Below are positions 1 to 64,000 of a stretch of DNA of 64,000 nucleotides, in pieces. Each line of letters begins with the position of its first letter. Position 1 is the stretch's first letter. Made by a program: the position numbers and the translations under genes. The stretch is from Porphyromonas vaginalis (GTDB lineage Bacteria; Bacteroidota; Bacteroidia; Bacteroidales; Porphyromonadaceae): the NCBI RefSeq assembly GCF_958301595.1, contig NZ_CATQJU010000001.1, forward strand, positions 186,001-250,000. Reading direction: 5' to 3'. Under the pieces are notes generated by a model. The model worked only from the letters and a program-made list of their open reading frames with translations. It was not told the origin of the DNA and searched no databases.

Positions 1-1590
1 ACCATCCTTGGCAAGGCCGAAGGAGAACTTGCCCATACTGACATCCTCCGTTGTTACATCTGGATAGAAGTGCTCCGTAAAGAAGCGCAGGCGCATCGGT
101 AGCTGTTGAGCCTTAAAGTCTTCTGGTAGGGTTATAACGAAAGAGAGTGCACCCTTCTGCCCATGGACGTCAGCCGTAACCGCATTGCCAACCGCAGGCT
201 GCCCATTCACCTGAAAGAGCTCATAGTTATAAGGTTTTCTCACCTCTACACGTACGATGCGCATCAAGTCGGGGTCACCCGTTACACCTACGATAATGTC
301 GGAGATACGACTCGTTTCAATCAAAGCCGGTTGGAGCGTTGCTGTAATCTGTCCTGTGGTATTATCGATTGAGACATCACCCTTACCCTTTATGGCGTTG
401 TAGTCAGTAGCATTGCGCACGGCAACGATCTGGAGCTTATCATTTTGAGCTGTGGCACTGCCCTCGGGGTAATAATTTGCCTTAAAGGTGAGCGTCTGCT
501 CTCCATGCGTTATAATATAGTTGCTCGCCTCGACCTCTAGTCGTCCCTTACCATCGGAGTACGAGGGGTAGGCTTGCAGCTCCTCAGAGAGAGCGAGGTT
601 ATTGACCGCGGGCCCGGCGAGTGCCTCGTCTAGTGAGGGAGCTCCAATAGCTAGGGCATCATTGATGGTCACCTTGTACCAGTAGTTGCGGAGCAGGTCG
701 TAACGCTCTAGACGATTAGCACTCTTGACGAAGTCGAGCTTGTAGTAAGAGTAGTCTGTAGCTCCATCATACTTAGCTCGTATGACGAGGCAGGAGATAG
801 GCTTTGCCACCTTGTTCCTTCGCTCGAAGCCGTAGACAGGAGTACCACCCGTATACCAGCCGAGACCTGCATCCCCATTGGCCAGGAAGCTCTCTCTCGG
901 GATAGTCGGCACACGATTGTCTACGCTAAATGCCTCGTCAAGATCTGGCAACGCCGCACGCTTGAAGGGAGCCACGGTGCCACAGTTGTAGCTATTGCAC
1001 AGTGTGTAAGAGACATCGGCGAGCTTTCCAGTGTGGCTCTCTAGCGTAAACTTAGCCATAGAGCGTAAGAGCTTGATCTCGCCTAGGTTGCTATTCTCCT
1101 GCACCTCATTATACTTACAGCGAGCCCACATCGGGATGCTCATCTTCTGGCTGACCTCGGTCATAGTCACGAGGTCTGAGAGGAGCACATCGCTCTCCTT
1201 ACGCCCTAGGTACTGCCTACCCGAGTCGCTACCACCATAGTTGCGGTTGGCCACAAAGTGAATGACGCAGGGTGAGCTCTGTGGCTTCAGTCGGGCGGTG
1301 AAGGTGTAATTGCCTTCGCCAGCCTTGGTTAGGTCGGTCGCAAGGGCGTAGTCTGCCATCAACCCCTCCTCGTTGAAGACGAGTAGCTCTAGCCGGTCGA
1401 TCTTGTTTTCATCAATACCCTCTTGCATAGCGCGCATGGGGGCATAGTGTGGTACATCTACCGAGAGGGATACAGTGACCCGCTCTCCATCCTGATCTAC
1501 AGGAGCTGTACGTTGCTCCTGCTGGCATGCCGGTAGCACCATAAAGGCTAACAGCAGGAGGAAGTATAGAAATATCTTCGTTCTAGTCAT
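1..1590 (-). CDS. Fimbrial accessory/tip lipoprotein, C-terminus cut by window edge
   Basis: An open frame runs without a stop from an ATG at 1590 to the left edge, giving 530 visible codons; the 3' end lies outside the window. The N-terminus is a lipoprotein signal, a hydrophobic stretch ending in LPAC, so the mature protein should be lipidated at Cys. It continues with the ENKIDRLELLVFNEEG-type strand seen in FimA/Mfa-family fimbrillin-like proteins. It is the last visible gene of the leftward fimbrial operon, 6 bases after its neighbour. By position and family resemblance it is probably a minor or tip fimbrial subunit, comparable in place to FimE or Mfa5. The exact subunit is inference. 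Confidence 0.75.
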   Translation of the reverse strand, partial: MTRTKIFLYFLLLLAFMVLPACQQEQRTAPVDQDGERVTVSLSVDVPHYAPMRAMQEGIDENKIDRLELLVFNEEGLMADYALATDLTKAGEGNYTFTARLKPQSSPCVIHFVANRNYGGSDSGRQYLGRKESDVLLSDLVTMTEVSQKMSIPMWARCKYNEVQENSNLGEIKLLRSMAKFTLESHTGKLADVSYTLCNSYNCGTVAPFKRAALPDLDEAFSVDNRVPTIPRESFLANGDAGLGWYTGGTPVYGFERRNKVAKPISCLVIRAKYDGATDYSYYKLDFVKSANRLERYDLLRNYWYKVTINDALAIGAPSLDEALAGPAVNNLALSEELQAYPSYSDGKGRLEVEASNYIITHGEQTLTFKANYYPEGSATAQNDKLQIVAVRNATDYNAIKGKGDVSIDNTTGQITATLQPALIETSRISDIIVGVTGDPDLMRIVRVEVRKPYNYELFQVNGQPAVGNAVTADVHGQKGALSFVITLPEDFKAQQLPMRLRFFTEHFYPDVTTEDVSMGKFSFGLAKDG

Positions 1591-1596
1591 AACTCT

Positions 1597-3649
1597 CTAT
1601 CGGTCTAATCTGTACGGTACATGTGACTGAATCGTCGGCTCCTTGACATCTCGCACACAACGGGTGTAAGCTTTAGTTGGGGAACCCTCGCTACCACCTT
1701 GCAACTCTATTGCTGCATCGCTCTTAGCACTCCAGTAGTATCTACCCGTCATAATGGATTTGACTGCACTATTGGGGTCGTTCTGTAGCTGGTCTATCAG
1801 TCTGATCTCAGCCTCTGTCGGTAGTCGCCAATCATCGAGGGGCACCTCCACGCCATTGACTATACGCGTCTCTGTATAGGTTGCACAGTTGCACAGAGCG
1901 GTCTCCTTATAGGCTCCTATCTTGCTAGTCTCACTCCACTTACCCCTGCTATAATACCAACCATACTCTAGGTAAGACCATCGCTCTGTGGCTCCAAGCT
2001 GAGAGGCAAGCTCAAAGCTGAGAGGCAAGCTCAAAGCTGGGAGAAACCATCTGAGCGGTCTCAGCATCACGCTTCGTTGTAAACTTAGAGATCTTCTCTC
2101 CATTGTTTAGCTCCCAACGCTCAACAATATTTCCCCAAAAACCTGTATTTTGTACGAACCAGGATCCTGGCCAGAAGTCTGTTGTCTCTCTCGGGGGGAA
2201 GCCCAGGATCATACCTGCGGGTGGATTCTGCACGGTGATACGGTAGATGGCTTTGTTGTTCAGACCACTATGAGCTAAAGTTCCGTCAGGTCTTCGTGAA
2301 GACTTCACACCAATCGTATTGACAACAAAGAGCGAGGGGTACTGGTACACCGTCACCTCCTTGTCTAGTCCTGCGATGCCATTGCTGACCTTAAAGCGGA
2401 TCTTCTTAGGCACATTGTTGATTGGAATCCTTGACTCAATCTGAATCTGATTGCCCACTACGGTAACCGTCGGGTACTGATCACTAGAGGAGGAAATGTT
2501 GTCTGTTGTCGCCACTCCCGTAGCTCCATTGACATAGCTGAAGCTAACCTCCACGATCTGGGTCGTGACTGGCTTTTTAGAGGACTCATAAGATATGGTA
2601 TGAGTCTCCACATTGTAGATATGAGCCTCTTTCTCTGACACCTCTAGATAGTTAGCTGCTGGGAGGTCATACTGATCATCGCAGAGTGTCCAGGGGAGGA
2701 TAGAGAGCGTGCCCGTGATCTCCACAGGCTCTTCGGGAGTTGTGGAGCCCAGCTTATGGATGCCAAGCTTCAGGTCGTAGAGCTTATTGGCCGTAAAGTG
2801 CGGCTCCGCAGGCGTGAGCGCTACGCGATAGTAGTAATCTGCTGCGGTCGTTGCGCCCTCCTTCTTGAGGGGTACGGTGAGGAGGTAGTAAGGTGCCTCA
2901 TCGTTGCTACTCCACTTATTATAATAGGAGTAGAAGAGTTGTGGCTCCTTGTTCGAAGTAGCTCGGTAGGCGTAGTCGATGGAGTTAGCTCCAGTAGCCA
3001 CCTCTTCAGCTGTGAGGTAGCCTTGGCTGACGGCTCCAACGAACTTGACCTGTATCTCGCCACCTAGCTCATATCCTGTGATCTGCACGGTAGGCGTGAT
3101 GCGTAGCTTGCTGGCTACACGACGTAGCTCAACGGCACCGAGCTGCTTGCCCTCAGGGGTCCCTAAGTTAATCTTCTTAGAGGTCTGACCTTGCATGACA
3201 AACTTAGCGTTAGGCAACTTAGCGACCGACTCGCTAACAGCGATCTTCGCTAGTTCGCTCTCTTGCTCTGGCGCCTTGAAGGCCATATTGGTCACGACGT
3301 AAACATTGTACGTAGAGTTACCATCGAAGCCCTTCTGCTGAGCCTCTGGGATGGGGATGCTGTAGTTGCCATCGGCAGCGGGTGCTGGTGAGACTGACCA
3401 GTAGAGCGTCCCTCCCTTGTAAAAGAGGATCTGAAGACGCTCGATCTTGTTCTCATTGAGTGCATCGTTCCCAGCCTCTGTAGCACGTAGTGAGCGGATC
3501 TCCTGCACGGCTAGTCGTAGGGATAGCTGCGCTGAGGAGGCGTCGTCATCAGGACATGCCACGGGTCTCTCCGCTATACATCCTGATACCATCAGCAGTA
3601 TCAAGGCATACCCGACCAAACGGGTGGATATATCTATAAGTCTATTCAT
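1597..3649 (-). pseudogene. Fimbrial tip-like lipoprotein split by a 19-bp tandem duplication (possibly phase-variable)
   Basis: Translation from the ATG at 3649 gives a lipoprotein (lipobox VSGC) with fimbrillin-like N-terminal strands. It stops at residue 545, inside the second copy of a 19-bp direct repeat (2001-2019 and 2020-2038). The missing C-terminus continues in another frame to 1597. It contains WRLPTEAE, YYWSAKSD and TRCVRD, a pattern typical of the DUF1566/FISUMP-like domains at the ends of Bacteroidetes fimbrial tip proteins. Removing one 19-bp copy restores one frame of about 677 residues, with the junction reading SPSFELASQLGATERW. The gene is therefore either a recent pseudogene or an OFF state of a switch. 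It sits 25 bases after the gene ending at 3675, in the same operon. Confidence 0.85.
2001..2038. repeat. 19-bp tandem direct repeat (two copies) inside the fimbrial tip gene
   Basis: The 19-mer GAGAGGCAAGCTCAAAGCT occurs twice back to back. The five bases before the first copy (AAGCT) also match the unit's end, so the repeated tract extends to 1996. Because 19 is not a multiple of three, each gain or loss of a copy shifts the reading frame. Confidence 0.97.
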
Positions 3650-3674
3650 AATCTAGGATGCTTCTAATGGTTTG

Positions 3675-4994
3675 CTAAGCATGCTTCTGACAGATCTTGA
3701 TACCCTTCTCAGGCATCTCTGCCCCTACTAGGTCTAGATACTCTGAGGTGAAGAGTAGCTGCGTGCAGCGCAGGTTAACGCCGGCGGGCTTCGTAGCGAT
3801 TACCCGAACGGTGTACTCGGTAGTGCCATCGGCTAATCCCTCTCGTACGGCTCCCCCCGTGATGACAAACTGGAAGTCGAGCGCATTGGTCAGTGTGGCG
3901 CGCCACTTAGAGGGGTCGGTGCTGGAGCTTATCTTGACCTTGAACTCAGCAGCCTCCGTATCGGTCACGTAGTAAGTTGCTGTAGGATCGGGAGTAAGGC
4001 TCTCGATCTTAGGATTTTCGAGCTTCTTCTCACTCGTCTCTACATCCCAGGGCAAGACTTCCGTCTTCAGCAGTAATGCGTTGTGCACTCCGATCTTAGT
4101 GATCGTACCTGTCAGCTGGTAGTGGCAGTTGCGTTGCAGTGCGTAGTGATGATTCGCGTTACTCGTCTTATCATTGACATAGGCCGTATAAGTCGTAGGG
4201 ACTCCATTGTATAGAGCCTCGATGGTCAGTATAGGCGCATGACCTGCTGTATCGCTATCGAGGCTCTCGTAGGTGTAGAGCGTCTTGTCGGGGATATAAG
4301 CGGTCGTTGCGTTGTTGGCTAGCGTAACCTTCTCGGCTTTGTTGTAAACCCAAGTCTCGCCCAGGTGATAAGAGGCGGGCGTCAAGAGCATACTGGCCTT
4401 AGGTAAGCGGCTGATCGACACGCTACGGATGATGATTTCGTCGTCGGTCGCCGTCTTTTGCTTCAAGTCAAGCGTGATCTTAGCTCTCGAGCGAACCAAG
4501 GCGATTGTCACCTCATTCTTCTGATCTTTCTTGAGGGTCGCTGTCCCCTGCCCTGTCATCAAGATGGGCTGAGGCTTTGTAGCATTGCTGGGGTCCGTCT
4601 CAGGGATAGCCATACGGAGTAGGTCTTGCTTGAAGACAATTTTGTTCAGAGCGTCGCTCATGGCTGGGCTCTCGTTGGCAATGACGTAGATATCCTTCTC
4701 ACCTTCGTGAGCCTTCACGCGTAGCCAGTTGCTGAGGTCGGTTGGCGTGCTAAAGCTCTGCTGTGCATCTAGAGCTCCTCCAGCCTTATTGAAGACTAGG
4801 ATACGGATCGTCTGCACGGGCAAGTCCTCTACGAGGAGTTCTCCCCCGCGCAGGGTCATCGTCGGAATAGAGAGCTGTACGGTGGCAGGCTCTAAAGTCT
4901 CTCTCAGCTCACTGCGCTTACACCCTGAGAGCACTGTCAAGAGGAGTGCCGATAGTGCGAGCAGCGTTGTAAGTATAGGTCTATATGGTTTCAT
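3675..4994 (-). CDS. Fimbrillin-like accessory lipoprotein
   Basis: A 439-residue protein with a lipoprotein signal (hydrophobic run ending in LSGC at about residue 25). It then shows the FimA/Mfa-type pattern: an early strand with VQTIRILVFNKAGGALDA, an internal domain with YVIANESP, and an Ig-like C-terminal part. Fimbrillin-like lipoproteins are exported, and in the Porphyromonas type V pilus their N-terminus is trimmed by an arginine gingipain-type protease before strand-exchange assembly. The gene lies between the anchor gene and the split tip gene with short spacers, so it is read as an accessory subunit comparable in place to FimC or Mfa3. Which subunit it is cannot be settled here. 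Confidence 0.75.
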   Translation of the reverse strand: MKPYRPILTTLLALSALLLTVLSGCKRSELRETLEPATVQLSIPTMTLRGGELLVEDLPVQTIRILVFNKAGGALDAQQSFSTPTDLSNWLRVKAHEGEKDIYVIANESPAMSDALNKIVFKQDLLRMAIPETDPSNATKPQPILMTGQGTATLKKDQKNEVTIALVRSRAKITLDLKQKTATDDEIIIRSVSISRLPKASMLLTPASYHLGETWVYNKAEKVTLANNATTAYIPDKTLYTYESLDSDTAGHAPILTIEALYNGVPTTYTAYVNDKTSNANHHYALQRNCHYQLTGTITKIGVHNALLLKTEVLPWDVETSEKKLENPKIESLTPDPTATYYVTDTEAAEFKVKISSSTDPSKWRATLTNALDFQFVITGGAVREGLADGTTEYTVRVIATKPAGVNLRCTQLLFTSEYLDLVGAEMPEKGIKICQKHA

Positions 4995-5025
4995 AGGATT
5001 TCAAGCTTTGCATGTGAATGAGACT

Positions 5026-5973
5026 TTAGTAGATGACAAACTGATGTACGACATTCCACGGGGTCACAACGACCTGCACGGATATATCTCCAGATCGCAT
5101 GTCGATGAGTACGTTGAGCATCTTGCCTATCTCAGGTAGTAGGAGCGTGCCTCGTGAGTCCTTGGTAAAGCTCTCTAAGCAGTTGTCGCCGACGTAGAAG
5201 TCTAGCTGGAATGGCTTGCTCTCGATAGGCGGGTAGACCCTAAAGGGTGCTATGTGATAGTCGCCCGTAGAGCTATCTAGAGAGCCCGTCAGACGGTAGG
5301 TCGTGGGGTTACCACCGTATGTGTCAGCTATAGCGTAGTTGTCTAGGGACTTGCCGAAGAGTATCCGTGCTGCAGCGTAGTCTGTCGGGTCAAAAGCTTG
5401 TCGCTTATATCCCTGGCGATCGAGCCACTGCTCATAGCCTAGAACTGTTACATTGACCTGACAGGTGCGCCGGCAGATGTCTATCGTAGCAGGCTTGCCT
5501 AGCTCGAGCTTGCCGTAGACTTGCTCTCGGTCTAGTCGACCGGAGAAGAGGTCTGTGGGGTACTGCCCAAAGCCATCTATACGCTGTAGTGGCATCTGTA
5601 CATCCTCGATGCGCTGTACGGACTCTAGCCGTGCTATGTCTGCAGGAGCTACATTGCCCCAAGCGACGAAAGTGAGCGACTTAGGGCCGTAGTGCTCGAT
5701 GTGGATAGGCTTGCGCGACTTGATCTCCTCGGCGTTGAGGAGGATTTTGTCCAGGCGCTTGCCGCTCTCGTCAAACGTGAAGAGTATCACGTTCTCTACA
5801 TCCCCATCAGAGGTTATATCCTTGTTGGAGATATCTACAGCCCGTACGGTCAGCTCGAATGGTTGAGGACAATCCTCTAGATCCTCTGCGATACAGCCAG
5901 ACAAGAGGGCTAGCATCGACACTATCCACGCCGTGGTCGCTGTCTTATTGATCCATCTCTGTATGATATTCAT
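5026..5973 (-). CDS. Mfa2/FimB-family fimbrial anchor lipoprotein
   Basis: A 315-residue lipoprotein (ALLSGC lipobox near residue 27) followed by IAEDLEDCPQPFELTVRAVD, the start typical of the Mfa2/FimB family. Further family-like parts are VENVILFTFDESGKRLDKI, SLTFVAWGN, the DLFSGRLDRE segment and IDICRRTCQVNVTV. In Porphyromonas the Mfa2 and FimB proteins cap the pilus base, anchor it in the outer membrane and limit its length. The gene follows the major fimbrillin gene after a gap of about 190 bases that holds a stem-loop. The family call is from recognition of the pattern; the anchor role is inferred from the family. Confidence 0.82.
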   Translation of the reverse strand: MNIIQRWINKTATTAWIVSMLALLSGCIAEDLEDCPQPFELTVRAVDISNKDITSDGDVENVILFTFDESGKRLDKILLNAEEIKSRKPIHIEHYGPKSLTFVAWGNVAPADIARLESVQRIEDVQMPLQRIDGFGQYPTDLFSGRLDREQVYGKLELGKPATIDICRRTCQVNVTVLGYEQWLDRQGYKRQAFDPTDYAAARILFGKSLDNYAIADTYGGNPTTYRLTGSLDSSTGDYHIAPFRVYPPIESKPFQLDFYVGDNCLESFTKDSRGTLLLPEIGKMLNVLIDMRSGDISVQVVVTPWNVVHQFVIY

Positions 5974-6113
5974 ATTAGTGTCTCAATGGGGTGCTTAAAG
6001 TGATGAGGTAGAAGTGGAGAGCCTGCCGTCAAACATTTGGGATCGTATGTTGACTATGAAGGATGTATGATCTTGCGCTTGATGCAGACTCTCCGAGTGG
6101 TTAGAGACGGCTC

Positions 6114-6142
6114 TAGAGCCACCACACTAGTCGGTGGCTCTA
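6114..6142 (-). terminator. Stem-loop between major fimbrillin and anchor genes (attenuator-like)
   Basis: A perfect 10-bp inverted repeat, TAGAGCCACC at 6114-6123 and its complement at 6133-6142, with a 9-base loop. It lies just after the stop of the major fimbrillin gene in the transcribed direction. No strong U-tract follows, so full termination is uncertain. Partial termination or 3'-end protection would favour the major subunit over the downstream genes. Confidence 0.6.
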
Positions 6143-6164
6143 AAGCTATCTGTGAGGGCGTGGT

Positions 6165-7340
6165 CTACCAGACTACGTTTTGCTTGACGATGACCCAAGG
6201 CGTGACAACGCACTTGACATCGAGGTTAGCCTTCTCCTGTGTTGGGTCCTCAGGAGAGTTCGTACCAGGACCAGTGATCGTGAGAGAGATCTCGTACTTG
6301 TTGTTGCGTACGATAGCGTTCTTAGCTGTATGACCGTCCGCGTAGGTATAGCCATCCTTTGCCCAGTTGACAAGGACTGGGTAGTAGGTTGAGTGATCTG
6401 TCGTAGATACAATCCAGCCAGCCTCTACAGCTTGCTGAGCTTGATCAGCCGTTAGGTCTGAGCCGTCAGCCTGTGTGAGCGTAGCCTTGAGGCAGAGGAT
6501 GGTGGGGTGCTCTGCAGAGTTGTTCTCTAGGATATAGAAGCCCTTGCGTTCCTGTTCACCTGTCTCTTTGAGATCCATCTTGAGCTCGGCCATCTCAGTG
6601 TAGTTAGCCGCTGCTGGAGTGTACTTAGCGTCCGTCTTGCCAAAGAGCTTGACACCATAGAAGTAGTTAGCATCAGTGTTGGCGAGAGGCTTACCGAAGA
6701 CATTGGACTGAGCCTTAGCGATGAGAGCTATCAGCTGACCCTCGTCAAACTTGACGTTGTAGAGTTTTGCGTAAGACTCTGCGAACTTTACAGTAAGGTT
6801 CGTTAGAGCCATACCAGCATGGATGTGCTGGAGCTCGATAGGCTTATCTATAGAAAGACGATTACCGTCACCATCTGCGTAGCCGTAGTAGTTGTTGCCC
6901 TTCTTGAGGGTGACAGATACAGGCTCTGCGGTGAGCATGAAGGTACCCTTGGTGGGGTCCTGGTCATCAGCAGAGAGTGTGTGCGTTAGAGCCTTAATTT
7001 TGTCGAGGGAGAGACCCTTGAGATTCTTGTTAGCATAGTTAGCTACGACTACGAGTGTCTTAGCACCAGCTGTGGTCTCGATATCCTTGACCTCGAGATC
7101 ACCAGCCGTGGCAGCCTCCTTGTAGGCAACCTGTGCCTGACCCTGGTAAACCATGACGGCTAGCTTCTGGACCTTCTTGTCCTCATTGCCTGCGCCATCC
7201 TCATAAGCTCTGAGGTCGGCTGACTTGATAGCGACGCTGATGGTAGCGTCTGTCTCGGACTTGACGTCGTCCTTCTTGTTGCACGCCGTGAAGGCGAGTG
7301 TGAGAGCCACGAGGCTCAGTAGGAAAAGCTTACTTTTCAT
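6165..7340 (-). CDS. Major fimbrillin, FimA/Mfa1-type
   Basis: A 391-residue protein with an N-terminal lipoprotein signal ending in LAFTAC. The mature part opens with VKSETDATISVAIKSADLRA and VQKLAVMVYQG, the first strands of the FimA/Mfa1 fold, and ends in LDVKCVVTPWVIVKQNVVW, a C-terminal strand of the kind donated to the next subunit in type V pili. An arginine at about residue 45 could be the gingipain-type maturation site (inference). It is the second gene of the operon and is followed by a stem-loop before the anchor gene, which fits a subunit needed in large excess. Assignment as major rather than minor subunit rests on position, length and the C-terminal strand. Confidence 0.82.
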   Translation of the reverse strand: MKSKLFLLSLVALTLAFTACNKKDDVKSETDATISVAIKSADLRAYEDGAGNEDKKVQKLAVMVYQGQAQVAYKEAATAGDLEVKDIETTAGAKTLVVVANYANKNLKGLSLDKIKALTHTLSADDQDPTKGTFMLTAEPVSVTLKKGNNYYGYADGDGNRLSIDKPIELQHIHAGMALTNLTVKFAESYAKLYNVKFDEGQLIALIAKAQSNVFGKPLANTDANYFYGVKLFGKTDAKYTPAAANYTEMAELKMDLKETGEQERKGFYILENNSAEHPTILCLKATLTQADGSDLTADQAQQAVEAGWIVSTTDHSTYYPVLVNWAKDGYTYADGHTAKNAIVRNNKYEISLTITGPGTNSPEDPTQEKANLDVKCVVTPWVIVKQNVVW

Positions 7341-7393
7341 AATAGTTAATTTGATTAGTGGTGAATATATAGTTTGTATTGTTTGCTATCTGC

Positions 7394-8293
7394 TTAGAAG
7401 TTGTCCTGCATGTAGTGTAGGAACTCATCGAGGTTGTACTGAGCGTCGGGCAATCCGAGCTGTGCAGCCTTGGTTAGGTAGGTACGAGCGTCGTCGTACT
7501 GCCCATTGTAGGCATAGGCGATGCCCAGGATGGTATAGAGCTTCGTATTCTTCTTATAGCGCTCTAGTAACTTGACGGCCTGCGCATAGCGACCCGCCTC
7601 AAAGTCCATGATCGCCGCATTGGTAGCTGGCTCGACAGCATTGGGGAAAGCGTCTGCAGCGATCGCCCAGGTCTCGTACCGCTCGGCACTGCCGGCTGGG
7701 TAACTATTAGCCACCAAGTTGACCTCGGCTAGGCTGAGGTGTGTCGGGTGCTTCTTGATCACCTCCTTCGCCTCGGTTAGGTCAAAGCCCTTGACCACAA
7801 AGGAGAAGGTGATGACCGTGCGACGTAGGGGCGGGTAGTAAGTCTGTAGCAGGTGAGCGTAGGTCTGTCCCTGATCGATAGCACGTAGGGCTGCTGTACG
7901 CTCGCTGGCAGGCTCCTCCTCGATGATCCGTAGGATCTGCTCCTTGTGCTCTACGTTGCTCTCCTCGATGGCTGCCTTTAGTCCGTCCCAGTCGGCACCC
8001 ATCGCGTGTGTGGTGTAGCGATCCTTGAAGCGGGGATAGGTGCGTACGAGGTAAGCAGCGATGCTCTCGACACGACCCTCAGAGAGTCTCTGGTTGAGGT
8101 CAGCACTACCCTCAGGAGAAGCGTAACCAGTCAGACTATCAGCAGCCTTACGCTCAGCCGCGGTAAACGTGACAGTCTCTCTCTGCTGACAAGATGAGGC
8201 GAGCAGACAGATAGCCACAATGAGAGAGGACAGTACGCCTAGAGGCACTCTTCTTATCTGCATACTATGTAGGAGGGGGGCATATAGTCTCAT
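7394..8293 (-). CDS. OmpA-like / TPR lipoprotein heading the fimbrial operon
   Basis: A 299-residue protein with a lipobox (LLASSC at about residue 35). Next comes an OmpA-C-like core, LTGYASPEGSADLNQRLSEGR, which is the peptidoglycan-binding motif region, and then helical repeats of TPR type (GIAYAYNGQYDDARTYLTKAA near the C-terminus). Similar C-terminal regions end the DUF3868-type proteins encoded with Bacteroidetes fimbriae, but here almost nothing lies between the signal and the OmpA-like core, so the usual N-terminal domain appears to be absent. A second ATG at residue 11 is an alternative start closer to the signal peptide. The gene is first in the leftward fimbrial operon, 53 bases before the major fimbrillin. 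A cell-envelope tether or assembly factor is a reasonable inference. Confidence 0.65.
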   Translation of the reverse strand: MRLYAPLLHSMQIRRVPLGVLSSLIVAICLLASSCQQRETVTFTAAERKAADSLTGYASPEGSADLNQRLSEGRVESIAAYLVRTYPRFKDRYTTHAMGADWDGLKAAIEESNVEHKEQILRIIEEEPASERTAALRAIDQGQTYAHLLQTYYPPLRRTVITFSFVVKGFDLTEAKEVIKKHPTHLSLAEVNLVANSYPAGSAERYETWAIAADAFPNAVEPATNAAIMDFEAGRYAQAVKLLERYKKNTKLYTILGIAYAYNGQYDDARTYLTKAAQLGLPDAQYNLDEFLHYMQDNF

Positions 8294-8340
8294 CTTGACA
8301 ACTTATAAGTTCTATGATTAGTCTGAGGACCATCTGCATA

Positions 8341-8348
8341 CAAAGGTA
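8341..8348 (-). promoter_or_regulatory. Putative -7 box of the fimbrial operon promoter
   Basis: On the minus strand these bases read TACCTTTG, matching the Bacteroidetes -7 consensus TAnnTTTG, about 48 bases before the first start codon. No clear -33 TTTG at the usual spacing was found. Confidence 0.5.
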
Positions 8349-8387
8349 AACAAAAAGGCATATACAGAATCGCCCCACCCCATCCCC

Positions 8388-8469
8388 CAGAGCTGACGCA
8401 TTACAAACTCTCTGTCAGAAGCGACAAACGAGGCATAGATGAACTCACTATATATAATAATCAGTCCTG
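8388..8469. mobile_element. Short MITE-like unit with ISAs1-type ends
   Basis: An 82-bp unit that begins CAGAGCTGACGCATTACAA and ends TAATAATCAGTCCTG. The left end differs at two of 19 positions from the terminal inverted repeat of the ISAs1-family element at 61251-62568. It contains the shared inner words GTCAGAAGCGACAAACGAGG and ATAGATGAACTCACTATATA. It has no coding capacity. No convincing target duplication was seen. Confidence 0.65.
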
Positions 8470-8837
8470 CCTTCCAATCTCTCCCCCTCCGATCTCTCCA
8501 ATCCCTAATTTCTAATCTCTAACTTCTAACCTCTAATCTCCATTTACATATCTTTACGGGGCAATTAGTCCGATCCCCTTCTTTCTCGAATATCCACGTG
8601 GGAAATCTCAAATCTCCACGTGGATGTTTTTTATTTTCCACGTGGGCGTGATTCATTTCTTCCGAAGTTTCATTTCATTCCTCCGAAGTTTCATTTCATT
8701 CCTCCGAAGAATTTTTTATTCTCCACGTGGGAATTTCGAAATATCCACGTGGAAATCACTTTTCCTCGACGCAGTGCCGTTTCGATGTGTAGCCGGATCT
8801 AAATTATTGTTTCGAACTGACGTTAGGGGTCATCAGT
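8470..8837. repeat. CACGTG-rich dispersed intergenic repeat, copy A
   Basis: The order is: a run of short words such as CTAATCTCTAACTTCTAACC, then TTTACATATCTTTACGGGG, then CTCGAATATCCACGTGGG, several further CCACGTGG palindromes, and a core of 21-bp tandem units containing TCCGAAGTTTCATTTCATTC (8657-8710). It closes with palindromes ATTTCGAAAT and ATCCACGTGG and a tail TCTAAATTATTG. The same order appears at 32795-34889 (interrupted by an insertion sequence) and 60783-61110. A 60-codon frame crosses it but is not considered coding. Confidence 0.8.
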
Positions 8838-8915
8838 CAGGGCTGACGCATCATAGTTGCTCTGTCAGGAGCGACAAACGAGGGATAGAGAAGTTTATAT
8901 AATGTGTCAGCCCTG
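8838..8915. mobile_element. Short MITE-like unit with ISAs1-type ends
   Basis: A 78-bp unit beginning CAGGGCTGACGCATCATA and ending TATAATGTGTCAGCCCTG, nearly identical to both ends of the ISAs1-family element at 61251-62568. The interior TCTGTCAGGAGCGACAAACG is shared with the unit at 8388. Together the two bracket the CACGTG-rich repeat. Confidence 0.7.
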
Positions 8916-9224
8916 ACCATATTCCTAATCCACAGCCTATCACGAGTAGCAACGTGTAGGCTCGTTCCTCCCCTCCCCCAGCACCTCAAAAATGGGAGTG
9001 AGGTATGAGGAGTGAGCCCCAAGCATGAAGACAGCCTCCACAAGCATCTCTGCTCATGGGGGCTGTCATCGTGTTCGTGCCGATACCATATTGAGACTGT
9101 TGACTTTTGCAACAGTCTCGTATTCGTACTAAAATTATGTTCGCCCTAACATCGTATTCGTCCTAACATTCTATTAGTAGTGCCAGCAAATCACTCTCCA
9201 GAAGCACTACAGTCAGCACCTACA
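8916..9224. other. Intergenic DNA between repeats and CRISPR array
   Basis: No gene is supported here. A stem-loop with arms GACAGCCTCC (9030-9039) and its near-complement (9058-9067) could end array transcription, which runs leftwards. A 27-base perfect hairpin at 9093-9119 matches one end of the 175-bp element at 21180. Three imperfect copies of a word like TATTCGTCCTAACAT lie at about 9120-9170. Confidence 0.5.
9093..9119. repeat. Solo end hairpin of the 160-175-bp MITE family
   Basis: An inverted repeat with arms GAGACTGTTG / CAACAGTCTC around ACTTTTG. Read on the minus strand it is the same as the left-end hairpin of the element at 21180-21354. The remainder of the element is missing here. 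Confidence 0.7.
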
Positions 9225-10068
9225 CCGTCAATTCACGCACCCCGTGTGGGGTGCGACGTCTGACGCTAATCTCACAGTAAAACAGTATGTGGGTTTCAAT
9301 TCACGCACCCCGTGTGGGGTGCGACTCCTTTGCCCCCCTCACCTCTTTTGAGGTGGGGGCGTTTCAATTCACGCACCCCGTGTGGGGTGCGACTCCTTTG
9401 CCCCCCTCACCTCTTTTGAGGTGGGGGCGTTTCAATTCACGCACCCCGTGTGGGGTGCGACTGGTTCGTCACGCTCACTCGTCCGACTGTGCCTGCGTTT
9501 CAATTCACGCACCCCGTGTGGGGTGCGACATGGGTCTTCCGTATCACGGTACATCTAATTTGCGTTTCAATTCACGCACCCCGTGTGGGGTGCGACATAA
9601 ATAATGCTTGGTCTGATGCTCGTACAGAGGTTTCAATTCACGCACCCCGTGTGGGGTGCGACAGAGAGGTGGGGGGCAATAACGATGGATAGGTATTGGT
9701 TTCAATTCACGCACCCCGTGTGGGGTGCGACTCCGAAAGAAGTAGAAGAGCGTATAAAGGCAACAGGTTTCAATTCACGCACCCCGTGTGGGGTGCGACA
9801 CAAGTATTGAACCCAAAGACGGGTAAATTTATGTTTCAATTCACGCACCCCGTGTGGGGTGCGACTTTCGGCTCTTGGTTATCAAGAGATAGAGGGTCGT
9901 GTTTCAATTCACGCACCCCGTGTGGGGTGCGACGGCTCTGTCTCTTGCTCTGACTACGAATAGTCAGTTTCAATTCACGCACCCCGTGTGGGGTGCGACA
10001 ATATCGTATAATATCACGAGGCGTCTTTGCATCGTGTTTCAATTCACGCACCCCGTGTGGGGTGCGAC
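9225..10068 (-). CRISPR. Type I-C CRISPR array, 13 repeats and 12 spacers
   Basis: The 33-bp repeat starts at 9225, 9293, 9361, 9429, 9497, 9564, 9630, 9699, 9767, 9833, 9901, 9967 and 10036. On the minus strand it begins GTCGCACCCC, has the inner palindrome CGCACCCC/GGGGTGCG and ends GAATTGAAAC, the usual type I-C form, so transcription should run leftwards from the cas2 side. The copy at 9225 has changed terminal bases, as expected for the leader-distal end. Spacers are 33-36 bp. Spacers at 9326-9360 and 9394-9428 are identical, and each is itself a hairpin (arms around CACCTC / GAGGTG with loop TTTT). No spacer was matched by eye to the rest of the window. Confidence 0.99.
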
Positions 10069-10271
10069 CGCGATGCCCAAAGGTACGCATAAATAGAGGA
10101 CTAGACGATGATGAACTGCGAATGGGAGACTACGAGTGGGTGTATTCGGTGCGTTGGCGGTGACTGCGAAACAGTATCTTCTTGGATCTCAACGTATGCG
10201 AATAGTCCGCCTTTTCACTGATCGCTTGGCATTCGCAGAGGAGTACAAGCAAGAGAAAACGAAGCTGAGTG
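10069..10271 (-). promoter_or_regulatory. Probable CRISPR leader region
   Basis: This 203-base gap between the cas2 stop and the leader-proximal repeat is where the array promoter and the integration signals should lie. No clear -7 box was seen. A plus-strand frame open for about 54 codons covers most of it but lacks a convincing start, so it is not called as a gene. Confidence 0.55.
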
Positions 10272-10562
10272 CTATATGAGTAGCACGCCCTCGGGGTCTA
10301 CGCCCTTTGTCTTGCCAATGGTGGTGATCTTAGACTGGTAGTTGGTGCCGAGGTGGTAGATGCGCAGGGAGTCGCTTGATAGGCTGATTGTATCCGTGAG
10401 CGCAGCCTCTAGTTCCACCCTTTGGGCAGGAGAGACGAGGCATTCGAAGACCGAGTTCTGGACACGCTGGCCGTAGTTTTGGCATATCTTCGCCACTTGG
10501 CGAAGGCGCCTAGCACCATCAGGCGAGGCGGTGTTTACGTCGTAGGTGACAAGTAGGTACAT
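10272..10562 (-). CDS. cas2: CRISPR-associated endonuclease Cas2
   Basis: A 96-residue protein starting MYLLVTYDV, the typical Cas2 first strand with the conserved Asp at its end. It has KICQNYGQRVQNSVFEC, the core of the ferredoxin-like fold, and ends in the LGTNYQSKITTIG region. Cas2 dimerises and bridges two Cas1 dimers in the spacer-integration complex. The start was set at the internal ATG at 10562 because the upstream extension lies inside cas1 and lacks Cas2 character. The start codon shares one base with the cas1 stop (TGATG), so translation is probably coupled. It is the last cas gene before the leader and array. Confidence 0.95.
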   Translation of the reverse strand: MYLLVTYDVNTASPDGARRLRQVAKICQNYGQRVQNSVFECLVSPAQRVELEAALTDTISLSSDSLRIYHLGTNYQSKITTIGKTKGVDPEGVLLI

Positions 10563-11593
10563 CAGCTTTGGATTAGGAAGACAGGGTAATCGTCGAGGTC
10601 TCCTCGGAGGCATCGGGCTAAGAGCAATGCCTGAGCATAGGGAAGCAGTCCTATCGGTATCCGCTCCTGAAGGAAAGGGTGCATAATCTCCTCTCGCTTG
10701 CGCTGCTGCCACGCGGCTAGGAGCTCTTTGCGGGGCTCGTCTCTGAGGATGTATCCGTTTTCGCCCTGGGTGATGAAGTCTGAGGGTGCGACCTGTCGCT
10801 TATTGATGACAGTCAGGACGAAGCGATCCACGAGGTAGGCGCGAAGCTCCTCCATAAGGTCTAGAGCTAGGCTTGCTCTGCCTGGTCTGTCCGTATGGAG
10901 GAAGCCCACGTATGGGTCCAGTCCAACGGTCTCCAGTGCTGCCGTGACCTCATGGGCGAGTAGGGTGTAGAAAAATGAGAGCAACGCATTGGTCTCATCG
11001 CGAGGCGGTCGTCGCGACCGTCCCTCGAAGATGAACTCCGGTCGCCTTATGAGGTGGTGAAAGAGGGCAAAGTATTGCTGCGCTGCTAAGCCCTCTACAC
11101 CCATAACGGTCATACGGTCACGCTTGTAGGCTAAGCTCTTTTGCAAAGTCTTGAGTTGGCTGAGTGCCTCCTGAAAGGTTGTCTCCACGCTCTCTGTCGG
11201 GTGGTAGTCTCTCAAGTAGCGACCCAGCACTGATCGCTGGTTAGCTATCTTGGCCGAGATAAATAGAGCGGCGAAGTGCGCTGCAGCGGGTTCGTCGTCA
11301 GCGATGCGGTACTGCGTACGTCTCAGGAGGACATTGCCCCTCGTGGGTCCCTCTAGCGAACCTATATAGCGACCTGTGGGTGTGAGGAATGTGAGCTTGA
11401 CACCCTCCTGCACGCAGAGCTGCATCAGCCCTGGCGAAGCACCCATATAGGAGAAGGTGATGATTCCCTCGAGGTTGTGTATCGGTATGCGAAAGGTCTC
11501 CTCGCCATCTACCCGCGCCACGACATTGGTGCCGTCCTTGAGCAAGTAGACATTGGGCGTAAGGATATAGAGGGTGTTGAGTAGCTTTCTCAT
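10562..11593 (-). CDS. cas1: CRISPR integrase Cas1 (type I-C)
   Basis: A 343-residue protein starting MRKLLNTLYILTPNVYLLKDGTNVV, the usual opening of type I-C Cas1. It has the N-terminal beta domain (IPIHNLEGIITFSYMGASPG) and the alpha-helical catalytic part with ETNALLSFFYTLLAHEV, LDPYVGFLHTDRPGRASLALDLMEE and FVLTVINKRQV, in which the metal-binding Glu, His and Asp/Glu positions are present. Cas1 joins new spacers to the leader-proximal repeat. The ATG at 11593 is chosen because it overlaps the cas4 stop by four bases (ATGA) and gives the family's usual length. Confidence 0.97.
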   Translation of the reverse strand: MRKLLNTLYILTPNVYLLKDGTNVVARVDGEETFRIPIHNLEGIITFSYMGASPGLMQLCVQEGVKLTFLTPTGRYIGSLEGPTRGNVLLRRTQYRIADDEPAAAHFAALFISAKIANQRSVLGRYLRDYHPTESVETTFQEALSQLKTLQKSLAYKRDRMTVMGVEGLAAQQYFALFHHLIRRPEFIFEGRSRRPPRDETNALLSFFYTLLAHEVTAALETVGLDPYVGFLHTDRPGRASLALDLMEELRAYLVDRFVLTVINKRQVAPSDFITQGENGYILRDEPRKELLAAWQQRKREEIMHPFLQERIPIGLLPYAQALLLARCLRGDLDDYPVFLIQS

Positions 11594-12267
11594 GAGGTGA
11601 GTATGTCGTGATGCTTTAGGTAGCTCTTGGCCGAACGGTGTGATGCGATACGAGGCATGCACTCATCGAGGAGAGAGCAGGAGCGGCACTGACGGGTGTA
11701 GTGCGCTGGTATAGGCGTGCGCTGCGCAAAGGCCTCGTGCATCTTACGCGCCACCTCGTAGCACGTTGCCCGCAGAGTGTCGTCCATCTCGACCTGTAGG
11801 CGATGCCGTGTCTCTCCATAGTAAAGAGCTCCGTAGGGAATAGAGACTTGGTACATCTCCTCAAGAGCTATGACCTGAGCGCAGAGTTGCAACTTATCAG
11901 CGAGGTGAGTCTTAGGCTTGCCACGCTTATATTCGACAGGAGTCGCCTGCCATGACCCTGGGTACTTAGGGTGTCGGAAGGGGCTCAGGCATTGATTCCG
12001 AAGCGGGGTCAGCTCAACCGCATCGGACAGCCCGTATAGCCCCAAAGTGTAGGAGACGAGCGGCACCCGTCTCATCGTGATCGTGTCTCCCACGCGAGCA
12101 CTCAGCTCAGGCTGGTCCACACGCTTGTGGAGGATCTGCCCTAGCGCTGTGAGGTGGTTGTCCTGCCATAGCTGCTCTAGGGTGATCAGTTGCCACTGAC
12201 GTGGACAGAAGCAGTAGTGCTGTATCTCGGAGATTGTCAGAAGCTCCTCGTCGCTGTAGCGTCTCAT
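11590..12267 (-). CDS. cas4: CRISPR-associated exonuclease Cas4
   Basis: A 225-residue protein with the RecB-type nuclease core: GLSDAVEL (Asp82) and TPVEYKRGKPK (Glu112, Lys114). Four cysteines can hold the Fe-S cluster: one in HYCFCPRQW (residues 19-21) and three in QCRSCSLLDEC (194, 197, 203). In type I-C systems Cas4 trims and orients prespacers by their PAM and works with Cas1-Cas2. It overlaps cas1 by four bases and follows cas7 after 75 bases that contain a strong stem-loop. Confidence 0.95.
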   Translation of the reverse strand: MRRYSDEELLTISEIQHYCFCPRQWQLITLEQLWQDNHLTALGQILHKRVDQPELSARVGDTITMRRVPLVSYTLGLYGLSDAVELTPLRNQCLSPFRHPKYPGSWQATPVEYKRGKPKTHLADKLQLCAQVIALEEMYQVSIPYGALYYGETRHRLQVEMDDTLRATCYEVARKMHEAFAQRTPIPAHYTRQCRSCSLLDECMPRIASHRSAKSYLKHHDILTS

Positions 12268-12287
12268 GGGAAAGGTTGTTTTAGAGA

Positions 12288-12328
12288 AAAGCCCCTGCCG
12301 TAGTGGCGTGTGCTACGGAAGGGGCTTT
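12288..12328 (-). terminator. Intrinsic terminator or attenuator inside the cas operon
   Basis: The arms are AAAGCCCCT + CCGTAG (12288-12303) and CTACGG + AGGGGCTTT (12313-12328), with one internal mismatch and a 9-base loop. On the minus strand the stem is followed by TTTTCTCT, as in a rho-independent terminator. It lies between cas7 and cas4, so it would separate the interference genes from the adaptation genes. Confidence 0.75.
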
Positions 12329-12342
12329 CGTGTGAAAGGGGG

Positions 12343-13206
12343 CTAGACGAGCTCAATGACCTCGACACCCTGGAGTCCGTCGCGATCGATCTGGACGGTG
12401 TAGTCGGAGAAGTCGCGTGCGGGACCTGTGAGTCCCTCTCGCCGTGCTACGGTGACACGCTCGAAGAGCTTGTGCGCAGACGCATTGCCCAGAGGCGAGT
12501 CGTGCTTGAAGATGATCAACTTCTGCAGACTCATGAGTCCACGGGCTGCGGAGTGATCTAGGTCAAACATATTCTCGAGTGCCTTCCAGAAGAGCTGCAA
12601 GTCATCCTCCGTGAAGCCTGTGTCCTCGGCAAAGTGTGGCGTCACGAAGCCATACATCTTATAGAGTCCGTAGGGAACGGTGGCTTTGCGCCCCATGGTG
12701 CGGTTGCCTCCCTTGTCGTCAGCCTCTTCGTTGGCCTTCTGCTCGTTAGCGTCTGTAGCAGCCATCCGTGTGATGGTATGCTCGTGAGGAAAGATCGGAT
12801 CAATGGAGCGCGCAAAGGTTAGCTGGATGGGACCACGCACCTGACCAGCGTTGTTGCCCGTGGAGAGGACAGCACCGAAAGCGCGTATGTCGTAGTACTT
12901 CTGGCACATGAGGGCACGAGCCTTGTCTCGGTCTGCAGCATTTTTCGTCTTAGCATCCTTGCCCGTAGCCTCTTCTACAGCCGCATTGATGGAGTCATTG
13001 AGGACGGAGTTCTCTCTGACGAAGACATCTTGGTCGGTCGCCATCTGTATGTAGTTGCGCACCTTGCGCTTGATGCATACATCGGTGACGAGTCCCTCGC
13101 CAGTCTCGGGGTCTACGCGGGGCAGGTTGCCACCATCAGGGTCGCCATTGGGGTTGCCATCCTTGACGTCAAAGAGCAGGATGAAGTCATATCTATTCTG
13201 TATCAT
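12343..13206 (-). CDS. cas7: Type I-C Cascade backbone subunit Cas7 (Csd2)
   Basis: A 287-residue protein with the Csd2 opening RYDFILLFDVKDGNPNGDPDGGNLPR, then GLVTDVCIKRKVRNYIQ. Other family features are the GQVRGPIQLTFARSIDPIFPHEHTITRMA stretch and VPYGLYKMYGFVTPHFAED. Several copies polymerise along the crRNA in the type I-C effector. It lies 11 bases after cas8c and ends before the stem-loop at 12288. Confidence 0.96.
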   Translation of the reverse strand: MIQNRYDFILLFDVKDGNPNGDPDGGNLPRVDPETGEGLVTDVCIKRKVRNYIQMATDQDVFVRENSVLNDSINAAVEEATGKDAKTKNAADRDKARALMCQKYYDIRAFGAVLSTGNNAGQVRGPIQLTFARSIDPIFPHEHTITRMAATDANEQKANEEADDKGGNRTMGRKATVPYGLYKMYGFVTPHFAEDTGFTEDDLQLFWKALENMFDLDHSAARGLMSLQKLIIFKHDSPLGNASAHKLFERVTVARREGLTGPARDFSDYTVQIDRDGLQGVEVIELV

Positions 13207-13217
13207 AACTATATGGG

Positions 13218-15068
13218 TTATTGTTCTGTTTCTTCAGTTGGATTGTCTGTGTCCTCCTTCTTCTTATAGGAGTCAACTTTCTGATGATAGTAGCCTACAG
13301 CGAAGAGGCTCTGCTCATCTAGCGAGAAGGTCGCCGGGAATGTGGGGACCTCCGCAGGAATCAGTGAGAAGATCTCTCCGAGGAGCTTTTCGAATGTCAC
13401 TGCTAGTCCAGGCTTCTCCTTACGTAGCTTGCTCAGGTGGTGGTTGGACAGTGCGATGAGTCGTCCCATCACCATGTTAGGGCGAGTGGAGGCGCTAGCG
13501 TAAAAGCGATCTCGGATGGTCGCATTGACGCCTTTGCCTAGTGAAGCCTGCTGGATCTGCTCGAGGACGGCAAAGAGGCGTCCGGCGAGGTAAGCGATGT
13601 TGTCGTTTTGCTTGTCTAAAGCCATATCTAGTGTGGTTATGTTATTGTATATTCTTGCTTTGCGATTGATGCATCCCTTGAGGATGGCTGCTCGTAGTTC
13701 GGTGACCGTGCGCTCCTGCGTGATACGGTTGATGCAAGCCTGCTGCAGAGTCATAGGGTAAAGTGTGCCATTGAGGATACTCTCGACGATGCTCTGCACA
13801 AGGTTCATGGCAAAGGTGCTAGACTTGGAGGGCGATGAGACACTCTTCACGATACCATAAAGAGAGCGTAAGGGCGGGTTCTCCTCGTCCACGTTGCCAT
13901 CCCAGCGAATGATGTTCATATCAACGAGGTGCTGGTAGACTCTGTCGAAGATCTCCGACACCGTTCCCTGCTGCCAATACTTGACGGTGATGCGTCCGCC
14001 TGCTGTGAGTCCGAGTACGTAAAACTGTCGCTCATCCTCCCAATGCTGCCCTTGACCTCGATTGCCACGAATAGCTTTGAATTGCTCGAGTACTTTGTAG
14101 GTGCCCTGAGTGGGGTTCGAAGCTTTCTTTTTACTCTGGCCTTTTCGCTTAGGTTGCTCATCGTCTGTGTCGGACGGCTCCTGAGTATCGTCCTCCCTTA
14201 CGCCTTCGAAGATTACGGTACGAAAGGTCTCGTTGATACTAGGATCGTCAAGATCCGAATTCCAAAAGACATAGCTGATGTCTCCGAGCGTATAGCGTGT
14301 CTGCTCATTGCGGAGCAAGTCGTTGAGAGCTGTGGTGTGGGCAAAGGAGGCGTACTTAGAGATCGGCGCATTCTCGCCCTGCTTCTTACCATAGGAAAGG
14401 TAGGCTGGGTCGTTGAAACTAGCTATCGTGGCTCCCGCCTGAGAGCCTGGAGCTACAATACGAGCGTGAAAGGCTGCTAGAGGCTTCTCCTCACCCGTTA
14501 TGAGGCATCGCCCAAGGTTTTCCTCTGTATTGTAGGCTTGAGCAGCATAATCATGTGCATCCTCTTGTGTAGCTAAGAGCTCTGTATCACCTTGCAGCTG
14601 GAAGGTCATCCAGTCTGATGCTAAGATGCGCTCGGTATGAGCCTCCTCGGGTAGAGGCGTCTCGGCTCCGAGGTAATGGTCGTAGAAGAGACAGACCGCC
14701 TTAAAACTGGCGTTATCTGGGTACAGCTCTGCGATCTCAGCCATGACTCGCTTGAAGTCCGCTAGTCGATCCGTACAGGGTGACACCCCCTCGGCACTCT
14801 CTTCATACCCTAGGATGTACTTGCGATTGTCCCAAAAGGGTTGTGCGGGTGGACACTTACCGCTACGCTTTAGTCCAGCTGGCACTAGATAGTCCTGCCC
14901 CTTGCTCTTCTTGTCATTTGGATCTTTGAGGTCTTTTAGTCTGACGAAGGAGCCATCTTCGCGAATGACGATGACCCAGCGAATGGGTTTGACCTCTAGT
15001 CCAGGGGTCGCTATGCGATGTGCCTTACGCATCGCCTCGTAGTAGTTGTATAGTGCTTGTAGGATCAT
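13218..15068 (-). CDS. cas8c: Type I-C large subunit Cas8c (Csd1)
   Basis: A 616-residue protein beginning MILQALYNYYEAMRK, as Csd1 proteins do, followed by IRWVIVIREDGSFVRLKDL. Further family-like regions are CLITGEEKPLAAFHARI, SYGKKQGENAPISKYASFAHTTALNDLL and the C-terminal YYHQKVDSYKKK. Cas8c recognises the PAM and holds the non-target strand. In type I-C an internal start within cas8c makes the small subunit Cas11c; I did not identify that start confidently here. The first four bases overlap the cas5 stop (ATGA), which suggests coupled translation. Confidence 0.95.
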   Translation of the reverse strand: MILQALYNYYEAMRKAHRIATPGLEVKPIRWVIVIREDGSFVRLKDLKDPNDKKSKGQDYLVPAGLKRSGKCPPAQPFWDNRKYILGYEESAEGVSPCTDRLADFKRVMAEIAELYPDNASFKAVCLFYDHYLGAETPLPEEAHTERILASDWMTFQLQGDTELLATQEDAHDYAAQAYNTEENLGRCLITGEEKPLAAFHARIVAPGSQAGATIASFNDPAYLSYGKKQGENAPISKYASFAHTTALNDLLRNEQTRYTLGDISYVFWNSDLDDPSINETFRTVIFEGVREDDTQEPSDTDDEQPKRKGQSKKKASNPTQGTYKVLEQFKAIRGNRGQGQHWEDERQFYVLGLTAGGRITVKYWQQGTVSEIFDRVYQHLVDMNIIRWDGNVDEENPPLRSLYGIVKSVSSPSKSSTFAMNLVQSIVESILNGTLYPMTLQQACINRITQERTVTELRAAILKGCINRKARIYNNITTLDMALDKQNDNIAYLAGRLFAVLEQIQQASLGKGVNATIRDRFYASASTRPNMVMGRLIALSNHHLSKLRKEKPGLAVTFEKLLGEIFSLIPAEVPTFPATFSLDEQSLFAVGYYHQKVDSYKKKEDTDNPTEETEQ

Positions 15069-15781
15069 CTCAGTATCTCATTACTATCCATCGGGGGGAC
15101 GAGGATGACGCCATCGGTCATCTGCGCATGATAAAACATGGCTGGGGGATTCTTCCTATCCCGATCGAAGTCCATATCGTAGAGCATGATGCTCAGGTCG
15201 CGACTCTCAGGAATAGGCTTGGGCTCTAGTGCTGTCTCCCCATGCTCTAGGTCCACATACTCAAAGGAGCAGGTGAACTCACGGCACCCTAGGTAAGGCA
15301 TCATGAAGCACTGCCCAGCTTTGGCTCTGCGCTCGAATATCTCTTGGTACTTCCTTGGGTTCTCCGCTTTGCGCTCGGCTTCGCTGTACTCCTCGTTGTA
15401 GTGCTTCTGACAGCTAGCTGAGCGATCTCTAACAGGTATGTAGACCATCTTAGCATAGATCCGATAGTCTACATCACGTAAGAGGTAGGAGGCACGCTGT
15501 CTACGATCCTCTGAGATGTTTATGCCTGTGCTCCCTTTGCTCATAATAGAGGCCACCTCGTTTCGCTTGATGGTAAACCGCTTGATTGGGGCTAGTACCT
15601 CTATCTTCGTGATTTCCCAGCGTATGGCGGGCTTCCAGTAGATCGCCTGAAAGATGGCTCGCGCGGCACTAGGCGTGATCACGTCATAGCTAACACGCTC
15701 CACCTTCATCTCGGGGCGTGTGAAGCAGGCGAAGGGACCGCGCACACGCAGGCAGTACTCCTTGTCTATATACTCTTCCAT
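15065..15781 (-). CDS. cas5c: Type I-C Cas5 (Cas5c/Cas5d) crRNA endonuclease
   Basis: A 238-residue protein with the Cas5d opening YCLRVRGPFACFTRPEMKVERVSYDVITPSAARAIFQAIYWKPAIRW. In type I-C this protein replaces Cas6: it cleaves the repeat RNA and stays on the 5' handle. The middle part (YRIYAKMVYIPVRD, KYQEIFERRAKAGQCFMMPYLGCREFTCSFEYV) is also as in the family. The gene starts four bases after the cas3 stop and overlaps cas8c. Confidence 0.96.
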   Translation of the reverse strand: MEEYIDKEYCLRVRGPFACFTRPEMKVERVSYDVITPSAARAIFQAIYWKPAIRWEITKIEVLAPIKRFTIKRNEVASIMSKGSTGINISEDRRQRASYLLRDVDYRIYAKMVYIPVRDRSASCQKHYNEEYSEAERKAENPRKYQEIFERRAKAGQCFMMPYLGCREFTCSFEYVDLEHGETALEPKPIPESRDLSIMLYDMDFDRDRKNPPAMFYHAQMTDGVILVPPMDSNEILR

Positions 15782-15785
15782 ATAT

Positions 15786-18101
15786 CTATACTCCTATGAA
15801 TATTAATGTCTGATCGATTATCTGTATCCCAGTCTCCGCACTGTAGAGCTTATCATCGGCTAGATAAGCGATGCCACACTCGCTAACTGAGATACTACTC
15901 CCCAAAGTTAAACAATCTTTTTGTTTTAGACCAACGGTAAGACGATTCATTTGTCGGTACTCCTGTCGTGTCAGCGGAAGGTTGCTTTGGAGCTTCTTGA
16001 TGATCGCTTTCCCCGCTTTGTCGTAGGGGACAACGATAGAGGTGCTCTGATCCTCTATATACTTAAAGTTCTCACTCGCTGTCTCATAGTCGAAGCGTAG
16101 TTCCTCACATCGCTCGTCATCTACATCCCAAAGCAGAGGGGAGACCCTCTTATCTTTCTCCCGGGTCTTCTTGTTGTCGAAGCAGTCGACGTCATTATAG
16201 AATGCCTTGTAGTAACGCTCGATCTCCTCTCTCTGCGGAGCTCCCTGCTCAGCCAGCCGATCAAGGAGATCCTCCAGAGCACCTTGCGCCCAGCTCATTT
16301 CACCCAGGCTGACTGTTTCATCAAGGCGAAAGATGTAGACCTCGCCAGGCTCTGCCATACGCCCCTCACGGTTGCACCGCCCAGCGGCCTGCATGACCGA
16401 GTCTAGACCCGCCATCGCTCGGTAGACCACGGGGAAGTCTAGATCTACACCAGCCTCGACCAGCTGCGTGCTGACGACACGTACCGGCTCGCCAGCCTTC
16501 AGGCGACGGCGTATCTCCTCTATGCGCTCCTGAATGTGTGCCGAGCACATCCTGCGTGAGAGATGTATCAGCCCCTCACCCGACTTGTCTTGAGCTTTCA
16601 GAGCCGCATAGAGACGAGCCGCATCGTTGCGACTATTCACGATACAGAGGAAGTTCTCGTGCTGTGCCAATCGCCCGGCCAGCTCCTCCGTAGAGAGCTT
16701 GAGTAGGTCCCAATGGTAGCGAACCTTGTCAAAGGGCGCGAAAAGCTTGGCATCATAAGGTACAACCTCCTGAATGCGCTCCTCGAGGAAGAAGAACTCA
16801 TGACCGAACCGCTTGCTGTCTGACAGGATGTCTTTGTCAAAGACTGGTAGCGTGGCAGTGCAGAAGAGAGGCTCCACACGAAAGGCGTAGTGCAGGCTCT
16901 CCACTACACGCAGGATCGGGTTGAGCAGCCGAGGGGGAAACATCTGTACCTCGTCAAAGACAACGACCGAGTTGCAAATGTTGTGTAGCTTGCGACAGCG
17001 ACTCACACGGTGAGCATAGAGCGACTCGAAGAACTGTACGTTGGTCGTTACGATGAGTGGCACGTCCCAGTTTTCCGTCATGAGCTTGGTGTACTCCAGA
17101 GCTTCGTCAAGTCGCTCCTTGGCATCTACATCTGAGTGATGCTCCAGCACCTGGTCCGCCCCAAAGATGTCCCTAAAGGTTTGCGCTGTCTGGGTGATGA
17201 TCGAGGTGTAGGGGATGACGTAGATGATGCGCTCACACCCCTGCGCTATGGCGTGCTCTAGAGCCCACATCATCGAGGAGACCGTCTTGCCAGCACCTGT
17301 GGGGAGCGAGAGCGAGTAAATCTTGCGCTTAGCCGTGCGCCCATGCTTGCGACATTGGTCGAGGAAGGTAGCTCGCGCCTCATTGATCCGTCCCTCACGG
17401 TTGAAGTGTGACACATACTCCTCTAGCTGAGTGCGCATCTGCTTTAGCGAAGCTTTGGCATTCTGGCGAACAAGGCTCTTGTCGGGAGACATAAACCGCT
17501 CCGTGTCGAGGAAGTCGGCGTCTACCAAACAGGAGAAAAGCATTCGAACCAGTAGCTGGTAGTCTTCCTCATCAATCTTGTTCCATGCCTTAGCGACCTT
17601 GTCTAGAGAGACTTTGAGAAGAAGCTCTTCAATTTGGCTCGCCTCAGGTTGGAGTCCCTTGACTAGGTCTGCCACGGCTCGCTCGGTGTCACTAGAACGA
17701 ACAACTTGTCCTCGCCACTCGGAGTCATCGTAGAGCCCTCGGTGGTGCGCCCCGATGCAGAGCGAGAGGATCTTTAGAAGCTGCTGATTACCGCCCACCT
17801 GCTTTAAGTCGTAGGCGTAGCGTGCTCCTGCGGGACTGTGCGGGGTGCGCCACCCGCTGAGCGTAGGATCTAAACCTGACTGCTGACGTATGTAGCGCTG
17901 GAAGCCCTCCTGGTACTTGCCCAAGTCGTGCAGGAGTCCCAGCAGGTAACCGATCTCGCCAAGCTCTGGATAATCGGTGATGCGCTCAGCGTAGCTCTGC
18001 GCTAGCTCCGCCACGCCGTGTAGATGATCTAGTAGAGGCTGCGTCTCGTAGGAGCCATCCTCTAGAACCCTTACGTGGGCTATCTGCTCTCTGTCGTTCA
18101 T
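15786..18101 (-). CDS. cas3: CRISPR helicase-nuclease Cas3
   Basis: A 771-residue protein with an N-terminal HD nuclease domain: DHLHGVAEL, LLHDLGK with His58-Asp59, and GAHHRG at 118-121. A superfamily 2 helicase follows, with Walker A PTGAGKT at 267-273 and motif II DEVQ at 383-386. Motif VI lies in AMAGLDSVMQAAGRCNREGR. Cas3 is recruited after R-loop formation, nicks and degrades the invading DNA. It is the first gene of the leftward cas operon, and the only one with a sizeable upstream gap for a promoter. Confidence 0.98.
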   Translation of the reverse strand: MNDREQIAHVRVLEDGSYETQPLLDHLHGVAELAQSYAERITDYPELGEIGYLLGLLHDLGKYQEGFQRYIRQQSGLDPTLSGWRTPHSPAGARYAYDLKQVGGNQQLLKILSLCIGAHHRGLYDDSEWRGQVVRSSDTERAVADLVKGLQPEASQIEELLLKVSLDKVAKAWNKIDEEDYQLLVRMLFSCLVDADFLDTERFMSPDKSLVRQNAKASLKQMRTQLEEYVSHFNREGRINEARATFLDQCRKHGRTAKRKIYSLSLPTGAGKTVSSMMWALEHAIAQGCERIIYVIPYTSIITQTAQTFRDIFGADQVLEHHSDVDAKERLDEALEYTKLMTENWDVPLIVTTNVQFFESLYAHRVSRCRKLHNICNSVVVFDEVQMFPPRLLNPILRVVESLHYAFRVEPLFCTATLPVFDKDILSDSKRFGHEFFFLEERIQEVVPYDAKLFAPFDKVRYHWDLLKLSTEELAGRLAQHENFLCIVNSRNDAARLYAALKAQDKSGEGLIHLSRRMCSAHIQERIEEIRRRLKAGEPVRVVSTQLVEAGVDLDFPVVYRAMAGLDSVMQAAGRCNREGRMAEPGEVYIFRLDETVSLGEMSWAQGALEDLLDRLAEQGAPQREEIERYYKAFYNDVDCFDNKKTREKDKRVSPLLWDVDDERCEELRFDYETASENFKYIEDQSTSIVVPYDKAGKAIIKKLQSNLPLTRQEYRQMNRLTVGLKQKDCLTLGSSISVSECGIAYLADDKLYSAETGIQIIDQTLIFIGV

Positions 18102-18137
18102 AGGGTTGGTTGTTCTTTACTTGTATTGCCTTGATAC

Positions 18138-18191
18138 AACGGACGCACAGACCGTAGCCCTACTACGAGGCGATACGTCTGTGCGTCCGTT
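18138..18191. repeat. Perfect 15-bp inverted repeat upstream of cas3
   Basis: AACGGACGCACAGAC at 18138-18152 is exactly complementary to 18177-18191, with a 24-base loop. It lies 37 bases before the cas3 start. It could be a terminator shielding the cas operon, a 5'-UTR structure or a protein-binding site; no U-tract follows on either strand. Confidence 0.7.
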
Positions 18192-18204
18192 CCTGCTGCA
18201 ACAC

Positions 18205-18480
18205 TTAATAGTCGTCAATCTTTATCTTTTGAGGCTCAGTCTTCTTGCTCGTAATAATACGAGTAGTCGATCCCCTTCATAAAAGTTTCTCTATCGTTTA
18301 CCTTATCCGTAAGTGCAGCGTGTAGTAGACGTTTCAAGCTTGTGGCATCTGACCATCGGGAGTGAAGAGTTTCAACTGGTTAGTGGCACTAACCACTTCA
18401 CTTTCCTCTCTCTTGAGTTTAGTCGTTAGATAAGTCGTATCGAGATCTTGCTCATACGCTTCGTGTGAGTTTGCTAGGCC
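18205..18480 (-). pseudogene. Degenerate remnant of an unidentified gene
   Basis: This gap upstream of cas3 looks coding on the minus strand but is broken. One frame reads SHEAYEQDLDTTYLTTKLKR and on to a stop at 18334. A second frame continues with SLKRLLHAALTDKVNDRETF and stops at 18236. The first frame's phase also holds a plausible tail, TEPQKIKIDDY, ending at 18205. No start codon is left. I do not recognise the parent family. The best reading is an old gene end with at least two frame changes. Confidence 0.4.
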
Positions 18481-18512
18481 TCTATGGCATACTGTACTGC
18501 GCCAAGGAGGAA

Positions 18513-19529
18513 TTAGTGCTTGCCGACCTTGGTGAGGAGGTTGCCCACCTCGCTGGCAGAGACCTCCTTGATGCCACCGAGGGCGGAGAGGATGCCCGTT
18601 GCCTCATAGGGGAGGAAGAGCGTCTTATCGGAGCTGTTGCGACCAATCTTCTCGAGCGTGTCCAGATAGCGCATCGCTATGAGGTACTGCGTAGGATTGC
18701 TGCCCGTGCTGGCGACTGCGGAGGTGATGCGCTCGATGGCCTCTGCCTCAGCCTCTGCACGAAGGATGGTAGCGCGAGCGTCAGCCTCGGCAGCGAGGAT
18801 CTGCGCTTTCTTCTCACCCTCGGCATGGTTGACTGACTCAGTCATACGACCCTCAGACTCACGGATCATAGCTTCCTTCTGGCCCTCAGCGGTGAGTACT
18901 TGCGCACGCTTATCACGCTCGGCACGCATCTGCTTTTCCATCGCATCGCGTATGTCTCGAGGCGGGTTGATGTCTTGTAGCTCCACGCGGTTTACCTTGA
19001 CACCCCACTTATTGGTCGCTTCGTCTAGGATATCGCGCAGCTTGCTATTGATCGTGTCACGGCTGGTGAGCGTCTCGTCGAGATCCATCTCACCAATCAC
19101 GTTACGTAGCGAGGTCTGCGTGAGCATCTCGATAGCTACGGGGAGATTGGAGATCTCGTAGACCGCTTTGAGTGGCTCGACGATTTGGAAGTAAAGAACT
19201 GCGTTAATCTCAGTAACGACATTGTCACGGGTGATAACGCTCTGACGGGCAAAGTCGTAGACATTCTCTCGTAGGTCTATGCGGTCGGTATTGATAAAGC
19301 GCACGAGCGTGCCACCCTTGCTGGATGAAGCTGTGATACGCCAAACCATAGGGCGTGGCTTATCGATGAAGGGAATGATCAGGTTGATACCCGAGGGGAG
19401 GGTCTTGAGATAGCGTCCGAGACGCTCCACGATCATCGTCTCAGACTGCTGGACGATGACTAGCCCCTTGGCGATGATGTAGATGACGAGCAGGACGAGT
19501 ACGCCCAGTACGATGAGGGATGCTTCCAT
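18513..19529 (-). CDS. SPFH/Band 7 (stomatin/paraslipin-type) membrane protein
   Basis: A 338-residue protein with one N-terminal membrane segment (IVLGVLVLLVIYIIAKGLVIV). The SPFH domain follows: VQQSETMIVERLGRYLKTLPSGINLIIPFIDK, DNVVTEINAVLYFQIVEPLKAVYEI and VNRVELQDINPPRDIRDAMEKQM. A long Ala/Glu-rich coiled coil comes next (about residues 190-265). Such proteins form ring-like assemblies in lipid-ordered membrane patches. It lies 21 bases after an NfeD-like gene, the classic partner of this SPFH type, so the two are probably co-transcribed and act together. Confidence 0.93.
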   Translation of the reverse strand: MEASLIVLGVLVLLVIYIIAKGLVIVQQSETMIVERLGRYLKTLPSGINLIIPFIDKPRPMVWRITASSSKGGTLVRFINTDRIDLRENVYDFARQSVITRDNVVTEINAVLYFQIVEPLKAVYEISNLPVAIEMLTQTSLRNVIGEMDLDETLTSRDTINSKLRDILDEATNKWGVKVNRVELQDINPPRDIRDAMEKQMRAERDKRAQVLTAEGQKEAMIRESEGRMTESVNHAEGEKKAQILAAEADARATILRAEAEAEAIERITSAVASTGSNPTQYLIAMRYLDTLEKIGRNSSDKTLFLPYEATGILSALGGIKEVSASEVGNLLTKVGKH

Positions 19530-19550
19530 ATATGTGTAGTGTTTTAGTTG

Positions 19551-20006
19551 TTATTCAGTTGTTTGTGTGATAGGCTCGACGATCATGACGATGCTGTCGT
19601 TGCTGACGATGCGCACCATCTCGCCACGGGGAATGACCATGTCGGGTGCTACCGTGCGGGCGCGCCAGTTATCTCCATCCACAGCGATGCGACCCGTTTC
19701 CCGACTAGCATCGATGCACTCGGTGACCCGAGCCGTGCGCCCGTAGAGCGCCTCGATGCCCGTGCGGGCGGTCTCCTTGTTGCGATTGAGGCGACGAACC
19801 ATAGGGCGCAGGAGCAAAAGGGCGAGGATCGACCCGATACAAAAGGTAATCACCTGCCAAGTAATAGAGGCTCCAAGAGCTGCCGGCAGGATCGCCAGCA
19901 AAGCTCCTATGCCAAAGCAGGCGACGACGAAGCCGGGCGTGAGTAGTTCAACGAGTAGGAACAGTAGCCCAGCGATGAGCCAGAAGTAGATGGGAGAGTT
20001 AAACAT
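19551..20006 (-). CDS. NfeD-family membrane protein
   Basis: A 151-residue protein with about three membrane segments in residues 8-66 (YFWLIAGLLFLLVELLTPGFVVACFGIGALLAILPA and ITWQVITFCIGSILALLLL). A C-terminal OB-fold NfeD domain follows, GIEALYGRTARVTECIDASRETGRIAVDGDNWRA. It is the short, protease-less NfeD form. It precedes the SPFH gene with a 21-base spacer and follows the glutathione peroxidase gene closely. NfeD-SPFH pairs are widespread and linked to membrane organisation; the detailed role is unknown. Confidence 0.92.
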   Translation of the reverse strand: MFNSPIYFWLIAGLLFLLVELLTPGFVVACFGIGALLAILPAALGASITWQVITFCIGSILALLLLRPMVRRLNRNKETARTGIEALYGRTARVTECIDASRETGRIAVDGDNWRARTVAPDMVIPRGEMVRIVSNDSIVMIVEPITQTTE

Positions 20007-20020
20007 AGCTGTAGCGGGAA

Positions 20021-20506
20021 TTAAAGGAGAGCTTCAATATCCTTGGCTAAGTTCTTCGGGAGCTTAGCCGATCCGTAGCGGGTTATGTCTGTGCCGTCAC
20101 GAGAGATGAGGAACTTGTTGAAGTTCCACTGTATCGGCTTGACCGGCAGGTCTGAGTCTTGGCTCGTCTCCTCCTTGAGGAACTTAAAGAGTGGGTGGGC
20201 GTGGGGTCCGTTGACCTCTACCTTCTGCATGATTTGGAAGGTGACGCCGTAGTTGACCTGACAGAAGTTGCGTATCTCCTCATCGGTGCCGGGGTCTTGT
20301 CCGCCAAACTGATTGCAGGGGAAGCCGAGCAGGACGAGTCCCTGGTCGTGGTACTGCTTGTGTAGCTCCTCGAGCCCAGCCAGCTGAGGTGTGTAGCCAC
20401 ACTTGCTAGCGGTATTGACGATGAGGATCACTTTGCCACGCAGGTCGGCTAAGTTTAGCTCCTTGCCCTGAGAGGTCAGGGCGGTGAAGTCGTATATCGT
20501 TGCCAT
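20021..20506 (-). CDS. Glutathione peroxidase-family thiol peroxidase
   Basis: A 161-residue protein with the whole catalytic set: NTASKCGYTPQ holds the peroxidatic Cys (Cys rather than selenocysteine), FPCNQFGGQDPG holds the conserved Gln, and IQWNFNKFLI holds the Trp-Asn pair. Cys-type bacterial members usually take electrons from thioredoxin rather than glutathione (family knowledge). The start is set at the internal ATG at 20506 because the peptide from there matches the family start (MATIYDFTALTSQG), and a good promoter lies just upstream. It lies 14 bases before the NfeD gene and may lead that operon. Confidence 0.93.
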   Translation of the reverse strand: MATIYDFTALTSQGKELNLADLRGKVILIVNTASKCGYTPQLAGLEELHKQYHDQGLVLLGFPCNQFGGQDPGTDEEIRNFCQVNYGVTFQIMQKVEVNGPHAHPLFKFLKEETSQDSDLPVKPIQWNFNKFLISRDGTDITRYGSAKLPKNLAKDIEALL

Positions 20507-20534
20507 AGTATTTAGAGTTCTGTTTACACTATGA

Positions 20535-20565
20535 CAAAGATACACTTTAGCCGAGAGAATTGCAA
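20535..20565 (-). promoter_or_regulatory. Promoter of the peroxidase-NfeD-SPFH genes
   Basis: On the minus strand TTG (20563-20565) is followed after 20 bases by TATCTTTG (20535-20542), close to the Bacteroidetes -33/-7 consensus. The -7 box lies 28 bases before the peroxidase ATG. Confidence 0.75.
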
Positions 20566-20587
20566 CAGTTTGCGCACATTCCAGTTT

Positions 20588-20648
20588 GTTCCTACGTTGG
20601 AACCGAAAAGTTCCTCCCTTGGAACTAAAAAGTTCCAAAAGGGGAACT
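20588..20648. repeat. Array of three GTTCC-N6-GGAAC mini-hairpins
   Basis: Three short inverted repeats lie at 20588-20603, 20609-20626 and 20631-20648, each GTTCC, six bases, GGAAC, with about 22 bases between starts (two helical turns). The array is just upstream of the peroxidase promoter on one strand and before the DUF486 gene on the other. A related but more diverged array lies at 41879-41965. Confidence 0.7.
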
Positions 20649-20809
20649 ATTTTTGGAACTCGTATGTGCTACGAATACAGCGCAATACGTCGGACGAGGA
20701 TGGTGGGTTTTGCACCACGGACTCGGTAGCACTCGTCACTCGACCAGACGCAGAGTGCGGTAAGGTTGCTAACTTTGCACTCCGTAATGTCTTATCTACA
20801 GATTTATCT

Positions 20810-21181
20810 ATGAATCCTTGGTTAACGGTCGCTCTGCTGGTGGTCTCCAACGTCTTTATGACCTTTGCATGGTACGGGCACATCAAGCTGGAGCAGATGC
20901 GAGTCATCACGGACCACACGCCTCTCTATCTGGTTATCTTGCTGAGCTGGTGCTTGGCACTCTTTGAGTACTCCTTTCAGATCCCGGCCAATCGCTACGG
21001 CTATGTCGGCAACGGCGGAGCCTTCAGCTTGATGCAGCTCAAGGTGATACAGGAGGTGGTGTCGATTACGGTCTTTACGCTCTTCTCGGTGATTTTCTTC
21101 CGTGGGGAGCCGTTGCAGTGGAACCACTTAGCCGCTTTCGCCTGCCTTGTCCTAGCGGTTTACTTTGTCTTCCTAAAGTAA
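20810..21181 (+). CDS. DUF486-family small membrane protein
   Basis: A 123-residue protein with four predicted membrane helices: LTVALLVVSNVFMTFAWYGH, YLVILLSWCLALFEYSFQIPANRYGY, the VVSITVFTLFSVIFF segment, and LAAFACLVLAVYFVFLK. FEYSFQIPANRYG and FSLMQLKVIQEV are hallmarks of DUF486, a relative of the drug/metabolite transporter fold. The start was moved to the ATG at 20810 because the upstream extension crosses the hairpin array and is not family-like. A -7-like TAACTTTG lies at 20770-20777. The stop codon touches the MITE at 21180; without that insertion it would have been TAG. Confidence 0.88.
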   Translation: MNPWLTVALLVVSNVFMTFAWYGHIKLEQMRVITDHTPLYLVILLSWCLALFEYSFQIPANRYGYVGNGGAFSLMQLKVIQEVVSITVFTLFSVIFFRGEPLQWNHLAAFACLVLAVYFVFLK

Positions 21182-21354
21182 GACTGTTGCAAAAGTCAAC
21201 AGTCTCACAATCTTGCAAGCAAGATTGTCCAGACTTTGCAGAAAGGATGAAGCGCAAGGCGCTGAGGGTGAGGTCTGAAGGGAGCATACCTCCGTATGTG
21301 ACCGAAGCCGAATCCCGAAAGCAACGCAACGATTCGCCTTTATGCAACAGTCTT
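21180..21354. mobile_element. MITE, 175 bp, with 5-bp target duplication AAAGT
   Basis: The element begins AAGACTGTTGCAAAAG and ends TGCAACAGTCTT as an imperfect terminal inverted repeat. AAAGT flanks it on both sides (21175-21179 and 21355-21359). The left end is itself a hairpin. The interior, from GCGCAAGGCGCTGAGGGTGA to GCCGAATCCCGAAAGCAAC, is nearly identical to that of the element at 60545-60704. No coding capacity is supported. It inserted at the stop codon of the DUF486 gene. Confidence 0.88.
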
Positions 21355-21366
21355 AAAGTAGGAGGC

Positions 21367-22386
21367 TCACGAGGGGAGCTGGTCGTAGGTGCGCCGACGA
21401 CGGAGGTGGTACTGCCAGAGGAGCGAGTAGCGCGCTATGGGCGGGGTCGCCGTGGGCTGGTACCAGGACTGATCGGCGGAGAGAGCAAGCTGGCGACGGG
21501 TGCGGTAGAAGTCGCGCACGGCTCGTAGCACGGCTGTGGCGTGTCGGGGCTGCCCCTTGAGGAGGAAGGTGAAGGCGGCGAGCAGGTCTAGCGGGAGGCG
21601 ACAGAGGAGGATGCGCCTGCGGGCATGCCGTGTGGGGAGGTTCTTGTAGAGCATGCGGAGGTTGTTGCGAAAATTGAGGTAGCTCTTCCTCGGGCTCCCC
21701 ATCTCGAGCGTAGCTCCTCCGAGATGGTAGACGATGCTGTCGGGGGTGTAAAGGATACGACCGCCCGCAAGCCAAAGGCGCCACGACAGATCGATCTCCT
21801 CCATGTGAGCGAAAAAGCTCTCGTCGAAGCCCCCTACCCTCCAGAACGCCTCGCTACTGACGAAGTAGCAGGCGCCTGTCGCCCAGAGAATCTCGCACTC
21901 ATCGTCATACTGCCCGTGATCTAGCTCGACGGTGTCGAAGAGACGTCCCCGACAGAAGGGATAGCCCCAGCGATCTAGCTCACCACCAGCAGCACCAGCG
22001 TACTCAAACGCTTCGGGCTGGCGGTCGCTGCGTAGCTTGGGTTGTACGGCAGCGAGACCTTCCCTCAGCAAAGCTAGCGGACGGTCGCACCAGTGGGGCG
22101 AGACACGTACGTCGCTATTGAGGAGACAATAATAAGGGTAGTCGAGCTGGCGCAGCCCTCGGTTGTAGCCTCCTGCGAAGCCGTAGTTTTCGGATAGACG
22201 AACAAGCTTGACTTGCGGGAAAGCCTCCTGCAGGTAAGCGAGCGAGTCGTCTGTCGAGCCGTTGTCTATGACCACGAGGTCGGCCACCTCAGGCGGTGTG
22301 TGCGCCACGAGGGGCGGGATGTACTCCTCGAGGAGCTTGCGCCCGTTCCAGTTGAGGACGACGATGGCTAGGTCGGGACGGCTCAT
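21367..22386 (-). CDS. Family 2 glycosyltransferase (rhamnosyltransferase-like)
   Basis: A 339-residue GT-A protein. It opens with LAIVVLNWNGRKLLEEYI and has the nucleotide-binding VVIDNGSTDDSL, then NYGFAGGYNRGL and LLNSDVRVSP, where the DXD-type motif is NSD. The acceptor-side signature is GGFDESFFAHMEEIDLSWRLWLAGGRILY. This arrangement is typical of the WbbL/rhamnosyltransferase group that acts on cell-surface glycans. The sugar and acceptor cannot be told from sequence. It is the last gene of the run starting at 27135, eight bases after mtaB, and converges on the DUF486 gene. Confidence 0.9.
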   Translation of the reverse strand: MSRPDLAIVVLNWNGRKLLEEYIPPLVAHTPPEVADLVVIDNGSTDDSLAYLQEAFPQVKLVRLSENYGFAGGYNRGLRQLDYPYYCLLNSDVRVSPHWCDRPLALLREGLAAVQPKLRSDRQPEAFEYAGAAGGELDRWGYPFCRGRLFDTVELDHGQYDDECEILWATGACYFVSSEAFWRVGGFDESFFAHMEEIDLSWRLWLAGGRILYTPDSIVYHLGGATLEMGSPRKSYLNFRNNLRMLYKNLPTRHARRRILLCRLPLDLLAAFTFLLKGQPRHATAVLRAVRDFYRTRRQLALSADQSWYQPTATPPIARYSLLWQYHLRRRRTYDQLPS

Positions 22387-22394
22387 AGGTCGGC

Positions 22395-23747
22395 TTATGG
22401 CTTGGTGGTGAAGGTTTGTCGCCGCACGCTCCAGTGCGCTAGCTGTGCGGGGGTGATGGCTCCAACGAGCTCAGGGTTGTACGGCTGGGAGACGCGTATA
22501 TAGTTGTCGGTGAAGCCCTCCATCATCTCGCTGTGGCGAGTCTCCTCCCAGAGAACGGGGCGGATGGAGCCAGCGAAGGGGGCGCAGAAAGCGTTGTGCC
22601 GTTCGCTGGAGAGAGCGAGGAGCTCTTTCGTGCGGAGCTTCTTTTCGGTTGCGGGTACAGCGGGCTTGATCTCTAGTGCTTTGGTGCCTTTGCGCTCGCT
22701 ATAAGGGAAGACGTGTAGCTGGCTCCACGGTTGCGTTTTGAGGAAAGCCAAGGTCTCGGCATGATGCTCGGGAAGTTCACCTCGCATGCCCGCAATAACA
22801 TCAATACCGACGAAAGCATCGGGGATCAGCTCGTAGATGAGCCTAAGTCGCTCGGCAAAGAGTGCCGTGTCGTAGTGTCGCTGCATTAGGCACAGCACGT
22901 GGTCAGAGCCGGACTGGAGGGGGATATGGAAGTGTGGCATGAACTGCGCTGTCTCAGCGACGAACTGGATGATCTCTGGGGTCAGCAGCTCTGGCTCAAT
23001 GGAGCCGATGCGATAGCGGGCGATGCCTGCGACTTGCGTCAGTCGGTGGAGAAGCTCTAGGAGCGTTTCGCCGGTGGTTCGTCCGAAGTCTCCGATATTG
23101 ACGCCTGTCAAGATGATTTCCCTGCCACCTAGCTCAGCGACACGCTCCGCCTGCGCCACCAGAGAGGCAATGGATCCGTTGCGACTGACGCCTCGTGCAG
23201 CGGGTATGGTGCAGTAGGTGCAGTAGTAGTTGCAGCCGTCCTGGACCTTGAGGAAGTGGCGCGTGCGGTCGTCCGAAGAGACGCTCGGCTCGAAGTGTTG
23301 GAGCTCTCGGCGGGCGGTGACGTGGGGCGTAGCTGCTTGGGGCTGGTTGCGTTTTTGGTAAAGCTCGGTGAGGAGCGAGACGATCTCGCTTTTGCGCCCT
23401 GACCCAACGACGAGGTCTACGCCAGGCATCTGAGCAATCTGGTCGCCTTGTAGCTGGGCATAGCAGCCGGTCACGACGATAAGTGCCTCTGGGTACTCAC
23501 GGTGCAGACGGTTGATGAGACTGCGGCACTTCTTGTCCGCCGTGTCGGTCACCGAGCAACTGTTGACGATACAGATGTCAGGTACCACCTCCATCGTGTG
23601 GTGATGCTCGTCAGAGATGCGCTCCACGCCCACGGTAGCTAGCTGCCGTGCGATAGTCGAGGTCTCGGCATAGTTGAGTCGACAGCCCAGCGTGTAGAAG
23701 GCTGCTCGCTTGCCAACGAGAGGATGTAGTCGAGGGGTGATCATCAT
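22395..23747 (-). CDS. mtaB: tRNA t6A37 methylthiotransferase MtaB
   Basis: A protein of 450 residues. The N-terminal methylthiotransferase domain has three cluster cysteines, in YTLGCRLNYAET, NSCSVTDTADKKC and VVTGCYAQ. The radical SAM motif is CNYYCTYC with AARGVSRNG after it, and a C-terminal TRAM-like part follows (about residue 380 on). It converts t6A to ms2t6A at position 37 of tRNAs. YTLGCRLN rather than the MiaB form, together with overall layout, favours MtaB. The start is placed at 23747, where ATG overlaps the upstream stop as ATGA. Confidence 0.9.
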   Translation of the reverse strand: MMITPRLHPLVGKRAAFYTLGCRLNYAETSTIARQLATVGVERISDEHHHTMEVVPDICIVNSCSVTDTADKKCRSLINRLHREYPEALIVVTGCYAQLQGDQIAQMPGVDLVVGSGRKSEIVSLLTELYQKRNQPQAATPHVTARRELQHFEPSVSSDDRTRHFLKVQDGCNYYCTYCTIPAARGVSRNGSIASLVAQAERVAELGGREIILTGVNIGDFGRTTGETLLELLHRLTQVAGIARYRIGSIEPELLTPEIIQFVAETAQFMPHFHIPLQSGSDHVLCLMQRHYDTALFAERLRLIYELIPDAFVGIDVIAGMRGELPEHHAETLAFLKTQPWSQLHVFPYSERKGTKALEIKPAVPATEKKLRTKELLALSSERHNAFCAPFAGSIRPVLWEETRHSEMMEGFTDNYIRVSQPYNPELVGAITPAQLAHWSVRRQTFTTKP

Positions 23748-24346
23748 AGAGAGTAGAGCAAAACGCCTGCAATGCCCGCCAGGACAATGAGCAGGATGGG
23801 ATGAACCCACTTCTTGTATAGGAGGAGTCCCGTCACGGCAAAGATGATGAAGCTACGGTAGTCGATGAAGTTCTCCGTGACGATGATATTATCCACCGTG
23901 ATCGGCGTGCCAGCGGGGAGCGTGAGGAGCGTCCATAGCCCCGGCTGTATCATCAGCATCAGCGCAGCGGCCGCTATGAGGCCAACACTGGCGGGACGTA
24001 TGCCGAGGAAGGCTGCATCGACATAGCGGTTATTCCTAAAAGCTTGGAAGCTACGAGAGATGATGAGGCAGAGTACGAAGGAGGGAAGCATCACGGCGGT
24101 CGTCGCTAGTAGCGAACCGAGGATATTACCGCCCGTGACGGTGTAACCGATGTAGGTAGCGCTGTTGATCCCAATGGGGCCTGGGGTTACTTGGCTGACA
24201 GCTACGATGTCGGTGAATTGCTGGTTGGTCAGCCAGCCGTACTTGTAGACCACTTCGTTTTGGATGAGCGAAAGCATCGCATAGCCCCCCCCGAAGCCGA
24301 AGAGACCAATCTGGATATAGACCCAAAAGAGCTGTAAGTAGATCAT
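23744..24346 (-). CDS. Chromate transporter (half-size), second of a pair
   Basis: A 200-residue membrane protein of the CHR family: FGFGGGYAMLSLIQNEVV near the start, then FTDIVAVSQVTPGPIGINSATYIGY and LGIRPASVGLIAAAALM. It is a half-size protein, and such short CHR proteins generally act as pairs with opposite topology. The partner gene lies immediately upstream with a 13-base gap. Family members move chromate or sulfate-like anions; the true substrate here is not known. Confidence 0.9.
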   Translation of the reverse strand: MIYLQLFWVYIQIGLFGFGGGYAMLSLIQNEVVYKYGWLTNQQFTDIVAVSQVTPGPIGINSATYIGYTVTGGNILGSLLATTAVMLPSFVLCLIISRSFQAFRNNRYVDAAFLGIRPASVGLIAAAALMLMIQPGLWTLLTLPAGTPITVDNIIVTENFIDYRSFIIFAVTGLLLYKKWVHPILLIVLAGIAGVLLYSL

Positions 24347-24359
24347 TGCCTTTTTCCTC

Positions 24360-24890
24360 TTAATCCCTTCTCATGACACTATAGATGATTCCTCCGAGGG
24401 CAGAGCCGAGGATAATCCAGACGGGAGAGACGCCCATAAGCCAGACCAGCAGAGCCGATAGGATCGGTATCCAGACCATCCGCCAGGTGCCTTTCATCGC
24501 ACGCCACGTGGTGATGACGGGGATCGCAATCATCGCTACGACCGCAGGGCGTATGCCGTACATGACCCGCTGTACCCAGACGTTGTCATTGACCTCTTGG
24601 TAAAACATCGCCAAGAGCAGGATGATGATAAAGGAGGGCAAGGTCGCACCAATAGCACAAGTCACCGCTCCGAGATAGCCCTTCAGGCGATAGCCGATGA
24701 AGATAGACATATTGACCGCAAAGACCCCCGGCAGCGACTGCGACACGGCAAAGAGGTCGATGAACTCCTCGTTGGTCATCCAGTGGTTCTTCTCCACGAC
24801 GTCATGCTGTATGAGCGAAAGCATAGCGTACCCCCCACCGAAGGTAAAGCCGCCGATGCGAACGAATGTGATGAAGAGTCTCCAGAGCAT
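24360..24890 (-). CDS. Chromate transporter (half-size), first of a pair
   Basis: A 176-residue CHR-family protein: GFTFGGGYAMLSLIQHDVVEKNHWMTNEEFIDLFAVSQSLPGVFAVNMSIFIGY, followed by YGIRPAVVAMIAIPVITTW. The N-terminal half of the motif is shared with its downstream partner at 23744-24346, which marks an ancient duplication. It probably forms a heteromeric transporter with that partner. It is in the middle of the run 27135-21367 with short spacers on both sides. Confidence 0.9.
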   Translation of the reverse strand: MLWRLFITFVRIGGFTFGGGYAMLSLIQHDVVEKNHWMTNEEFIDLFAVSQSLPGVFAVNMSIFIGYRLKGYLGAVTCAIGATLPSFIIILLLAMFYQEVNDNVWVQRVMYGIRPAVVAMIAIPVITTWRAMKGTWRMVWIPILSALLVWLMGVSPVWIILGSALGGIIYSVMRRD

Positions 24891-24908
24891 CTTACAGTCC
24901 CAGCTCGC

Positions 24909-25106
24909 TTATAGTCTGTTGCGCCGTGCGAAGTAGAGGACGAAGAGCAGGTTGAGCACGAGCAAGCCACCGCCTCCGAGGAGGACGTAAAGCTTAGCCC
25001 CCTCTGCGACGGATAGAGCTACAATCATCCCAACAATGACGAGGAGCATCAGGACGAAGAGTGTCTTATCGAGCCAGTTGAGCGGCTTCTTTTTATTGCG
25101 TGTCAT
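24909..25106 (-). CDS. Small two-helix membrane protein
   Basis: A 65-residue protein with a basic N-terminus (MTRNKKKPLNWLDK) and two hydrophobic segments (TLFVLMLLVIVGMIVALSV and LYVLLGGGGLLVLNLLFVLYF), ending in ARRNRL. No family is recognised. It is supported as a gene by its 12-base spacing from the MCE gene and 18-base spacing to the chromate transporter gene in the same direction, with no better frame in the interval. Confidence 0.6.
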   Translation of the reverse strand: MTRNKKKPLNWLDKTLFVLMLLVIVGMIVALSVAEGAKLYVLLGGGGLLVLNLLFVLYFARRNRL

Positions 25107-25118
25107 AGAAATTAGCGA

Positions 25119-26015
25119 TTAGAAGAGCGAGAGTTTGACATACTTCTTGGGGTTTGCCTTGATGTCTCGGATTAGCGCATCAAGGCTAGTCGTGACGCTG
25201 TCGATGCGATTGTAGAGTCCATCCTCGTTGAGGAGCCTGCCCACGGTACCGTTGGACTGGTTGAGTCGCTGAGTGAAGCTCTTGAGTTCACGAGAGGTAC
25301 TCTCTAGATTGGCTATCGTCTCTTGTAACTGCAGCGAATCAAGCCTAGAGGCAAAGCTCTCCACATTTGCCGAGGTGTGATCGATGCGCCCCATAATGGT
25401 GGGGAGCGAGCTCAGCGACCGTTGTAGCTGCGCTGACGAAGCGTTGATATGCTGTGCCGACTGGCGCACATCGGCGAGCGTCGGCTCTATATTGGGGTTC
25501 GAGAGGATCGCATTAGCTTGTAGTAAGACGCTATCCATACGGCTGAGCGTGGTGGAGATACGCGGTACGAACTCATCTTGTAGTTGCTCCAAGCTCTTAG
25601 CAGATCGACGCGTGGACATAGGTATGGTGTCCTTGGCATTAAGATAGGCCCCCGTCTCGACCTCTGGGAGGATTAGATTGACTAGAGCACCACTAAAGAG
25701 CGTTTGGGCGACCTGCACCTGCGTACCTTGAGGCAGCTTGATGTCAGGGTCTAGCGTGAGCGTGAGGATCGTCTCGCCATTGCTGTGGTAGTCATACTTC
25801 ATACCCCGCACAGAGCCCACCTTGTAGCCATTGACGAAGACGCGTGTAGCCACATTGATCCCCGTCACATCATTCATAGCGACATAGTAGGTCTTGGAGC
25901 GAGCGGATATAGAGAGCCCCTTGAGGTAAGTGATCCCTAAGTATAGGATACCGATCGCTAAGAGGGTGAAGAACCCTATCTTGACAGTCTGTCGTGTGAG
26001 TCTTTTCTGTGGCAT
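25119..26015 (-). CDS. MCE/MlaD-family lipid-transport protein
   Basis: A 298-residue protein with one N-terminal membrane helix (VKIGFFTLLAIGILYLGITYL). A single MCE domain follows (about residues 40-115: YYVAMNDVTGINVATRVFVNGYKVGSVRGM and LPQGTQVQVAQTLFSGALVNLIL), then a long helical region. It should sit in the inner membrane with the MCE domain in the periplasm and carry phospholipids between membranes with an ABC transporter. The ATPase and permease genes are not adjacent in this window, which is common in Bacteroidales. It starts 16 bases after the amidase gene. Confidence 0.9.
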   Translation of the reverse strand: MPQKRLTRQTVKIGFFTLLAIGILYLGITYLKGLSISARSKTYYVAMNDVTGINVATRVFVNGYKVGSVRGMKYDYHSNGETILTLTLDPDIKLPQGTQVQVAQTLFSGALVNLILPEVETGAYLNAKDTIPMSTRRSAKSLEQLQDEFVPRISTTLSRMDSVLLQANAILSNPNIEPTLADVRQSAQHINASSAQLQRSLSSLPTIMGRIDHTSANVESFASRLDSLQLQETIANLESTSRELKSFTQRLNQSNGTVGRLLNEDGLYNRIDSVTTSLDALIRDIKANPKKYVKLSLF

Positions 26016-26031
26016 GGTGCAGCTGTGTCTC

Positions 26032-27135
26032 TTAGTATATTTCTTTGTCTCTTACGCCCTTGCGGTAGCGCACGATGTAGCAGTCTGGGTAGCTCTTAGC
26101 AAGTCTCTGCTGCGCCTGGCGTGCCTCACTGAGCGTGCTACACTGCTCGGCCGTGTAGAGGTAGAGCTTGCCACGCTGCTCGCGCTGCACATCCTTTGCG
26201 TTGCGAAAGTAAGGGTCACTCGTCTCTATCGGTTGGCGTGAAGAGGCGATCTGTATACGGTAATACTCCTCACTCTCCGAGGAGGTCGTAGCACTACTTT
26301 GCTGCGATGTAGACTCTTCGTCAGATGTGGTCTCCTTTTGCCTCTTTTGCTGCTTGGAGCTAGTCGCACGTACATACTTCTTATAGTATCTAGAGAAGCC
26401 ATCGGCGATACCTTGCGCCAGCTCCTTGCGACCACTCTCACTAGCGAGGTAGTCCGACTCCGCCTTGTTTGTGATGAAGCCTAGCTCTATGAGGATGCTC
26501 GGCATAGCCGTCTCTCGTATCACGAGGAAGGGTCCCTGGCGCACACTGCGATTGCCTCGTCCCAGCTTGACAAAGGACTTCTGCACCTCGCTCGCCACAT
26601 TGATGCTGGCCGCGAGGTGGACGTTTTGCATAAACTCAAAGATGATGTAGCTCTCCGTGCTGTTTGGATCAAAGCCCTCGTAAGTCTCCTTGTAGTCCTT
26701 CTCGAGGAGGATTACCTGGTTCTCACGTTTCGACACCTCTAGATTGTCGTTGGCACGGCGCAAACCGAGTACATAGGTCTCCGTGCCTGAGGCTTTGGCG
26801 CTCGAGGCCGAGTTCGTATGGATGCTGATGAAGAGGTCGGCCTTCTTCTTATTGGCAAAGTTAGCTCGTTGCTGTAGCCCTACGAAGACATCAGTAGATC
26901 GGGTCATATAGACCTTGATCTCGGGGTGCGCCTGCTCAATGTACTTGCGCGTCAAGAGTGCTACCGCCAGATTGATATCCTTCTCCTTACGGCCGAAAGC
27001 ACAGGCGCCGGCATCATGACCGCCGTGACCAGCATCGATCACGACTGTATACGTTTTTTGCTGCGCTAGCATGTCCAGCGGACAGGCTATCGCAGCTAGC
27101 AGTATAGTGAGGAAGACTTTGACTAGAGACTTCAT
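26032..27135 (-). CDS. N-acetylmuramoyl-L-alanine amidase with SPOR domain
   Basis: A 367-residue exported protein. A signal peptide (VFLTILLAAIACPLDMLAQ) precedes an Amidase_3 domain with zinc ligands in VVIDAGHGGHDAGA, a Glu in the KEKDINLAVALL region, and His in FISIHTNSA. IRETAMPSILIELGFITNKAESDYL carries the catalytic Glu. The last 75 or so residues form a SPOR domain (YYRIQIASSRQPIE to DCYIVRYRKG) that binds denuded glycan strands at the septum. It cleaves peptide stems during daughter-cell separation. The ATG at 27135 is chosen because it starts the signal peptide and is 24 bases after a -7 box. Confidence 0.92.
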   Translation of the reverse strand: MKSLVKVFLTILLAAIACPLDMLAQQKTYTVVIDAGHGGHDAGACAFGRKEKDINLAVALLTRKYIEQAHPEIKVYMTRSTDVFVGLQQRANFANKKKADLFISIHTNSASSAKASGTETYVLGLRRANDNLEVSKRENQVILLEKDYKETYEGFDPNSTESYIIFEFMQNVHLAASINVASEVQKSFVKLGRGNRSVRQGPFLVIRETAMPSILIELGFITNKAESDYLASESGRKELAQGIADGFSRYYKKYVRATSSKQQKRQKETTSDEESTSQQSSATTSSESEEYYRIQIASSRQPIETSDPYFRNAKDVQREQRGKLYLYTAEQCSTLSEARQAQQRLAKSYPDCYIVRYRKGVRDKEIY

Positions 27136-27158
27136 AGGGTAGCTAATAGTACTGAGAG

Positions 27159-27166
27159 CAAAGGTA
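27159..27166 (-). promoter_or_regulatory. Putative -7 box for the amidase-to-glycosyltransferase operon
   Basis: The minus strand reads TACCTTTG here, a full TAnnTTTG match, 24 bases upstream of the chosen amidase start. Seven genes follow with spacers of 18 bases or less. Confidence 0.55.
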
Positions 27167-27317
27167 AGAAATATAGCGCAAAGCAGCAGAACAATCTCGC
27201 CCCCTAGCCCTAAAAACAAAAGAAGCCTCCCAGTAAGAGTTACCGAGAGACCAACTGAAGTGTTGTATCACTATAAAGCACTTGATAAAGTACTATAAAG
27301 TTCTTGGGGGGCATCCG

Positions 27318-27390
27318 TGAGCCGCATGGGGCTCGAACCCATGACCCCAACATTAAAAGTGTTGTGCTCTACCAGCTGAGCTAGCGGCTC
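27318..27390 (-). tRNA. tRNA-Lys (anticodon UUU)
   Basis: A 73-nt cloverleaf on the minus strand. The acceptor GAGCCGC at 27390-27384 pairs with GCGGCTC at 27325-27319, and the discriminator is A. The D-arm has GCTCAGCTGGTAGAGC. The anticodon stem CAACA/TGTTG closes a loop CTTTTAA, giving anticodon TTT. The T-arm has GGGTTCGAGCCCC. CCA is not encoded. Confidence 0.97.
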
Positions 27391-27450
27391 GCCCTCATTT
27401 TAAGATCGTAGCGTATACGCTCGATCCCCCTTTGGGCTAGAAACGTGGTG

Positions 27451-27480
27451 CAAAGATACGAAAAATATAGATACTACAAA
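27451..27480 (-). promoter_or_regulatory. Promoter of tRNA-Lys
   Basis: On the minus strand TTTG (27477-27480) is followed after 18 bases by TATCTTTG (27451-27458), about 60 bases before the tRNA 5' end. Confidence 0.55.
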
Positions 27481-27588
27481 TAATCCGCCTAACCACACTA
27501 CGCCATAAAACAATCAGGTGATGACGAGTAGATCAGACTACTACGCCATCACCCAACGGTCTAACTATGTGACGCCGACTCGTGTTAA

Positions 27589-27948
27589 TTAACTGGCGGC
27601 AACCTGTCTAGCACTCTGCTTGCGTCGCTGATAGCGCTCGCACTGCTGACAAGTGTCGTAGCCGAGCAGGGTGCCAAGGATAAAGTCTTCCTCAGGCGAG
27701 AGCATCGTCAAGGACCGCCCTCTCACCATCTCAGAGATAATGGCGATACATAGCTCCTTGCCAAAGAAGAGATTGACACGCGGTGACACACTAGAGATCT
27801 CCTCTAGATGGTAAGCTATGCCAGCACGCTCCAAGCGTCTCATCAGGAGAGGTGCTACCTCTCTGCTTACGGTACAGAGAAATAGAGGACGTATCCCTTT
27901 CTGAAACTCGTAAACCTTATCACTCAGCATCACCCACTCGGTCGACAT
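27589..27948 (-). CDS. DUF2023-family protein, flavodoxin neighbour
   Basis: A 119-residue protein (MSTEWVMLSDKVYEFQKGIRPLFLCTVS) with RRLERAGIAYHLEEISSVSPRVNLFFGKELCIAIISEM in the middle and a C-terminal pair of cysteines, DTCQQCERY. This fits DUF2023, small proteins usually encoded beside a Bacteroidales flavodoxin. It follows the flavodoxin stop by 53 bases and is probably in the same transcript. A role in flavodoxin function is inference from neighbourhood only. A GTG six bases further upstream is an alternative start. Confidence 0.8.
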   Translation of the reverse strand: MSTEWVMLSDKVYEFQKGIRPLFLCTVSREVAPLLMRRLERAGIAYHLEEISSVSPRVNLFFGKELCIAIISEMVRGRSLTMLSPEEDFILGTLLGYDTCQQCERYQRRKQSARQVAAS

Positions 27949-28001
27949 ACACACTTAACTAACAGAAAAAAAGAATTATGAAGGAGTTTCGCAGATATGC
28001 G

Positions 28002-28502
28002 TTATGCCTTTTTGATAGCTTGTACCCAAGTATCGAGACGATCATCCGTCTCGTCACTCTCGTTGTCTTCGTCTAGACAGCAGCCGACGAGCTGACCGTC
28101 CACCTCACAGCGTGTAGCATCGTAGCTATAGCCCTCTGCAGGGATCTGCCCGATGAGCGTAGCTCCAGCAGCAGTGACTTGCTCAGCAATCTCTGCCATA
28201 GCATCACAGAAAGTGTCTGAATAGCTGCTTGAGTCGCCACAACCGAAGACGGCAAACTGCTTGCCCGAGAGATCCTGCTTAGCAAGCTTGGGGAGGAAGC
28301 CCTCCCAGTCGTCCTGCAGGTCACCATAGCCCCAAGTAGAGGAGCCGAGGATGAGGAGGTCGTACTCCATAGCAGACTCTGGCGTAGCATTAGCTACGTT
28401 GTGCACGTCAGCTGCATCAATTCCTAGTAGCTGGGCAACCTTATCTGCGATGCCCTCGACATGGCCCGTAGAGGAGCCGAAATATAGTCCGGTTTTCTTC
28501 AT
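28002..28502 (-). CDS. fldA: Flavodoxin, long-chain
   Basis: A 166-residue protein. KTGLYFGSSTGHVEGIADKVAQ is the FMN phosphate loop, LLILGSSTWGYGDLQDDWEGFLP and FAVFGCGDSSSYSDTFCDAM contact the isoalloxazine ring, and the DQ-rich C-terminal insertion marks a long-chain flavodoxin. It is a cytoplasmic low-potential electron carrier for enzymes such as pyruvate oxidoreductase and radical SAM proteins. It has its own well-formed promoter and is followed by the DUF2023 gene. Confidence 0.95.
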   Translation of the reverse strand: MKKTGLYFGSSTGHVEGIADKVAQLLGIDAADVHNVANATPESAMEYDLLILGSSTWGYGDLQDDWEGFLPKLAKQDLSGKQFAVFGCGDSSSYSDTFCDAMAEIAEQVTAAGATLIGQIPAEGYSYDATRCEVDGQLVGCCLDEDNESDETDDRLDTWVQAIKKA

Positions 28503-28534
28503 TGCTTTGAAACATTATGTTGGTATTTCTGTTT

Positions 28535-28566
28535 GCAAAGGTAGACGCTATCTCTGCGCCCGTCAA
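28535..28566 (-). promoter_or_regulatory. Promoter of the flavodoxin gene
   Basis: Minus-strand TTG (28564-28566), 21 bases, then TACCTTTG (28535-28542), matching the Bacteroidetes pattern. The -7 box is 32 bases before the flavodoxin ATG. Confidence 0.75.
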
Positions 28567-28657
28567 TACCTTAACCTAGGTAAAATGAACCTTTCACACG
28601 GCTCCCCTACTCCCCCACTCTAGCCACACGACACACCTATGAGCGAGCCATAGCGTG

Positions 28658-29773
28658 CTAGCAGAGTGCCGCACAGATGCGGTCACACCAAACCAAGCCT
28701 TCGTGGGTAAGACGCAAGTGATCATCGGCGGTGTGGGTGAGTAGTCCCTGCTTGATCCACGGGGTGGCACGCTCCATAAGCGAGGCTCCTTGCAGCACGG
28801 GCTGACGGAGGTCTATACCACAACTAGTGCGCAGCCCCAGCATGATGCACTCCTCGTATAGCTCAATCTGTGTGAGCCACTCCTCATCAGCTATGGGGAG
28901 TGTGTCCTGCTGCAGTCGCTCTATATATAGGTGTATGTCGGAGAGATTCCACCAGCGATGCCCCGCCATGTAGCTATGTGCGCTAGGGCCTAGCCCCAGA
29001 TAGGGCGTACCGTCCCAATAAGCACTGTTGTGCTGAGAGGCAAAGCCAGGGAGGGCCCAGTTGGACAATTCGTAATGCGTAAAGCCTGCCTCCTGACAAG
29101 CTGCTACCAGTGTATAGTACTGCGTCACGTAGGTCTCCTCGCTCGAGGGGATCACCGCTCCGCGCTCCCGCATACGATCCAGCCGTGTGCCACGCTCGTA
29201 AGTCAAGCCATAAGCGGAGAGGTGCGTCACGGGCAGTGTCAACGCATGCGCCAAGCTCTCGGACCAGTGCTGCTCATAACCCTTAGGTAGTGCGAAGATC
29301 AGATCGATGCTCACATTGCTAATGCCCGCCTGTCGTATATAGCTGATCGCCAGCTCGGCTTGTGTAGCTGAGTGTCGGCGATGTAAGAAGCGTAGCGTCT
29401 CATCGCTCCAGCTCTGCACACCTAGGCTGATGCGGTTGAAGCCCAGCTGCGCTACGCCCCTAGCCCACTCAGGCGACACATCTTCGGGGTTTGCCTCGAT
29501 GGTGATCTCGATCGTTCCATCTAGCGACCACAGCGAGCGGATATGCAGCATCAGTCGCTCTAAGAGCGGGAGCGGGAGGCTACTAGGCGTCCCTCCGCCC
29601 AGGTAGATGGTACGAGGAGCTGTAGCCCACTGCTCACGATCGTGGTAGATCGTCAGTTCACGGCAGAGAGCCTCCACGAAGGCACTCTGTAGCGACAAGT
29701 CGCTCTGCGAGTAAAAGTCGCAGTAGATGCACCGTGTGGGGCAAAACGGGATGTGCAGGTAGAGCCCCCACAT
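28658..29773 (-). CDS. hemW: Radical SAM heme chaperone HemW-like protein
   Basis: A 371-residue protein starting MWGLYLHIPFCPTRCIYCDFYSQ. The CX3CX2C motif binds the radical SAM cluster, then come TIYLGGGTPSSLP, IEITIEANPEDV, GFNRISLGVQSW and NVSIDLIFALPKGYEQHW, and a C-terminal HemN-like domain (EECIMLGLRTSCGIDL). HemW inserts or carries heme and is often misannotated as coproporphyrinogen oxidase. The CIYCDF form, with no fourth cysteine directly after the motif, supports HemW over HemN. It starts one base after the GHL10 gene ends, so the two are co-transcribed. Confidence 0.9.
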   Translation of the reverse strand: MWGLYLHIPFCPTRCIYCDFYSQSDLSLQSAFVEALCRELTIYHDREQWATAPRTIYLGGGTPSSLPLPLLERLMLHIRSLWSLDGTIEITIEANPEDVSPEWARGVAQLGFNRISLGVQSWSDETLRFLHRRHSATQAELAISYIRQAGISNVSIDLIFALPKGYEQHWSESLAHALTLPVTHLSAYGLTYERGTRLDRMRERGAVIPSSEETYVTQYYTLVAACQEAGFTHYELSNWALPGFASQHNSAYWDGTPYLGLGPSAHSYMAGHRWWNLSDIHLYIERLQQDTLPIADEEWLTQIELYEECIMLGLRTSCGIDLRQPVLQGASLMERATPWIKQGLLTHTADDHLRLTHEGLVWCDRICAALC

Positions 29774-29774
29774 A

Positions 29775-31358
29775 CTACTTCTTTAGCTCATCGGAGTTGT
29801 AGTAGAGTGCGCCAGCAGAGAGCTGACCAGTATGTCCGCTGAAGACAGTCGGCTCTATAAAGAACTCGATCAAGACATCCTCTGGCAGGAAGTCTCGCGA
29901 GATGGTTGCCGAGCGACCTGAGAGGTTTTGTCCTAGTAGCACCAGTGGGCAGTCGAGATGCGACCCGTAGAGGCGATAGTAGAGATTGAAGGTGTGCCCC
30001 GTCGGCTCCTGAAGGTCATAGCCCCACGAGATAGTCAGCAGATCATCTTGATCTACGATCTCCTCAATCTGTGCCATACCAAAGGGGATGCGAGGCTCTG
30101 CTCCGAAGGCGGGACGACGTGTCGGCAAGAGGAGCTGATCCTGACGCTCTGCGGGTAGCTGATCGTACATCTGCAAGAACTGCTCAGCTCGGTAGTAGCT
30201 CACCCCTGAGAGACCATAATGAGCCACCGTGTCGAGCTGATTGTAGATGTCTTGTAGCTGCCAGCGCGAGTTGTCATAAAGCCGATAGACGCCTAGTCCA
30301 GCTACGACTGGTCCGTGAGGAGCGATGCGCTTAGCCCAGTCTGCTATGTAGTAGTTGAAGTGCCCATCCTTGTAATAAATCATCGGCACGATAAAGTCCA
30401 CGATGCCTCGCTGAAACCATACGAGCGGATCTTGCGACACATCATTCTTGCAGAAGTAGCCCCCAGGAGCTGGCTTGGGTAGCTGCTCATACTTGCCGAT
30501 GCAAGCTGTAGAGAGTGCCACCTCAGGAGCCACCTCTTGCAGCGTGCGGTGCAGCGTGTCTATCATGGCTGTCACATTCGCCTCGCGCCACTCCATACGG
30601 GGGAGTCGATTAGGGTTCATGCGCTGATAGCTCTTGAGGTCGTCAAACTTCTTGGGCCCATCAGGATATCGGATATAGTCTAGGTGTACGCCATCTACAT
30701 CATAGCGCGTGACTAAATCGCGTACCAGTTGCGCCATGTGGGTACGTACGGCAGGCTGCGCGGGGTCCATAAACCAAGCGTTGCCCTGTCGGAGACACAT
30801 CTCAGGATGCGCGGCGTAGAAGCCTTTACCCTGCTTAGCCAGCGAGCGCACATGATCATTCGTACCTAGCGGATAGACTACCATCCAGGCATGTACACTC
30901 ATACCGCGATGATGACACGCATCGATAGCGTACCGAAGGGGATCGTAGCCACTGGGTAGCGCACCCGTCTTGCTGACCGTAGGCGAGAGTGGCTCGAGAC
31001 TGCTCGGATAGAGCAGATCACCACGCAGACGCACCTGTAGGAAGACCGTATTGATCCCCGCCTGCACAAAAGCATCTAGCATCTTGTCGAGCGACTCCTG
31101 CTGCCGTACCATACCAGGGTAAGTATCGGCTGAGACCTTCGGCCAGTCTAGTCCAAAGATCGAGGTAAGCCACACAGCACGCATCTCAGCTCCAGGCAGC
31201 TGGGGCACCGAGTAAGCGTCATCACTGATACTGCACTCGGGTAGCTCGACATGCGGCCGCCGTGGTGTAGCCTTACGTGCTCCGCACTGGCTAAAGAGGA
31301 ATAGCGTCAGCAACAGCAGTGCTGACCGACAAAGGGTGGAGATAAGTCTCTTAGGCAT
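29775..31358 (-). CDS. GHL10-type glycoside hydrolase-like lipoprotein
   Basis: A 527-residue lipoprotein: signal ALLLLTLFLFSQC, then a GHL10 (DUF187) TIM-barrel beginning EMRAVWLTSIFGLDWPK. Other barrel parts are TVFLQVRLRGDLLYPSSLEP, YDVDGVHLDYIRYPDG, VDFIVPMIYYKDGHFNYYI and GLGVYRLYD. A C-terminal beta domain follows (about residues 410-527). Members are thought to act on cell-wall or exopolysaccharide glycans. The substrate is unknown. The ATG at 31358 directly precedes the signal peptide; a further ATG 30 bases upstream is possible. A -7-like TATCTTTG is at 31386-31393 on the minus strand. Confidence 0.85.
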   Translation of the reverse strand: MPKRLISTLCRSALLLLTLFLFSQCGARKATPRRPHVELPECSISDDAYSVPQLPGAEMRAVWLTSIFGLDWPKVSADTYPGMVRQQESLDKMLDAFVQAGINTVFLQVRLRGDLLYPSSLEPLSPTVSKTGALPSGYDPLRYAIDACHHRGMSVHAWMVVYPLGTNDHVRSLAKQGKGFYAAHPEMCLRQGNAWFMDPAQPAVRTHMAQLVRDLVTRYDVDGVHLDYIRYPDGPKKFDDLKSYQRMNPNRLPRMEWREANVTAMIDTLHRTLQEVAPEVALSTACIGKYEQLPKPAPGGYFCKNDVSQDPLVWFQRGIVDFIVPMIYYKDGHFNYYIADWAKRIAPHGPVVAGLGVYRLYDNSRWQLQDIYNQLDTVAHYGLSGVSYYRAEQFLQMYDQLPAERQDQLLLPTRRPAFGAEPRIPFGMAQIEEIVDQDDLLTISWGYDLQEPTGHTFNLYYRLYGSHLDCPLVLLGQNLSGRSATISRDFLPEDVLIEFFIEPTVFSGHTGQLSAGALYYNSDELKK

Positions 31359-31399
31359 CGCTCTTATATAAATTGATAGACGCCACAAAGATACGAAAT

Positions 31400-31719
31400 C
31401 GCAGCGTGAAGCTGACTGTCTCGGCTAGCCCGATGAGTAAGCCACCGTAGGGACACACGAGACGTGTCTAACGAGAGGGCGCTCCTACAAATCACTACTC
31501 GTCAAAATAGCTATACGTCTCTCCTCGGTAGGAAATCAAGAATATCCAAGGAGCAAACGAAAATTCTCCACGGAGAGGAGCAATGAAAACTTCGGAAGAA
31601 TGAAATCAAAGTTCGGAAGAATTTTTTCGTTTCCTCCGTGGAGGATAAACAAACTCTACTGAGGCGTTTCGCATTTTCTCTTCACGCTGCCATAAACGTC
31701 CCGAAAAACGACATCCGCA
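31400..31719. repeat. Intergenic region with a diverged CACGTG-type repeat (copy D)
   Basis: No gene is supported. At about 31535-31660 there is a diverged relative of the repeat at 8470: AATTCTCCACGGAGAGG, two tandem units with AACTTCGGAAGAATGAAA in the orientation opposite to copy A, then GAATTTTTTCG and CCTCCGTGGAGG. The CACGTG palindromes have become CCACGG/CCGTGG pairs. Confidence 0.55.
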
Positions 31720-32571
31720 TCAAAGGTGGCCTACCCTAGCTTCTTGATTTTGTTTTAATATCGTTGCAATGGTGTCCAAACTCTTTTGGATAGTAGAGTC
31801 TTGATCTTTACCCTGTACTAGTCCTTTCCGAATAGCTATAACAGCATTTGTTAAGTCGTCCCGTACGACCAGGGAGCCAAAGAAATAGTCTTCAATCTTC
31901 AAGGTTTCATTTATAGAGTATACCTCACTGTGTGATCTGTAAGATCCTGTGAATTCTATTGGCATGCTACGATGACTATTCAGCCAGTCAATAAACTCAG
32001 TACTCTTTACCTCCTCTTTCGTCACATAGAATTGTACTACTCCATTATTGCCCCAATTGCTAGATAGCATAAAAAATTTATCCTCACCAGCACCAACCGT
32101 AAAGAACTTATCCTTAAGACCGACATAAACATCTCGTATGTACTGAACAAATAGAGAGTCTATAAACGCATCTGAAAACTTCAAATTCACATTACGCGCA
32201 GCCTCTTGACCCACATTTGAGACCTTCAGGACTATGTCCCCTTCTTTGTCTGCTAATGAAAAGACCAGTCTTGCCCTATGCTCTTCATTCCACTGTCTTT
32301 TCATTTCTGCTAGCTGTCTTTGATTTTGTCTAAGACTCTTCGCTGTATAAAAGATCATGACAAAAGAAGCTATAGTCCCCAAATAACTTGCCCCAAAATA
32401 CAGCCAATCTACAGGCTTGCCAACAACAGGGTAAGAGCACCTTTCGAGTACTGGGATTGAAACTAAAACGTTAATAACAACAGGAATCAAAATGACCACT
32501 AAAACCATCAAACAAATCAACACGATTTTCTTCATAGTATATTTCATCATTTGCATTTTTCGCCTTATCAC
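31720..32571 (-). CDS. Membrane protein of unknown function
   Basis: A protein of up to 283 residues with two N-terminal membrane helices (IVLICLMVLVVILIPVVINVLV and YFGASYLGTIASFVMIFYTA). A short coiled coil (LRQNQRQLAEMKRQWNEEHRARL) comes next, then a probable cytoplasmic beta-rich domain (LVFSLADKEGDIVLKVSNVGQEAARNV). No family is recognised with confidence; membrane proteins with this helix-coil-beta order occur as orphans in many genomes. It is visibly AT-rich compared with its neighbours, has no operon partner and lies between repeat clusters, which suggests acquisition by transfer. The start could be any of four ATGs in the first 13 codons. Confidence 0.65.
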   Translation of the reverse strand: MIRRKMQMMKYTMKKIVLICLMVLVVILIPVVINVLVSIPVLERCSYPVVGKPVDWLYFGASYLGTIASFVMIFYTAKSLRQNQRQLAEMKRQWNEEHRARLVFSLADKEGDIVLKVSNVGQEAARNVNLKFSDAFIDSLFVQYIRDVYVGLKDKFFTVGAGEDKFFMLSSNWGNNGVVQFYVTKEEVKSTEFIDWLNSHRSMPIEFTGSYRSHSEVYSINETLKIEDYFFGSLVVRDDLTNAVIAIRKGLVQGKDQDSTIQKSLDTIATILKQNQEARVGHL

Positions 32572-32640
32572 TCAACTTATTATATAGTACACAAAGATAC
32601 GGCTTTAGCGTTACTATTGTGAGTGTTGGGGGAATACGTC

Positions 32641-32794
32641 CAGGGCTGACGCACTGTATATACTGTATATAATGCATTAGCGGGTGAAATGTACGTTGAT
32701 CCCTGGGCTGACGCATTATAAACACTCTGCTAGGAGCGACACATGAGCGACAAGCAAGGCATAGATGAGGTCACTATATAGTGTGTCACCCCTG
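32641..32794. mobile_element. Two ISAs1-end MITE-like units, nested or tandem
   Basis: The first unit starts CAGGGCTGACGCACTG at 32641. The second starts CTGGGCTGACGCATTATAA at 32703 and ends at 32794 with GTGTGTCACCCCTG. The second contains GCAAGGCATAGATGAGGTCA, which is the uninterrupted form of the site occupied by another MITE at 60545-60704. Confidence 0.65.
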
Positions 32795-32948
32795 CCCTCT
32801 AACTTCTAATCTCTAACCTCCAACCCCTATTTACATATCTTTACATGGAAATTCGTCCGACACCCTCCTTTCTCGAATATCCACGTGGGGAATCTCAAAT
32901 CTCCACGTGGATATTTTTTATTTTCCACGTGGGGGCGTTTTGATTCCT
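32795..32948. repeat. CACGTG-rich repeat copy B, left part
   Basis: CTCTAACTTCTAATCTCTAA, TTTACATATCTTTACATGG, CTCGAATATCCACGTGGGG and further CCACGTGG palindromes occur in the same order as in copy A. The repeat is interrupted at 32948 by the IS3-family element and resumes at 34715. Confidence 0.8.
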
Positions 32949-33125
32949 TGTGGTTCCCTGAAAATGGTTGACTTTTTTTTTGTTAAAACGGATGTCGGTT
33001 GACATCGTTTTCGTCGTCAAACTAGAATGAGTTGTCTCGACTTTTCAAAGATACTGATTTTAGTTGACTCTGGTAGTTTGGGGTAGTTTTTCGTGGTATA
33101 CCCCGGGCTTGTTTTTTTTTTCTTA

Positions 33126-33240
33126 TTCAAATCGGATAAACACCCCGTCGGTAATGCAACTGACTAAGCCAAATGCCTGTAGCAGAGCGGAGGGCGTTTG
33201 GTGTGTCAGGTGCATTGCCGCTCTTTGTGTTCCGATTGAA
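33126..33240. repeat. Long imperfect stem-loop in the non-coding end of the IS
   Basis: TTCAAATCGGA (33126-33136) pairs with TCCGATTGAA (33231-33240). Inwards, GGTAATGCAACTGAC pairs with GTCAGGTGCATTGCC and GCCAAATGCC with GGGCGTTTGG. The whole is an approximately 115-base hairpin preceded by a T-rich run (TTGTTTTTTTTTTC). Confidence 0.75.
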
Positions 33241-33285
33241 AATGAAAAATCCAGTCTCTTCTCTCTTTGCTGAAATAAGTTCTAT

Positions 33286-34251
33286 TTAGTTGGTTACTAG
33301 CTCCTTTGACTCTTTGTCTTTTCGAGCTTTCTGAATTGCGTCTTCACGATAGCTGCGCCATCGTTTCTTCAGGGGACCCGTACATTCCCTAGCTTCTTGT
33401 GGGGTCATATAGTCGATGCTCATATGGGGGCGAATGGTGTTGTAAGTCTCTATAGCTTTGCTGATTGCGCGATTTGCCTCATCAATGTTACGGAACACTT
33501 TGCCCTTTAAGAATTCATTCTTAATGGTGCTGTTCACCCGCTCTGACTGGGAGTTCTCTTTGGGGTCTCCTGACTCCGTCATGCTGATTTGTATTCCTCT
33601 TTTATTGAGCATCTTAGTGTACTGCCGACTGGCATATTGAGTGCCTCTGTCGGAGTGGTGGATGAGATCGGAAGCGTCCTTTTGGGGGATCCGCTTGAGG
33701 GCTTGCTTTAGTGCCTCGCAGGGATATTCTGAGGCGAGACTGTCCCCTAGACTATAGCCCACAATCTCCTTCGTATAGTTATCCAAAATCAGGGATAAGA
33801 AGCAGAACTCAACCCTGTTGTCCCCTCGCTCCAAGGGGATGTAGGTGATGTCGCTGCTCCACACCTGATTTGGACCATCGGGGATAAGGTCCCGAACGAG
33901 GTTGGGGTAGGTGGGCTGGTCGTGGTTGGAGTCCGTGGTGCGGGGAGCTTTGTAGCGCCTCGGTATGCGGACGTAGAGCTTGTGCTTGCGTATGTAGCTC
34001 ACAAACTTATCTCTGCCAACGGGATAGCGGGCTCCCCACTCCCTGCAATACTGCATCCAAAGCGATACGCCTCCAATACCTGGATTGCTTTTACGTGCTT
34101 CCACAATATAGCTTATCACTATAAACTCAAGCTCAGATTCTCTCAAGGGCGTGTCGGACTTGAGGTACTTGTAATAGGCTTGTGGACTCTTGTTCAGTGC
34201 CTTGCAGACCTGCTTGATTGGATGTTCATATTGATCTTTCACGGCTGTCAC
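33286..34251 (-). CDS. IS3-family transposase OrfB (DDE integrase)
   Basis: A frame of 321 codons. An N-terminal HTH_21-like region (VKQVCKALNKSPQAYYKYLK style) and the rve integrase core are present. The core has WSSDITYIPLERGDNRVEFCFLSLILD (first Asp), LIHHSDRGTQYASRQYTKML (second Asp) and GDPKENSQSERVNSTIKNEF (Glu). IPLERGDN is a usual Bacteroidetes variant of the core. The GTG at 34251 may not be used: the frame continues upstream into a run of ten A residues at the end of orfA, where -1 frameshifting would give the OrfAB transposase. All catalytic residues are present, so the element may be active. Confidence 0.92.
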   Translation of the reverse strand: MTAVKDQYEHPIKQVCKALNKSPQAYYKYLKSDTPLRESELEFIVISYIVEARKSNPGIGGVSLWMQYCREWGARYPVGRDKFVSYIRKHKLYVRIPRRYKAPRTTDSNHDQPTYPNLVRDLIPDGPNQVWSSDITYIPLERGDNRVEFCFLSLILDNYTKEIVGYSLGDSLASEYPCEALKQALKRIPQKDASDLIHHSDRGTQYASRQYTKMLNKRGIQISMTESGDPKENSQSERVNSTIKNEFLKGKVFRNIDEANRAISKAIETYNTIRPHMSIDYMTPQEARECTGPLKKRWRSYREDAIQKARKDKESKELVTN

Positions 34252-34253
34252 AA

Positions 34254-34673
34254 CTAGTGGCCATTTTTTTTTTGCTCATCGATGCTGTACACCTCCAAGC
34301 AGGTCTTGAAGACATCTCGCTCTAAGCAGGCTTGGTCAAGAGCTTTTTCGAGCTCCATGATACGTGCTTTCAGAGCGACATAGTCGTCCTTGCTGAGTTC
34401 CTCAGAGGGGGTGCATCGTGGGGGTATTCTCTTTTTGTTCATAGCTTTAGCCACTTCAGGGTTTTCTTGCTCAAAGATACGAATCCAATTGCGAATCGTA
34501 CATGATGTTACCTGATACTGGCTCGCTAGAATCTTGATTGAATAGCCATTTACGTAGTAGCGCTTGAGTGCCTCAAGCCGTTCGGCCGTTGTGGCATGTC
34601 CCTTGGTTCGGCGATTTGTTGATCCCTTCGTGGGCTTCGACTTCGTGTCTTTTGTCTGTTTCATTGTACTCAT
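34254..34673 (-). CDS. IS3-family OrfA (helix-turn-helix)
   Basis: A 139-residue protein with a basic N-terminus (KQTKDTKSKPTKGSTNRRTKGH). A helix-turn-helix follows, RLEALKRYYVNGYSIKILASQYQVTSCTIRNWIRIFEQE, and then a coiled coil (YVALKARIMELEKALDQACLERDVFKTCLEVYSI) for multimerisation. Its last codons run through ten A residues (about 34264-34273), a slippery site where a -1 shift joins orfB. It binds the terminal repeats and regulates transposition. Confidence 0.92.
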   Translation of the reverse strand: MSTMKQTKDTKSKPTKGSTNRRTKGHATTAERLEALKRYYVNGYSIKILASQYQVTSCTIRNWIRIFEQENPEVAKAMNKKRIPPRCTPSEELSKDDYVALKARIMELEKALDQACLERDVFKTCLEVYSIDEQKKNGH

Positions 34674-34714
34674 AGTTATATTACTTACGAGTCAACTTTT
34701 TTCAGGGTAAGACA

Positions 34715-35075
34715 CCTCCGAAGTTTCATTTGATTCTTCCGAAGTTTCATTTCATTCCTCCGAGGAATTTTTTATTCTCCACGTGGGGATTTCGAAATAT
34801 CCACGTGGAAATCAGTTTTTCCCGACACGGTGCCGTGTCGATATGTAGTCAGCTCTAAATTATTGTAACAAGCCGGTATCGAATTTACCCAGAGATGGCA
34901 GACGCATCATAATCGCTCTGTCAGGGGCTACACATCAGCGACAGACGAGAAGTAGAGAGGTCGATGAGCTCATTATATAGTACGTCAGTCCTAAAGTTGC
35001 TCCAAACCATGCTCGTACTTTGCCAAAGAAAACGTACCTTTGGTGGTCTAATCTTAGCGATATATATGTGAGCTT
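34715..35075. repeat. CACGTG-rich repeat copy B (right part) and a degenerate MITE-like end
   Basis: This resumes the interrupted repeat with 21-bp units (CCTCCGAAGTTTCATTTGAT and relatives), CCACGTGG palindromes, ATTTCGAAAT and TCTAAATTATTG. From about 34890 to 34992 lies a worn ISAs1-end unit (GACGCATCATAATCGCTCTG to TAGTACGTCAGTCCTA). TACCTTTG at 35035-35042 is a possible -7 box for the decarboxylase genes. Confidence 0.7.
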
Positions 35076-36023
35076 ATGCAACGAGTCACACTACCTACTT
35101 TACAGAGACTACTTCTGCTCTCTACCATAGCCACCCTATGGGCCTCCCTCCCGCTCTCAGCACAGAGTGTCACAGCGGCTCGGATCAATGAGGTGATGAT
35201 AGATAATGTAGATAACTACATAGACAGCTACGGGAAGCGTAGCCCGTGGATCGAAATCTACAACTCCTCTGCGGGGTCGATAGACCTAGCGGGCTGCTTC
35301 CTGACTGATGATCCGCAAAATCTCAAGAAGTATATGATCCCTAAAGGGGATGTGCTGACAGCTATTAAGCCACGACAGAGCGTTGTCTTCTTTGCTGATG
35401 AAATGCCACTGCGAGGCACCTTTCATCTGAACTTTACCCTAGCACCTAATGTCTCTCACTATCTAGCCTTGATTAGCAACGATGGGAGCACCATCATCGA
35501 TGAGGTAGAGGTGCCAGCAGCGATCCCCGCCAACAACTCTTACGCTCGTATCGATGACGGGGTGCGTACAACTGTAGCTGCCGAGGCATGGCATATCACA
35601 CAGCACACGACGCCTGGATCAAACAATGTGGTCAAGGACAAAAACGAGAAGATAGACCGCCTACAAGAGGCTGATCCCAACGGCTTTGTGATGACTGTCA
35701 CCGCTATGCTGGTAGTCTTCTTAGGCTTACTGATCCTCTTCTTGGCCTATAAGCTAGTCGGAATCGTAGCCATGCGTATCGAAGCGCGTCAAGAGAGTCT
35801 ACACAATCGACCACATCAAGAGCCTACGGTAGCAACTAGCACGACCGAAGATCCGCTCGTGGCTGTCGCTATCTCACTGGCTCTGACGAGCGAGCTCGAG
35901 ATGGGCGGTGGCGAGGCTCCTGGACGGCTGACAATACGTCCCCGCACGCTGCCTTACACCCCGTGGAGTGATAAGACACAGATGATGAGGCCTACGGTGG
36001 ACTGTAAGCGACTGAAAGCGTAA
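35076..36023 (+). CDS. Lamin-tail domain fused to an OadG-like decarboxylase gamma subunit
   Basis: A 315-residue protein. A signal peptide (LLLLSTIATLWASLPLSAQ) precedes a lamin-tail-like domain (RINEVMIDNVDNYIDSYGKRSPWIEIYNSS, GCFLTDDP, VVFFADEM, SYARIDDG, TPGSNN; about residues 33-190). One membrane helix (MTVTAMLVVFLGLLILFLAYKLVG, about 208-232) leads to a short cytoplasmic tail. That helix and tail resemble the OadG/MmdD gamma subunit of Na+-translocating decarboxylases. The beta subunit follows 32 bases later, which supports the call. The lamin-tail domain would be periplasmic; its role is unknown. Confidence 0.8.
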   Translation: MQRVTLPTLQRLLLLSTIATLWASLPLSAQSVTAARINEVMIDNVDNYIDSYGKRSPWIEIYNSSAGSIDLAGCFLTDDPQNLKKYMIPKGDVLTAIKPRQSVVFFADEMPLRGTFHLNFTLAPNVSHYLALISNDGSTIIDEVEVPAAIPANNSYARIDDGVRTTVAAEAWHITQHTTPGSNNVVKDKNEKIDRLQEADPNGFVMTVTAMLVVFLGLLILFLAYKLVGIVAMRIEARQESLHNRPHQEPTVATSTTEDPLVAVAISLALTSELEMGGGEAPGRLTIRPRTLPYTPWSDKTQMMRPTVDCKRLKA

Positions 36024-36055
36024 CATTAGACCTAAGCGATTAACAAGATAGCCTT

Positions 36056-37210
36056 ATGAACTTCTGGAACTTCCTTGTTGAAAATATAGAGATCTTCTCT
36101 ACTTACACCGGCTTTGCCAATGTGACGACGGGTCACGTGATCATGATATTGGTCGGTGCTCTATTTATCTTCCTAGGCATACGCTTTAGGTTCGAGCCAC
36201 TGCTCTTGATCCCCATTGGCTTTGGTATGCTGATCGGCAATATCCCCTTTAAGGATGCAGGCTTGCAGATCGGCATTTATGAGGAGGGCTCTGTCCTCAA
36301 CATCCTCTACCAAGGGGTGAGACAGGGGTGGTACCCGCCACTGATCTTCCTCGGCATCGGGGCGATGACGGACTTCTCGGCGCTGATCTCTAATCCTAAA
36401 CTGATGCTGGTCGGCGCAGCTGCGCAGTTTGGCATCTTTGGTGCCTATATGATCGCCTTGCAGCTGGGATTCGAGCCAAATGCTGCGGGTGCTATCGGTA
36501 TCATCGGAGGTGCTGATGGCCCAACGGCTATCTTCCTCTCGTCGAAGCTAGCTCCCGATCTACTCGGCGCTATCGCAGTCTCGGCCTACTCCTACATGGC
36601 TCTGGTGCCGATCATACAGCCGCCCTTCATGCGTCTGCTGACTACTAATAAGGAGCGACGCATCAGAATGAAGGCGCCCCGCAAGGTGTCTCGTGTAGAG
36701 CGTATCCTCTTCCCTATCTTCGGACTTCTCTTGACGGGATTCCTCGTGCCCTCTGGTCTACCTCTACTGGGAATGCTTTTCTTCGGCAACATCCTCAAGG
36801 AGAGTGGCGTGTGCGACCGTCTAGCTCGTACAGCTCGTGAGCCGCTCATCGACATCGTCACGATCCTCCTCGGTGTGACGGTAGGAGCCTCGACGCAGGC
36901 CACGCACTTCCTTACGCTCGACTCGGTGAAGATCTTTATGCTCGGTGCGCTCTCCTTTATCATAGCCACCTGCTCGGGGGTACTCTTTGTCAAATTGATG
37001 AACCTCTTCCTCAAGGAGGGCAACAAGATCAATCCGCTGATCGGCAATGCGGGTGTATCGGCTGTTCCTGACTCGGCTCGTATCTCGCAGATCGAGGGCG
37101 TCAAGTACGACCGAACGAACTACCTGCTGATGCATGCGATGGGTCCTAACGTGGCAGGCGTCATCGGCTCAGCCGTAGCTGCGGGTGTCCTCCTCGGCTT
37201 CCTCTCCTAA
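36056..37210 (+). CDS. Na+-translocating decarboxylase beta subunit
   Basis: A 384-residue integral membrane protein of the OadB/MmdB/GcdB family: GVRQGWYPPLIFLGIGAMTDFSALI, then GAIGIIGGADGPTAIFLSSKLAPDLLGAIAVSAYSYMALVPIIQPP with the key Asp in GGADGPT. LGVTVGASTQATHFL and the C-terminal GNAGVSAVPDSARISQ and LMHAMGPNVAGVIGSAVAAG complete it. It decarboxylates the carboxybiotin carrier and couples this to Na+ export. In Porphyromonas-type bacteria the enzyme is usually methylmalonyl-CoA decarboxylase. The alpha subunit and biotin carrier genes are not next to it here, so the substrate remains inference. Confidence 0.92.
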   Translation: MNFWNFLVENIEIFSTYTGFANVTTGHVIMILVGALFIFLGIRFRFEPLLLIPIGFGMLIGNIPFKDAGLQIGIYEEGSVLNILYQGVRQGWYPPLIFLGIGAMTDFSALISNPKLMLVGAAAQFGIFGAYMIALQLGFEPNAAGAIGIIGGADGPTAIFLSSKLAPDLLGAIAVSAYSYMALVPIIQPPFMRLLTTNKERRIRMKAPRKVSRVERILFPIFGLLLTGFLVPSGLPLLGMLFFGNILKESGVCDRLARTAREPLIDIVTILLGVTVGASTQATHFLTLDSVKIFMLGALSFIIATCSGVLFVKLMNLFLKEGNKINPLIGNAGVSAVPDSARISQIEGVKYDRTNYLLMHAMGPNVAGVIGSAVAAGVLLGFLS

Positions 37211-37261
37211 AGCTCTAACAAGCACCCCGCTGAGACACAAAGTCTCTAGAGGGTTATTTTG

Positions 37262-37269
37262 TACCTTTG
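37262..37269 (+). promoter_or_regulatory. Putative -7 box for ftsH
   Basis: TACCTTTG, a full TAnnTTTG match, lies 80 bases before the chosen ftsH ATG and after the decarboxylase beta gene. Confidence 0.5.
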
Positions 37270-37348
37270 CGAGCAAAGGTGTGCCAATAGGTCTGCGAGG
37301 TAGATTGTGGTACGCTTTTTGAGAGATGAACTAGAAAGAACTCTATTG

Positions 37349-39502
37349 ATGAATAAGCATATTAAAAACCCTCTGGGTACTCCCACACCTAACCCGCAGG
37401 GATCGGACCCACGACGTGGCAAGCGTCGCTTTAATCCGATGTGGCTCTACCTGTCGGCCATACTGATCTTGGGGATGCTCTTCTTCCTGCCGTCTGAGCA
37501 ACCTACTAATAATAAGGAGGTAGACTGGACGGAGTTTCAGCAATTGCTCCGCAAGGAGGTCGCCACCAAGGTGGAGGTCAACCGCACCAAGGGTGTCGCT
37601 GTCGCTACGCTCAATCCTAAGAAGGTGAGCATGGTCTACAGCGAGCAGGAGCTACAGAATCTAGAGCAGCGGAGCTTCCCTTTTAGTATTACTAAAGCTC
37701 AGTATCAGGTCAAGTGTACCCTGCCGTCGGTAGATCGCTTTGACGAGTTTGTCCAAAGGGAGGAGGTCACCATAGATGTCAAGTATAAGACCGACGGCAT
37801 GAACTTTTGGCTCATGCTAGCCAACTGGGCTCCGTTGATTCTGCTTCTTGTCTTCTGGATATGGATCTTCCGGCGTATGAGCGCTGGTCCTGATGGTAAG
37901 AATGGTGGCCCTGGCGGAGTCTTTAACGTGGGCAAGTCCAAGGCTAAGCTTTATGACAAGAATGAGTCGCACGTCACCTTTGACGATGTGGCAGGACTCC
38001 ACGAAGCTAAGCAAGAGCTACAGGAGATTGTCGAGTTCCTCAAGAACCCAGACAAGTACACCAAGCTGGGCGGTAAAATTCCCAAGGGTGCACTCCTCGT
38101 GGGTCCTCCAGGCACTGGTAAGACGCTCTTTGCGAAGGCGGTCGCTGGCGAGGCACACGTGCCTTTCTTCTCGATCTCAGGATCAGACTTCGTGGAGATG
38201 TTCGTCGGTGTAGGAGCTTCACGCGTCCGTGACCTCTTCAAGCAAGCTAAGGAGAAGTCGCCCTGTATCATCTTCATCGACGAGATCGATGCTGTGGGGC
38301 GTGCACGAAGCAAGAACGCTGGCTTCAGCAGTAATGACGAGCGGGAGAACACGCTCAATCAGCTCCTCACCGAGATGGACGGCTTCGACGGCAATAGCGG
38401 CGTGATCATCCTCGCAGCGACTAACCGTGTGGACATCCTCGACAAGGCACTCCTACGTGCCGGTCGCTTCGACCGTCAGATCTACGTAGACCTACCCGAC
38501 CTGAACGACCGCAAGGAGATCTTCCTCGTACACATGAAGGGGCTCAAACTAGGCCCAGACGTATCGGTGGATCAGCTGGCACGACAGACGCCAGGATTCT
38601 CGGGAGCAGACATAGCAAACGTCTGCAACGAGGCAGCACTCATAGCGGCCCGCCACGACAAGCAGGCGATCGAAAAGCAAGACTTCATGGATGCCGTGGA
38701 TCGTATCATCGGAGGTCTGGAGAAGAAGAACAAGATCATCACCGAGGACGAGCGTCGCAGCATAGCCATCCACGAGGCGGGTCACGCCACCATCAGCTGG
38801 ATGACGGAGTATGGCAACCCCCTAGTCAAGGTCACCATCGTGCCTCGTGGCAAGGCTCTTGGTGCCGCTTGGTATATGCCAGAGGAGCGACAGATCACCC
38901 ACACGCAGGTACTCCTCGACGAGCTCTGCTCGCTGCTGGGCGGTCGTGCTGCTGAGGAGCTATTCCTCAATCGCATCTCAACAGGTGCCGCCAACGACCT
39001 AGAGCGTGTCACCAAGCTCGCTTACGCCATGATCACCTACTATGGTATGAGTGACAAGCTTCCCAACCTCAACTATGCTGACTCGCAGAGCGACGGCTAT
39101 ACCTTCCAAAAGCCGTACAGTGAGGAGACGGCAGTCATCATCGATCAGGAGGTTTCCAAGCTCATTGCCACACAGTATGCCCGTGCCAAGGAGATCCTGA
39201 CACAGTATGCCGAGCAGCATCACCAGCTAGCGCAACTACTCCTAGAGCGTGAGGTAATCTACACGGAAGATGTGGAGACGATCCTCGGCAAGCGTCAGTG
39301 GATCTCTCGCTCGGATGAGCTGGATGCGCTCAACGAGGCTGCGCGCGCCAAGCGACTCGCTAGTGCCACTCCCCCGCCCTATATTAAAAAGGAGGAGGAT
39401 CAGCCTACGCCCACATCCTCAGAAGAGAAAGAGGAGGAGGATCAGCCTACCCCCGCTCCCTCAGATGAAAAAAAGGATGAGGAGCCTACAGATCACGAAT
39501 AG
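37349..39502 (+). CDS. ftsH: ATP-dependent zinc metalloprotease FtsH
   Basis: A 717-residue protein with two membrane helices ([18 protein letters not shown] and [22 protein letters not shown]) around a periplasmic domain. The AAA+ core has [20 protein letters not shown] and the second region of homology ending [11 protein letters not shown]. The peptidase has HEAGH. It degrades membrane and regulatory proteins. The ATG at 37349 is preferred over a GTG 42 bases upstream because family members start near a short basic N-terminus. The C-terminal tail is odd: an acidic Pro/Thr stretch with a repeated EEDQPTP unit. cdsA follows after about 100 bases with a stem-loop between. Confidence 0.96.
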
Positions 39503-39512
39503 TCCTATCTAG

Positions 39513-39556
39513 AAGTCGGACAGAGATACTCACTCGCTGAGCATCTCTGTCCGACT
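39513..39556. repeat. 14-bp stem-loop after ftsH
   Basis: AGTCGGACAGAGAT (39513-39526) is exactly complementary to 39543-39556, with a 16-base loop. No U-tract follows, so it may be a weak terminator or a transcript 3'-end structure rather than a full stop. Confidence 0.6.
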
Positions 39557-39607
39557 AACTTATTAAGCTCTACCTAACACACGACAACCACTGAATACAA
39601 CGCTACC

Positions 39608-40453
39608 ATGTCGACCTTTACCACTCGCCTTATCTCGGGCACTGTCTACGTAGCACTCATCGTGCTAGTCCTATTACTCTCCATGGTGTGGGGATTGTGG
39701 CTCTTGCTCTCCGTCTTTGCCGTGGCAGGGATCATCGAGTTCAACAGACTCACCGGCGTCAACCGCCCCTACATCTTCCGCATCGTACTCGACTGCGCAG
39801 CCGCCGTCTGGCTCCTCTATGCCACGGCGCAGTATGGCATGGCAATCAGTCACGGCATAGGCATCTTCCTCCCTTACCTGCTCTACCTGCTCTATGTGGT
39901 CTGTCGCTCCACATTTCTTCCACATCAGGCTATGCTCCCGAGCCTCGGCAACAGTGTCATAGGCCAGCTCTACATAGCCGTCCCCCTTGCGCTGACCATC
40001 AGACTAACGCTTGTGGTCGACCCTTTCACCTCCATGACGCAGTACAACGGGCTGCTCCTCCTCGCCATCTTCATCTTTATATGGGTCAATGACACGGGCG
40101 CATACCTCGTCGGCTCACGTTGGGGCAAAAGGAGACTGGCTCCCAACATCTCACCAAAGAAAAGCGTCGAAGGCTCCATCGGAGGTCTCCTCCTCGTCCT
40201 CCTCTCAGCAGTCGTCTTGCGTCTGCTTTTATTCCCAGAGCTAAGCTGGCTGAGCATCTTGCTCATCGCTGCAGTGGTCGCCATCTTTGGTACCATTGGC
40301 GACCTCTTCGAGAGCAGTCTCAAGCGTCAGGCTGGCGTCAAGGATTCGGGCAAGCTCATCCCAGGTCACGGAGGCATACTCGACCGCATAGACAGCCTGC
40401 TCCTAGCGGTGCCAGCCGTCTACCTGCTCCTAGCCTTCCTCGATCTATACTAA
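39608..40453 (+). CDS. cdsA: Phosphatidate cytidylyltransferase CdsA
   Basis: A 281-residue protein with about eight membrane helices. The family signature is near the C-terminus, GDLFESSLKRQAGVKDSGKLIPGHGGILDRIDSLL, preceded by FIWVNDTGAYLVGSRWGKRRLAPNISPKKSVEGSIGG. It makes CDP-diacylglycerol, the precursor of phosphatidylethanolamine and other phospholipids. It stands between ftsH and a flippase gene, four bases before the latter. Confidence 0.95.
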   Translation: MSTFTTRLISGTVYVALIVLVLLLSMVWGLWLLLSVFAVAGIIEFNRLTGVNRPYIFRIVLDCAAAVWLLYATAQYGMAISHGIGIFLPYLLYLLYVVCRSTFLPHQAMLPSLGNSVIGQLYIAVPLALTIRLTLVVDPFTSMTQYNGLLLLAIFIFIWVNDTGAYLVGSRWGKRRLAPNISPKKSVEGSIGGLLLVLLSAVVLRLLLFPELSWLSILLIAAVVAIFGTIGDLFESSLKRQAGVKDSGKLIPGHGGILDRIDSLLLAVPAVYLLLAFLDLY

Positions 40454-40457
40454 AGCT

Positions 40458-41744
40458 GTGAAAGTGCCCCGATCACTACGCTCCATACTAGCCGACAGCG
40501 GTCTACTCCTCTCTGTCAGCGTCGGGGTACAGCTGATAGCCCTACTTCTCTTACCGTGGGTCAGTAGACTATACACACCAGACACGCTAGGCGACCTAGC
40601 ACTCATCCTCTCCATCGCCACGCTACTCAGCATCGCCGTGGGGGGACGCTACGATCAGGCTATCGTCGTTTGCCAAGAGCCCTTAGAGCGAAGCCACTTG
40701 CTACGCCTCACCCTTTGGATTACAGCTCTAGTGACGCTCGCTCTACTCGCCCTCACCCTAGCCTTCGAGCCATGGATCGGCACCACCCGCTACGCTACCC
40801 TGCAGGGCAAGCTCTGGCTCATTCCACCCGTCGTCTGCACCTTGGGACTGTGCGCTACACTCAGCAACTACGCGCTAAGCCTAGGTCACTTCAAGCGCAT
40901 CGCCACCAGCAAAGCAGTGCAGGGACTGGGCAATAATGGACTCAAAGTGGGCTTCGGACTCCTTTCTCCCTCCGTCTGGAGCTTGTGGGGCGCCCAAATA
41001 GCCTCGACATTGCTCGCGATCATTCCACTCCTGCGACCCCTCAAACACAGCAGACAAACCAAGACCCCAAGCAGTCATAGAGAGCTCGGGCAAGTGGCTC
41101 GAAAGTACAGAGCCTTCCCCCTCTTTAGCCTTCCTCAGGCAGCCATCACCACCCTCCTCGGGTCAATCCTGATCCTCATGCTACCGCTAGGCTACACCAC
41201 CGTCGAGATAGGACTAGTCACTATGGCAACTATGCTGGCACGCCGTCCCATACAGCTCATCGCAGATAGCGTCAGTCAGGTCTACTTCAACCGTCTCTCC
41301 GTAGCACACCATGCGCAGGCACCCTGGCGACCGCTCGTCCGCCCGCTGCTCATGCTAACGCTCGTGGCAGGCATCCCCACGCTCCTACTCCTTTGGTGGG
41401 CTATGCCTTATCTAGTTCGCTGGTTTTTAGCTCCCGAGTACGCAGCCTGCACAGAGATCATACGCGCTATGCTCGTTTACCTGCTCGTCTTCTTCTTCAC
41501 CTCCATCATCAACGTCATCCCCGACATCATCGGGCGGCAAAGAGCGCACCTACAGATCCAACTGCTCAACCTCTTCCTGCAGGTTGCCCTCCTGGTGCTA
41601 CTTATCTACGTCTTGCGCGCACCCTTCGCCGAGACCGTCTCCACTTACTACCTAGTCATCGCACTCTACCACCTACTCTACGGGGGCTGGCTCCTCTACC
41701 TCTTGCGCCGACACGACCAGCAGCTGCAGCAGAGCAACGGCTAG
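40458..41744 (+). CDS. MOP-superfamily oligosaccharide flippase (Wzx-like)
   Basis: A 428-residue protein starting at a GTG four bases after cdsA. It has about 12 membrane helices, with LLLPWVSRLYTPDTLGDLALILSIATLLSIAVGGRYDQAIV early on. This opening is typical of polysaccharide flippases of the MOP superfamily that carry lipid-linked glycans across the inner membrane. Its substrate cannot be told from sequence, and no glycan cluster surrounds it here. Transcription probably ends at the terminator 30 bases after the stop. Confidence 0.85.
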   Translation: MKVPRSLRSILADSGLLLSVSVGVQLIALLLLPWVSRLYTPDTLGDLALILSIATLLSIAVGGRYDQAIVVCQEPLERSHLLRLTLWITALVTLALLALTLAFEPWIGTTRYATLQGKLWLIPPVVCTLGLCATLSNYALSLGHFKRIATSKAVQGLGNNGLKVGFGLLSPSVWSLWGAQIASTLLAIIPLLRPLKHSRQTKTPSSHRELGQVARKYRAFPLFSLPQAAITTLLGSILILMLPLGYTTVEIGLVTMATMLARRPIQLIADSVSQVYFNRLSVAHHAQAPWRPLVRPLLMLTLVAGIPTLLLLWWAMPYLVRWFLAPEYAACTEIIRAMLVYLLVFFFTSIINVIPDIIGRQRAHLQIQLLNLFLQVALLVLLIYVLRAPFAETVSTYYLVIALYHLLYGGWLLYLLRRHDQQLQQSNG

Positions 41745-41774
41745 CGAACGAAATCATAACCCAATACTCCTACT

Positions 41775-41803
41775 AAGGGCGGACAGATGTGTCCGCCCTT
41801 TTT
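41775..41803 (+). terminator. Rho-independent terminator after the flippase gene
   Basis: AAGGGCGGACA, loop GATG, TGTCCGCCCTT, then TTT: a perfect 11-bp stem followed by a T-run. Confidence 0.92.
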
Positions 41804-42109
41804 CGTTAGTCGACCTATCGTCCGTACCAGTCGCAAATTCCCCCATATCTGCGAACGGCTCAATCTGCGTTTAAGCTTGGTTCCAACTGATGGAACTGTA
41901 GTGCCAACACCCGTTGGCACTGGAGTTTCTTACCTATGAAACTGGAGTTTCCTCCGAGGGAACCATTGATCACTAAGGAGAGTTCGCCTCTTTTAGCCTT
42001 CTTATTTTGACTTTATAGAGCGACTAAAGTGCGCTCGCCTTACTGCTTCGCTTTACTGCTAAGCACTTTTTGTCTATCTTTGTAGAGGATACAATGAGAT
42101 AAGACCATT
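41804..42109. repeat. Intergenic region with an array of mini-hairpins before pyrH
   Basis: At about 41879-41965 four short inverted repeats follow one another: GTTCC/GGAAC, GTGCCAA/TTGGCAC, AGTTTC/GAAACT and GTTTCC/GGGAAC. They resemble the array at 20588-20648 but with varied arms. TATCTTTG at 42075-42082 is a likely -7 box for pyrH. No gene is seen. Confidence 0.6.
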
Positions 42110-42835
42110 ATGGCTCAATACAAACGAGTACTACTCAAGCTCAGCGGCGAGTCGCTCGCAGCGGGCTCTAAGCAAGGCATCGACACGACACGGCTCCACG
42201 ACTACGCCTCGCAGATCATCGAGATCAGCGATATGGGCGTCGAGGTGGCTATCGTCGTGGGCGGTGGCAACATATTCCGAGGCATGGCAGGCTCTGCCGA
42301 AGGGCTGGACCGTGTATCGGGCGACCGTATGGGCATGCTCGCCACGGTCATCAATGCGCTCGCCATCAGTGCAGCGATCAATGCGCAGTGCCCCTCTATA
42401 CAAGGCACCCCTCGGGCGGTCGTCATGACCAGTACACCGATGGAGCCTTACGCGCGCTACTACGATGCGCTCACGGCTCGCCAACTGCTGGCGCAGGGGC
42501 ATATCGTCTTCATCGCTGGCGGCACGGGCAATCCGTTCTTTACCACAGACTCTGCCTCAGCACTCCGTGGCATAGAGCTACAAGCTGACATCATGCTCAA
42601 GGGCACCCGAGTCGACGGCATCTACACAGCCGATCCTGAGCGCGACCCCTCAGCGACCAAGCTCTCTCGTCTCACCTACCAAGAGGTATACGACCGTGGG
42701 CTCAGGATTATGGATCTGACTGCTATGACACTTTGTCAGGAGAACCACCTGCCAATCATCGTCTTTGACATGGATACGACGGGCAATCTGGCTCGTGTGA
42801 TGCGTGGCGAGGAGATAGGGTCCATCGTTTCCTAA
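42110..42835 (+). CDS. pyrH: Uridylate kinase PyrH
   Basis: A 241-residue amino-acid-kinase-fold protein: YKRVLLKLSGESLAAGSKQGID, EVAIVVGGGNIFRG, DRMGMLATVINALA, IFIAGGTGNPFFTTDSASALRGIEL (here with VFIAGG) and ADIMLKGTRVDGIYTADPERD. It phosphorylates UMP to UDP, and bacterial forms are hexamers controlled by GTP and UTP. It is followed after 31 bases by frr, the usual neighbour. Confidence 0.97.
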   Translation: MAQYKRVLLKLSGESLAAGSKQGIDTTRLHDYASQIIEISDMGVEVAIVVGGGNIFRGMAGSAEGLDRVSGDRMGMLATVINALAISAAINAQCPSIQGTPRAVVMTSTPMEPYARYYDALTARQLLAQGHIVFIAGGTGNPFFTTDSASALRGIELQADIMLKGTRVDGIYTADPERDPSATKLSRLTYQEVYDRGLRIMDLTAMTLCQENHLPIIVFDMDTTGNLARVMRGEEIGSIVS

Positions 42836-42866
42836 TCAATAACCTAGAAACCAATCACAACGAAAT

Positions 42867-43427
42867 ATGAGTACAAGCCAATTTACCAAACCTGCTGAGC
42901 AGTCTATGCTCAAAGCTGTCGAATTTCTTCAGGACAAGCTAGACCGCATACGTGCGGGCAAGGCCAATCCTGTCCTACTAGACGACATTACCGTCGAGGC
43001 TTACGGGGCACCGATGCCTCTCAACCAGGTTGCGACAGTGACTGTACCCGATGCACGTACGCTCACTATCACACCGTGGGACAAGAAGCTCATCAAAGAC
43101 ATCGAGAAGGGTATCCTCGACTCCAACCTAGGTATCACACCGACGAACAATGGCGAGATGATCCGCATCGCTATGCCGCCCCTCACCGAGGAGCGTCGTA
43201 AGGAGCTGGTCAAGCAGTGCAAGGCTGAGAGCGAGGAGGCTAAGATCAGCATCCGCAACGCACGCCGTGACGCTATCGACGCTGCAAAGAAAGCGGTCAA
43301 AGCTGAGGACCTACCAGAGGATACGATCAAGCAAACGGAGAATGACGCTCAGAAGCTCCACGATAAGTACATCGGTCGCGTCGAGGAGGCTCTAGCAGCT
43401 AAGGAGAAAGAGATCATGACGATCTAA
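42867..43427 (+). CDS. frr: Ribosome recycling factor
   Basis: A 186-residue protein with the standard features: LDRIRAGKANPVLLDDITVEAYGAPMPLNQVATVTVPDARTLTITPWDK (including the RAGKANP start of domain I) and NGEMIRIAMPPLTEERRKELVKQCK. It splits post-termination ribosomes with EF-G. Length and motifs are as expected. It is co-directional with pyrH and probably in one transcript. Confidence 0.97.
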   Translation: MSTSQFTKPAEQSMLKAVEFLQDKLDRIRAGKANPVLLDDITVEAYGAPMPLNQVATVTVPDARTLTITPWDKKLIKDIEKGILDSNLGITPTNNGEMIRIAMPPLTEERRKELVKQCKAESEEAKISIRNARRDAIDAAKKAVKAEDLPEDTIKQTENDAQKLHDKYIGRVEEALAAKEKEIMTI

Positions 43428-43591
43428 CCTCCCTACCCCTCCCTATCACATTTCACCCTTATGCAAGTCACACCTACAGCCTGAGACGGCAGGCAGAGCG
43501 GAGAGACTAGTTTCCGCATCGGCTGCCCCCTTCCCCCTCTCAAGCTGTGGGCTGTGGCTTTGCTCACATTTTCCCCATTTCCCCCTACCCT

Positions 43592-44536
43592 ATGCGAGGC
43601 AGAGTCATCAAGGTCATCGGCAATAACTGTGCAGTGCACGTGCCCGAAGAGGATCGGGTCTACGCCTGCCTGATCAAAGGGCGGGTGCGCATACAGGGCA
43701 TTCGTAGCACCAACCCCGTAGTGGTCGGTGACTGGGTGCACTTCACGCCAGATCCACAGCAGGAGGTCTCCTATATAGAGTCTCTCGAGCCACGACGCAA
43801 CTACATCATACGGCGCGCCACCAACCTCTCTAAAGAGTCGCACATCCTGGCGACAAACATTGACCTAGCCCTCCTGATGGTCACCATTGCTCGCCCTCGC
43901 ACTTCCTACACATTCATCGATCGCTTCCTCGCCACGGCAGAGGCGTACCGCATCCCCACCGAGATCCTCATCAACAAGGTCGACGACCTCAAGCCCGACG
44001 AGGAGGAGGTGATGAGCGAATTGACCGAAATCTACACCCCGCTGGGCTATCCCTGCCACCCCATATCGGCACTGCAACATCAAGGCACCGACGCGCTCAT
44101 GTCCCTGCTCGATGGCAAATGCACGCTCATCGCGGGGCACTCTGGAACGGGCAAGTCGACCCTACTCAACAGTTTGATCCCCGACCTAGACCTAGCCACG
44201 CAGGCTATCTCTTCGCTCTATGAGACGGGGCAGCACACGACTACTTACTCGGAGATGTATCAGCTACCGGCTCCGCACTCGGGCTGGATCATCGATACGC
44301 CCGGGATCAAAGCTTTTGGCACGCTAGAGATGAGCGAAGAGGACACGAGCCACTTCTTTCGTGAGTTCTTCGCCTATTCGAGCGACTGCCGCTTTGCCAA
44401 TTGCACACACCTCCACGAGCCAGGCTGCGCTGTTCTCAAGGCGCTTGAAGAGGGACGCATTGCCCCCTCGCGCTACAAGAGCTATCTGAGCATCCTCCAG
44501 GACGAGCACAGCGGCCCCTACCGACCCGAGCAGTAA
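43592..44536 (+). CDS. rsgA: Ribosome small subunit-dependent GTPase RsgA
   Basis: A 314-residue protein with an N-terminal OB fold (GRVIKVIGNNCAVHVPEEDRVYACLIKGRVRI). A circularly permuted GTPase follows: G4 INKVDD, G1 GHSGTGKST, G3 DTPGIKAFG. The C-terminal zinc site uses C-X7-type spacing in SDCRFANCTHLHEPGC. It checks late 30S maturation. The ATG at 43592 is preferred over one 45 bases upstream because the OB-fold strand begins directly there. rnr follows after 34 bases. Confidence 0.94.
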   Translation: MRGRVIKVIGNNCAVHVPEEDRVYACLIKGRVRIQGIRSTNPVVVGDWVHFTPDPQQEVSYIESLEPRRNYIIRRATNLSKESHILATNIDLALLMVTIARPRTSYTFIDRFLATAEAYRIPTEILINKVDDLKPDEEEVMSELTEIYTPLGYPCHPISALQHQGTDALMSLLDGKCTLIAGHSGTGKSTLLNSLIPDLDLATQAISSLYETGQHTTTYSEMYQLPAPHSGWIIDTPGIKAFGTLEMSEEDTSHFFREFFAYSSDCRFANCTHLHEPGCAVLKALEEGRIAPSRYKSYLSILQDEHSGPYRPEQ

Positions 44537-44570
44537 GCCCACAACGCATACACACATTAACCAAACGATT

Positions 44571-46748
44571 ATGACAAAACCATCTAGAAAGAAAAACACA
44601 CCCAAGAAGAACCCTACCAAACGCTCCGGCGCGAAGCGGCTTAACCTCGACGAACTAACACGAGCCGTCGTCAAGCTCTTTGCCACAAACCCAACCCACA
44701 CGTGGAACTACAAGCAGGTCTCCAAGCAACTCGGCATCACGGAGCAACCGATGCGCCAGTCCATCAGCCGCATCCTCGAGGTGCTGGAACTGGACGACAC
44801 GCTCACACGGGTCAAACCAGGCACCTATCGCTATAATCTCTCGGGAGCTCTGCTCTTCGGCACCTTCGAGCGTCGCTCTAACGGACGCAACGCATTTATC
44901 TCTGACGAGGATGGCAAGAGCATCTTCATCGCCGAGCGCAACTCCATGCATGCGCTCAACGGAGACCGGGTACAGGCGCGTCTCTTTGCTAAGCGTCAGG
45001 GCGGTGACCTAGAGGGCGAGGTGATCAATATCATTGAGCGGTCAAAGCACACCTTCGTCGGGCGACTGGAATTCAAAAAGGACTGGGCCATCTTCGTCAC
45101 CGAAGACCGCACCCTCTCGACCGACATACTGATCCCGCTCAGCGAACTAAACGGTGCTCAGCGAGACTCTAAGGTAGAGGTGGCTATCACCGAGTGGCCT
45201 AGCTCGGACAAGATCCCCACGGGACGTGTCCTCAAGGTTCTCGGCAAGGCGGGCGACAACGACACCGAGATGCGCGCCATACTGACCGAATACAATATAG
45301 ACTACGACTACCCACAGGCTGCTATCGACGAGGCAGAGCGACTCTCGGGCGAGATAACCCAAGAGCAGCTAGCGCAGCGAGAGGACTTTCGCGAGGTGCC
45401 GACGCTTACCATTGACCCTGCCGACGCTAAGGACTTTGACGATGCACTCTCTTACCGTGACCTCGGCGATGGCCGGCACGAGGTGGGCGTTCACATCGCC
45501 GATGTCTCTTACTTCGTCACCGAGGGGTCCAAGATTGACGAGGAGGCTTACGCACGTGGCACCAGCGTTTACCTCGTGGACCGCACCATCCCGATGCTCC
45601 CCGAGGCACTGTGCAACAATCTCTGTTCGCTACGCCCCAACGAGGATAAGTACGCGTACTCCTGTATCCTCACGCTAGACAATGCAGCGCACGTACAGCA
45701 GTACCGCATCTGTCGCACAGTGATCCGGAGCGATCAGCGCATGACTTACGAGGAGGCGCAGGATGTGATCGAGGGACGCAGTGACACCCAGCAGGCGATC
45801 ATTCAGCCACTCTTCGAACTCTCCCAGCAGTTGCGCAAGCGCCGCTTTGACGAGGGTGCGATCAAGTTCCAGAGCCAAGAGGTGCGCTTCGTACTAGACC
45901 CCAAGGGTCGCCCCACAGGGGTCGAGGAGGTGATAGACAATGAGTCACACCACCTCATCGAGGAGTTTATGCTTCTGGCCAATCGCACTGTTGCTGAGGA
46001 CATCGGGCAGGTTCGTGCCAAGGGCAAGAAGGCGAAGAACTTCGTCTACCGTGTCCACGCACAGCCTAGCGAAGAGAAGTTGATGGCGCTCGCTTCTTTT
46101 GCCGGTAAGTTCGGCTACAAAGTCAATCTCAGTGGCGAGAATCGTCAGGTAAGTCGCTCCTTCAACAAGCTCCTCGACAGCGTCCAGGGAAAGCGTGAGG
46201 AGAGCCTCATCGAGACACTCGCCATCCGCTCTATGACCCGTGCCGAGTACTCGCCTGACAACATCGGCCACTACGGACTCTCCTTTGCTTTCTACACCCA
46301 CTTCACCTCACCCATTCGTCGCTACCCCGACCTTATGGTGCACCGTCTCCTGACGCGCTACTACGCAGGCGGTCGCTCTGTGACAAAGGGCAAGCTTGAG
46401 GAGCAGTGCCAGCACTGCAGCGAGCAGGAGCAGATAGCCACACAGGCAGAGCGTGACTCGATCAAGTACAAGCAGGTGGAGTATATGAAGGCTCGCATAG
46501 GACAAGTCTTCGACGGAGTCATCAGCGGCGTCGCCGAGTGGGGACTTTATGTGGAGCTCAAGGGGTCGCACTGCGAGGGACTCATACCGATCCGCAAGCT
46601 CGAGGACGACTACTTCGAGTACGACGAGAAGAACTACCGCCTCCGTGGACGACGCACCGGCAAGCGCTACAACCTAGGCGACCCGATCACCGTACGTGTC
46701 GCTCGTGCCGACCTAGAGCAGCGACAGCTTGACTTTGACCTCGTCTGA
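44571..46748 (+). CDS. rnr: Ribonuclease R
   Basis: A 725-residue protein. A basic N-terminus leads to a winged-helix region (WNYKQVSKQLGITEQPMRQSISRIL) and cold-shock domains. The RNB catalytic domain has TIDPADAKDFDDALSYRDLGDGRHEVGVHIADVSYFV, with the metal-binding aspartates, and DRTIPMLPEALCNNLCSL. A C-terminal S1 domain (GQVFDGVISGVAEWGLYVELKGSHCEGLIP) completes it. It degrades structured RNA 3' to 5' and takes part in rRNA and mRNA turnover. It sits between rsgA and rlmN in a translation-related run. Confidence 0.96.
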   Translation: MTKPSRKKNTPKKNPTKRSGAKRLNLDELTRAVVKLFATNPTHTWNYKQVSKQLGITEQPMRQSISRILEVLELDDTLTRVKPGTYRYNLSGALLFGTFERRSNGRNAFISDEDGKSIFIAERNSMHALNGDRVQARLFAKRQGGDLEGEVINIIERSKHTFVGRLEFKKDWAIFVTEDRTLSTDILIPLSELNGAQRDSKVEVAITEWPSSDKIPTGRVLKVLGKAGDNDTEMRAILTEYNIDYDYPQAAIDEAERLSGEITQEQLAQREDFREVPTLTIDPADAKDFDDALSYRDLGDGRHEVGVHIADVSYFVTEGSKIDEEAYARGTSVYLVDRTIPMLPEALCNNLCSLRPNEDKYAYSCILTLDNAAHVQQYRICRTVIRSDQRMTYEEAQDVIEGRSDTQQAIIQPLFELSQQLRKRRFDEGAIKFQSQEVRFVLDPKGRPTGVEEVIDNESHHLIEEFMLLANRTVAEDIGQVRAKGKKAKNFVYRVHAQPSEEKLMALASFAGKFGYKVNLSGENRQVSRSFNKLLDSVQGKREESLIETLAIRSMTRAEYSPDNIGHYGLSFAFYTHFTSPIRRYPDLMVHRLLTRYYAGGRSVTKGKLEEQCQHCSEQEQIATQAERDSIKYKQVEYMKARIGQVFDGVISGVAEWGLYVELKGSHCEGLIPIRKLEDDYFEYDEKNYRLRGRRTGKRYNLGDPITVRVARADLEQRQLDFDLV

Positions 46749-46761
46749 TACGCCCCCTCTC

Positions 46762-47787
46762 ATGACAGCAACGCACCAGATCCTCGGCAAGACGCCTGCG
46801 CAACTCACGGAGCTAGCCGTTGGCCTAGGACTGCCCAAATACACAGGTCGGCAGATCGCCGACTGGCTCTACCAGAAGCATGTCTCCTCGTGGGACGAGA
46901 TGACCAATCTGAGCAAGAAGGCGCGCGCTCTGCTCGCCTCGCACTACGAGATAGGCCGTGCGGCACCTCATCTACAGCAGACTTCACGAGACGGCACGGT
47001 CAAGTACCTCTTTGCCGCTGGTGGGGGCTTCGTTGAGACGGTTATGATTCCCGAGGGTGACCGCGCCACGCTCTGCGTATCGTCACAGCGAGGTTGCAAG
47101 ATGAACTGTCTCTTCTGCATGACGGGCAAGCAAGGCTTCGGTGCTAACCTCTCGGCAAGCGAAATCCTCAACCAGATCCTCTCCGTGCCTGAGGTCAATG
47201 AGTTGACCAACATCGTCTTCATGGGAATGGGCGAGCCGATGGACAATATAGACACGCTCCTACAAGTGATCCACTGTCTGACCGATCCGCAGGGGCTGGC
47301 AATGAGTCCTAAGCGCATCACTGTCTCGACCATCGGCCTACGCCCTGGCTTGGAGCGTTTCTTGGACGAGTGCACCTGCCATCTAGCGATCAGCCTGCAC
47401 AACCCACTGCCGGAGGAGCGTTTATCCATTATGCCCGTAGAGCGAGCCATGCCCCTTGCCGACACGGTGGCACTCCTACGACACTACGACTGGAGCCATC
47501 AGCGTCGTCTCACCTTCGAGTATATCGTCTTCTCAGGGCTCAACGACACGCCCCGCCACCTCGCAGCTCTCAAGCGTTTACTCGCACAGCTCGACTGCCA
47601 CGTCAACCTGATCCGCTACCACCGCATCCCGCACATCGACCTGCCCAGCTCCGATATGACTCGCATGGAGTGGCTCCGCGATCGGCTCTGCGAGGCGGGC
47701 ATACCGACCACCATCCGCACCTCCCGTGGCGAAGACATCAGTGCCGCCTGCGGTATGCTTAGCACCCAGGAGCAGCGAGGAGCATAA
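46762..47787 (+). CDS. rlmN: Dual-specificity 23S rRNA/tRNA methyltransferase RlmN
   Basis: A 341-residue radical SAM protein: the cluster motif is CKMNCLFC in SSQRGCKMNCLFCMTGKQGF. FMGMGEPMDNID and CHLAISLHNPLPEERLSIMPVERA are conserved, and the second catalytic Cys is in TSRGEDISAACGML near the C-terminus. It methylates C2 of A2503 in 23S rRNA and A37 in some tRNAs. The ATG at 46762, 13 bases after the rnr stop, is preferred to one inside rnr. Confidence 0.95.
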   Translation: MTATHQILGKTPAQLTELAVGLGLPKYTGRQIADWLYQKHVSSWDEMTNLSKKARALLASHYEIGRAAPHLQQTSRDGTVKYLFAAGGGFVETVMIPEGDRATLCVSSQRGCKMNCLFCMTGKQGFGANLSASEILNQILSVPEVNELTNIVFMGMGEPMDNIDTLLQVIHCLTDPQGLAMSPKRITVSTIGLRPGLERFLDECTCHLAISLHNPLPEERLSIMPVERAMPLADTVALLRHYDWSHQRRLTFEYIVFSGLNDTPRHLAALKRLLAQLDCHVNLIRYHRIPHIDLPSSDMTRMEWLRDRLCEAGIPTTIRTSRGEDISAACGMLSTQEQRGA

Positions 47788-47789
47788 GA

Positions 47790-47813
47790 GCCTGTTGCAA
47801 AAGTCAACAGTCC
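47790..47813. repeat. Solo left-end hairpin of the 160-175-bp MITE family
   Basis: The bases CTGTTGCAAAAGTCAACAG match the left-end hairpin of the elements at 21180 and 60545. The rest of the element is absent; a terminator follows instead. Confidence 0.65.
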
Positions 47814-47822
47814 CATTATGAC

Positions 47823-47866
47823 AAAAGGTTCTAGCCTCACAAGAGAGGTTAGAACCTTTTTTGTTT
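47823..47866. terminator. Terminator between the convergent rlmN and OMP genes
   Basis: AAAAGGTTCTAGCCTC pairs with GAGGTTAGAACCTTTT (one G-U), with a short loop of six bases and T/A runs on both sides. It can therefore serve both directions. Confidence 0.9.
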
Positions 47867-47886
47867 CGTCCAAAGCTAGACACCCG

Positions 47887-48507
47887 CTAGAAGCGGTAGC
47901 CCACAGAGATCGCGGGATATATGTAAGCAACGTTCCACTTACTCACCTTCACGATATTACGTCCCAGACGACAGCTTATCTCACCGCTCCAGTTGCTACG
48001 CGTGACCAGCTTGAAGCCCCCGCCTAGGCCTATGCCCCACGAGATACCGCTCCGCTCTTCGATCTGCTTCTCCCTCTTTCCCGTTTCTGGAGAGTATTCA
48101 TAGTGCACATTGCGCAGGTTATCGTTGTAAGCGATCGAGCTATTAGCCTCTAGGAAAAAGCCCGCATTAGGTTTTTTCATAGAAAACAAAACGCCTCCAA
48201 AGTACCAGCGACCATAAGGCATCACACCCGCTGTAGGGAAAAGGACGACGTTAAGTCGATCACTACCAAAATAAGCGCTCGCCATAACCCCTACACCCAC
48301 ATCTAGTGCCACCGCACGCTCATACTCCAGCGCAACAGCCTGATAAGGTATCGGAGCATGTAGATTCAGTCGTACTTCGTTGCGCTTTTCGGGTGTGGGT
48401 GGCTCAGGCTCTCCAGACACCACGACCTCCTGAGCAACTAGCCCAAGGAAGCTTAGTGCTAGTAAGATCGTGCTAAGGATCAGCCGTGTCAGTCGTTCTG
48501 TCATCAT
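47887..48507 (-). CDS. Outer-membrane beta-barrel protein of unknown function
   Basis: A 206-residue protein with a signal peptide (LILSTILLALSFLGLVAQ) and alternating beta strands. YLVNL-type barrel parts include VRLNLHAPIPYQAVALEYERAVALDVGVGVMA, WYFGGVLFS, AGFFLEANSSIAYND and ISWGIGLGGGFKLV. It ends in SVGYRF, a terminal Phe as needed for BAM-dependent insertion. No specific family is claimed. A -7-like TAACTTTG lies at 48530-48537 on the minus strand. The gene stands alone between two terminating gene runs. Confidence 0.8.
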   Translation of the reverse strand: MMTERLTRLILSTILLALSFLGLVAQEVVVSGEPEPPTPEKRNEVRLNLHAPIPYQAVALEYERAVALDVGVGVMASAYFGSDRLNVVLFPTAGVMPYGRWYFGGVLFSMKKPNAGFFLEANSSIAYNDNLRNVHYEYSPETGKREKQIEERSGISWGIGLGGGFKLVTRSNWSGEISCRLGRNIVKVSKWNVAYIYPAISVGYRF

Positions 48508-48547
48508 CGTAACGTCTTTAGGTTATGCCCCAAAGTTAATACTATTT

Positions 48548-50227
48548 CTAAGATTTGGCCACAGCCTCAGTGATCTCCTCGTAGAGTGCCAAGGCTCGCT
48601 TTTGCGCCTCAGCAAAGGTCGGCAGCACATTCTCCCGCCCCAGCTGATCGATGATACCCGTCTGCTCCAGATGCGTATAGACCGCCGGACGCACGCCACT
48701 CAGCACGACATGCACACCGCGCCTACGCTGTCGTGCCAGTACCATCTGCAGGTTGTGTAGCCCCGTGCTATCGATGAAAGGCACGCGACGCATACGGATG
48801 ATGCGTACCTCCGGATGGTCGTGAACCGTCACCATCACCTCATCAAACTTATTGGCAATGCCAAAGAAAAACGGGCCCTCTACCTCGTAGACCTCCACGC
48901 GATCTGGTAGCTCCAAATGTTCCTCAGCCAGAGGCTCGTCCGTAATCTCCCCCACCCCAATCTGCTCGACCGAGCTCACATCGAGGATGCGACGGAAGAG
49001 TAGCGCGATCGCCAGCAGCATACCCACACCGATCGCCACCGTTAGGTCCGTCAGCACCGTCAGCAGGAAAGTCACCAAGAGGATAACCGTATCCCCTCGA
49101 GGGCCCTTAAAAATCGATACAAAAGAGCGCCAGCCACTCATATTATAAGAGACCACCACCAGCACGCCCGCCAGCACCGCCATCGGTATATGCGCCGTCA
49201 GGGGCGAGAGCAGGAGCATGATCAGCAGGAGCACCACCGCATGGATGATTCCCGCCATGGGAGTCCGTCCACCGCTATTGATATTGGTCATGGTACGAGC
49301 GATAGCCCCCGTCACCGGGATCCCTCCGAAGAACGGCACCACCACATTAGCCACACCCTGACCGATCAATTCGCTGTCAGGATTGTGCTTCGTGCCGATC
49401 ACACCGTCCGCCACCGATGCTGAGAGCAGGCTCTCCATAGCACCCAGTAGCATGATCGTTAGAGCCGAGGGAAAGAGTGCCACGATACGCTCCACCGTGA
49501 TTGTAGGCATGACGAAGGTCGGCAACGCACGCTCTATCGTATAGTTGTCCCCGATATTCTCCGGTCTGAGGTAGCCCAACTGCTGGAGACCAAAGCTAAC
49601 CAGCGTGAGCAGCACCAGCGCCACCAGCGTGCTAGGGATCTTCGCATTAACTTTGGGCAAAAGCCAGATGATCAGTATCGTGCCGACCGCAAAGGCAAAG
49701 GGAATCCACGACGCCGTCGCAAAGTTGGCGATCAGCACCTGCCACTTGCCGATGAAGTCTCCCGGCATCGACTCGATCTGTAGCCCGAAGAGGTCAGCGA
49801 TCTGCGTCGTGAAGATGGTCACGGCGATACCTGCCGTAAAGCCCACGATAATCGGATAAGGAATGAAGCGCACCAGACCACCCAAGCGCAAGAAGCCCAG
49901 CAGCATCAGGAGCAAGCCCGCCATGATCGTCGCAATGGCCAGCCCGTCCAGTCCGTGCTGCTGAATGATCCCGTAGACGATCACGATGAAGGCCCCCGTC
50001 GGCCCCCCGATCTGCACCTTGCTACCGCCCAGTAACGAGACTAGGAAGCCACCGATGATAGCCGTCAGCAACCCCTCCGTCGGTGATACCCCACTGGCGA
50101 TACCGAAGGCGATAGCTAGCGGCAGGGCAACCACCCCGACGATGATACCCGCAGTGAGATCCTTGAGAAAGTCTTGTCGTGAATAACCACGTAGAGAGAG
50201 AAAAAACTCAGGCACGAGTCCCTTCAT
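48548..50227 (-). CDS. SulP-family anion transporter with STAS domain
   Basis: A protein of 559 residues with 10-14 membrane helices: DLTAGIIVGVVALPLAIAFGIASGVSPTEGLLTAIIGGFLVSLLGGSKVQIGGPTGAFIVIV is the usual first part, with GIPVTGAIARTMTNINSGGRTPMAGIIHA later. A STAS domain follows (VYEVEGPFFFGIANKFDEV, IIRMRRVPFIDSTGLHNLQMVL; about residue 440 on). SulP proteins carry sulfate, bicarbonate or dicarboxylates; the substrate is not deducible. An ATG nine bases upstream is also possible. TATCTTTG at 50265-50272 on the minus strand is a likely -7 box. Confidence 0.93.
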   Translation of the reverse strand: MKGLVPEFFLSLRGYSRQDFLKDLTAGIIVGVVALPLAIAFGIASGVSPTEGLLTAIIGGFLVSLLGGSKVQIGGPTGAFIVIVYGIIQQHGLDGLAIATIMAGLLLMLLGFLRLGGLVRFIPYPIIVGFTAGIAVTIFTTQIADLFGLQIESMPGDFIGKWQVLIANFATASWIPFAFAVGTILIIWLLPKVNAKIPSTLVALVLLTLVSFGLQQLGYLRPENIGDNYTIERALPTFVMPTITVERIVALFPSALTIMLLGAMESLLSASVADGVIGTKHNPDSELIGQGVANVVVPFFGGIPVTGAIARTMTNINSGGRTPMAGIIHAVVLLLIMLLLSPLTAHIPMAVLAGVLVVVSYNMSGWRSFVSIFKGPRGDTVILLVTFLLTVLTDLTVAIGVGMLLAIALLFRRILDVSSVEQIGVGEITDEPLAEEHLELPDRVEVYEVEGPFFFGIANKFDEVMVTVHDHPEVRIIRMRRVPFIDSTGLHNLQMVLARQRRRGVHVVLSGVRPAVYTHLEQTGIIDQLGRENVLPTFAEAQKRALALYEEITEAVAKS

Positions 50228-50236
50228 GATAGACAT

Positions 50237-50674
50237 AAGCGTAAGAAAACGATTGGTACTGCTACAAAGATACGAAATTAGAGGTTAGAGGCCAGAAGTT
50301 AGAGGTTAGAGATTCGATCATTCTGACAGCTCCGATGACTCTTGCCTCTAGCTAATTGCTAACAGCTTTCCCAGCACCTCAAAACAAGAATTAGCTGAGC
50401 TTAGGACGAGCAGTATGCATCTCAATAAAGAAATAAAGCGTACCTTTGTGACAAGGATTTTAGATACGTTACAAAGTATGTTTGCCCCACCCCATTTAGT
50501 ATTTGGCAACAAGGGAGCAGCTCACTTACAAAGCTCTCATGCAAGCACTTCTCTTGCTACCAGCAGGAGAAAGGGCGGGGCAACAAACACTCTACACACA
50601 TCTCATCACACACCACAGACGATCTTTCCCCAAGAGAGGTCTCTCCACTCGTCGTATCTTTACTGTAACCCAAT
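50237..50674. other. Divergent intergenic region upstream of the Hsp70 cluster
   Basis: At 50281-50320 lie several TTAGAGGTTAGAG-type words, also seen in the repeats at 8508 and 60790. TACCTTTG at 50441-50448 is a possible -7 box for the rightward cluster, about 230 bases before its first start codon, leaving a long 5' leader. A second weaker match, TATCTTTA, lies at about 50655. No gene is supported here. Confidence 0.5.
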
Positions 50675-51454
50675 ATGCTGAAAAGAGTTTTATCACCCCA
50701 CTTGTTTATTAGGTCTTCCTTTAAGAGGGCTCAGCTGATTAACCAGCTATTTCTAAAAGCAGCAGGAGTCGCTCTATGCACGCTCTCCATGCTCACCCTC
50801 ACCTCTTGCGATAAGAATCATACAGCAGAGTATGAGCGCATTGACAGATCAGACATCGAGGGGTATGAAGCCTTTGTCAGGGAATACCCATCTAGTATAC
50901 ATGTCTCTGATGCTCAAGAGCGAATCCAAGTAGCCAAAGAGGAGATACGGATACGAGAAGAGGAGGAGCGACGTCAAAGAGAAGAGGAGGCGCAGCGAGA
51001 GCAACTATATAGCACCTATGGCTCTAACTCCCTCCACAACGGATCTCAGCCCTACGAAAGCTTTTATGGAAAAAACCATCGCTACTCTAGCGACGAGCCA
51101 CACGCAGAGGTGCGTGTAAAAGCCGCCCACAACTCTGACGTCATTGTGATCATTAGGTATAACAATCAGAATGGACGAGTCGCAGGACACACCTACGTCA
51201 GGGCTGGGCAGACAGCGACTATCCAGCTCCCTGGGGGACACCGCTATCAGACATTCTTCTACTATGGTCGTGGTTGGTATCCAGATAAGCCGATGAAAAA
51301 CGGGGTCAAGGGAGGCTTCTTAGAAGATGAGGCATACTCTAAAGACGGCTCTACGGCACTACTGCAAGATAATGAAATCCTAAGCTTTAAGCTGACACCT
51401 GTACTGGACGGCAACTTCTCTACCTCTCAAAGCAATGAGAGTGAGATATTCTAG
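50675..51454 (+). CDS. Lipoprotein heading the Hsp70/kinase-AAA cluster
   Basis: A 259-residue protein with a long N-region and a lipobox (TLTSC at about residue 46). Next is a TPR-like segment (YEAFVREYPSSIHVSDAQERIQ), a charged helix rich in E and R (about 90-110), and a C-terminal beta domain (RVKAAHNSDVIVIIRYNNQNGRVAGHTYVRAGQTATIQLPGGHRYQTFFYYGRGW). The family is not recognised. Its location in the envelope contrasts with the cytoplasmic Hsp70 downstream. It is 133 bases before the next gene and points the same way, so it is included in the cluster with moderate confidence. Confidence 0.7.
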   Translation: MLKRVLSPHLFIRSSFKRAQLINQLFLKAAGVALCTLSMLTLTSCDKNHTAEYERIDRSDIEGYEAFVREYPSSIHVSDAQERIQVAKEEIRIREEEERRQREEEAQREQLYSTYGSNSLHNGSQPYESFYGKNHRYSSDEPHAEVRVKAAHNSDVIVIIRYNNQNGRVAGHTYVRAGQTATIQLPGGHRYQTFFYYGRGWYPDKPMKNGVKGGFLEDEAYSKDGSTALLQDNEILSFKLTPVLDGNFSTSQSNESEIF

Positions 51455-51494
51455 CCACACGGCATCGACAGCAAGTACTCCAAACATCATCACA

Positions 51495-51557
51495 ATGAAA
51501 AAAACTCTTCATCACCTACTCCTCTCAGCCTTGTCACTGCCTTGGCTCTGGAGCTAA
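51495..51557 (+). pseudogene. Orphan signal-peptide remnant
   Basis: A 20-codon frame, MKKTLHHLLLSALSLPWLWS, reads as a bare signal peptide. In another frame the sequence continues with GAKVGKSYSISLG to a stop at about 51588. This looks like the start of a lost or heavily truncated exported protein. It could also be a real short peptide. Confidence 0.3.
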
Positions 51558-51587
51558 GGTTGGCAAGAGTTACTCTATATCCCTAGG

Positions 51588-53324
51588 ATGAAACAAGTAA
51601 AGCAAAACCCTTATCGACTACTGGGCATCTATGCCAATGCCACGACAAAGGAGCGCTTGGCAAACCAAAGCCGACTGCAAGCCTTCCTAAAGGTAGGCAA
51701 GTCTGTCTCCTTTCCACTTGACCTAACCTCCTACTTAGGAGAGGTCGAGCGCTCTGAGGCTGTCATCGCTACGGCTAGTGCCAATCTAACGCTACCTCAA
51801 GATCAGATACGATACGCCCAGTTTTGGTTTGTTAGAGAGACCCCTATAGACACCATAGCCTTCAACCATCTCGAGAGTGGCGACCTTGTAAAGGCTGTGG
51901 AGATATGGGAGCAACGGGAGACCCCTTCATCGCTCCAAAACCTCATCATCTGCAACCTCATTAGAGAGGAGTATGCTGAGGCTCTCTCCTATGCAGAGAG
52001 ACTCTATGGGAATCGTGAAGCGGTGAGTCACTTCGTAGCACTGATAGTAGGTGACGAGGTGGGGATTGAGTCTGATCACATCGGGCTTGACTTCCTAGAC
52101 GCTCTATGCGAGGAGCTAGGAGGGAGTCGGTTATTACCTTTAGTCTCCAGCCCTGCTTGGCAAGAGCATCTGAAAGAGCATACCGTGGCACCTCTCATCT
52201 CAGCGATCCAAGAGGCTGTTGAGGTAGCACAAAAAGAGCGAAAAGCGAATAACAGCCGTGGAGCTAGCGCAGGCAACACTCTATACAAAAAGAGCAAATC
52301 CCCACTTGCTAAGCTTAAGGAGCTCCTCTCCACTTCCGACACACAGTATCAGTTGATAGCCGATAAGTTAGGGCTAGAGATACTACAATGTTCCATCGAC
52401 TACTACAACGATGCAGATGATGATATAGAGACAGCCAGAGAGACGGCTCGCTTGGCAAAATATGCCAGTAGCATCGTCGTAGGCAAGCTGGCAAAAGATC
52501 GATGCCTGGAGAACCTCCAAATCATCGAAAAGAATATCGAGAGTTTGCCACCCGAAGAGGTTGCCGAGGAGGCTAAGGCTATTATGGGTTACTTGCAAGA
52601 GTTCAACTCACAGCCTAGTAAAATCAATGTTGCAGTAACACTACTCGGGAGCACCCGTCCTCACTTCCAAGCGATCAAGAAGAAGTTGGGAGCAACTAAT
52701 AAGTTCTACCTCAAACTATCTACTAGAGTCGTCAATAGCGCGCTACAAGACATCATCGAGGAGGTCAACTCCGAACAAGAGAAGCTAAAAATGCTCGCAG
52801 AACAGTTCCCCCTAGGTCTACACTCTGCTTTTGGTTCAGACATCATAGCAGATCTTGAAAATATAATGATTCGAGCATGGCGCGCAACGCTCCTTATGGA
52901 CTCCTTTGATATGGAAGAGGAGTTCAAGCGCGAAAAATACTCTCCAAATAGATCTACACTCAAAGACATCTGCCAACAACTCCATATAAATACGAATATC
53001 CTAACTCCTCCATGGGTGACTAGACCGGCATCTCAAAGAGCGACCAGCAGCTCAACACCTCGAAGAGCAACTAGCCCGACACCTCAAACTTCTTTTACCA
53101 AGTCAGAGTCTGAACGAGATTCAAAAGAGCGAGAGAAGAGACTTGATAAACGAATGAAAGCTTTCGGATATGCCATAATATTTGTGGTCTGTGGCACTAT
53201 ACCTTCGATTATGGTTGGACTTATATCCGACCATTCTAATGATAACTCAGGCACTATTACCTTGTCCCTCATATTTCTATGTGCCATCATAGGAGCTTTT
53301 GTTGGGTGGAATAAAGGAAATTAA
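51588..53324 (+). CDS. J-domain-like/TPR protein with C-terminal membrane anchor
   Basis: A 578-residue protein. The first 70 residues, NPYRLLGIYANATTKERLANQSRLQAFLKVGKSVSF, resemble the start of J-domain proteins (the YxLLG...A), but no HPD motif is visible. A long helical region with repeat-like pairs (GDLVKAVEIWEQRETP, EEYAEALSYAERLYGN) follows, then a low-complexity Ser/Thr/Pro stretch (about 485-505). Two membrane helices end the protein (FGYAIIFVVCGTIPSIMVGLI, LSLIFLCAIIGAFVGW). It lies 15 bases before the GrpE-like gene. A co-chaperone role for the Hsp70 is inferred from the neighbourhood and the N-terminal resemblance. Confidence 0.7.
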   Translation: MKQVKQNPYRLLGIYANATTKERLANQSRLQAFLKVGKSVSFPLDLTSYLGEVERSEAVIATASANLTLPQDQIRYAQFWFVRETPIDTIAFNHLESGDLVKAVEIWEQRETPSSLQNLIICNLIREEYAEALSYAERLYGNREAVSHFVALIVGDEVGIESDHIGLDFLDALCEELGGSRLLPLVSSPAWQEHLKEHTVAPLISAIQEAVEVAQKERKANNSRGASAGNTLYKKSKSPLAKLKELLSTSDTQYQLIADKLGLEILQCSIDYYNDADDDIETARETARLAKYASSIVVGKLAKDRCLENLQIIEKNIESLPPEEVAEEAKAIMGYLQEFNSQPSKINVAVTLLGSTRPHFQAIKKKLGATNKFYLKLSTRVVNSALQDIIEEVNSEQEKLKMLAEQFPLGLHSAFGSDIIADLENIMIRAWRATLLMDSFDMEEEFKREKYSPNRSTLKDICQQLHINTNILTPPWVTRPASQRATSSSTPRRATSPTPQTSFTKSESERDSKEREKRLDKRMKAFGYAIIFVVCGTIPSIMVGLISDHSNDNSGTITLSLIFLCAIIGAFVGWNKGN

Positions 53325-53339
53325 CCAGAAACATATAAT

Positions 53340-54329
53340 ATGAAGCGACGTATACTATATTATCTAACCATTGCGATGGGGAGCTTTCTATTGATGAGCT
53401 TTGCACCAATCGCAGAGAACTACAATAGTGAGAGAGCCACAGAGGCTCAGCGTAGTGAGCAGACTAGCGACTCCCTATCTGTCATTACAGAGCTGACGCA
53501 TCGATGCATAGTGCTCGAAGCCCAGCACGCCAAGCTACGAAGGCAACTAACGACGACTGAAAAGCATATGACAGACCTTGCGACTCTGTCACAAACTCTA
53601 CTCAACACTACGACCGCACAGCGGGCTACCATAGACAGTCTGAGAGCAACCTGCAATAGTCTAGAAGTGCAGCTCCAGCAAGACGGAGCGCAGGTGACAC
53701 AAAAGATGGAGGAGGTAGACCGCAGCATAAATAGCAACAAGGCACTCCTACATCAACGCTCTCTGTGGGGCATTGTAATTGCCATAGTGCTAATAGGTGC
53801 TGTCGTGGGGATCGCCTACTGGCTAGCCAGAAGGGTGAAGCGTAGTAGCTCTTCTATCGAGGAGATTCGTAAAGCGCAGCACGCTGTGGAGGCTGCACAG
53901 CAGAGGATGGCAGAGGAGTCTGTCAAGCTAGACAATCAGTTACTCCAGCTGGTCGAGAAGCAACTAGAGACGACAGCCGCAGGAGTAGCGGGATCTGGAG
54001 AGCCTGACCACTCGCTAGTCGTCAAGCTCGCAGATGAGATAGCGCGTATAGAGACGAACCTCTCTAAGATGGACAAGTCTGTCAGAGGTTACAAGCAACT
54101 CGTACAGGCTAAGGATCGAATGATAAACAATGTACGTGCTAACGGCTACGAGATCATTAGCTTGATAGGACAAGAGTACAACGACGGTATGCAGTTTAAG
54201 GCGCGCATGGTGCCAGACGAAACGCTACCCGAGGGTAAGCGCATCATAACGGGTATGATCAAGATGCTCGTCAACTACAACGGCAAGATGATACAGCCTG
54301 CCGAGATAGTGGTAAGTCAAAACATATAA
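53340..54329 (+). CDS. Membrane-anchored coiled-coil protein with GrpE-like C-terminus
   Basis: A 329-residue protein: an N-terminal signal or helix (residues 6-22), a coiled coil (about 40-135), a membrane helix (WGIVIAIVLIGAVVGIAYWLA, 143-163) and a second coiled coil (about 170-265). The C-terminal domain has ANGYEIISLIGQEYNDGMQFKARMVPDETLPEGKRIITGMIKMLVNYNGKMIQPAEIVV. The pattern GYEI..G..Y..GM and MIQPAEVVV resembles the beta domain of GrpE nucleotide exchange factors. If so, the C-terminus would face the cytoplasm and act on the Hsp70 encoded 12 bases downstream, while the first coiled coil is in the periplasm. This is inference. Confidence 0.65.
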   Translation: MKRRILYYLTIAMGSFLLMSFAPIAENYNSERATEAQRSEQTSDSLSVITELTHRCIVLEAQHAKLRRQLTTTEKHMTDLATLSQTLLNTTTAQRATIDSLRATCNSLEVQLQQDGAQVTQKMEEVDRSINSNKALLHQRSLWGIVIAIVLIGAVVGIAYWLARRVKRSSSSIEEIRKAQHAVEAAQQRMAEESVKLDNQLLQLVEKQLETTAAGVAGSGEPDHSLVVKLADEIARIETNLSKMDKSVRGYKQLVQAKDRMINNVRANGYEIISLIGQEYNDGMQFKARMVPDETLPEGKRIITGMIKMLVNYNGKMIQPAEIVVSQNI

Positions 54330-54341
54330 CACGATATAGCT

Positions 54342-56876
54342 ATGGCTAGAATTAAGATTGACTACGGTATAGACTTGGGGACGACAAACTCCGCCATCGC
54401 TCGTATGGAGGGTGGCGAGTCTGTCATCAAGCAGACCAAGACCTTGATGGATACCCTGCCATCATGTGTCTACTTCTCCAAAAACAAGCGTGGAGAGTGT
54501 GCTCTACGCATCGGACTAAAGGCAAAAGATGCTGTTTACTCAGACGCCATTATGGCACTCAGCAAAGATGAGCCTCCCAAGGAGTTTGGCTACCTAGAGT
54601 TCAAGCGGGAGATGGGGTCGGATAAGCAGTACTCCAACGAGAACATGACAAAAGCTTTCTACACACCAGAAGAGCTATCGGCCGAGGTACTCAAGGAGTT
54701 GAAAAGCCTTATCACAGACGAGACAGTAAATGCGATCGTAATCACAGTTCCGGCTATGTTTACCGCAGTCCAAAAGGACGCAACGATGAGAGCAGCTCAT
54801 CTAGCGGGCTTCAATAAGTGCGTATTGCTACAAGAGCCTATAGCAGCTTGTATGGCGTATGGGCTATCTAATGAGAAGAAAGACGGCAAGTGGCTAGTCT
54901 TCGACTTCGGTGGTGGCACTTTTGACGCAGCTCTTGTGAAGGTAGAGGATGGCATCCTCACCGTGTTTGACACTGAGGGAGACAACTACCTAGGAGGCAA
55001 GAACCTCGACGAGATTGTAGTGAACGAGATCTTAATTCCCTCCCTTAAAGAGGAGTATGCACTCGACTCTTACGAGCGTGTACCTTGGAAAAAGAAGGCT
55101 CTAGCCGATGCTCTCAAGGGACCGGCCGAGGAGATGCGTATCGCATTGTCCTTTGCAGACAGTACGGACTACTCTACCTATGACCGCAACCTCAACCTCG
55201 GGGTAGATGACAATGGAGAGGAGATCGACCTGGAGATAACCTTGACAAAGGATGAGCTACTTAACGCCATAGAGGGGCAATACCATAAGGCCATCGACAT
55301 CTGCAAGGATCTACTAACCAGAAACGGCTTGACAGGAGCAGACCTCACCTCGCTGATCCTAGTAGGAGGGCCTACCTACTCGCCCATCATACGCGAGATG
55401 CTCAAGAAGGAGATCACTCCTCACGTAGACACAAGCATCAACCCGATGACTGCCGTAGCTCGAGGAGCTGCGCTCTTTGCCTCTACAATAGATTCAGAGG
55501 TCAATGCTGATGAGGTCAGACGAGAGGCCAAGGCGGAGGTGACCTTCCTTGAGGTAGGCTATGAATCTACCTCTGTTGAAGACTCAGAGTGGGTGACTAT
55601 CACGATTGATAAGGGTAAGAGTGGTGAAAACGCCCCATCTGAGCTACTAGTAGAGTTAGAGCGTGCAGATGGAGCTTGGCGTAGTGACAAGACGAGTGTC
55701 AATGAAAAGGGAAACATCTTTCAGGCTTTTCTGCTAGAGGGTGTAGCAAACACCTTTCATATAAACGCTTTCGACCATCAAGGCAACAAGGTAGAGGTCT
55801 TTCCCGCAGAGTTTACCATTATCCAAGGTGTCAAGGTCGGAGCAGCTCCACTACCTTACAATATCGGCATCTCGGTCTATAACGACATTAAGAAGCGTGG
55901 CGTATTTACCCAAGTCAAGGGCTTGGAAAAGAATAAGTCACTCCCTGCCGTGGGCGTAGTCCTCGGTCGCAAGACGACACAAGCTTTGCGTCCTGGTGTC
56001 GCTGAGGATGTCCTATCTATCCCAGTCTATCAAGCCGCAGGTCTAGAGGCTGAGGGAAAGACCGCTGCGCTAAACTCCCACATAGCAAACGTAGTCGTCA
56101 CTGGCGAGGAGGTACAGCAACTTATCCCCGAGCAGTCTAGTGTGGAGGTCACACTCCACGTAGACTCCTCAGAGATGATGACTATGGAGGTGTATTTCCC
56201 CACAGTAGACTTTACGGTTAAGAAAGAGCTAAACCTCGGTAAGCGTGAGTCTGCGACAGAAGCTATCCAGTGGGTTAAGGAAGAGATACATACGGCTGAG
56301 CGAGCCCTCTCCGATCTCAAAGACTCTGGACTCTCTGTCGATGAGCTAGAGAAGGAGCTTAGCTCCGTAAAAGAGCTACTCTCCAATGGACAAGACCCGA
56401 TGCGCACACTCTCTAATCTGAAAGAGCTACTCCGTAAGATTGAAAACCTAGAGGATAGCTCCGAGTGGGATCGTATCGAGAAGGAACTACGCACAGAGTT
56501 TGAGCGCCTAGAGGTGGCTCAAAACGATCTAGGCGACGAAAAGTCTGGAGAGGTCGTCAAAGAGCTACATCGTCAGGTGGACAATGTGATACGCACCCAA
56601 GACGTAGCTCTAGGGCGCAGTGTCTTAGAGCAAGTCGTGCGGCTCTTTATTCATCTCACGATGGTCTATCAGTGTATGGCTATCATCAAGGATTGTGAGG
56701 CACGCTTTGATCAGATAGCGTGGCGAGATAGGTCACGCGCTCGTCAGCTCATCAACCAAGGCCTCAGCGAGATGAATGACCAGCCCTCTACAGAGCGACT
56801 ACACCCGATCGCCGTCTCACTAATCGACCTGATGCCTAGCGAGGAGGCCACTAATGCTGGTGGACTGCTAAAGTAA
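54342..56876 (+). CDS. Divergent Hsp70-family protein
   Basis: An 844-residue protein with an Hsp70/actin-fold ATPase domain: IDLGTTNS (10-17), FKREMG near 87-92, IVITVPAMF (132-140), VFDFGGGTFDAALV (187-199) and LILVGGPTYSPIIREML. After about residue 400 it departs from DnaK: a beta-rich substrate-like region (KVEVFPAEFTIIQGVKVG) and then a long helical end (about 630-750) with many Glu and Lys. It is far longer than DnaK and is not the housekeeping copy. It lies between the GrpE-like gene and the kinase-AAA gene with 12- and 39-base spacers, and is expected to be the core of the cluster. Client proteins are unknown. Confidence 0.9.
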   Translation: MARIKIDYGIDLGTTNSAIARMEGGESVIKQTKTLMDTLPSCVYFSKNKRGECALRIGLKAKDAVYSDAIMALSKDEPPKEFGYLEFKREMGSDKQYSNENMTKAFYTPEELSAEVLKELKSLITDETVNAIVITVPAMFTAVQKDATMRAAHLAGFNKCVLLQEPIAACMAYGLSNEKKDGKWLVFDFGGGTFDAALVKVEDGILTVFDTEGDNYLGGKNLDEIVVNEILIPSLKEEYALDSYERVPWKKKALADALKGPAEEMRIALSFADSTDYSTYDRNLNLGVDDNGEEIDLEITLTKDELLNAIEGQYHKAIDICKDLLTRNGLTGADLTSLILVGGPTYSPIIREMLKKEITPHVDTSINPMTAVARGAALFASTIDSEVNADEVRREAKAEVTFLEVGYESTSVEDSEWVTITIDKGKSGENAPSELLVELERADGAWRSDKTSVNEKGNIFQAFLLEGVANTFHINAFDHQGNKVEVFPAEFTIIQGVKVGAAPLPYNIGISVYNDIKKRGVFTQVKGLEKNKSLPAVGVVLGRKTTQALRPGVAEDVLSIPVYQAAGLEAEGKTAALNSHIANVVVTGEEVQQLIPEQSSVEVTLHVDSSEMMTMEVYFPTVDFTVKKELNLGKRESATEAIQWVKEEIHTAERALSDLKDSGLSVDELEKELSSVKELLSNGQDPMRTLSNLKELLRKIENLEDSSEWDRIEKELRTEFERLEVAQNDLGDEKSGEVVKELHRQVDNVIRTQDVALGRSVLEQVVRLFIHLTMVYQCMAIIKDCEARFDQIAWRDRSRARQLINQGLSEMNDQPSTERLHPIAVSLIDLMPSEEATNAGGLLK

Positions 56877-56915
56877 AGAGTCCCGAAGCCTAACCCTTAG
56901 TGACAAAAGAGTATT

Positions 56916-58694
56916 ATGCACTTCAAGGCAAAGGAACTGATTGCCCACTACACCGTATTGTTTCCGCATAAGCAAGGAGCTTATGCGGAAACTTACCGAG
57001 TCAAAGACGAGCATGGCAAGACGGGGTTCCTAAAACTAATCGACTGCTCAAAGCTCACAAGAAGGCAACTGGACGACAGCGGGCGTGTCGTAGAGGTAGA
57101 GATCTGCAAAGGCTTACAGCATCACAACCTCTGCACCTGCCGTGAGACTGGAGAGTTGCTCATAGATGGGCGACAGTTCATTTGGTTTGTCACTGAGTTC
57201 GTAAGTGGAGAGACTTTGTCAGATCGGATGATGCGAGAGGAGGACTTCAGCGTATACGCTATCAAGAGCATTGCTCTAGGGGTCCTCTCAGCTCTCGCCT
57301 ACCTACACAGTCAGCCACTCCCCATCATTCACAATGAAGTAACTACGCAAAATGTCCTTCTCAACCTCTTGGGAGATCTAAGGGACTTAAAGTTGATCGA
57401 CTTCGGTCAAGCCTGCTACCTCAATCAGTCTCTCGGAGTGCCCAGAGTGAAAGGGCAAAACCTCTTTTACCTTGCGCCAGAGCGTTTTTCAGGAGTTTGC
57501 TCTGTGCAGTCAGATCTCTACGCTGTCGGAGCCATGGCTTACCACCTTTTATATAGACGGCTTCCGTGGTTTGTCGATGTCTCTAGGCTTAGTGACGCCA
57601 GTGCTGTAGAGAGCTTACTAGAAGAGCGACACAAGCCTCTAGAGCTGCCAAAGATAGAGAAGTATGAGCTTGACGAGCAGTTTGTCAACGTAATAGCCAA
57701 AGCGCTAAGCTATGACGCTGAGGATCGATTCCAAACGGCAGAAGAGTTTGCGAGAGCCATCGAGGGTAAGGTAAAAGTCGAGTCTCCTAGTCAGCGACTA
57801 CAACAATCTCAAGCTGACGAAGCATCAAGACGATCTACTAAGCCTATGCAAGCTAAGGGACTAGGCTTTGCAGCGATAGCCGGGATGGAGGAGCTCAAAC
57901 GACAGATGCTAGAAGAGGTCATAGAGCCACTACACAATCCTGAGAAGTACCACCGCTATGGCGTAACAATACCCAACGGCATGCTCCTCTATGGGCCTCC
58001 TGGCTGTGGCAAGACTTTCTTTGCCAAGCACTTTGCCGAGGAGGTCGGCTTTAACTTTAAGTTTATCACACCAGCCTCCCTAAAGAGTAAGTATGTCAAT
58101 GCGACACAGGAAAATATAGCAGCCCTATTCAAAGAAGCCATAGAGCAAGCCCCCACGATTATCTTCATTGATGAGATGAATGAACTAGTCCCCAATCGAG
58201 ATAATGCAGATGTGCATGAGATGTCCCGAAGTGCAGTCAATGAAATGCTAGCTCAGATGGATCAGACAGGAGAGAAGGGCGTATTTGTGATCGGTGCTAC
58301 CAACTATCCTAACATGATAGACCCCGCCATACTGCGTGCTGGGCGACTAGACAAGAAGTATTACATAGGAGTACCTGACCAGGCCGCTAGGAGCGCACTA
58401 TTTAAGCTTTATCTAGAGAATCGCCCCTACGACTTTGGGCTTGACTACGAGCATCTCGCTAGGCTCACTGAGGGGTACGTCTCTGCTGACATCCAGCTCA
58501 TCGTCAATGATGCCTCAAGAGAAGCCCTACACCAAGAGAGCAAGATTACGATGCAAATACTGGAGGCTACAATTGCTAATACAAAGCCCTCTCTCAGCGA
58601 ACAAGAGCTGAAAAAGTATGAGCAGATCCGAGCTGAAATGGATCGAGAGCTACCACAACAACGAAGTAGACCACGCATAGGATTTAAGGACTAA
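56916..58694 (+). CDS. Protein kinase-like domain fused to an AAA+ ATPase
   Basis: A 592-residue fusion. Residues about 12-285 are a Ser/Thr kinase fold: Gly-loop HKQGAYAETYRVKD, lysine in GFLKLID (Lys40), DFG (162-164) and YLAPER. The HRD motif is changed to HNE (139-141), and the following Lys is Thr, so catalysis may be weak or absent. Residues about 316-560 are an AAA+ domain of the Cdc48/SpoVK type: GPPGCGKT (360-367), TIIFIDE, GATNYP and AILRAGRLDK with arginine-finger candidates. Arg, Lys and Glu-rich sequences link them (about 285-315). The combination suggests that ligand or phosphate sensing controls a remodelling ATPase acting with the Hsp70. Confidence 0.88.
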   Translation: MHFKAKELIAHYTVLFPHKQGAYAETYRVKDEHGKTGFLKLIDCSKLTRRQLDDSGRVVEVEICKGLQHHNLCTCRETGELLIDGRQFIWFVTEFVSGETLSDRMMREEDFSVYAIKSIALGVLSALAYLHSQPLPIIHNEVTTQNVLLNLLGDLRDLKLIDFGQACYLNQSLGVPRVKGQNLFYLAPERFSGVCSVQSDLYAVGAMAYHLLYRRLPWFVDVSRLSDASAVESLLEERHKPLELPKIEKYELDEQFVNVIAKALSYDAEDRFQTAEEFARAIEGKVKVESPSQRLQQSQADEASRRSTKPMQAKGLGFAAIAGMEELKRQMLEEVIEPLHNPEKYHRYGVTIPNGMLLYGPPGCGKTFFAKHFAEEVGFNFKFITPASLKSKYVNATQENIAALFKEAIEQAPTIIFIDEMNELVPNRDNADVHEMSRSAVNEMLAQMDQTGEKGVFVIGATNYPNMIDPAILRAGRLDKKYYIGVPDQAARSALFKLYLENRPYDFGLDYEHLARLTEGYVSADIQLIVNDASREALHQESKITMQILEATIANTKPSLSEQELKKYEQIRAEMDRELPQQRSRPRIGFKD

Positions 58695-58710
58695 GCAATA
58701 GACAGTAACT

Positions 58711-59190
58711 ATGACACTAGCAGAACTATACTTAAAGACCATCTTCAGCTGCATAGCCTGCGATGGTGAGATAGCACCCGAAGAGATTCAAATGGTTAGA
58801 GAGATCTCTCAGGTCGAGGATCTCTTCCAAGGCCTAGACGTAGAGAAGATCATAAACAGCTGGATTGCAGACATCAATGAGATAGGAGCTGTCTTCCTCC
58901 AGAGGTTTCTCAAAGAGATTGACACCGTAGCTATGAGCGATGACGAGCAGTTGACACTGGTCACTCTCGCCTTCAAGGCCATTGAAGCGGACAACGTCAC
59001 TGAGTATGCTGAGATCAAGTTCTTCAAGAAGATCCGCAAGCACCTATCTATCAGTGACGATTATATCTTAGCCACACACCCCGACAAAGAGATCTTTTTA
59101 CTACAAGACATCAATGAGCCAGAGGATCTGACTTGGGATACCAATACGCACTTTGATCTCATAAACATTGAGCAACTAAGCTCTCGTTAA
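58711..59190 (+). CDS. TerB-like protein
   Basis: A 159-residue helical protein opening LAELYLKTIFSCIACDGEIAPEEIQMVREIS, with the acidic DGEIAPEE pattern of the TerB/DjlA family, a second half with TLVTLAFKAIEADNVTEYAEIKFFKKIRKHL, and a short C-terminal tail. The TerB fold binds metal and is often encoded with chaperones and kinases in stress and phage-response clusters. It ends the six-gene run, 16 bases after the kinase-AAA gene. It converges on the next gene, 17 bases away. Confidence 0.8.
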   Translation: MTLAELYLKTIFSCIACDGEIAPEEIQMVREISQVEDLFQGLDVEKIINSWIADINEIGAVFLQRFLKEIDTVAMSDDEQLTLVTLAFKAIEADNVTEYAEIKFFKKIRKHLSISDDYILATHPDKEIFLLQDINEPEDLTWDTNTHFDLINIEQLSSR

Positions 59191-59207
59191 TGTTGCCTTA
59201 AGAATAA

Positions 59208-60392
59208 TTAGTAAGATCGCGGGGAGAGTCGGCGGAGGCGCATCTTGACGCGATGAGCTTGGTGGTGCAGCTGACGCCAGAGACGTTTGTGGAGCGGTAT
59301 CGTTGTGAGACGAGCGATCAGTTGCTCTAGCGGCTCTGCTTCTAGTTGCGCAAAGAAGAGCTGCCGCTTCGGAGGCTCTGCCGCCGTGTGCTCGATAGCA
59401 GGATTGCCCGCTAAGGCACTCGCATAGTTGGTCTCCTGATAGCGACATGGTAGTCCCTCCAGTAGCCTTCGCCCTCGCTCGCTGTGGATCATTACGACAC
59501 TCGTCCCTTTGTCCTCGTCCAGCGCTCGATCTAGGTCGGGGCAGGTGCGCTCCACGCCCCAGTAGTCGCCCAGCGTCAGGTCGCTCTGACTGCGGCCCCC
59601 TTTCGCCATGCAGGCGTAGCAACTAGGACGCAAGTAGAGGTCGTGCAGGAAGCCCCGCATGTAGATATTGTCTCCGTAAAACTGTCGCACGCCGCCCCCT
59701 CCCGTGCTTTGTGCCACAAAGTCATAGCGTCGCCAGCCCGAGAGCGATTTATCGCGAAAGGAGATCCCCGTGATCTCTCCCTGCCCTGCTCGCAGTGTCG
59801 TCAAGTACCTTTGCCACACCATCGGTGAGGGTACGCCGTGGCAGACCACATCGACCGTCGTCAAGTTTTCGTAGGTACGTCCGAGGTAGTGGACCAGCCC
59901 TTTGATCTGACAGGGCGTCCCTGTGAAGAGGACCAGTCGACCCTCTTTGAGAAACTGTTCCGCCTGCCGATAGCTCTCTCCGATACGGCTCTGCAGGTAC
60001 TTACTACCCCTAAAGGGAGCCAGCCCCTCCACCGTCTCCGTGTAGTCGTGACAGACGCCCCAGGTCTCATCAAAGCGCGCCCCAAAGACCACGCCCCCAC
60101 GTCGTAGCGTCTCCTCAGCAAGGAGCGTAAAGAGTCCTCCCGACGAACTCGCCTCGCGGAGCCCTTCGTCGGTAGCACATGCAGCATAGACAGCCTGAGG
60201 CTCACGCGGCGCGTCCAGCTTCATAAAGGGGCAGACTCGCTCACACTTATGGCACTCGATGCAACGATCGGCATCGACGATCGGATAGCCAAAGCCCTCC
60301 TCGTCGCGCTCCAGTCGTATGCACCCCTGGGGGCATACCTGTCGGCACGCTTCGCAGCCACAGCAGCGCCGCTTGTCCTCTATCTGTATCAT
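59208..60392 (-). CDS. FrhB-family iron-sulfur oxidoreductase
   Basis: A 394-residue protein. An N-terminal ferredoxin part has CCGCEACRQVCPQGC and CIECHKCERVCPF, which bind two 4Fe-4S clusters. The F420 hydrogenase beta-subunit (FrhB) N and C domains follow: AVYAACATDEGLREASSSGGLFTLLAEE, GSKYLQSRIG, VLFTGTPCQIKGLVHYLG, VDVVCHGVPSPMVWQRYL and DLTLGDYWGVE. Such proteins commonly accompany polysaccharide biosynthesis genes and probably reduce a flavin or sugar substrate, but none are adjacent here. TAACTTTG at 60417-60424 on the minus strand is a likely -7 box. Confidence 0.9.
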   Translation of the reverse strand: MIQIEDKRRCCGCEACRQVCPQGCIRLERDEEGFGYPIVDADRCIECHKCERVCPFMKLDAPREPQAVYAACATDEGLREASSSGGLFTLLAEETLRRGGVVFGARFDETWGVCHDYTETVEGLAPFRGSKYLQSRIGESYRQAEQFLKEGRLVLFTGTPCQIKGLVHYLGRTYENLTTVDVVCHGVPSPMVWQRYLTTLRAGQGEITGISFRDKSLSGWRRYDFVAQSTGGGGVRQFYGDNIYMRGFLHDLYLRPSCYACMAKGGRSQSDLTLGDYWGVERTCPDLDRALDEDKGTSVVMIHSERGRRLLEGLPCRYQETNYASALAGNPAIEHTAAEPPKRQLFFAQLEAEPLEQLIARLTTIPLHKRLWRQLHHQAHRVKMRLRRLSPRSY

Positions 60393-60477
60393 CGTGTCTC
60401 AGTCTCTAGTGCAGTGCAAAGTTAACCATTCGCGTACTAACGACCGCACATGTGAGATTTGCGAAAGAACGCGGACT

Positions 60478-61239
60478 CAGGGCTGACGCATTATAGTCGC
60501 TCTTTTAGGAGCTTCGTATTAGCAACAAGCAAGGAATAGATGAGGAGACTGTTGCAAAAGTCAACAATCTGGACATGTCCAGACTATGCAGAAAGGATAA
60601 AGCGCAAGGCGCTGAGGGTGAGGTCTGAAGGGAGCATACCTCCGTATGTGACCGAAGCCGAATCCCGAAAGCAACACAGCGATGCGCCTTTATGCAATAG
60701 TCTCATGAGGTCACTATATATAATGTGTCCGCCATGGATTAGCTGTTGGCTGTTAGCTATCGAAACCATCGGAGCTATCAGAGTGATCGGATCTCTAACT
60801 TCTAACCTCTAATCTCTAACCTCTAATTATACATATCTTTACGGGGAAATTCGTCCGATCCCCTCCTTTCTCGAATATCCACGTGGAAAATCTCAAATCT
60901 CCACGTGGAAGTTTTTTATTTTCCACGTGGGCGTGAAATAAAACTTCGGAGGAATCAAATGAAACTTCGGAGGAAACGAATGAAACTTCGGAGGAATTTT
61001 TTCTTTCTCACGTGGGTATTTCGAAATATCCACGTGGAAATCACTTTTCCCCGACACGATGCCGTTTTGATATGTAATCGGCTCTAAATTATTGTAGCGA
61101 GCCGACGTTGAATTTGCCCAGCCAAGGGCACTAGCACTACTAGCTAACAGCTAATAGCCAACAGCCAACAGCTACACATCAGCGACAAACGAAAAGTCGA
61201 GAGGTAGATGAGCTCATTGTATATAATGCGTCGGCTCTG
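60478..61239. repeat. ISAs1-end MITE-like units bracketing CACGTG-rich repeat copy C
   Basis: The left unit starts CAGGGCTGACGCATTATA at 60478 and holds the inserted MITE at 60545-60704. Then come CTAACTTCTAACCTCTAATC, ACATATCTTTACGGGG, CTCGAATATCCACGTGG, and 21-bp units (AAACTTCGGAGGAATCAAATG and relatives) in the opposite orientation to copy A. CCACGTGG palindromes and TCTAAATTATTG follow. It ends at 61239 with a degenerate unit reading ATATAATGCGTCGGCTCTG. No gene is supported. Confidence 0.8.
60545..60704. mobile_element. MITE, 160 bp, with 5-bp target duplication ATGAG
   Basis: The ends GAGACTGTTGCAAAAG and TGCAATAGTCTC are imperfect inverted repeats. ATGAG flanks both sides (60540-60544, 60705-60709). 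The empty site AGATGAGGTCACTATATA exists at about 32763, so the insertion is later than the host repeat. The interior matches the element at 21180. Confidence 0.92.
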
Positions 61240-61365
61240 TAAGGTGGACTCAGGGCTGACGCATTATAAATGAAAAGCTGATTTTGGCGTTGAGGGCAGA
61301 ATGAAGAGCCTAAAAAGAGAACTCAATATAGCCTCAAAAACTCTTTGATTTTCCCTCAAAAAGGC

Positions 61366-61396
61366 TTGTCTATGTCATAAACTTTTCGTACCTTTA
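61366..61396 (+). promoter_or_regulatory. Promoter of the ISAs1-family transposase
   Basis: TTG (61366-61368), 20 bases, then TACCTTTA (61389-61396), near the Bacteroidetes consensus, 32 bases before the ATG. Confidence 0.65.
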
Positions 61397-61427
61397 TAGC
61401 TGATAATCAATACTATATACAGATAAT

Positions 61428-62555
61428 ATGAGTATATTCAATCACCTTCTAATGGTCGAAGATCCACGCATAAATCGATGCAAAAAGTTCCCCTTAGGGT
61501 ACATCCTCACAACTGTATTCACGGCTACTATCTCTGGCTGCTCCTCTTGGTATGAAATAGAAGACTACGCAGAAGAGTACAAAGATGATCTAGAGGCTCT
61601 ATATGAGCGTATATCAGGAGAGTCGAGCTCTTGGGGAGTCCCCTCTCACGACACGCTCAATCGCGCCATCAGTCTTCTTGATCCCAAGCAGATAGAGCAA
61701 GTCTACAAAGCCTTTCTAGAGGAAAGCTTTGAGATAACAACTGGCAAGCACATCTGTCTAGATGGTAAGACGATGAGAGGCGTTAAGAAGCTAGACTTTG
61801 ATGCCGACAGCCATTGCGTTACAGCCTTTGACCCCAACCAGCAAGCCTCATTGGCTCAGGTATATATCTCCACTAAGTCGAACGAAATCAATGCCATCAA
61901 AGAGATCCTCAAGGCTCTAGATCTACGAGACACCGTCATCACCATTGACGCTATCGGCACTCAGACCGAGATCGCAAAGGCAGTGGTTGAAAAAGAGGGC
62001 GACTACATACTCCAAGTTAAAGATAATCAGAAGCTAACGAAGGAAGAGGTGCAAAGTTTCTTTTGTCCCCTCTACGATGCTCACATAGTGCATCAAGAAC
62101 AGAAAGACTTTGGTCATGGGCGAATAGAAACACGTACGATGAGTAGCATCGTAGACCCTTTATCTCTAGACCCAGACTCGACTTTAGACAAATGGGACGG
62201 GCTCAAAAGTATCCATATGATGACAAGAGTACGGACGGACAAGAAGACAGATAAGTCCACCAGCGAGACCACCTTCTATATCTCTAGCCTGACAGACGGG
62301 ACAGAAGTTTTCAAGTTGATCCGTGAGCATTGGGCTGTGGAAAACAAGCTTCACTATATGCTGGATATGCTTTTCAGAGAGGACTACTCTACCAAGAGAA
62401 CCCGCAATGCCGCTCAGAACATGAACATTATAAATAAGATAAACCTGACTATCATTCAACGGCTTAAAGACAAGCTCAAAGCCACATCAACGCTGCGCCT
62501 GAGGAAAAAGCTCGCACGTATGACTCCAGAGGAAATCTTCGAAATGGAATTATAA
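61428..62555 (+). CDS. ISAs1-family DDE transposase
   Basis: A 375-residue protein. The N-terminal DDE_Tnp_1-associated region has MVEDPRINRCKKFPLGYILTTVFTATISGCSSWYEIEDYAEEY and GVPSHDTLNRAISLLDP. The catalytic parts are ICLDGKTMRG (Asp), VITIDAIGTQTEIAKAVVEKEGDYILQVKDNQ (Asp) and IREHWAVENKLHYMLDM (Glu). It is full length with all acidic residues, so probably active. The many short units in this window with the same ends could be mobilised by it. Confidence 0.96.
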   Translation: MSIFNHLLMVEDPRINRCKKFPLGYILTTVFTATISGCSSWYEIEDYAEEYKDDLEALYERISGESSSWGVPSHDTLNRAISLLDPKQIEQVYKAFLEESFEITTGKHICLDGKTMRGVKKLDFDADSHCVTAFDPNQQASLAQVYISTKSNEINAIKEILKALDLRDTVITIDAIGTQTEIAKAVVEKEGDYILQVKDNQKLTKEEVQSFFCPLYDAHIVHQEQKDFGHGRIETRTMSSIVDPLSLDPDSTLDKWDGLKSIHMMTRVRTDKKTDKSTSETTFYISSLTDGTEVFKLIREHWAVENKLHYMLDMLFREDYSTKRTRNAAQNMNIINKINLTIIQRLKDKLKATSTLRLRKKLARMTPEEIFEMEL

Positions 62556-62609
62556 TGCGTCAGCCCTGAAGGTGGACTAACGATTAGAGCGTATTTGAAC
62601 AAGATTCTG

Positions 62610-62617
62610 TATCTTTG
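62610..62617 (+). promoter_or_regulatory. Putative -7 box of ileS
   Basis: TATCTTTG, a full TAnnTTTG match, 26 bases before the ileS ATG and 32 bases after the IS target duplication. Confidence 0.65.
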
Positions 62618-62643
62618 CGAACATATCTTATACGAAAGCTCCA

Positions 62644-64000
62644 ATGAAGAAACCGTTTAAGGAATACCAGTCTGCTGACTTTGCACAGATCAATCAGGAG
62701 ATGCTCGCTCTGTGGGAGAAGGAGCAGCTCTTCCACCGCTCGCTACATCAGCGTGAGGATGCGCCGCTATTTACCTTCTATGAGGGTCCTCCCTCGGCCA
62801 ATGGTATGCCTGGCATTCACCACGTCATAGCGCGCTCTATCAAGGATATCATCTGTCGCTACAAGACGATGCACGGCTACCGTGTGGATCGTCGCGCTGG
62901 CTGGGATACGCACGGCCTGCCTGTAGAGCTGGGGGTCGAGAAGAAGCTCGGCATCACCAAGGATGCGATCGGTAAGACGATCTCTGTCGCTGAGTACAAC
63001 CAGACTTGCCGCAAGGAGGTGATGAAGTACACCGCCGAGTGGGAGTCGCTGACGAATCAGATGGGTTACTGGGTCGATATGGAGCACCCCTACGTAACCT
63101 ACAAGAATAAGTACATCGAGACACTTTGGTACCTCCTCAAGGAGCTATACAAGAAGGGGTTACTATACAAAGGTCTATCCATACAGCCCTACAGCCCCGC
63201 GGCTGGCACGGGGCTAAGCTCTCACGAGTTGAATCAGCCAGGCTGCTATCGTGATGTCAAGGATACGGTCTGTACCGCACAGTTTCGCATCATCGATGCT
63301 CCCGAGTCTCTCCGTGGACGTGGCGAAAGCTTCTTCCTAGCGTGGACCACCACGCCGTGGACGCTTCCGTCGAACACGGCACTCTGTGTGGGCCCCTCGA
63401 TCGAGTACTGTGCCGTGGAGACGTTCAACCCCTACAGCGACATGCCGATCACGGTGGTGCTCGCCACGGCACTCCTAGGCAGCTACTTCGACGCTGAGAG
63501 CGAGGTGAGCGAACTGCCAGAGACGTGGGACAAGGAGACCTACAAGAAAGCTCCCTGGCACCGCATCTCAACCTGCAAGGGTAGCGATCTCGTGGGCATT
63601 CACTACGAGCAGCTCATCCCGTGGGTCAATCCTGGCGAGGAAGCCTTCCGAGTCATCCCCGGTGACTATGTCAGCACTGAGGATGGTACCGGTATCGTAC
63701 ACATTGCGCCGACCTTCGGTGCAGACGATGAGCGTGTCGCCAAGGCGGCAGGCATTCCTCCACTTCTGATGATCGATAATAAGGGGCAGCAGCGCCCGAT
63801 GGTCGACCTGAAGGGACGCTTCTACAAGATCGAAGCTCTCGATCATCAGTTCCTCAAGGAGTCGGTGAACGTACCGCTCTACGACACCTACGCAGGACGT
63901 TATGTCAAGAAGGATTACGACCCCAACGACACACCTGACAAGGAGACGCTAGACGTAGAGATCTGCGTCATGCTCAAGCATGAGAACCGCGTCTTCCGAG
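62644..64000 (+). CDS. ileS: Isoleucyl-tRNA synthetase, N-terminal part (runs off right edge)
   Basis: An open frame from ATG 62644 to the window end, with 452 codons visible. It starts MKKPFKEYQSADFAQINQEML, then FYEGPPSANGMPGIHHVIARSIKDI, where GIHH is the class I HIGH motif. RRAGWDTHGLPVEL and PYSPAAGTGLSSHEL follow, and the editing domain has FFLAWTTTPWTLPSNTAL and GTGIVHIAPTFGADD. The KMSKS loop is outside the window. It charges tRNA-Ile and edits valine. This is the eukaryote-like layout common in Bacteroidetes, but the type cannot be fixed without the C-terminus. Confidence 0.95.
   Translation, partial: MKKPFKEYQSADFAQINQEMLALWEKEQLFHRSLHQREDAPLFTFYEGPPSANGMPGIHHVIARSIKDIICRYKTMHGYRVDRRAGWDTHGLPVELGVEKKLGITKDAIGKTISVAEYNQTCRKEVMKYTAEWESLTNQMGYWVDMEHPYVTYKNKYIETLWYLLKELYKKGLLYKGLSIQPYSPAAGTGLSSHELNQPGCYRDVKDTVCTAQFRIIDAPESLRGRGESFFLAWTTTPWTLPSNTALCVGPSIEYCAVETFNPYSDMPITVVLATALLGSYFDAESEVSELPETWDKETYKKAPWHRISTCKGSDLVGIHYEQLIPWVNPGEEAFRVIPGDYVSTEDGTGIVHIAPTFGADDERVAKAAGIPPLLMIDNKGQQRPMVDLKGRFYKIEALDHQFLKESVNVPLYDTYAGRYVKKDYDPNDTPDKETLDVEICVMLKHENRVFR

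Follow-up and report, generated by a model that had tools for sequence, protein, structure and literature searches.

The window, by which we mean the whole 64,000-nucleotide stretch of Porphyromonas vaginalis DNA that was analysed, carries an undescribed, envelope-linked chaperone system that is probably anti-phage, a function that we infer from sequence. The explanation that we favour, with moderate confidence, is that of a mobile, self-contained chaperone cassette serving as an envelope-linked machine for remodelling and alarm, whose most probable role is defence against phages or other invading DNA.

Gene content, conservation and insertion site

All six open reading frames (ORFs) of the cluster lie on the + strand, where a first-pass annotation had placed them. 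The features are as follows:

50675-51454, + strand: exported lipoprotein with an LTSC lipobox (identified by eye); an optional part
51588-53324, + strand: J-like protein of helical repeats, with transmembrane segments at the C-terminus (ORF, hydropathy)
51606-51833, + strand: candidate divergent J-type N-terminal domain, HPD absent (profile comparison)
53340-54329, + strand: transmembrane GrpE-like exchange factor (ORF, predicted structure)
54000-54329, + strand: GrpE-fold domain, residues 221-329, predicted cytoplasmic (predicted structure, profiles)
54342-56876, + strand: large dedicated Hsp70 of 844 residues (Pfam, profiles, motifs)
56916-58694, + strand: kinase-like lobe fused to a Cdc48/FtsH-type AAA module (Pfam, motifs)
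58711-59190, + strand: TerB-like protein (sub-threshold Pfam match, PDB profile matches)

The spacers along the six genes measure 133, 15, 12, 39 and 16 bases, the first separating the lipoprotein gene from the J-like gene, and the ORF coordinates thus bear out the short spacing reported earlier from the J-like gene on. The gene order goes far beyond what chance would give. The genome has its canonical genes for GrpE and DnaJ at other places, in keeping with the earlier view that the set is not a housekeeping one.

A scan with the fusion protein returned 21 loci, of which 15 hold the J-like, GrpE-like, Hsp70, fusion and TerB-like genes in the same order and on the same strand, with one or two extra genes intervening in some. 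Five further complete copies (L054, L105, L106, L107 and L110) bring the total outside the window to 20. Most of these have unrelated flanks, and L041 and L042, both among the 15, are nearly identical (one base difference over 12,554). The J-like gene of L044, a locus counted among the 15, has a stop codon close to its start. The remaining loci are partial: L049 has a broken TerB gene; in L051 the J-like, Hsp70 and fusion ORFs are split or shortened and no TerB match is present; L036, L047 and L052 are cut through by contig ends; in L053 the match to the fusion is restricted to the kinase (25%); L108 is a four-gene copy without a TerB match; and L109 is a fragment at a contig edge. That the cluster is a chance assembly or a degenerate passenger with no common function is very improbable: extra genes do intrude at three positions of the block and copies such as L049 and L051 are broken, but this reading is contradicted by 20 complete copies that repeat the five genes, their order and their strand amid mostly unrelated flanks, and by the correlated divergence of the five core proteins across copies. 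The first-pass annotation had proposed neighbourhood comparison as a check, with unlinked genes in relatives speaking against a cluster; the neighbourhoods of relatives give the opposite result. The five-gene block is conserved across Bacteroidota, and the same flanks are seldom seen again between loci. It occurs in two of 26 genomes of the genus and in at least six of 395 genomes of the phylum, and on these comparisons is sporadically spread and mobile.

The lipoprotein, which had been listed as one of six cluster members, is present here but lies outside the conserved block, and is not a core but an optional component. In four Flavobacteriaceae loci, a domain matching the C-terminal one of the lipoprotein (residues 109-259) is fused to the J-like protein as its C-terminus.

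Alignment to three relatives (L168, L169 and L170) delimits the insert and its neighbours:

50343..59225, no strand assigned: insert
48548-50236, - strand: sulfate-permease gene flanking the insert (neighbour families)
59208-60392, - strand: FrhB-family gene flanking the insert (neighbour families)

In two close relatives the site holds just 32-40 bp instead of the insert, and in a third near relative, which shares the stretch 50343-50661 with the window, it holds about 5 kb of other cargo. Judged by these alignments, the block is a removable insert, which two close relatives cleanly lack at this position. The empty site could be assessed in few genomes, because the FrhB-family gene is present in only five of the 26 genomes of the genus; in one genome (G001), both flanking neighbours are present but far apart.

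The encoded proteins

The Hsp70 belongs to its family by Pfam (PF00012, 1.3e-62), with the nucleotide-binding domain at residues 9-389. The motifs DLGTTNS, DFGGGTFD and VGGPT are kept in nearly all alignment rows and, as read from the sequences, the nucleotide motifs are intact. By eye, a beta-rich insert of about 120 residues precedes the substrate-binding domain (residues ~519-650), beyond which the C-terminus is helical; the C-terminal profile has substrate domains of Hsp70 proteins as its best five PDB matches (E from 4.5e-4 to 5e-3).

The J and GrpE labels required separate tests, because no Pfam model of either family was listed up to E 1 (PF00226 for the J-like protein, PF01025 for the GrpE-like protein); NCBIfam likewise listed no GrpE or J match for the window proteins. 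First comparisons with small profiles were weak (probabilities of 2-5% for GrpE and 29-37% for J), and both improved with larger alignments. The GrpE-like protein consists of a signal-like N-terminus, a coiled coil (residues 41-142) predicted to lie outside, a single transmembrane helix (145-163) and the GrpE domain, whose predicted structure shows the GrpE fold of helices and a beta head. We propose from this model that the protein may work like GrpE, outside strict PF01025 membership. It was the predicted structure that yielded the GrpE identification; when the exchange-factor profile was run against PDB sequences, the best 60 of 267 matches contained no GrpE and were mainly coiled coils.

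The N-terminus of the J-like protein aligns with the J domain over 63 columns (E 1.1e-4, probability 57%, 0 of 100 shuffles), the homology being weak across profile comparisons (47-57%), and two transmembrane segments (residues 529-547 and 555-573) are predicted from hydropathy. The HPD motif is absent from the first 120 residues in 24 of 24 sequences, one of which lacks its N-terminus. A PDB search with the J profile gave nothing significant. Foldseek and VIA recovered general helical repeats for the structural model (best Foldseek E 3.4e-3) and named no J domain among the listed fold matches, the TPR co-chaperone P58(IPK) scoring a non-significant E of 0.14-0.28; this outcome is compatible with a J domain, because the helical bulk of the model dominates the search. 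The N-terminus of the Pseudomonadota counterpart matches that of Bacteroidota (E 3.8e-5, probability 71%) and by itself barely matches a true J domain (E 0.022 over 25 columns). We therefore regard the protein as J-like with HPD missing, its divergent J-type N-terminus being suggested by weak homology. Of the "complete chaperone triad" with membrane anchors claimed earlier, the triad and its anchors stand, but "complete" is too strong because HPD is missing from the J-like protein in all 24 sequences.

The fusion protein, as annotated previously, joins a kinase-like lobe (residues 20-275; Pfam Pkinase 6.6e-29) to an AAA module (356-485 plus lid; PF00004, 4.9e-36) in which Walker A, Walker B, sensor 1 and the arginine finger are all present. 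The HRD motif reads HNE in the window, and across 25 members the position of the catalytic aspartate is occupied by Glu in 20, Asp in three and other residues in two; with the catalytic Asp missing from 22 of 25, most members probably have a pseudokinase lobe. The best PADLOC match of the fusion is the IetA model (3.5e-41). We rejected its assignment as IetA, since it scores 126.6 bits against the NCBIfam model, far under the cut-off of 510. Of the fusion, 80% coverage is reached by no record among 178 from phages; the 20 listed match around the AAA or kinase part. The last protein scores 22.1 bits against PF05099, short of the curated cut-off of 24.4, and its PDB profile matches (2h5n, 0.0014; 2ou3, 0.0053) suggest the TerB fold proposed earlier.

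Genomic context and proposed function

Pseudomonadota have a shorter relative, found variously on plasmids, next to Tn7-type genes and within an island of E. coli. This exchange factor-Hsp70 set is related to the cassette, and in five loci an AAA protein and a J-like protein are added; in L111, L113 and L114 no AAA gene adjoins the Hsp70 gene, L113 having a more distant one without a match to the cassette profile. Known defence genes occur in four of ten named loci examined (L054, L114, L116 and L136), an uncontrolled count, and plasmids and islands carry defence genes anyway; the systems represented are BREX, Gabija (GajB), Zorya (ZorA) and RADAR (RdrB), with the chromosomal copy of E. coli HeN100 (L136, 15960-22743) located near a RADAR gene. 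In L116 the AAA protein matches the IetA and TRIP13 models of PADLOC; the Hsp70, small exchange factor and J-like protein of that locus and the J-like protein of L136 match no PADLOC family at 1e-5. The window core proteins match no PADLOC 2023 system beyond the kinase and AAA parts of the fusion, other window matches being weak coiled-coil ones (E 0.004 or worse). Around the window copy, the neighbours are mostly of housekeeping families, plus one transposase, and none of ten matches PADLOC at 1e-5, which counts against defence. The phage-response role suggested by the first-pass annotation thus finds support in the context of relatives but not in that of the window copy. Flanks of the Bacteroidota copies (126 proteins; up to four genes per side, 120-1200 residues, excluding L004, L036 and L042, with L052 and L053 unused) hit 107 PADLOC models, against 51 for 126 control proteins, out of 130 encoded on 19 arbitrarily chosen stretches that include some from the genus of the window; this comparison is weak and counts models matched, not proteins. 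Four of the 126 flank proteins match a phage-integrase family (Pfam), again an uncontrolled count, and no cassette relative was found among IMG/VR viral contigs.

A defence or stress-response system is probable because the block is a movable insert, is sporadic in distant bacteria and lies near anti-phage genes in several. In the mechanism that we envisage, the dedicated Hsp70 would be kept at the inner membrane by two partners, the exchange factor with its transmembrane helix and the J-like scaffold, which is membrane-anchored and lacks HPD, in line with the envelope link proposed earlier. The trigger might be a perturbation outside the membrane, relayed by the coiled coil of the exchange factor, the lipoprotein or the periplasmic domain fused to J, or a burst of phage proteins bound by Hsp70; either would alter nucleotide exchange. 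A client would then be passed to the AAA motor and pulled apart, the pseudokinase and TerB acting as adaptors or sensors, so that a phage assembly is dismantled or growth arrest activated. Remodelling itself may be the effector step, because no nuclease, pore or toxin domain (Pfam) is present in the five core proteins.

That same composition of chaperone, exchange factor and AAA motor would also suit a mobile cassette for envelope or proteotoxic stress tolerance, in which a second Hsp70 machine clears damaged inner-membrane or exported proteins and has no phage role. Mobile heat-resistance loci are comparable in kind, mobile stress-tolerance islands would give a similar picture, and TerB has been linked to stress; the membrane anchors, the lipoprotein or peptidoglycan-binding partners and the housekeeping surroundings of the window copy are likewise as expected. 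We nevertheless consider it unlikely, if a serious contender, given four named copies with BREX, GajB, ZorA or RdrB genes in their vicinity, a rare and patchy presence, and an HPD-less J-like protein and pseudokinase that would fit signalling over bulk folding. Less probable still is a module for contact-dependent or inter-bacterial conflict, which would serve for protection from toxins that bacteria exchange at the envelope or for their delivery. It would account for the envelope-facing parts, for a lipoprotein relative adjoining SrfB- and Virul_Fac-family genes in one genome and for the different cargo at the same site in a relative, but no toxin or secretion family (Pfam) is found in the five core proteins, and flanks are seldom shared between loci.

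Returning to defence against phage or invading DNA, we tentatively raise, as a stronger claim that may well not hold, that the cassette represents a new immune class spanning two phyla or more. Its dedicated, membrane-tethered Hsp70 machine, composed of the large Hsp70, the GrpE-fold exchange factor and the J-type scaffold lacking HPD, would detect infection, either at the envelope or from the load of phage proteins, and would power an AAA unfoldase as effector. If the claim is true, chaperone biochemistry would be sensor and weapon together. Hsp70 machines are usually assigned to housekeeping, and GrpE is usually taken to be soluble; a mobile, dedicated Hsp70 that has a transmembrane GrpE-fold partner of its own would show that bacteria redeploy an entire chaperone cycle for signalling or immunity.

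Comparison with known systems

Among the titles and abstract openings listed by searches of open-access literature, none names the cassette gene set, and within that scope an already published set was set aside as an explanation. Relative to the DnaK-DnaJ-GrpE triad, the cassette shares an Hsp70 with intact nucleotide motifs, a GrpE-fold exchange factor and a putative J-type domain, but it lies apart from the genome's canonical genes for GrpE and DnaJ and is sporadic and mobile, with a transmembrane exchange factor, a J-like protein lacking HPD and a beta insert ahead of the substrate domain in Hsp70. With IetAS it shares the top PADLOC match of the fusion, to the IetA model, whereas the other five window proteins have no listed IetS match (PADLOC).

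A similar theme is that of the GAP1-N2 GTPase-centric systems, described as mainly of actinobacteria and firmicutes, which combine HSP70, GrpE and a protein with TPR repeats or a DnaJ domain with membrane and peptidoglycan-facing parts and a predicted conflict role (Kaur et al. 2020, PMC7159879). At the centre of the cassette, in contrast, stand TerB and an AAA motor, which in Bacteroidota bears a kinase-like lobe, and the Pfam matches listed for the six window proteins include no GTPase or FNIII family. A GAP1 system was rejected: none of six cassette-bearing genomes tested contains a GAP1-N2 match, the model being positive in one of 14 control genomes.

As in bNACHT25, chaperone machinery would serve the sensing of phage infection; that system is described as using host DnaJ/DnaK and an NLR-type NTPase without a dedicated Hsp70 (PMC12169576). 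CoCoNuT systems place Hsp70 nucleotide- and substrate-binding domains in a defence locus and, in some types, include Ter-type (TerY-P) modules; their Hsp70-like unit is fused to McrB- or McrC-type proteins and has Walker A-like motifs described as degenerate (PMC11090510), whereas the Hsp70 of the cassette is free, retains its motifs and has a dedicated exchange factor.

Gene order and composition of the block

The six ORFs of the cassette lie where the first-pass annotation had placed them, all on the forward strand and separated by spacers of 133, 15, 12, 39 and 16 bases. The nearest known-family genes on either side, for a sulfate permease and a FrhB-family protein, are on the opposite strand. 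The GC content of the block is 0.48–0.51, against 0.53–0.58 across the preceding 14 kb; further low-GC stretches occur elsewhere in the window. An intact-looking DDE transposase ORF (window 61428-62555; PF01609 and PF13808) is located ~2.2 kb past the block.

The fusion protein (kinase-like lobe plus AAA module) was scanned against 84,980 species genomes, a search that detects close relatives only and returned 21 loci. The genes for the J-like, GrpE-like, Hsp70, fusion and TerB proteins keep identical order and strand in 15 of these; of the other six, one is a kinase-only match and the rest are broken or truncated at a contig end. Further complete blocks (L054, L105, L106, L107 and L110) were read around profile matches, a plasmid match and the second copy of the genus, together with a four-gene block (L108) and a fragment (L109). 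With at most six candidates scored per genome, the GrpE-like profile matched at least 6 of 395 genomes of the phylum, its own genome counted. Extra genes are found in some loci at three spots, i.e., between Hsp70 and fusion, J-like and GrpE-like, and fusion and TerB. Two of nine scanned intruding or adjacent accessory proteins contain Pfam families above cut-off (DUF6602 and DUF6804), and comparing 221 non-core ORFs (called mechanically, at least 60 aa, L004 and L042 excluded) all against all left 183 without a relative.

A second, far longer J-like protein (962–1085 aa) is encoded ahead of the block in one Prevotella and two Muribaculaceae loci:

L038, 1997-4885
L045, 619-3876
L051, 2620-5553

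In the alignment, a GGCYIATM-type tail ends four of the six J-like proteins that have no predicted transmembrane segment (L044, L045, L047 and L054), and is perhaps an alternative anchor; the L054 protein is annotated CFI-box-CTERM. In another locus (L174, 813-10891) a relative of the window's lipoprotein adjoins a subtilase and genes of the SrfB and Virul_Fac families, so that different gene systems have this envelope domain in common.

Insertion between permease and FrhB genes

The full-length fusion protein is present in 2 of 26 genomes of the genus, and the rest of the family gives only an AAA-sized match to it. The two genus copies share 46–47% identity, whereas identity between the window copy and one from Prevotella reaches 70%. 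In two near relatives (L168 and L169) the permease and FrhB-family genes adjoin each other, and the sites aligning to window 50335-50342 and 59226-59227 are separated by 32 and 40 bases, so that ~8.9 kb is unique to the window strain in this comparison. A third relative (L170, genome G025), in which the flank match extends to 50661, carries other cargo of ~5 kb at the same place:

L170, 3142-8001, six ORFs of 106–353 aa, of which one matches an aspartyl-protease family and another has a weak match to a STAND-like NTPase

The different cargo suggests that accessory cassettes favour this site as a hot spot. Both neighbour genes are present, far apart, in a fourth relative (G001). Short AGAGGTTAG-type repeats occur close to the insert's left edge (window ~50270-50340) and again rightward (~60755-60830), and similar repeats fill the empty site of L169.

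Relatives in Pseudomonadota

Loci in Pseudomonadota were reached via tblastn of the Hsp70 against plasmids. There, immediately upstream of an Hsp70 of ~830–840 aa, lies a protein of 114–123 aa that is soluble and related to the C-terminus of the GrpE-like protein (profile E 1.1e-8, 0 of 100 shuffles; second comparison 1.8e-8). Five of six compared Hsp70s match the Bacteroidota profile nearly full-length at 1e-97 or better; the sixth, from Aeromonas, is split, and its match covers the first part. This Hsp70 comprises two ORFs (L115, 6989-8626 and 8884-9486), while its counterpart in Shewanella (L138), at 97–99% identity, is undivided. In Vibrio, Aeromonas, Polaromonas, Shewanella and E. coli, there follow an AAA protein matching the AAA half of the fusion and a protein whose N-terminus is J-like; a peptidoglycan-binding or transmembrane protein accompanies them in Vibrio, Aeromonas, Shewanella and E. 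coli. Aminobacter and Sinorhizobium encode a relative of the Pseudomonadota J-like protein ahead of the pair, and no fusion-type AAA was seen beside it. The gene sets of the two phyla thus share a core made up of the exchange factor, the large Hsp70 and a J-like protein, joined in most cases by an AAA protein. Within E. coli, one Aeromonas query matched in 2 of 5,426 genomes: HeN100 has the set, and NH-21 retains only the portion after an IS1.

Genomic context, likely role and known systems

Among ten named loci read (L054, L111–L116, L136, L137 and L138), four contain known defence genes within the stretch shown, a raw count with no background rate for comparison:

L054, brxL and pglZ, by annotation
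L114, GajB and a type IIG enzyme, PADLOC-confirmed
L116, ZorA, PADLOC-confirmed
L136 (E. coli HeN100), RdrB, PADLOC-confirmed

Tn7 transposition genes immediately precede L115 and L138. The surroundings of L111, L112, L113 and L137 contain IS elements, an integrase, a dptF fragment or nothing informative. By PADLOC, the Bacteroidota flanks differ from the control in the expected direction, not decisively. None of ten proteins neighbouring the window copy matches PADLOC; its neighbours include ribosome recycling factor, RsgA, RNB exonuclease, RlmN, the permease, the FrhB-family protein and the DDE transposase. We favour defence, with a modest degree of confidence, as the most likely role of the cassette; the main rival reading, mobile stress tolerance, seems distinctly less probable. 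In its working the cassette would resemble an Hsp70 triad linked to an unfoldase, with membrane sensing leading to AAA action through intermediate steps that we infer.

The fusion falls below the NCBIfam cut-off for IetA, and a GAP1-N2 search of six cassette-bearing genomes ruled out membership of those systems. The PADLOC 2023 models fit none of the Hsp70, exchange-factor and J-like proteins tested, and among the titles and abstract openings listed by searches of the open-access literature, none names a set that is built around an AAA protein and includes a transmembrane partner of GrpE fold. Conflict systems with chaperones are already a known kind, since Kaur et al. (PMC7159879, section 29) name HSP70, GrpE and proteins fused to DnaJ among the themes of GTPase-centred conflict systems. 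Those systems centre on a GTPase, whereas the cassette centres on an AAA protein.
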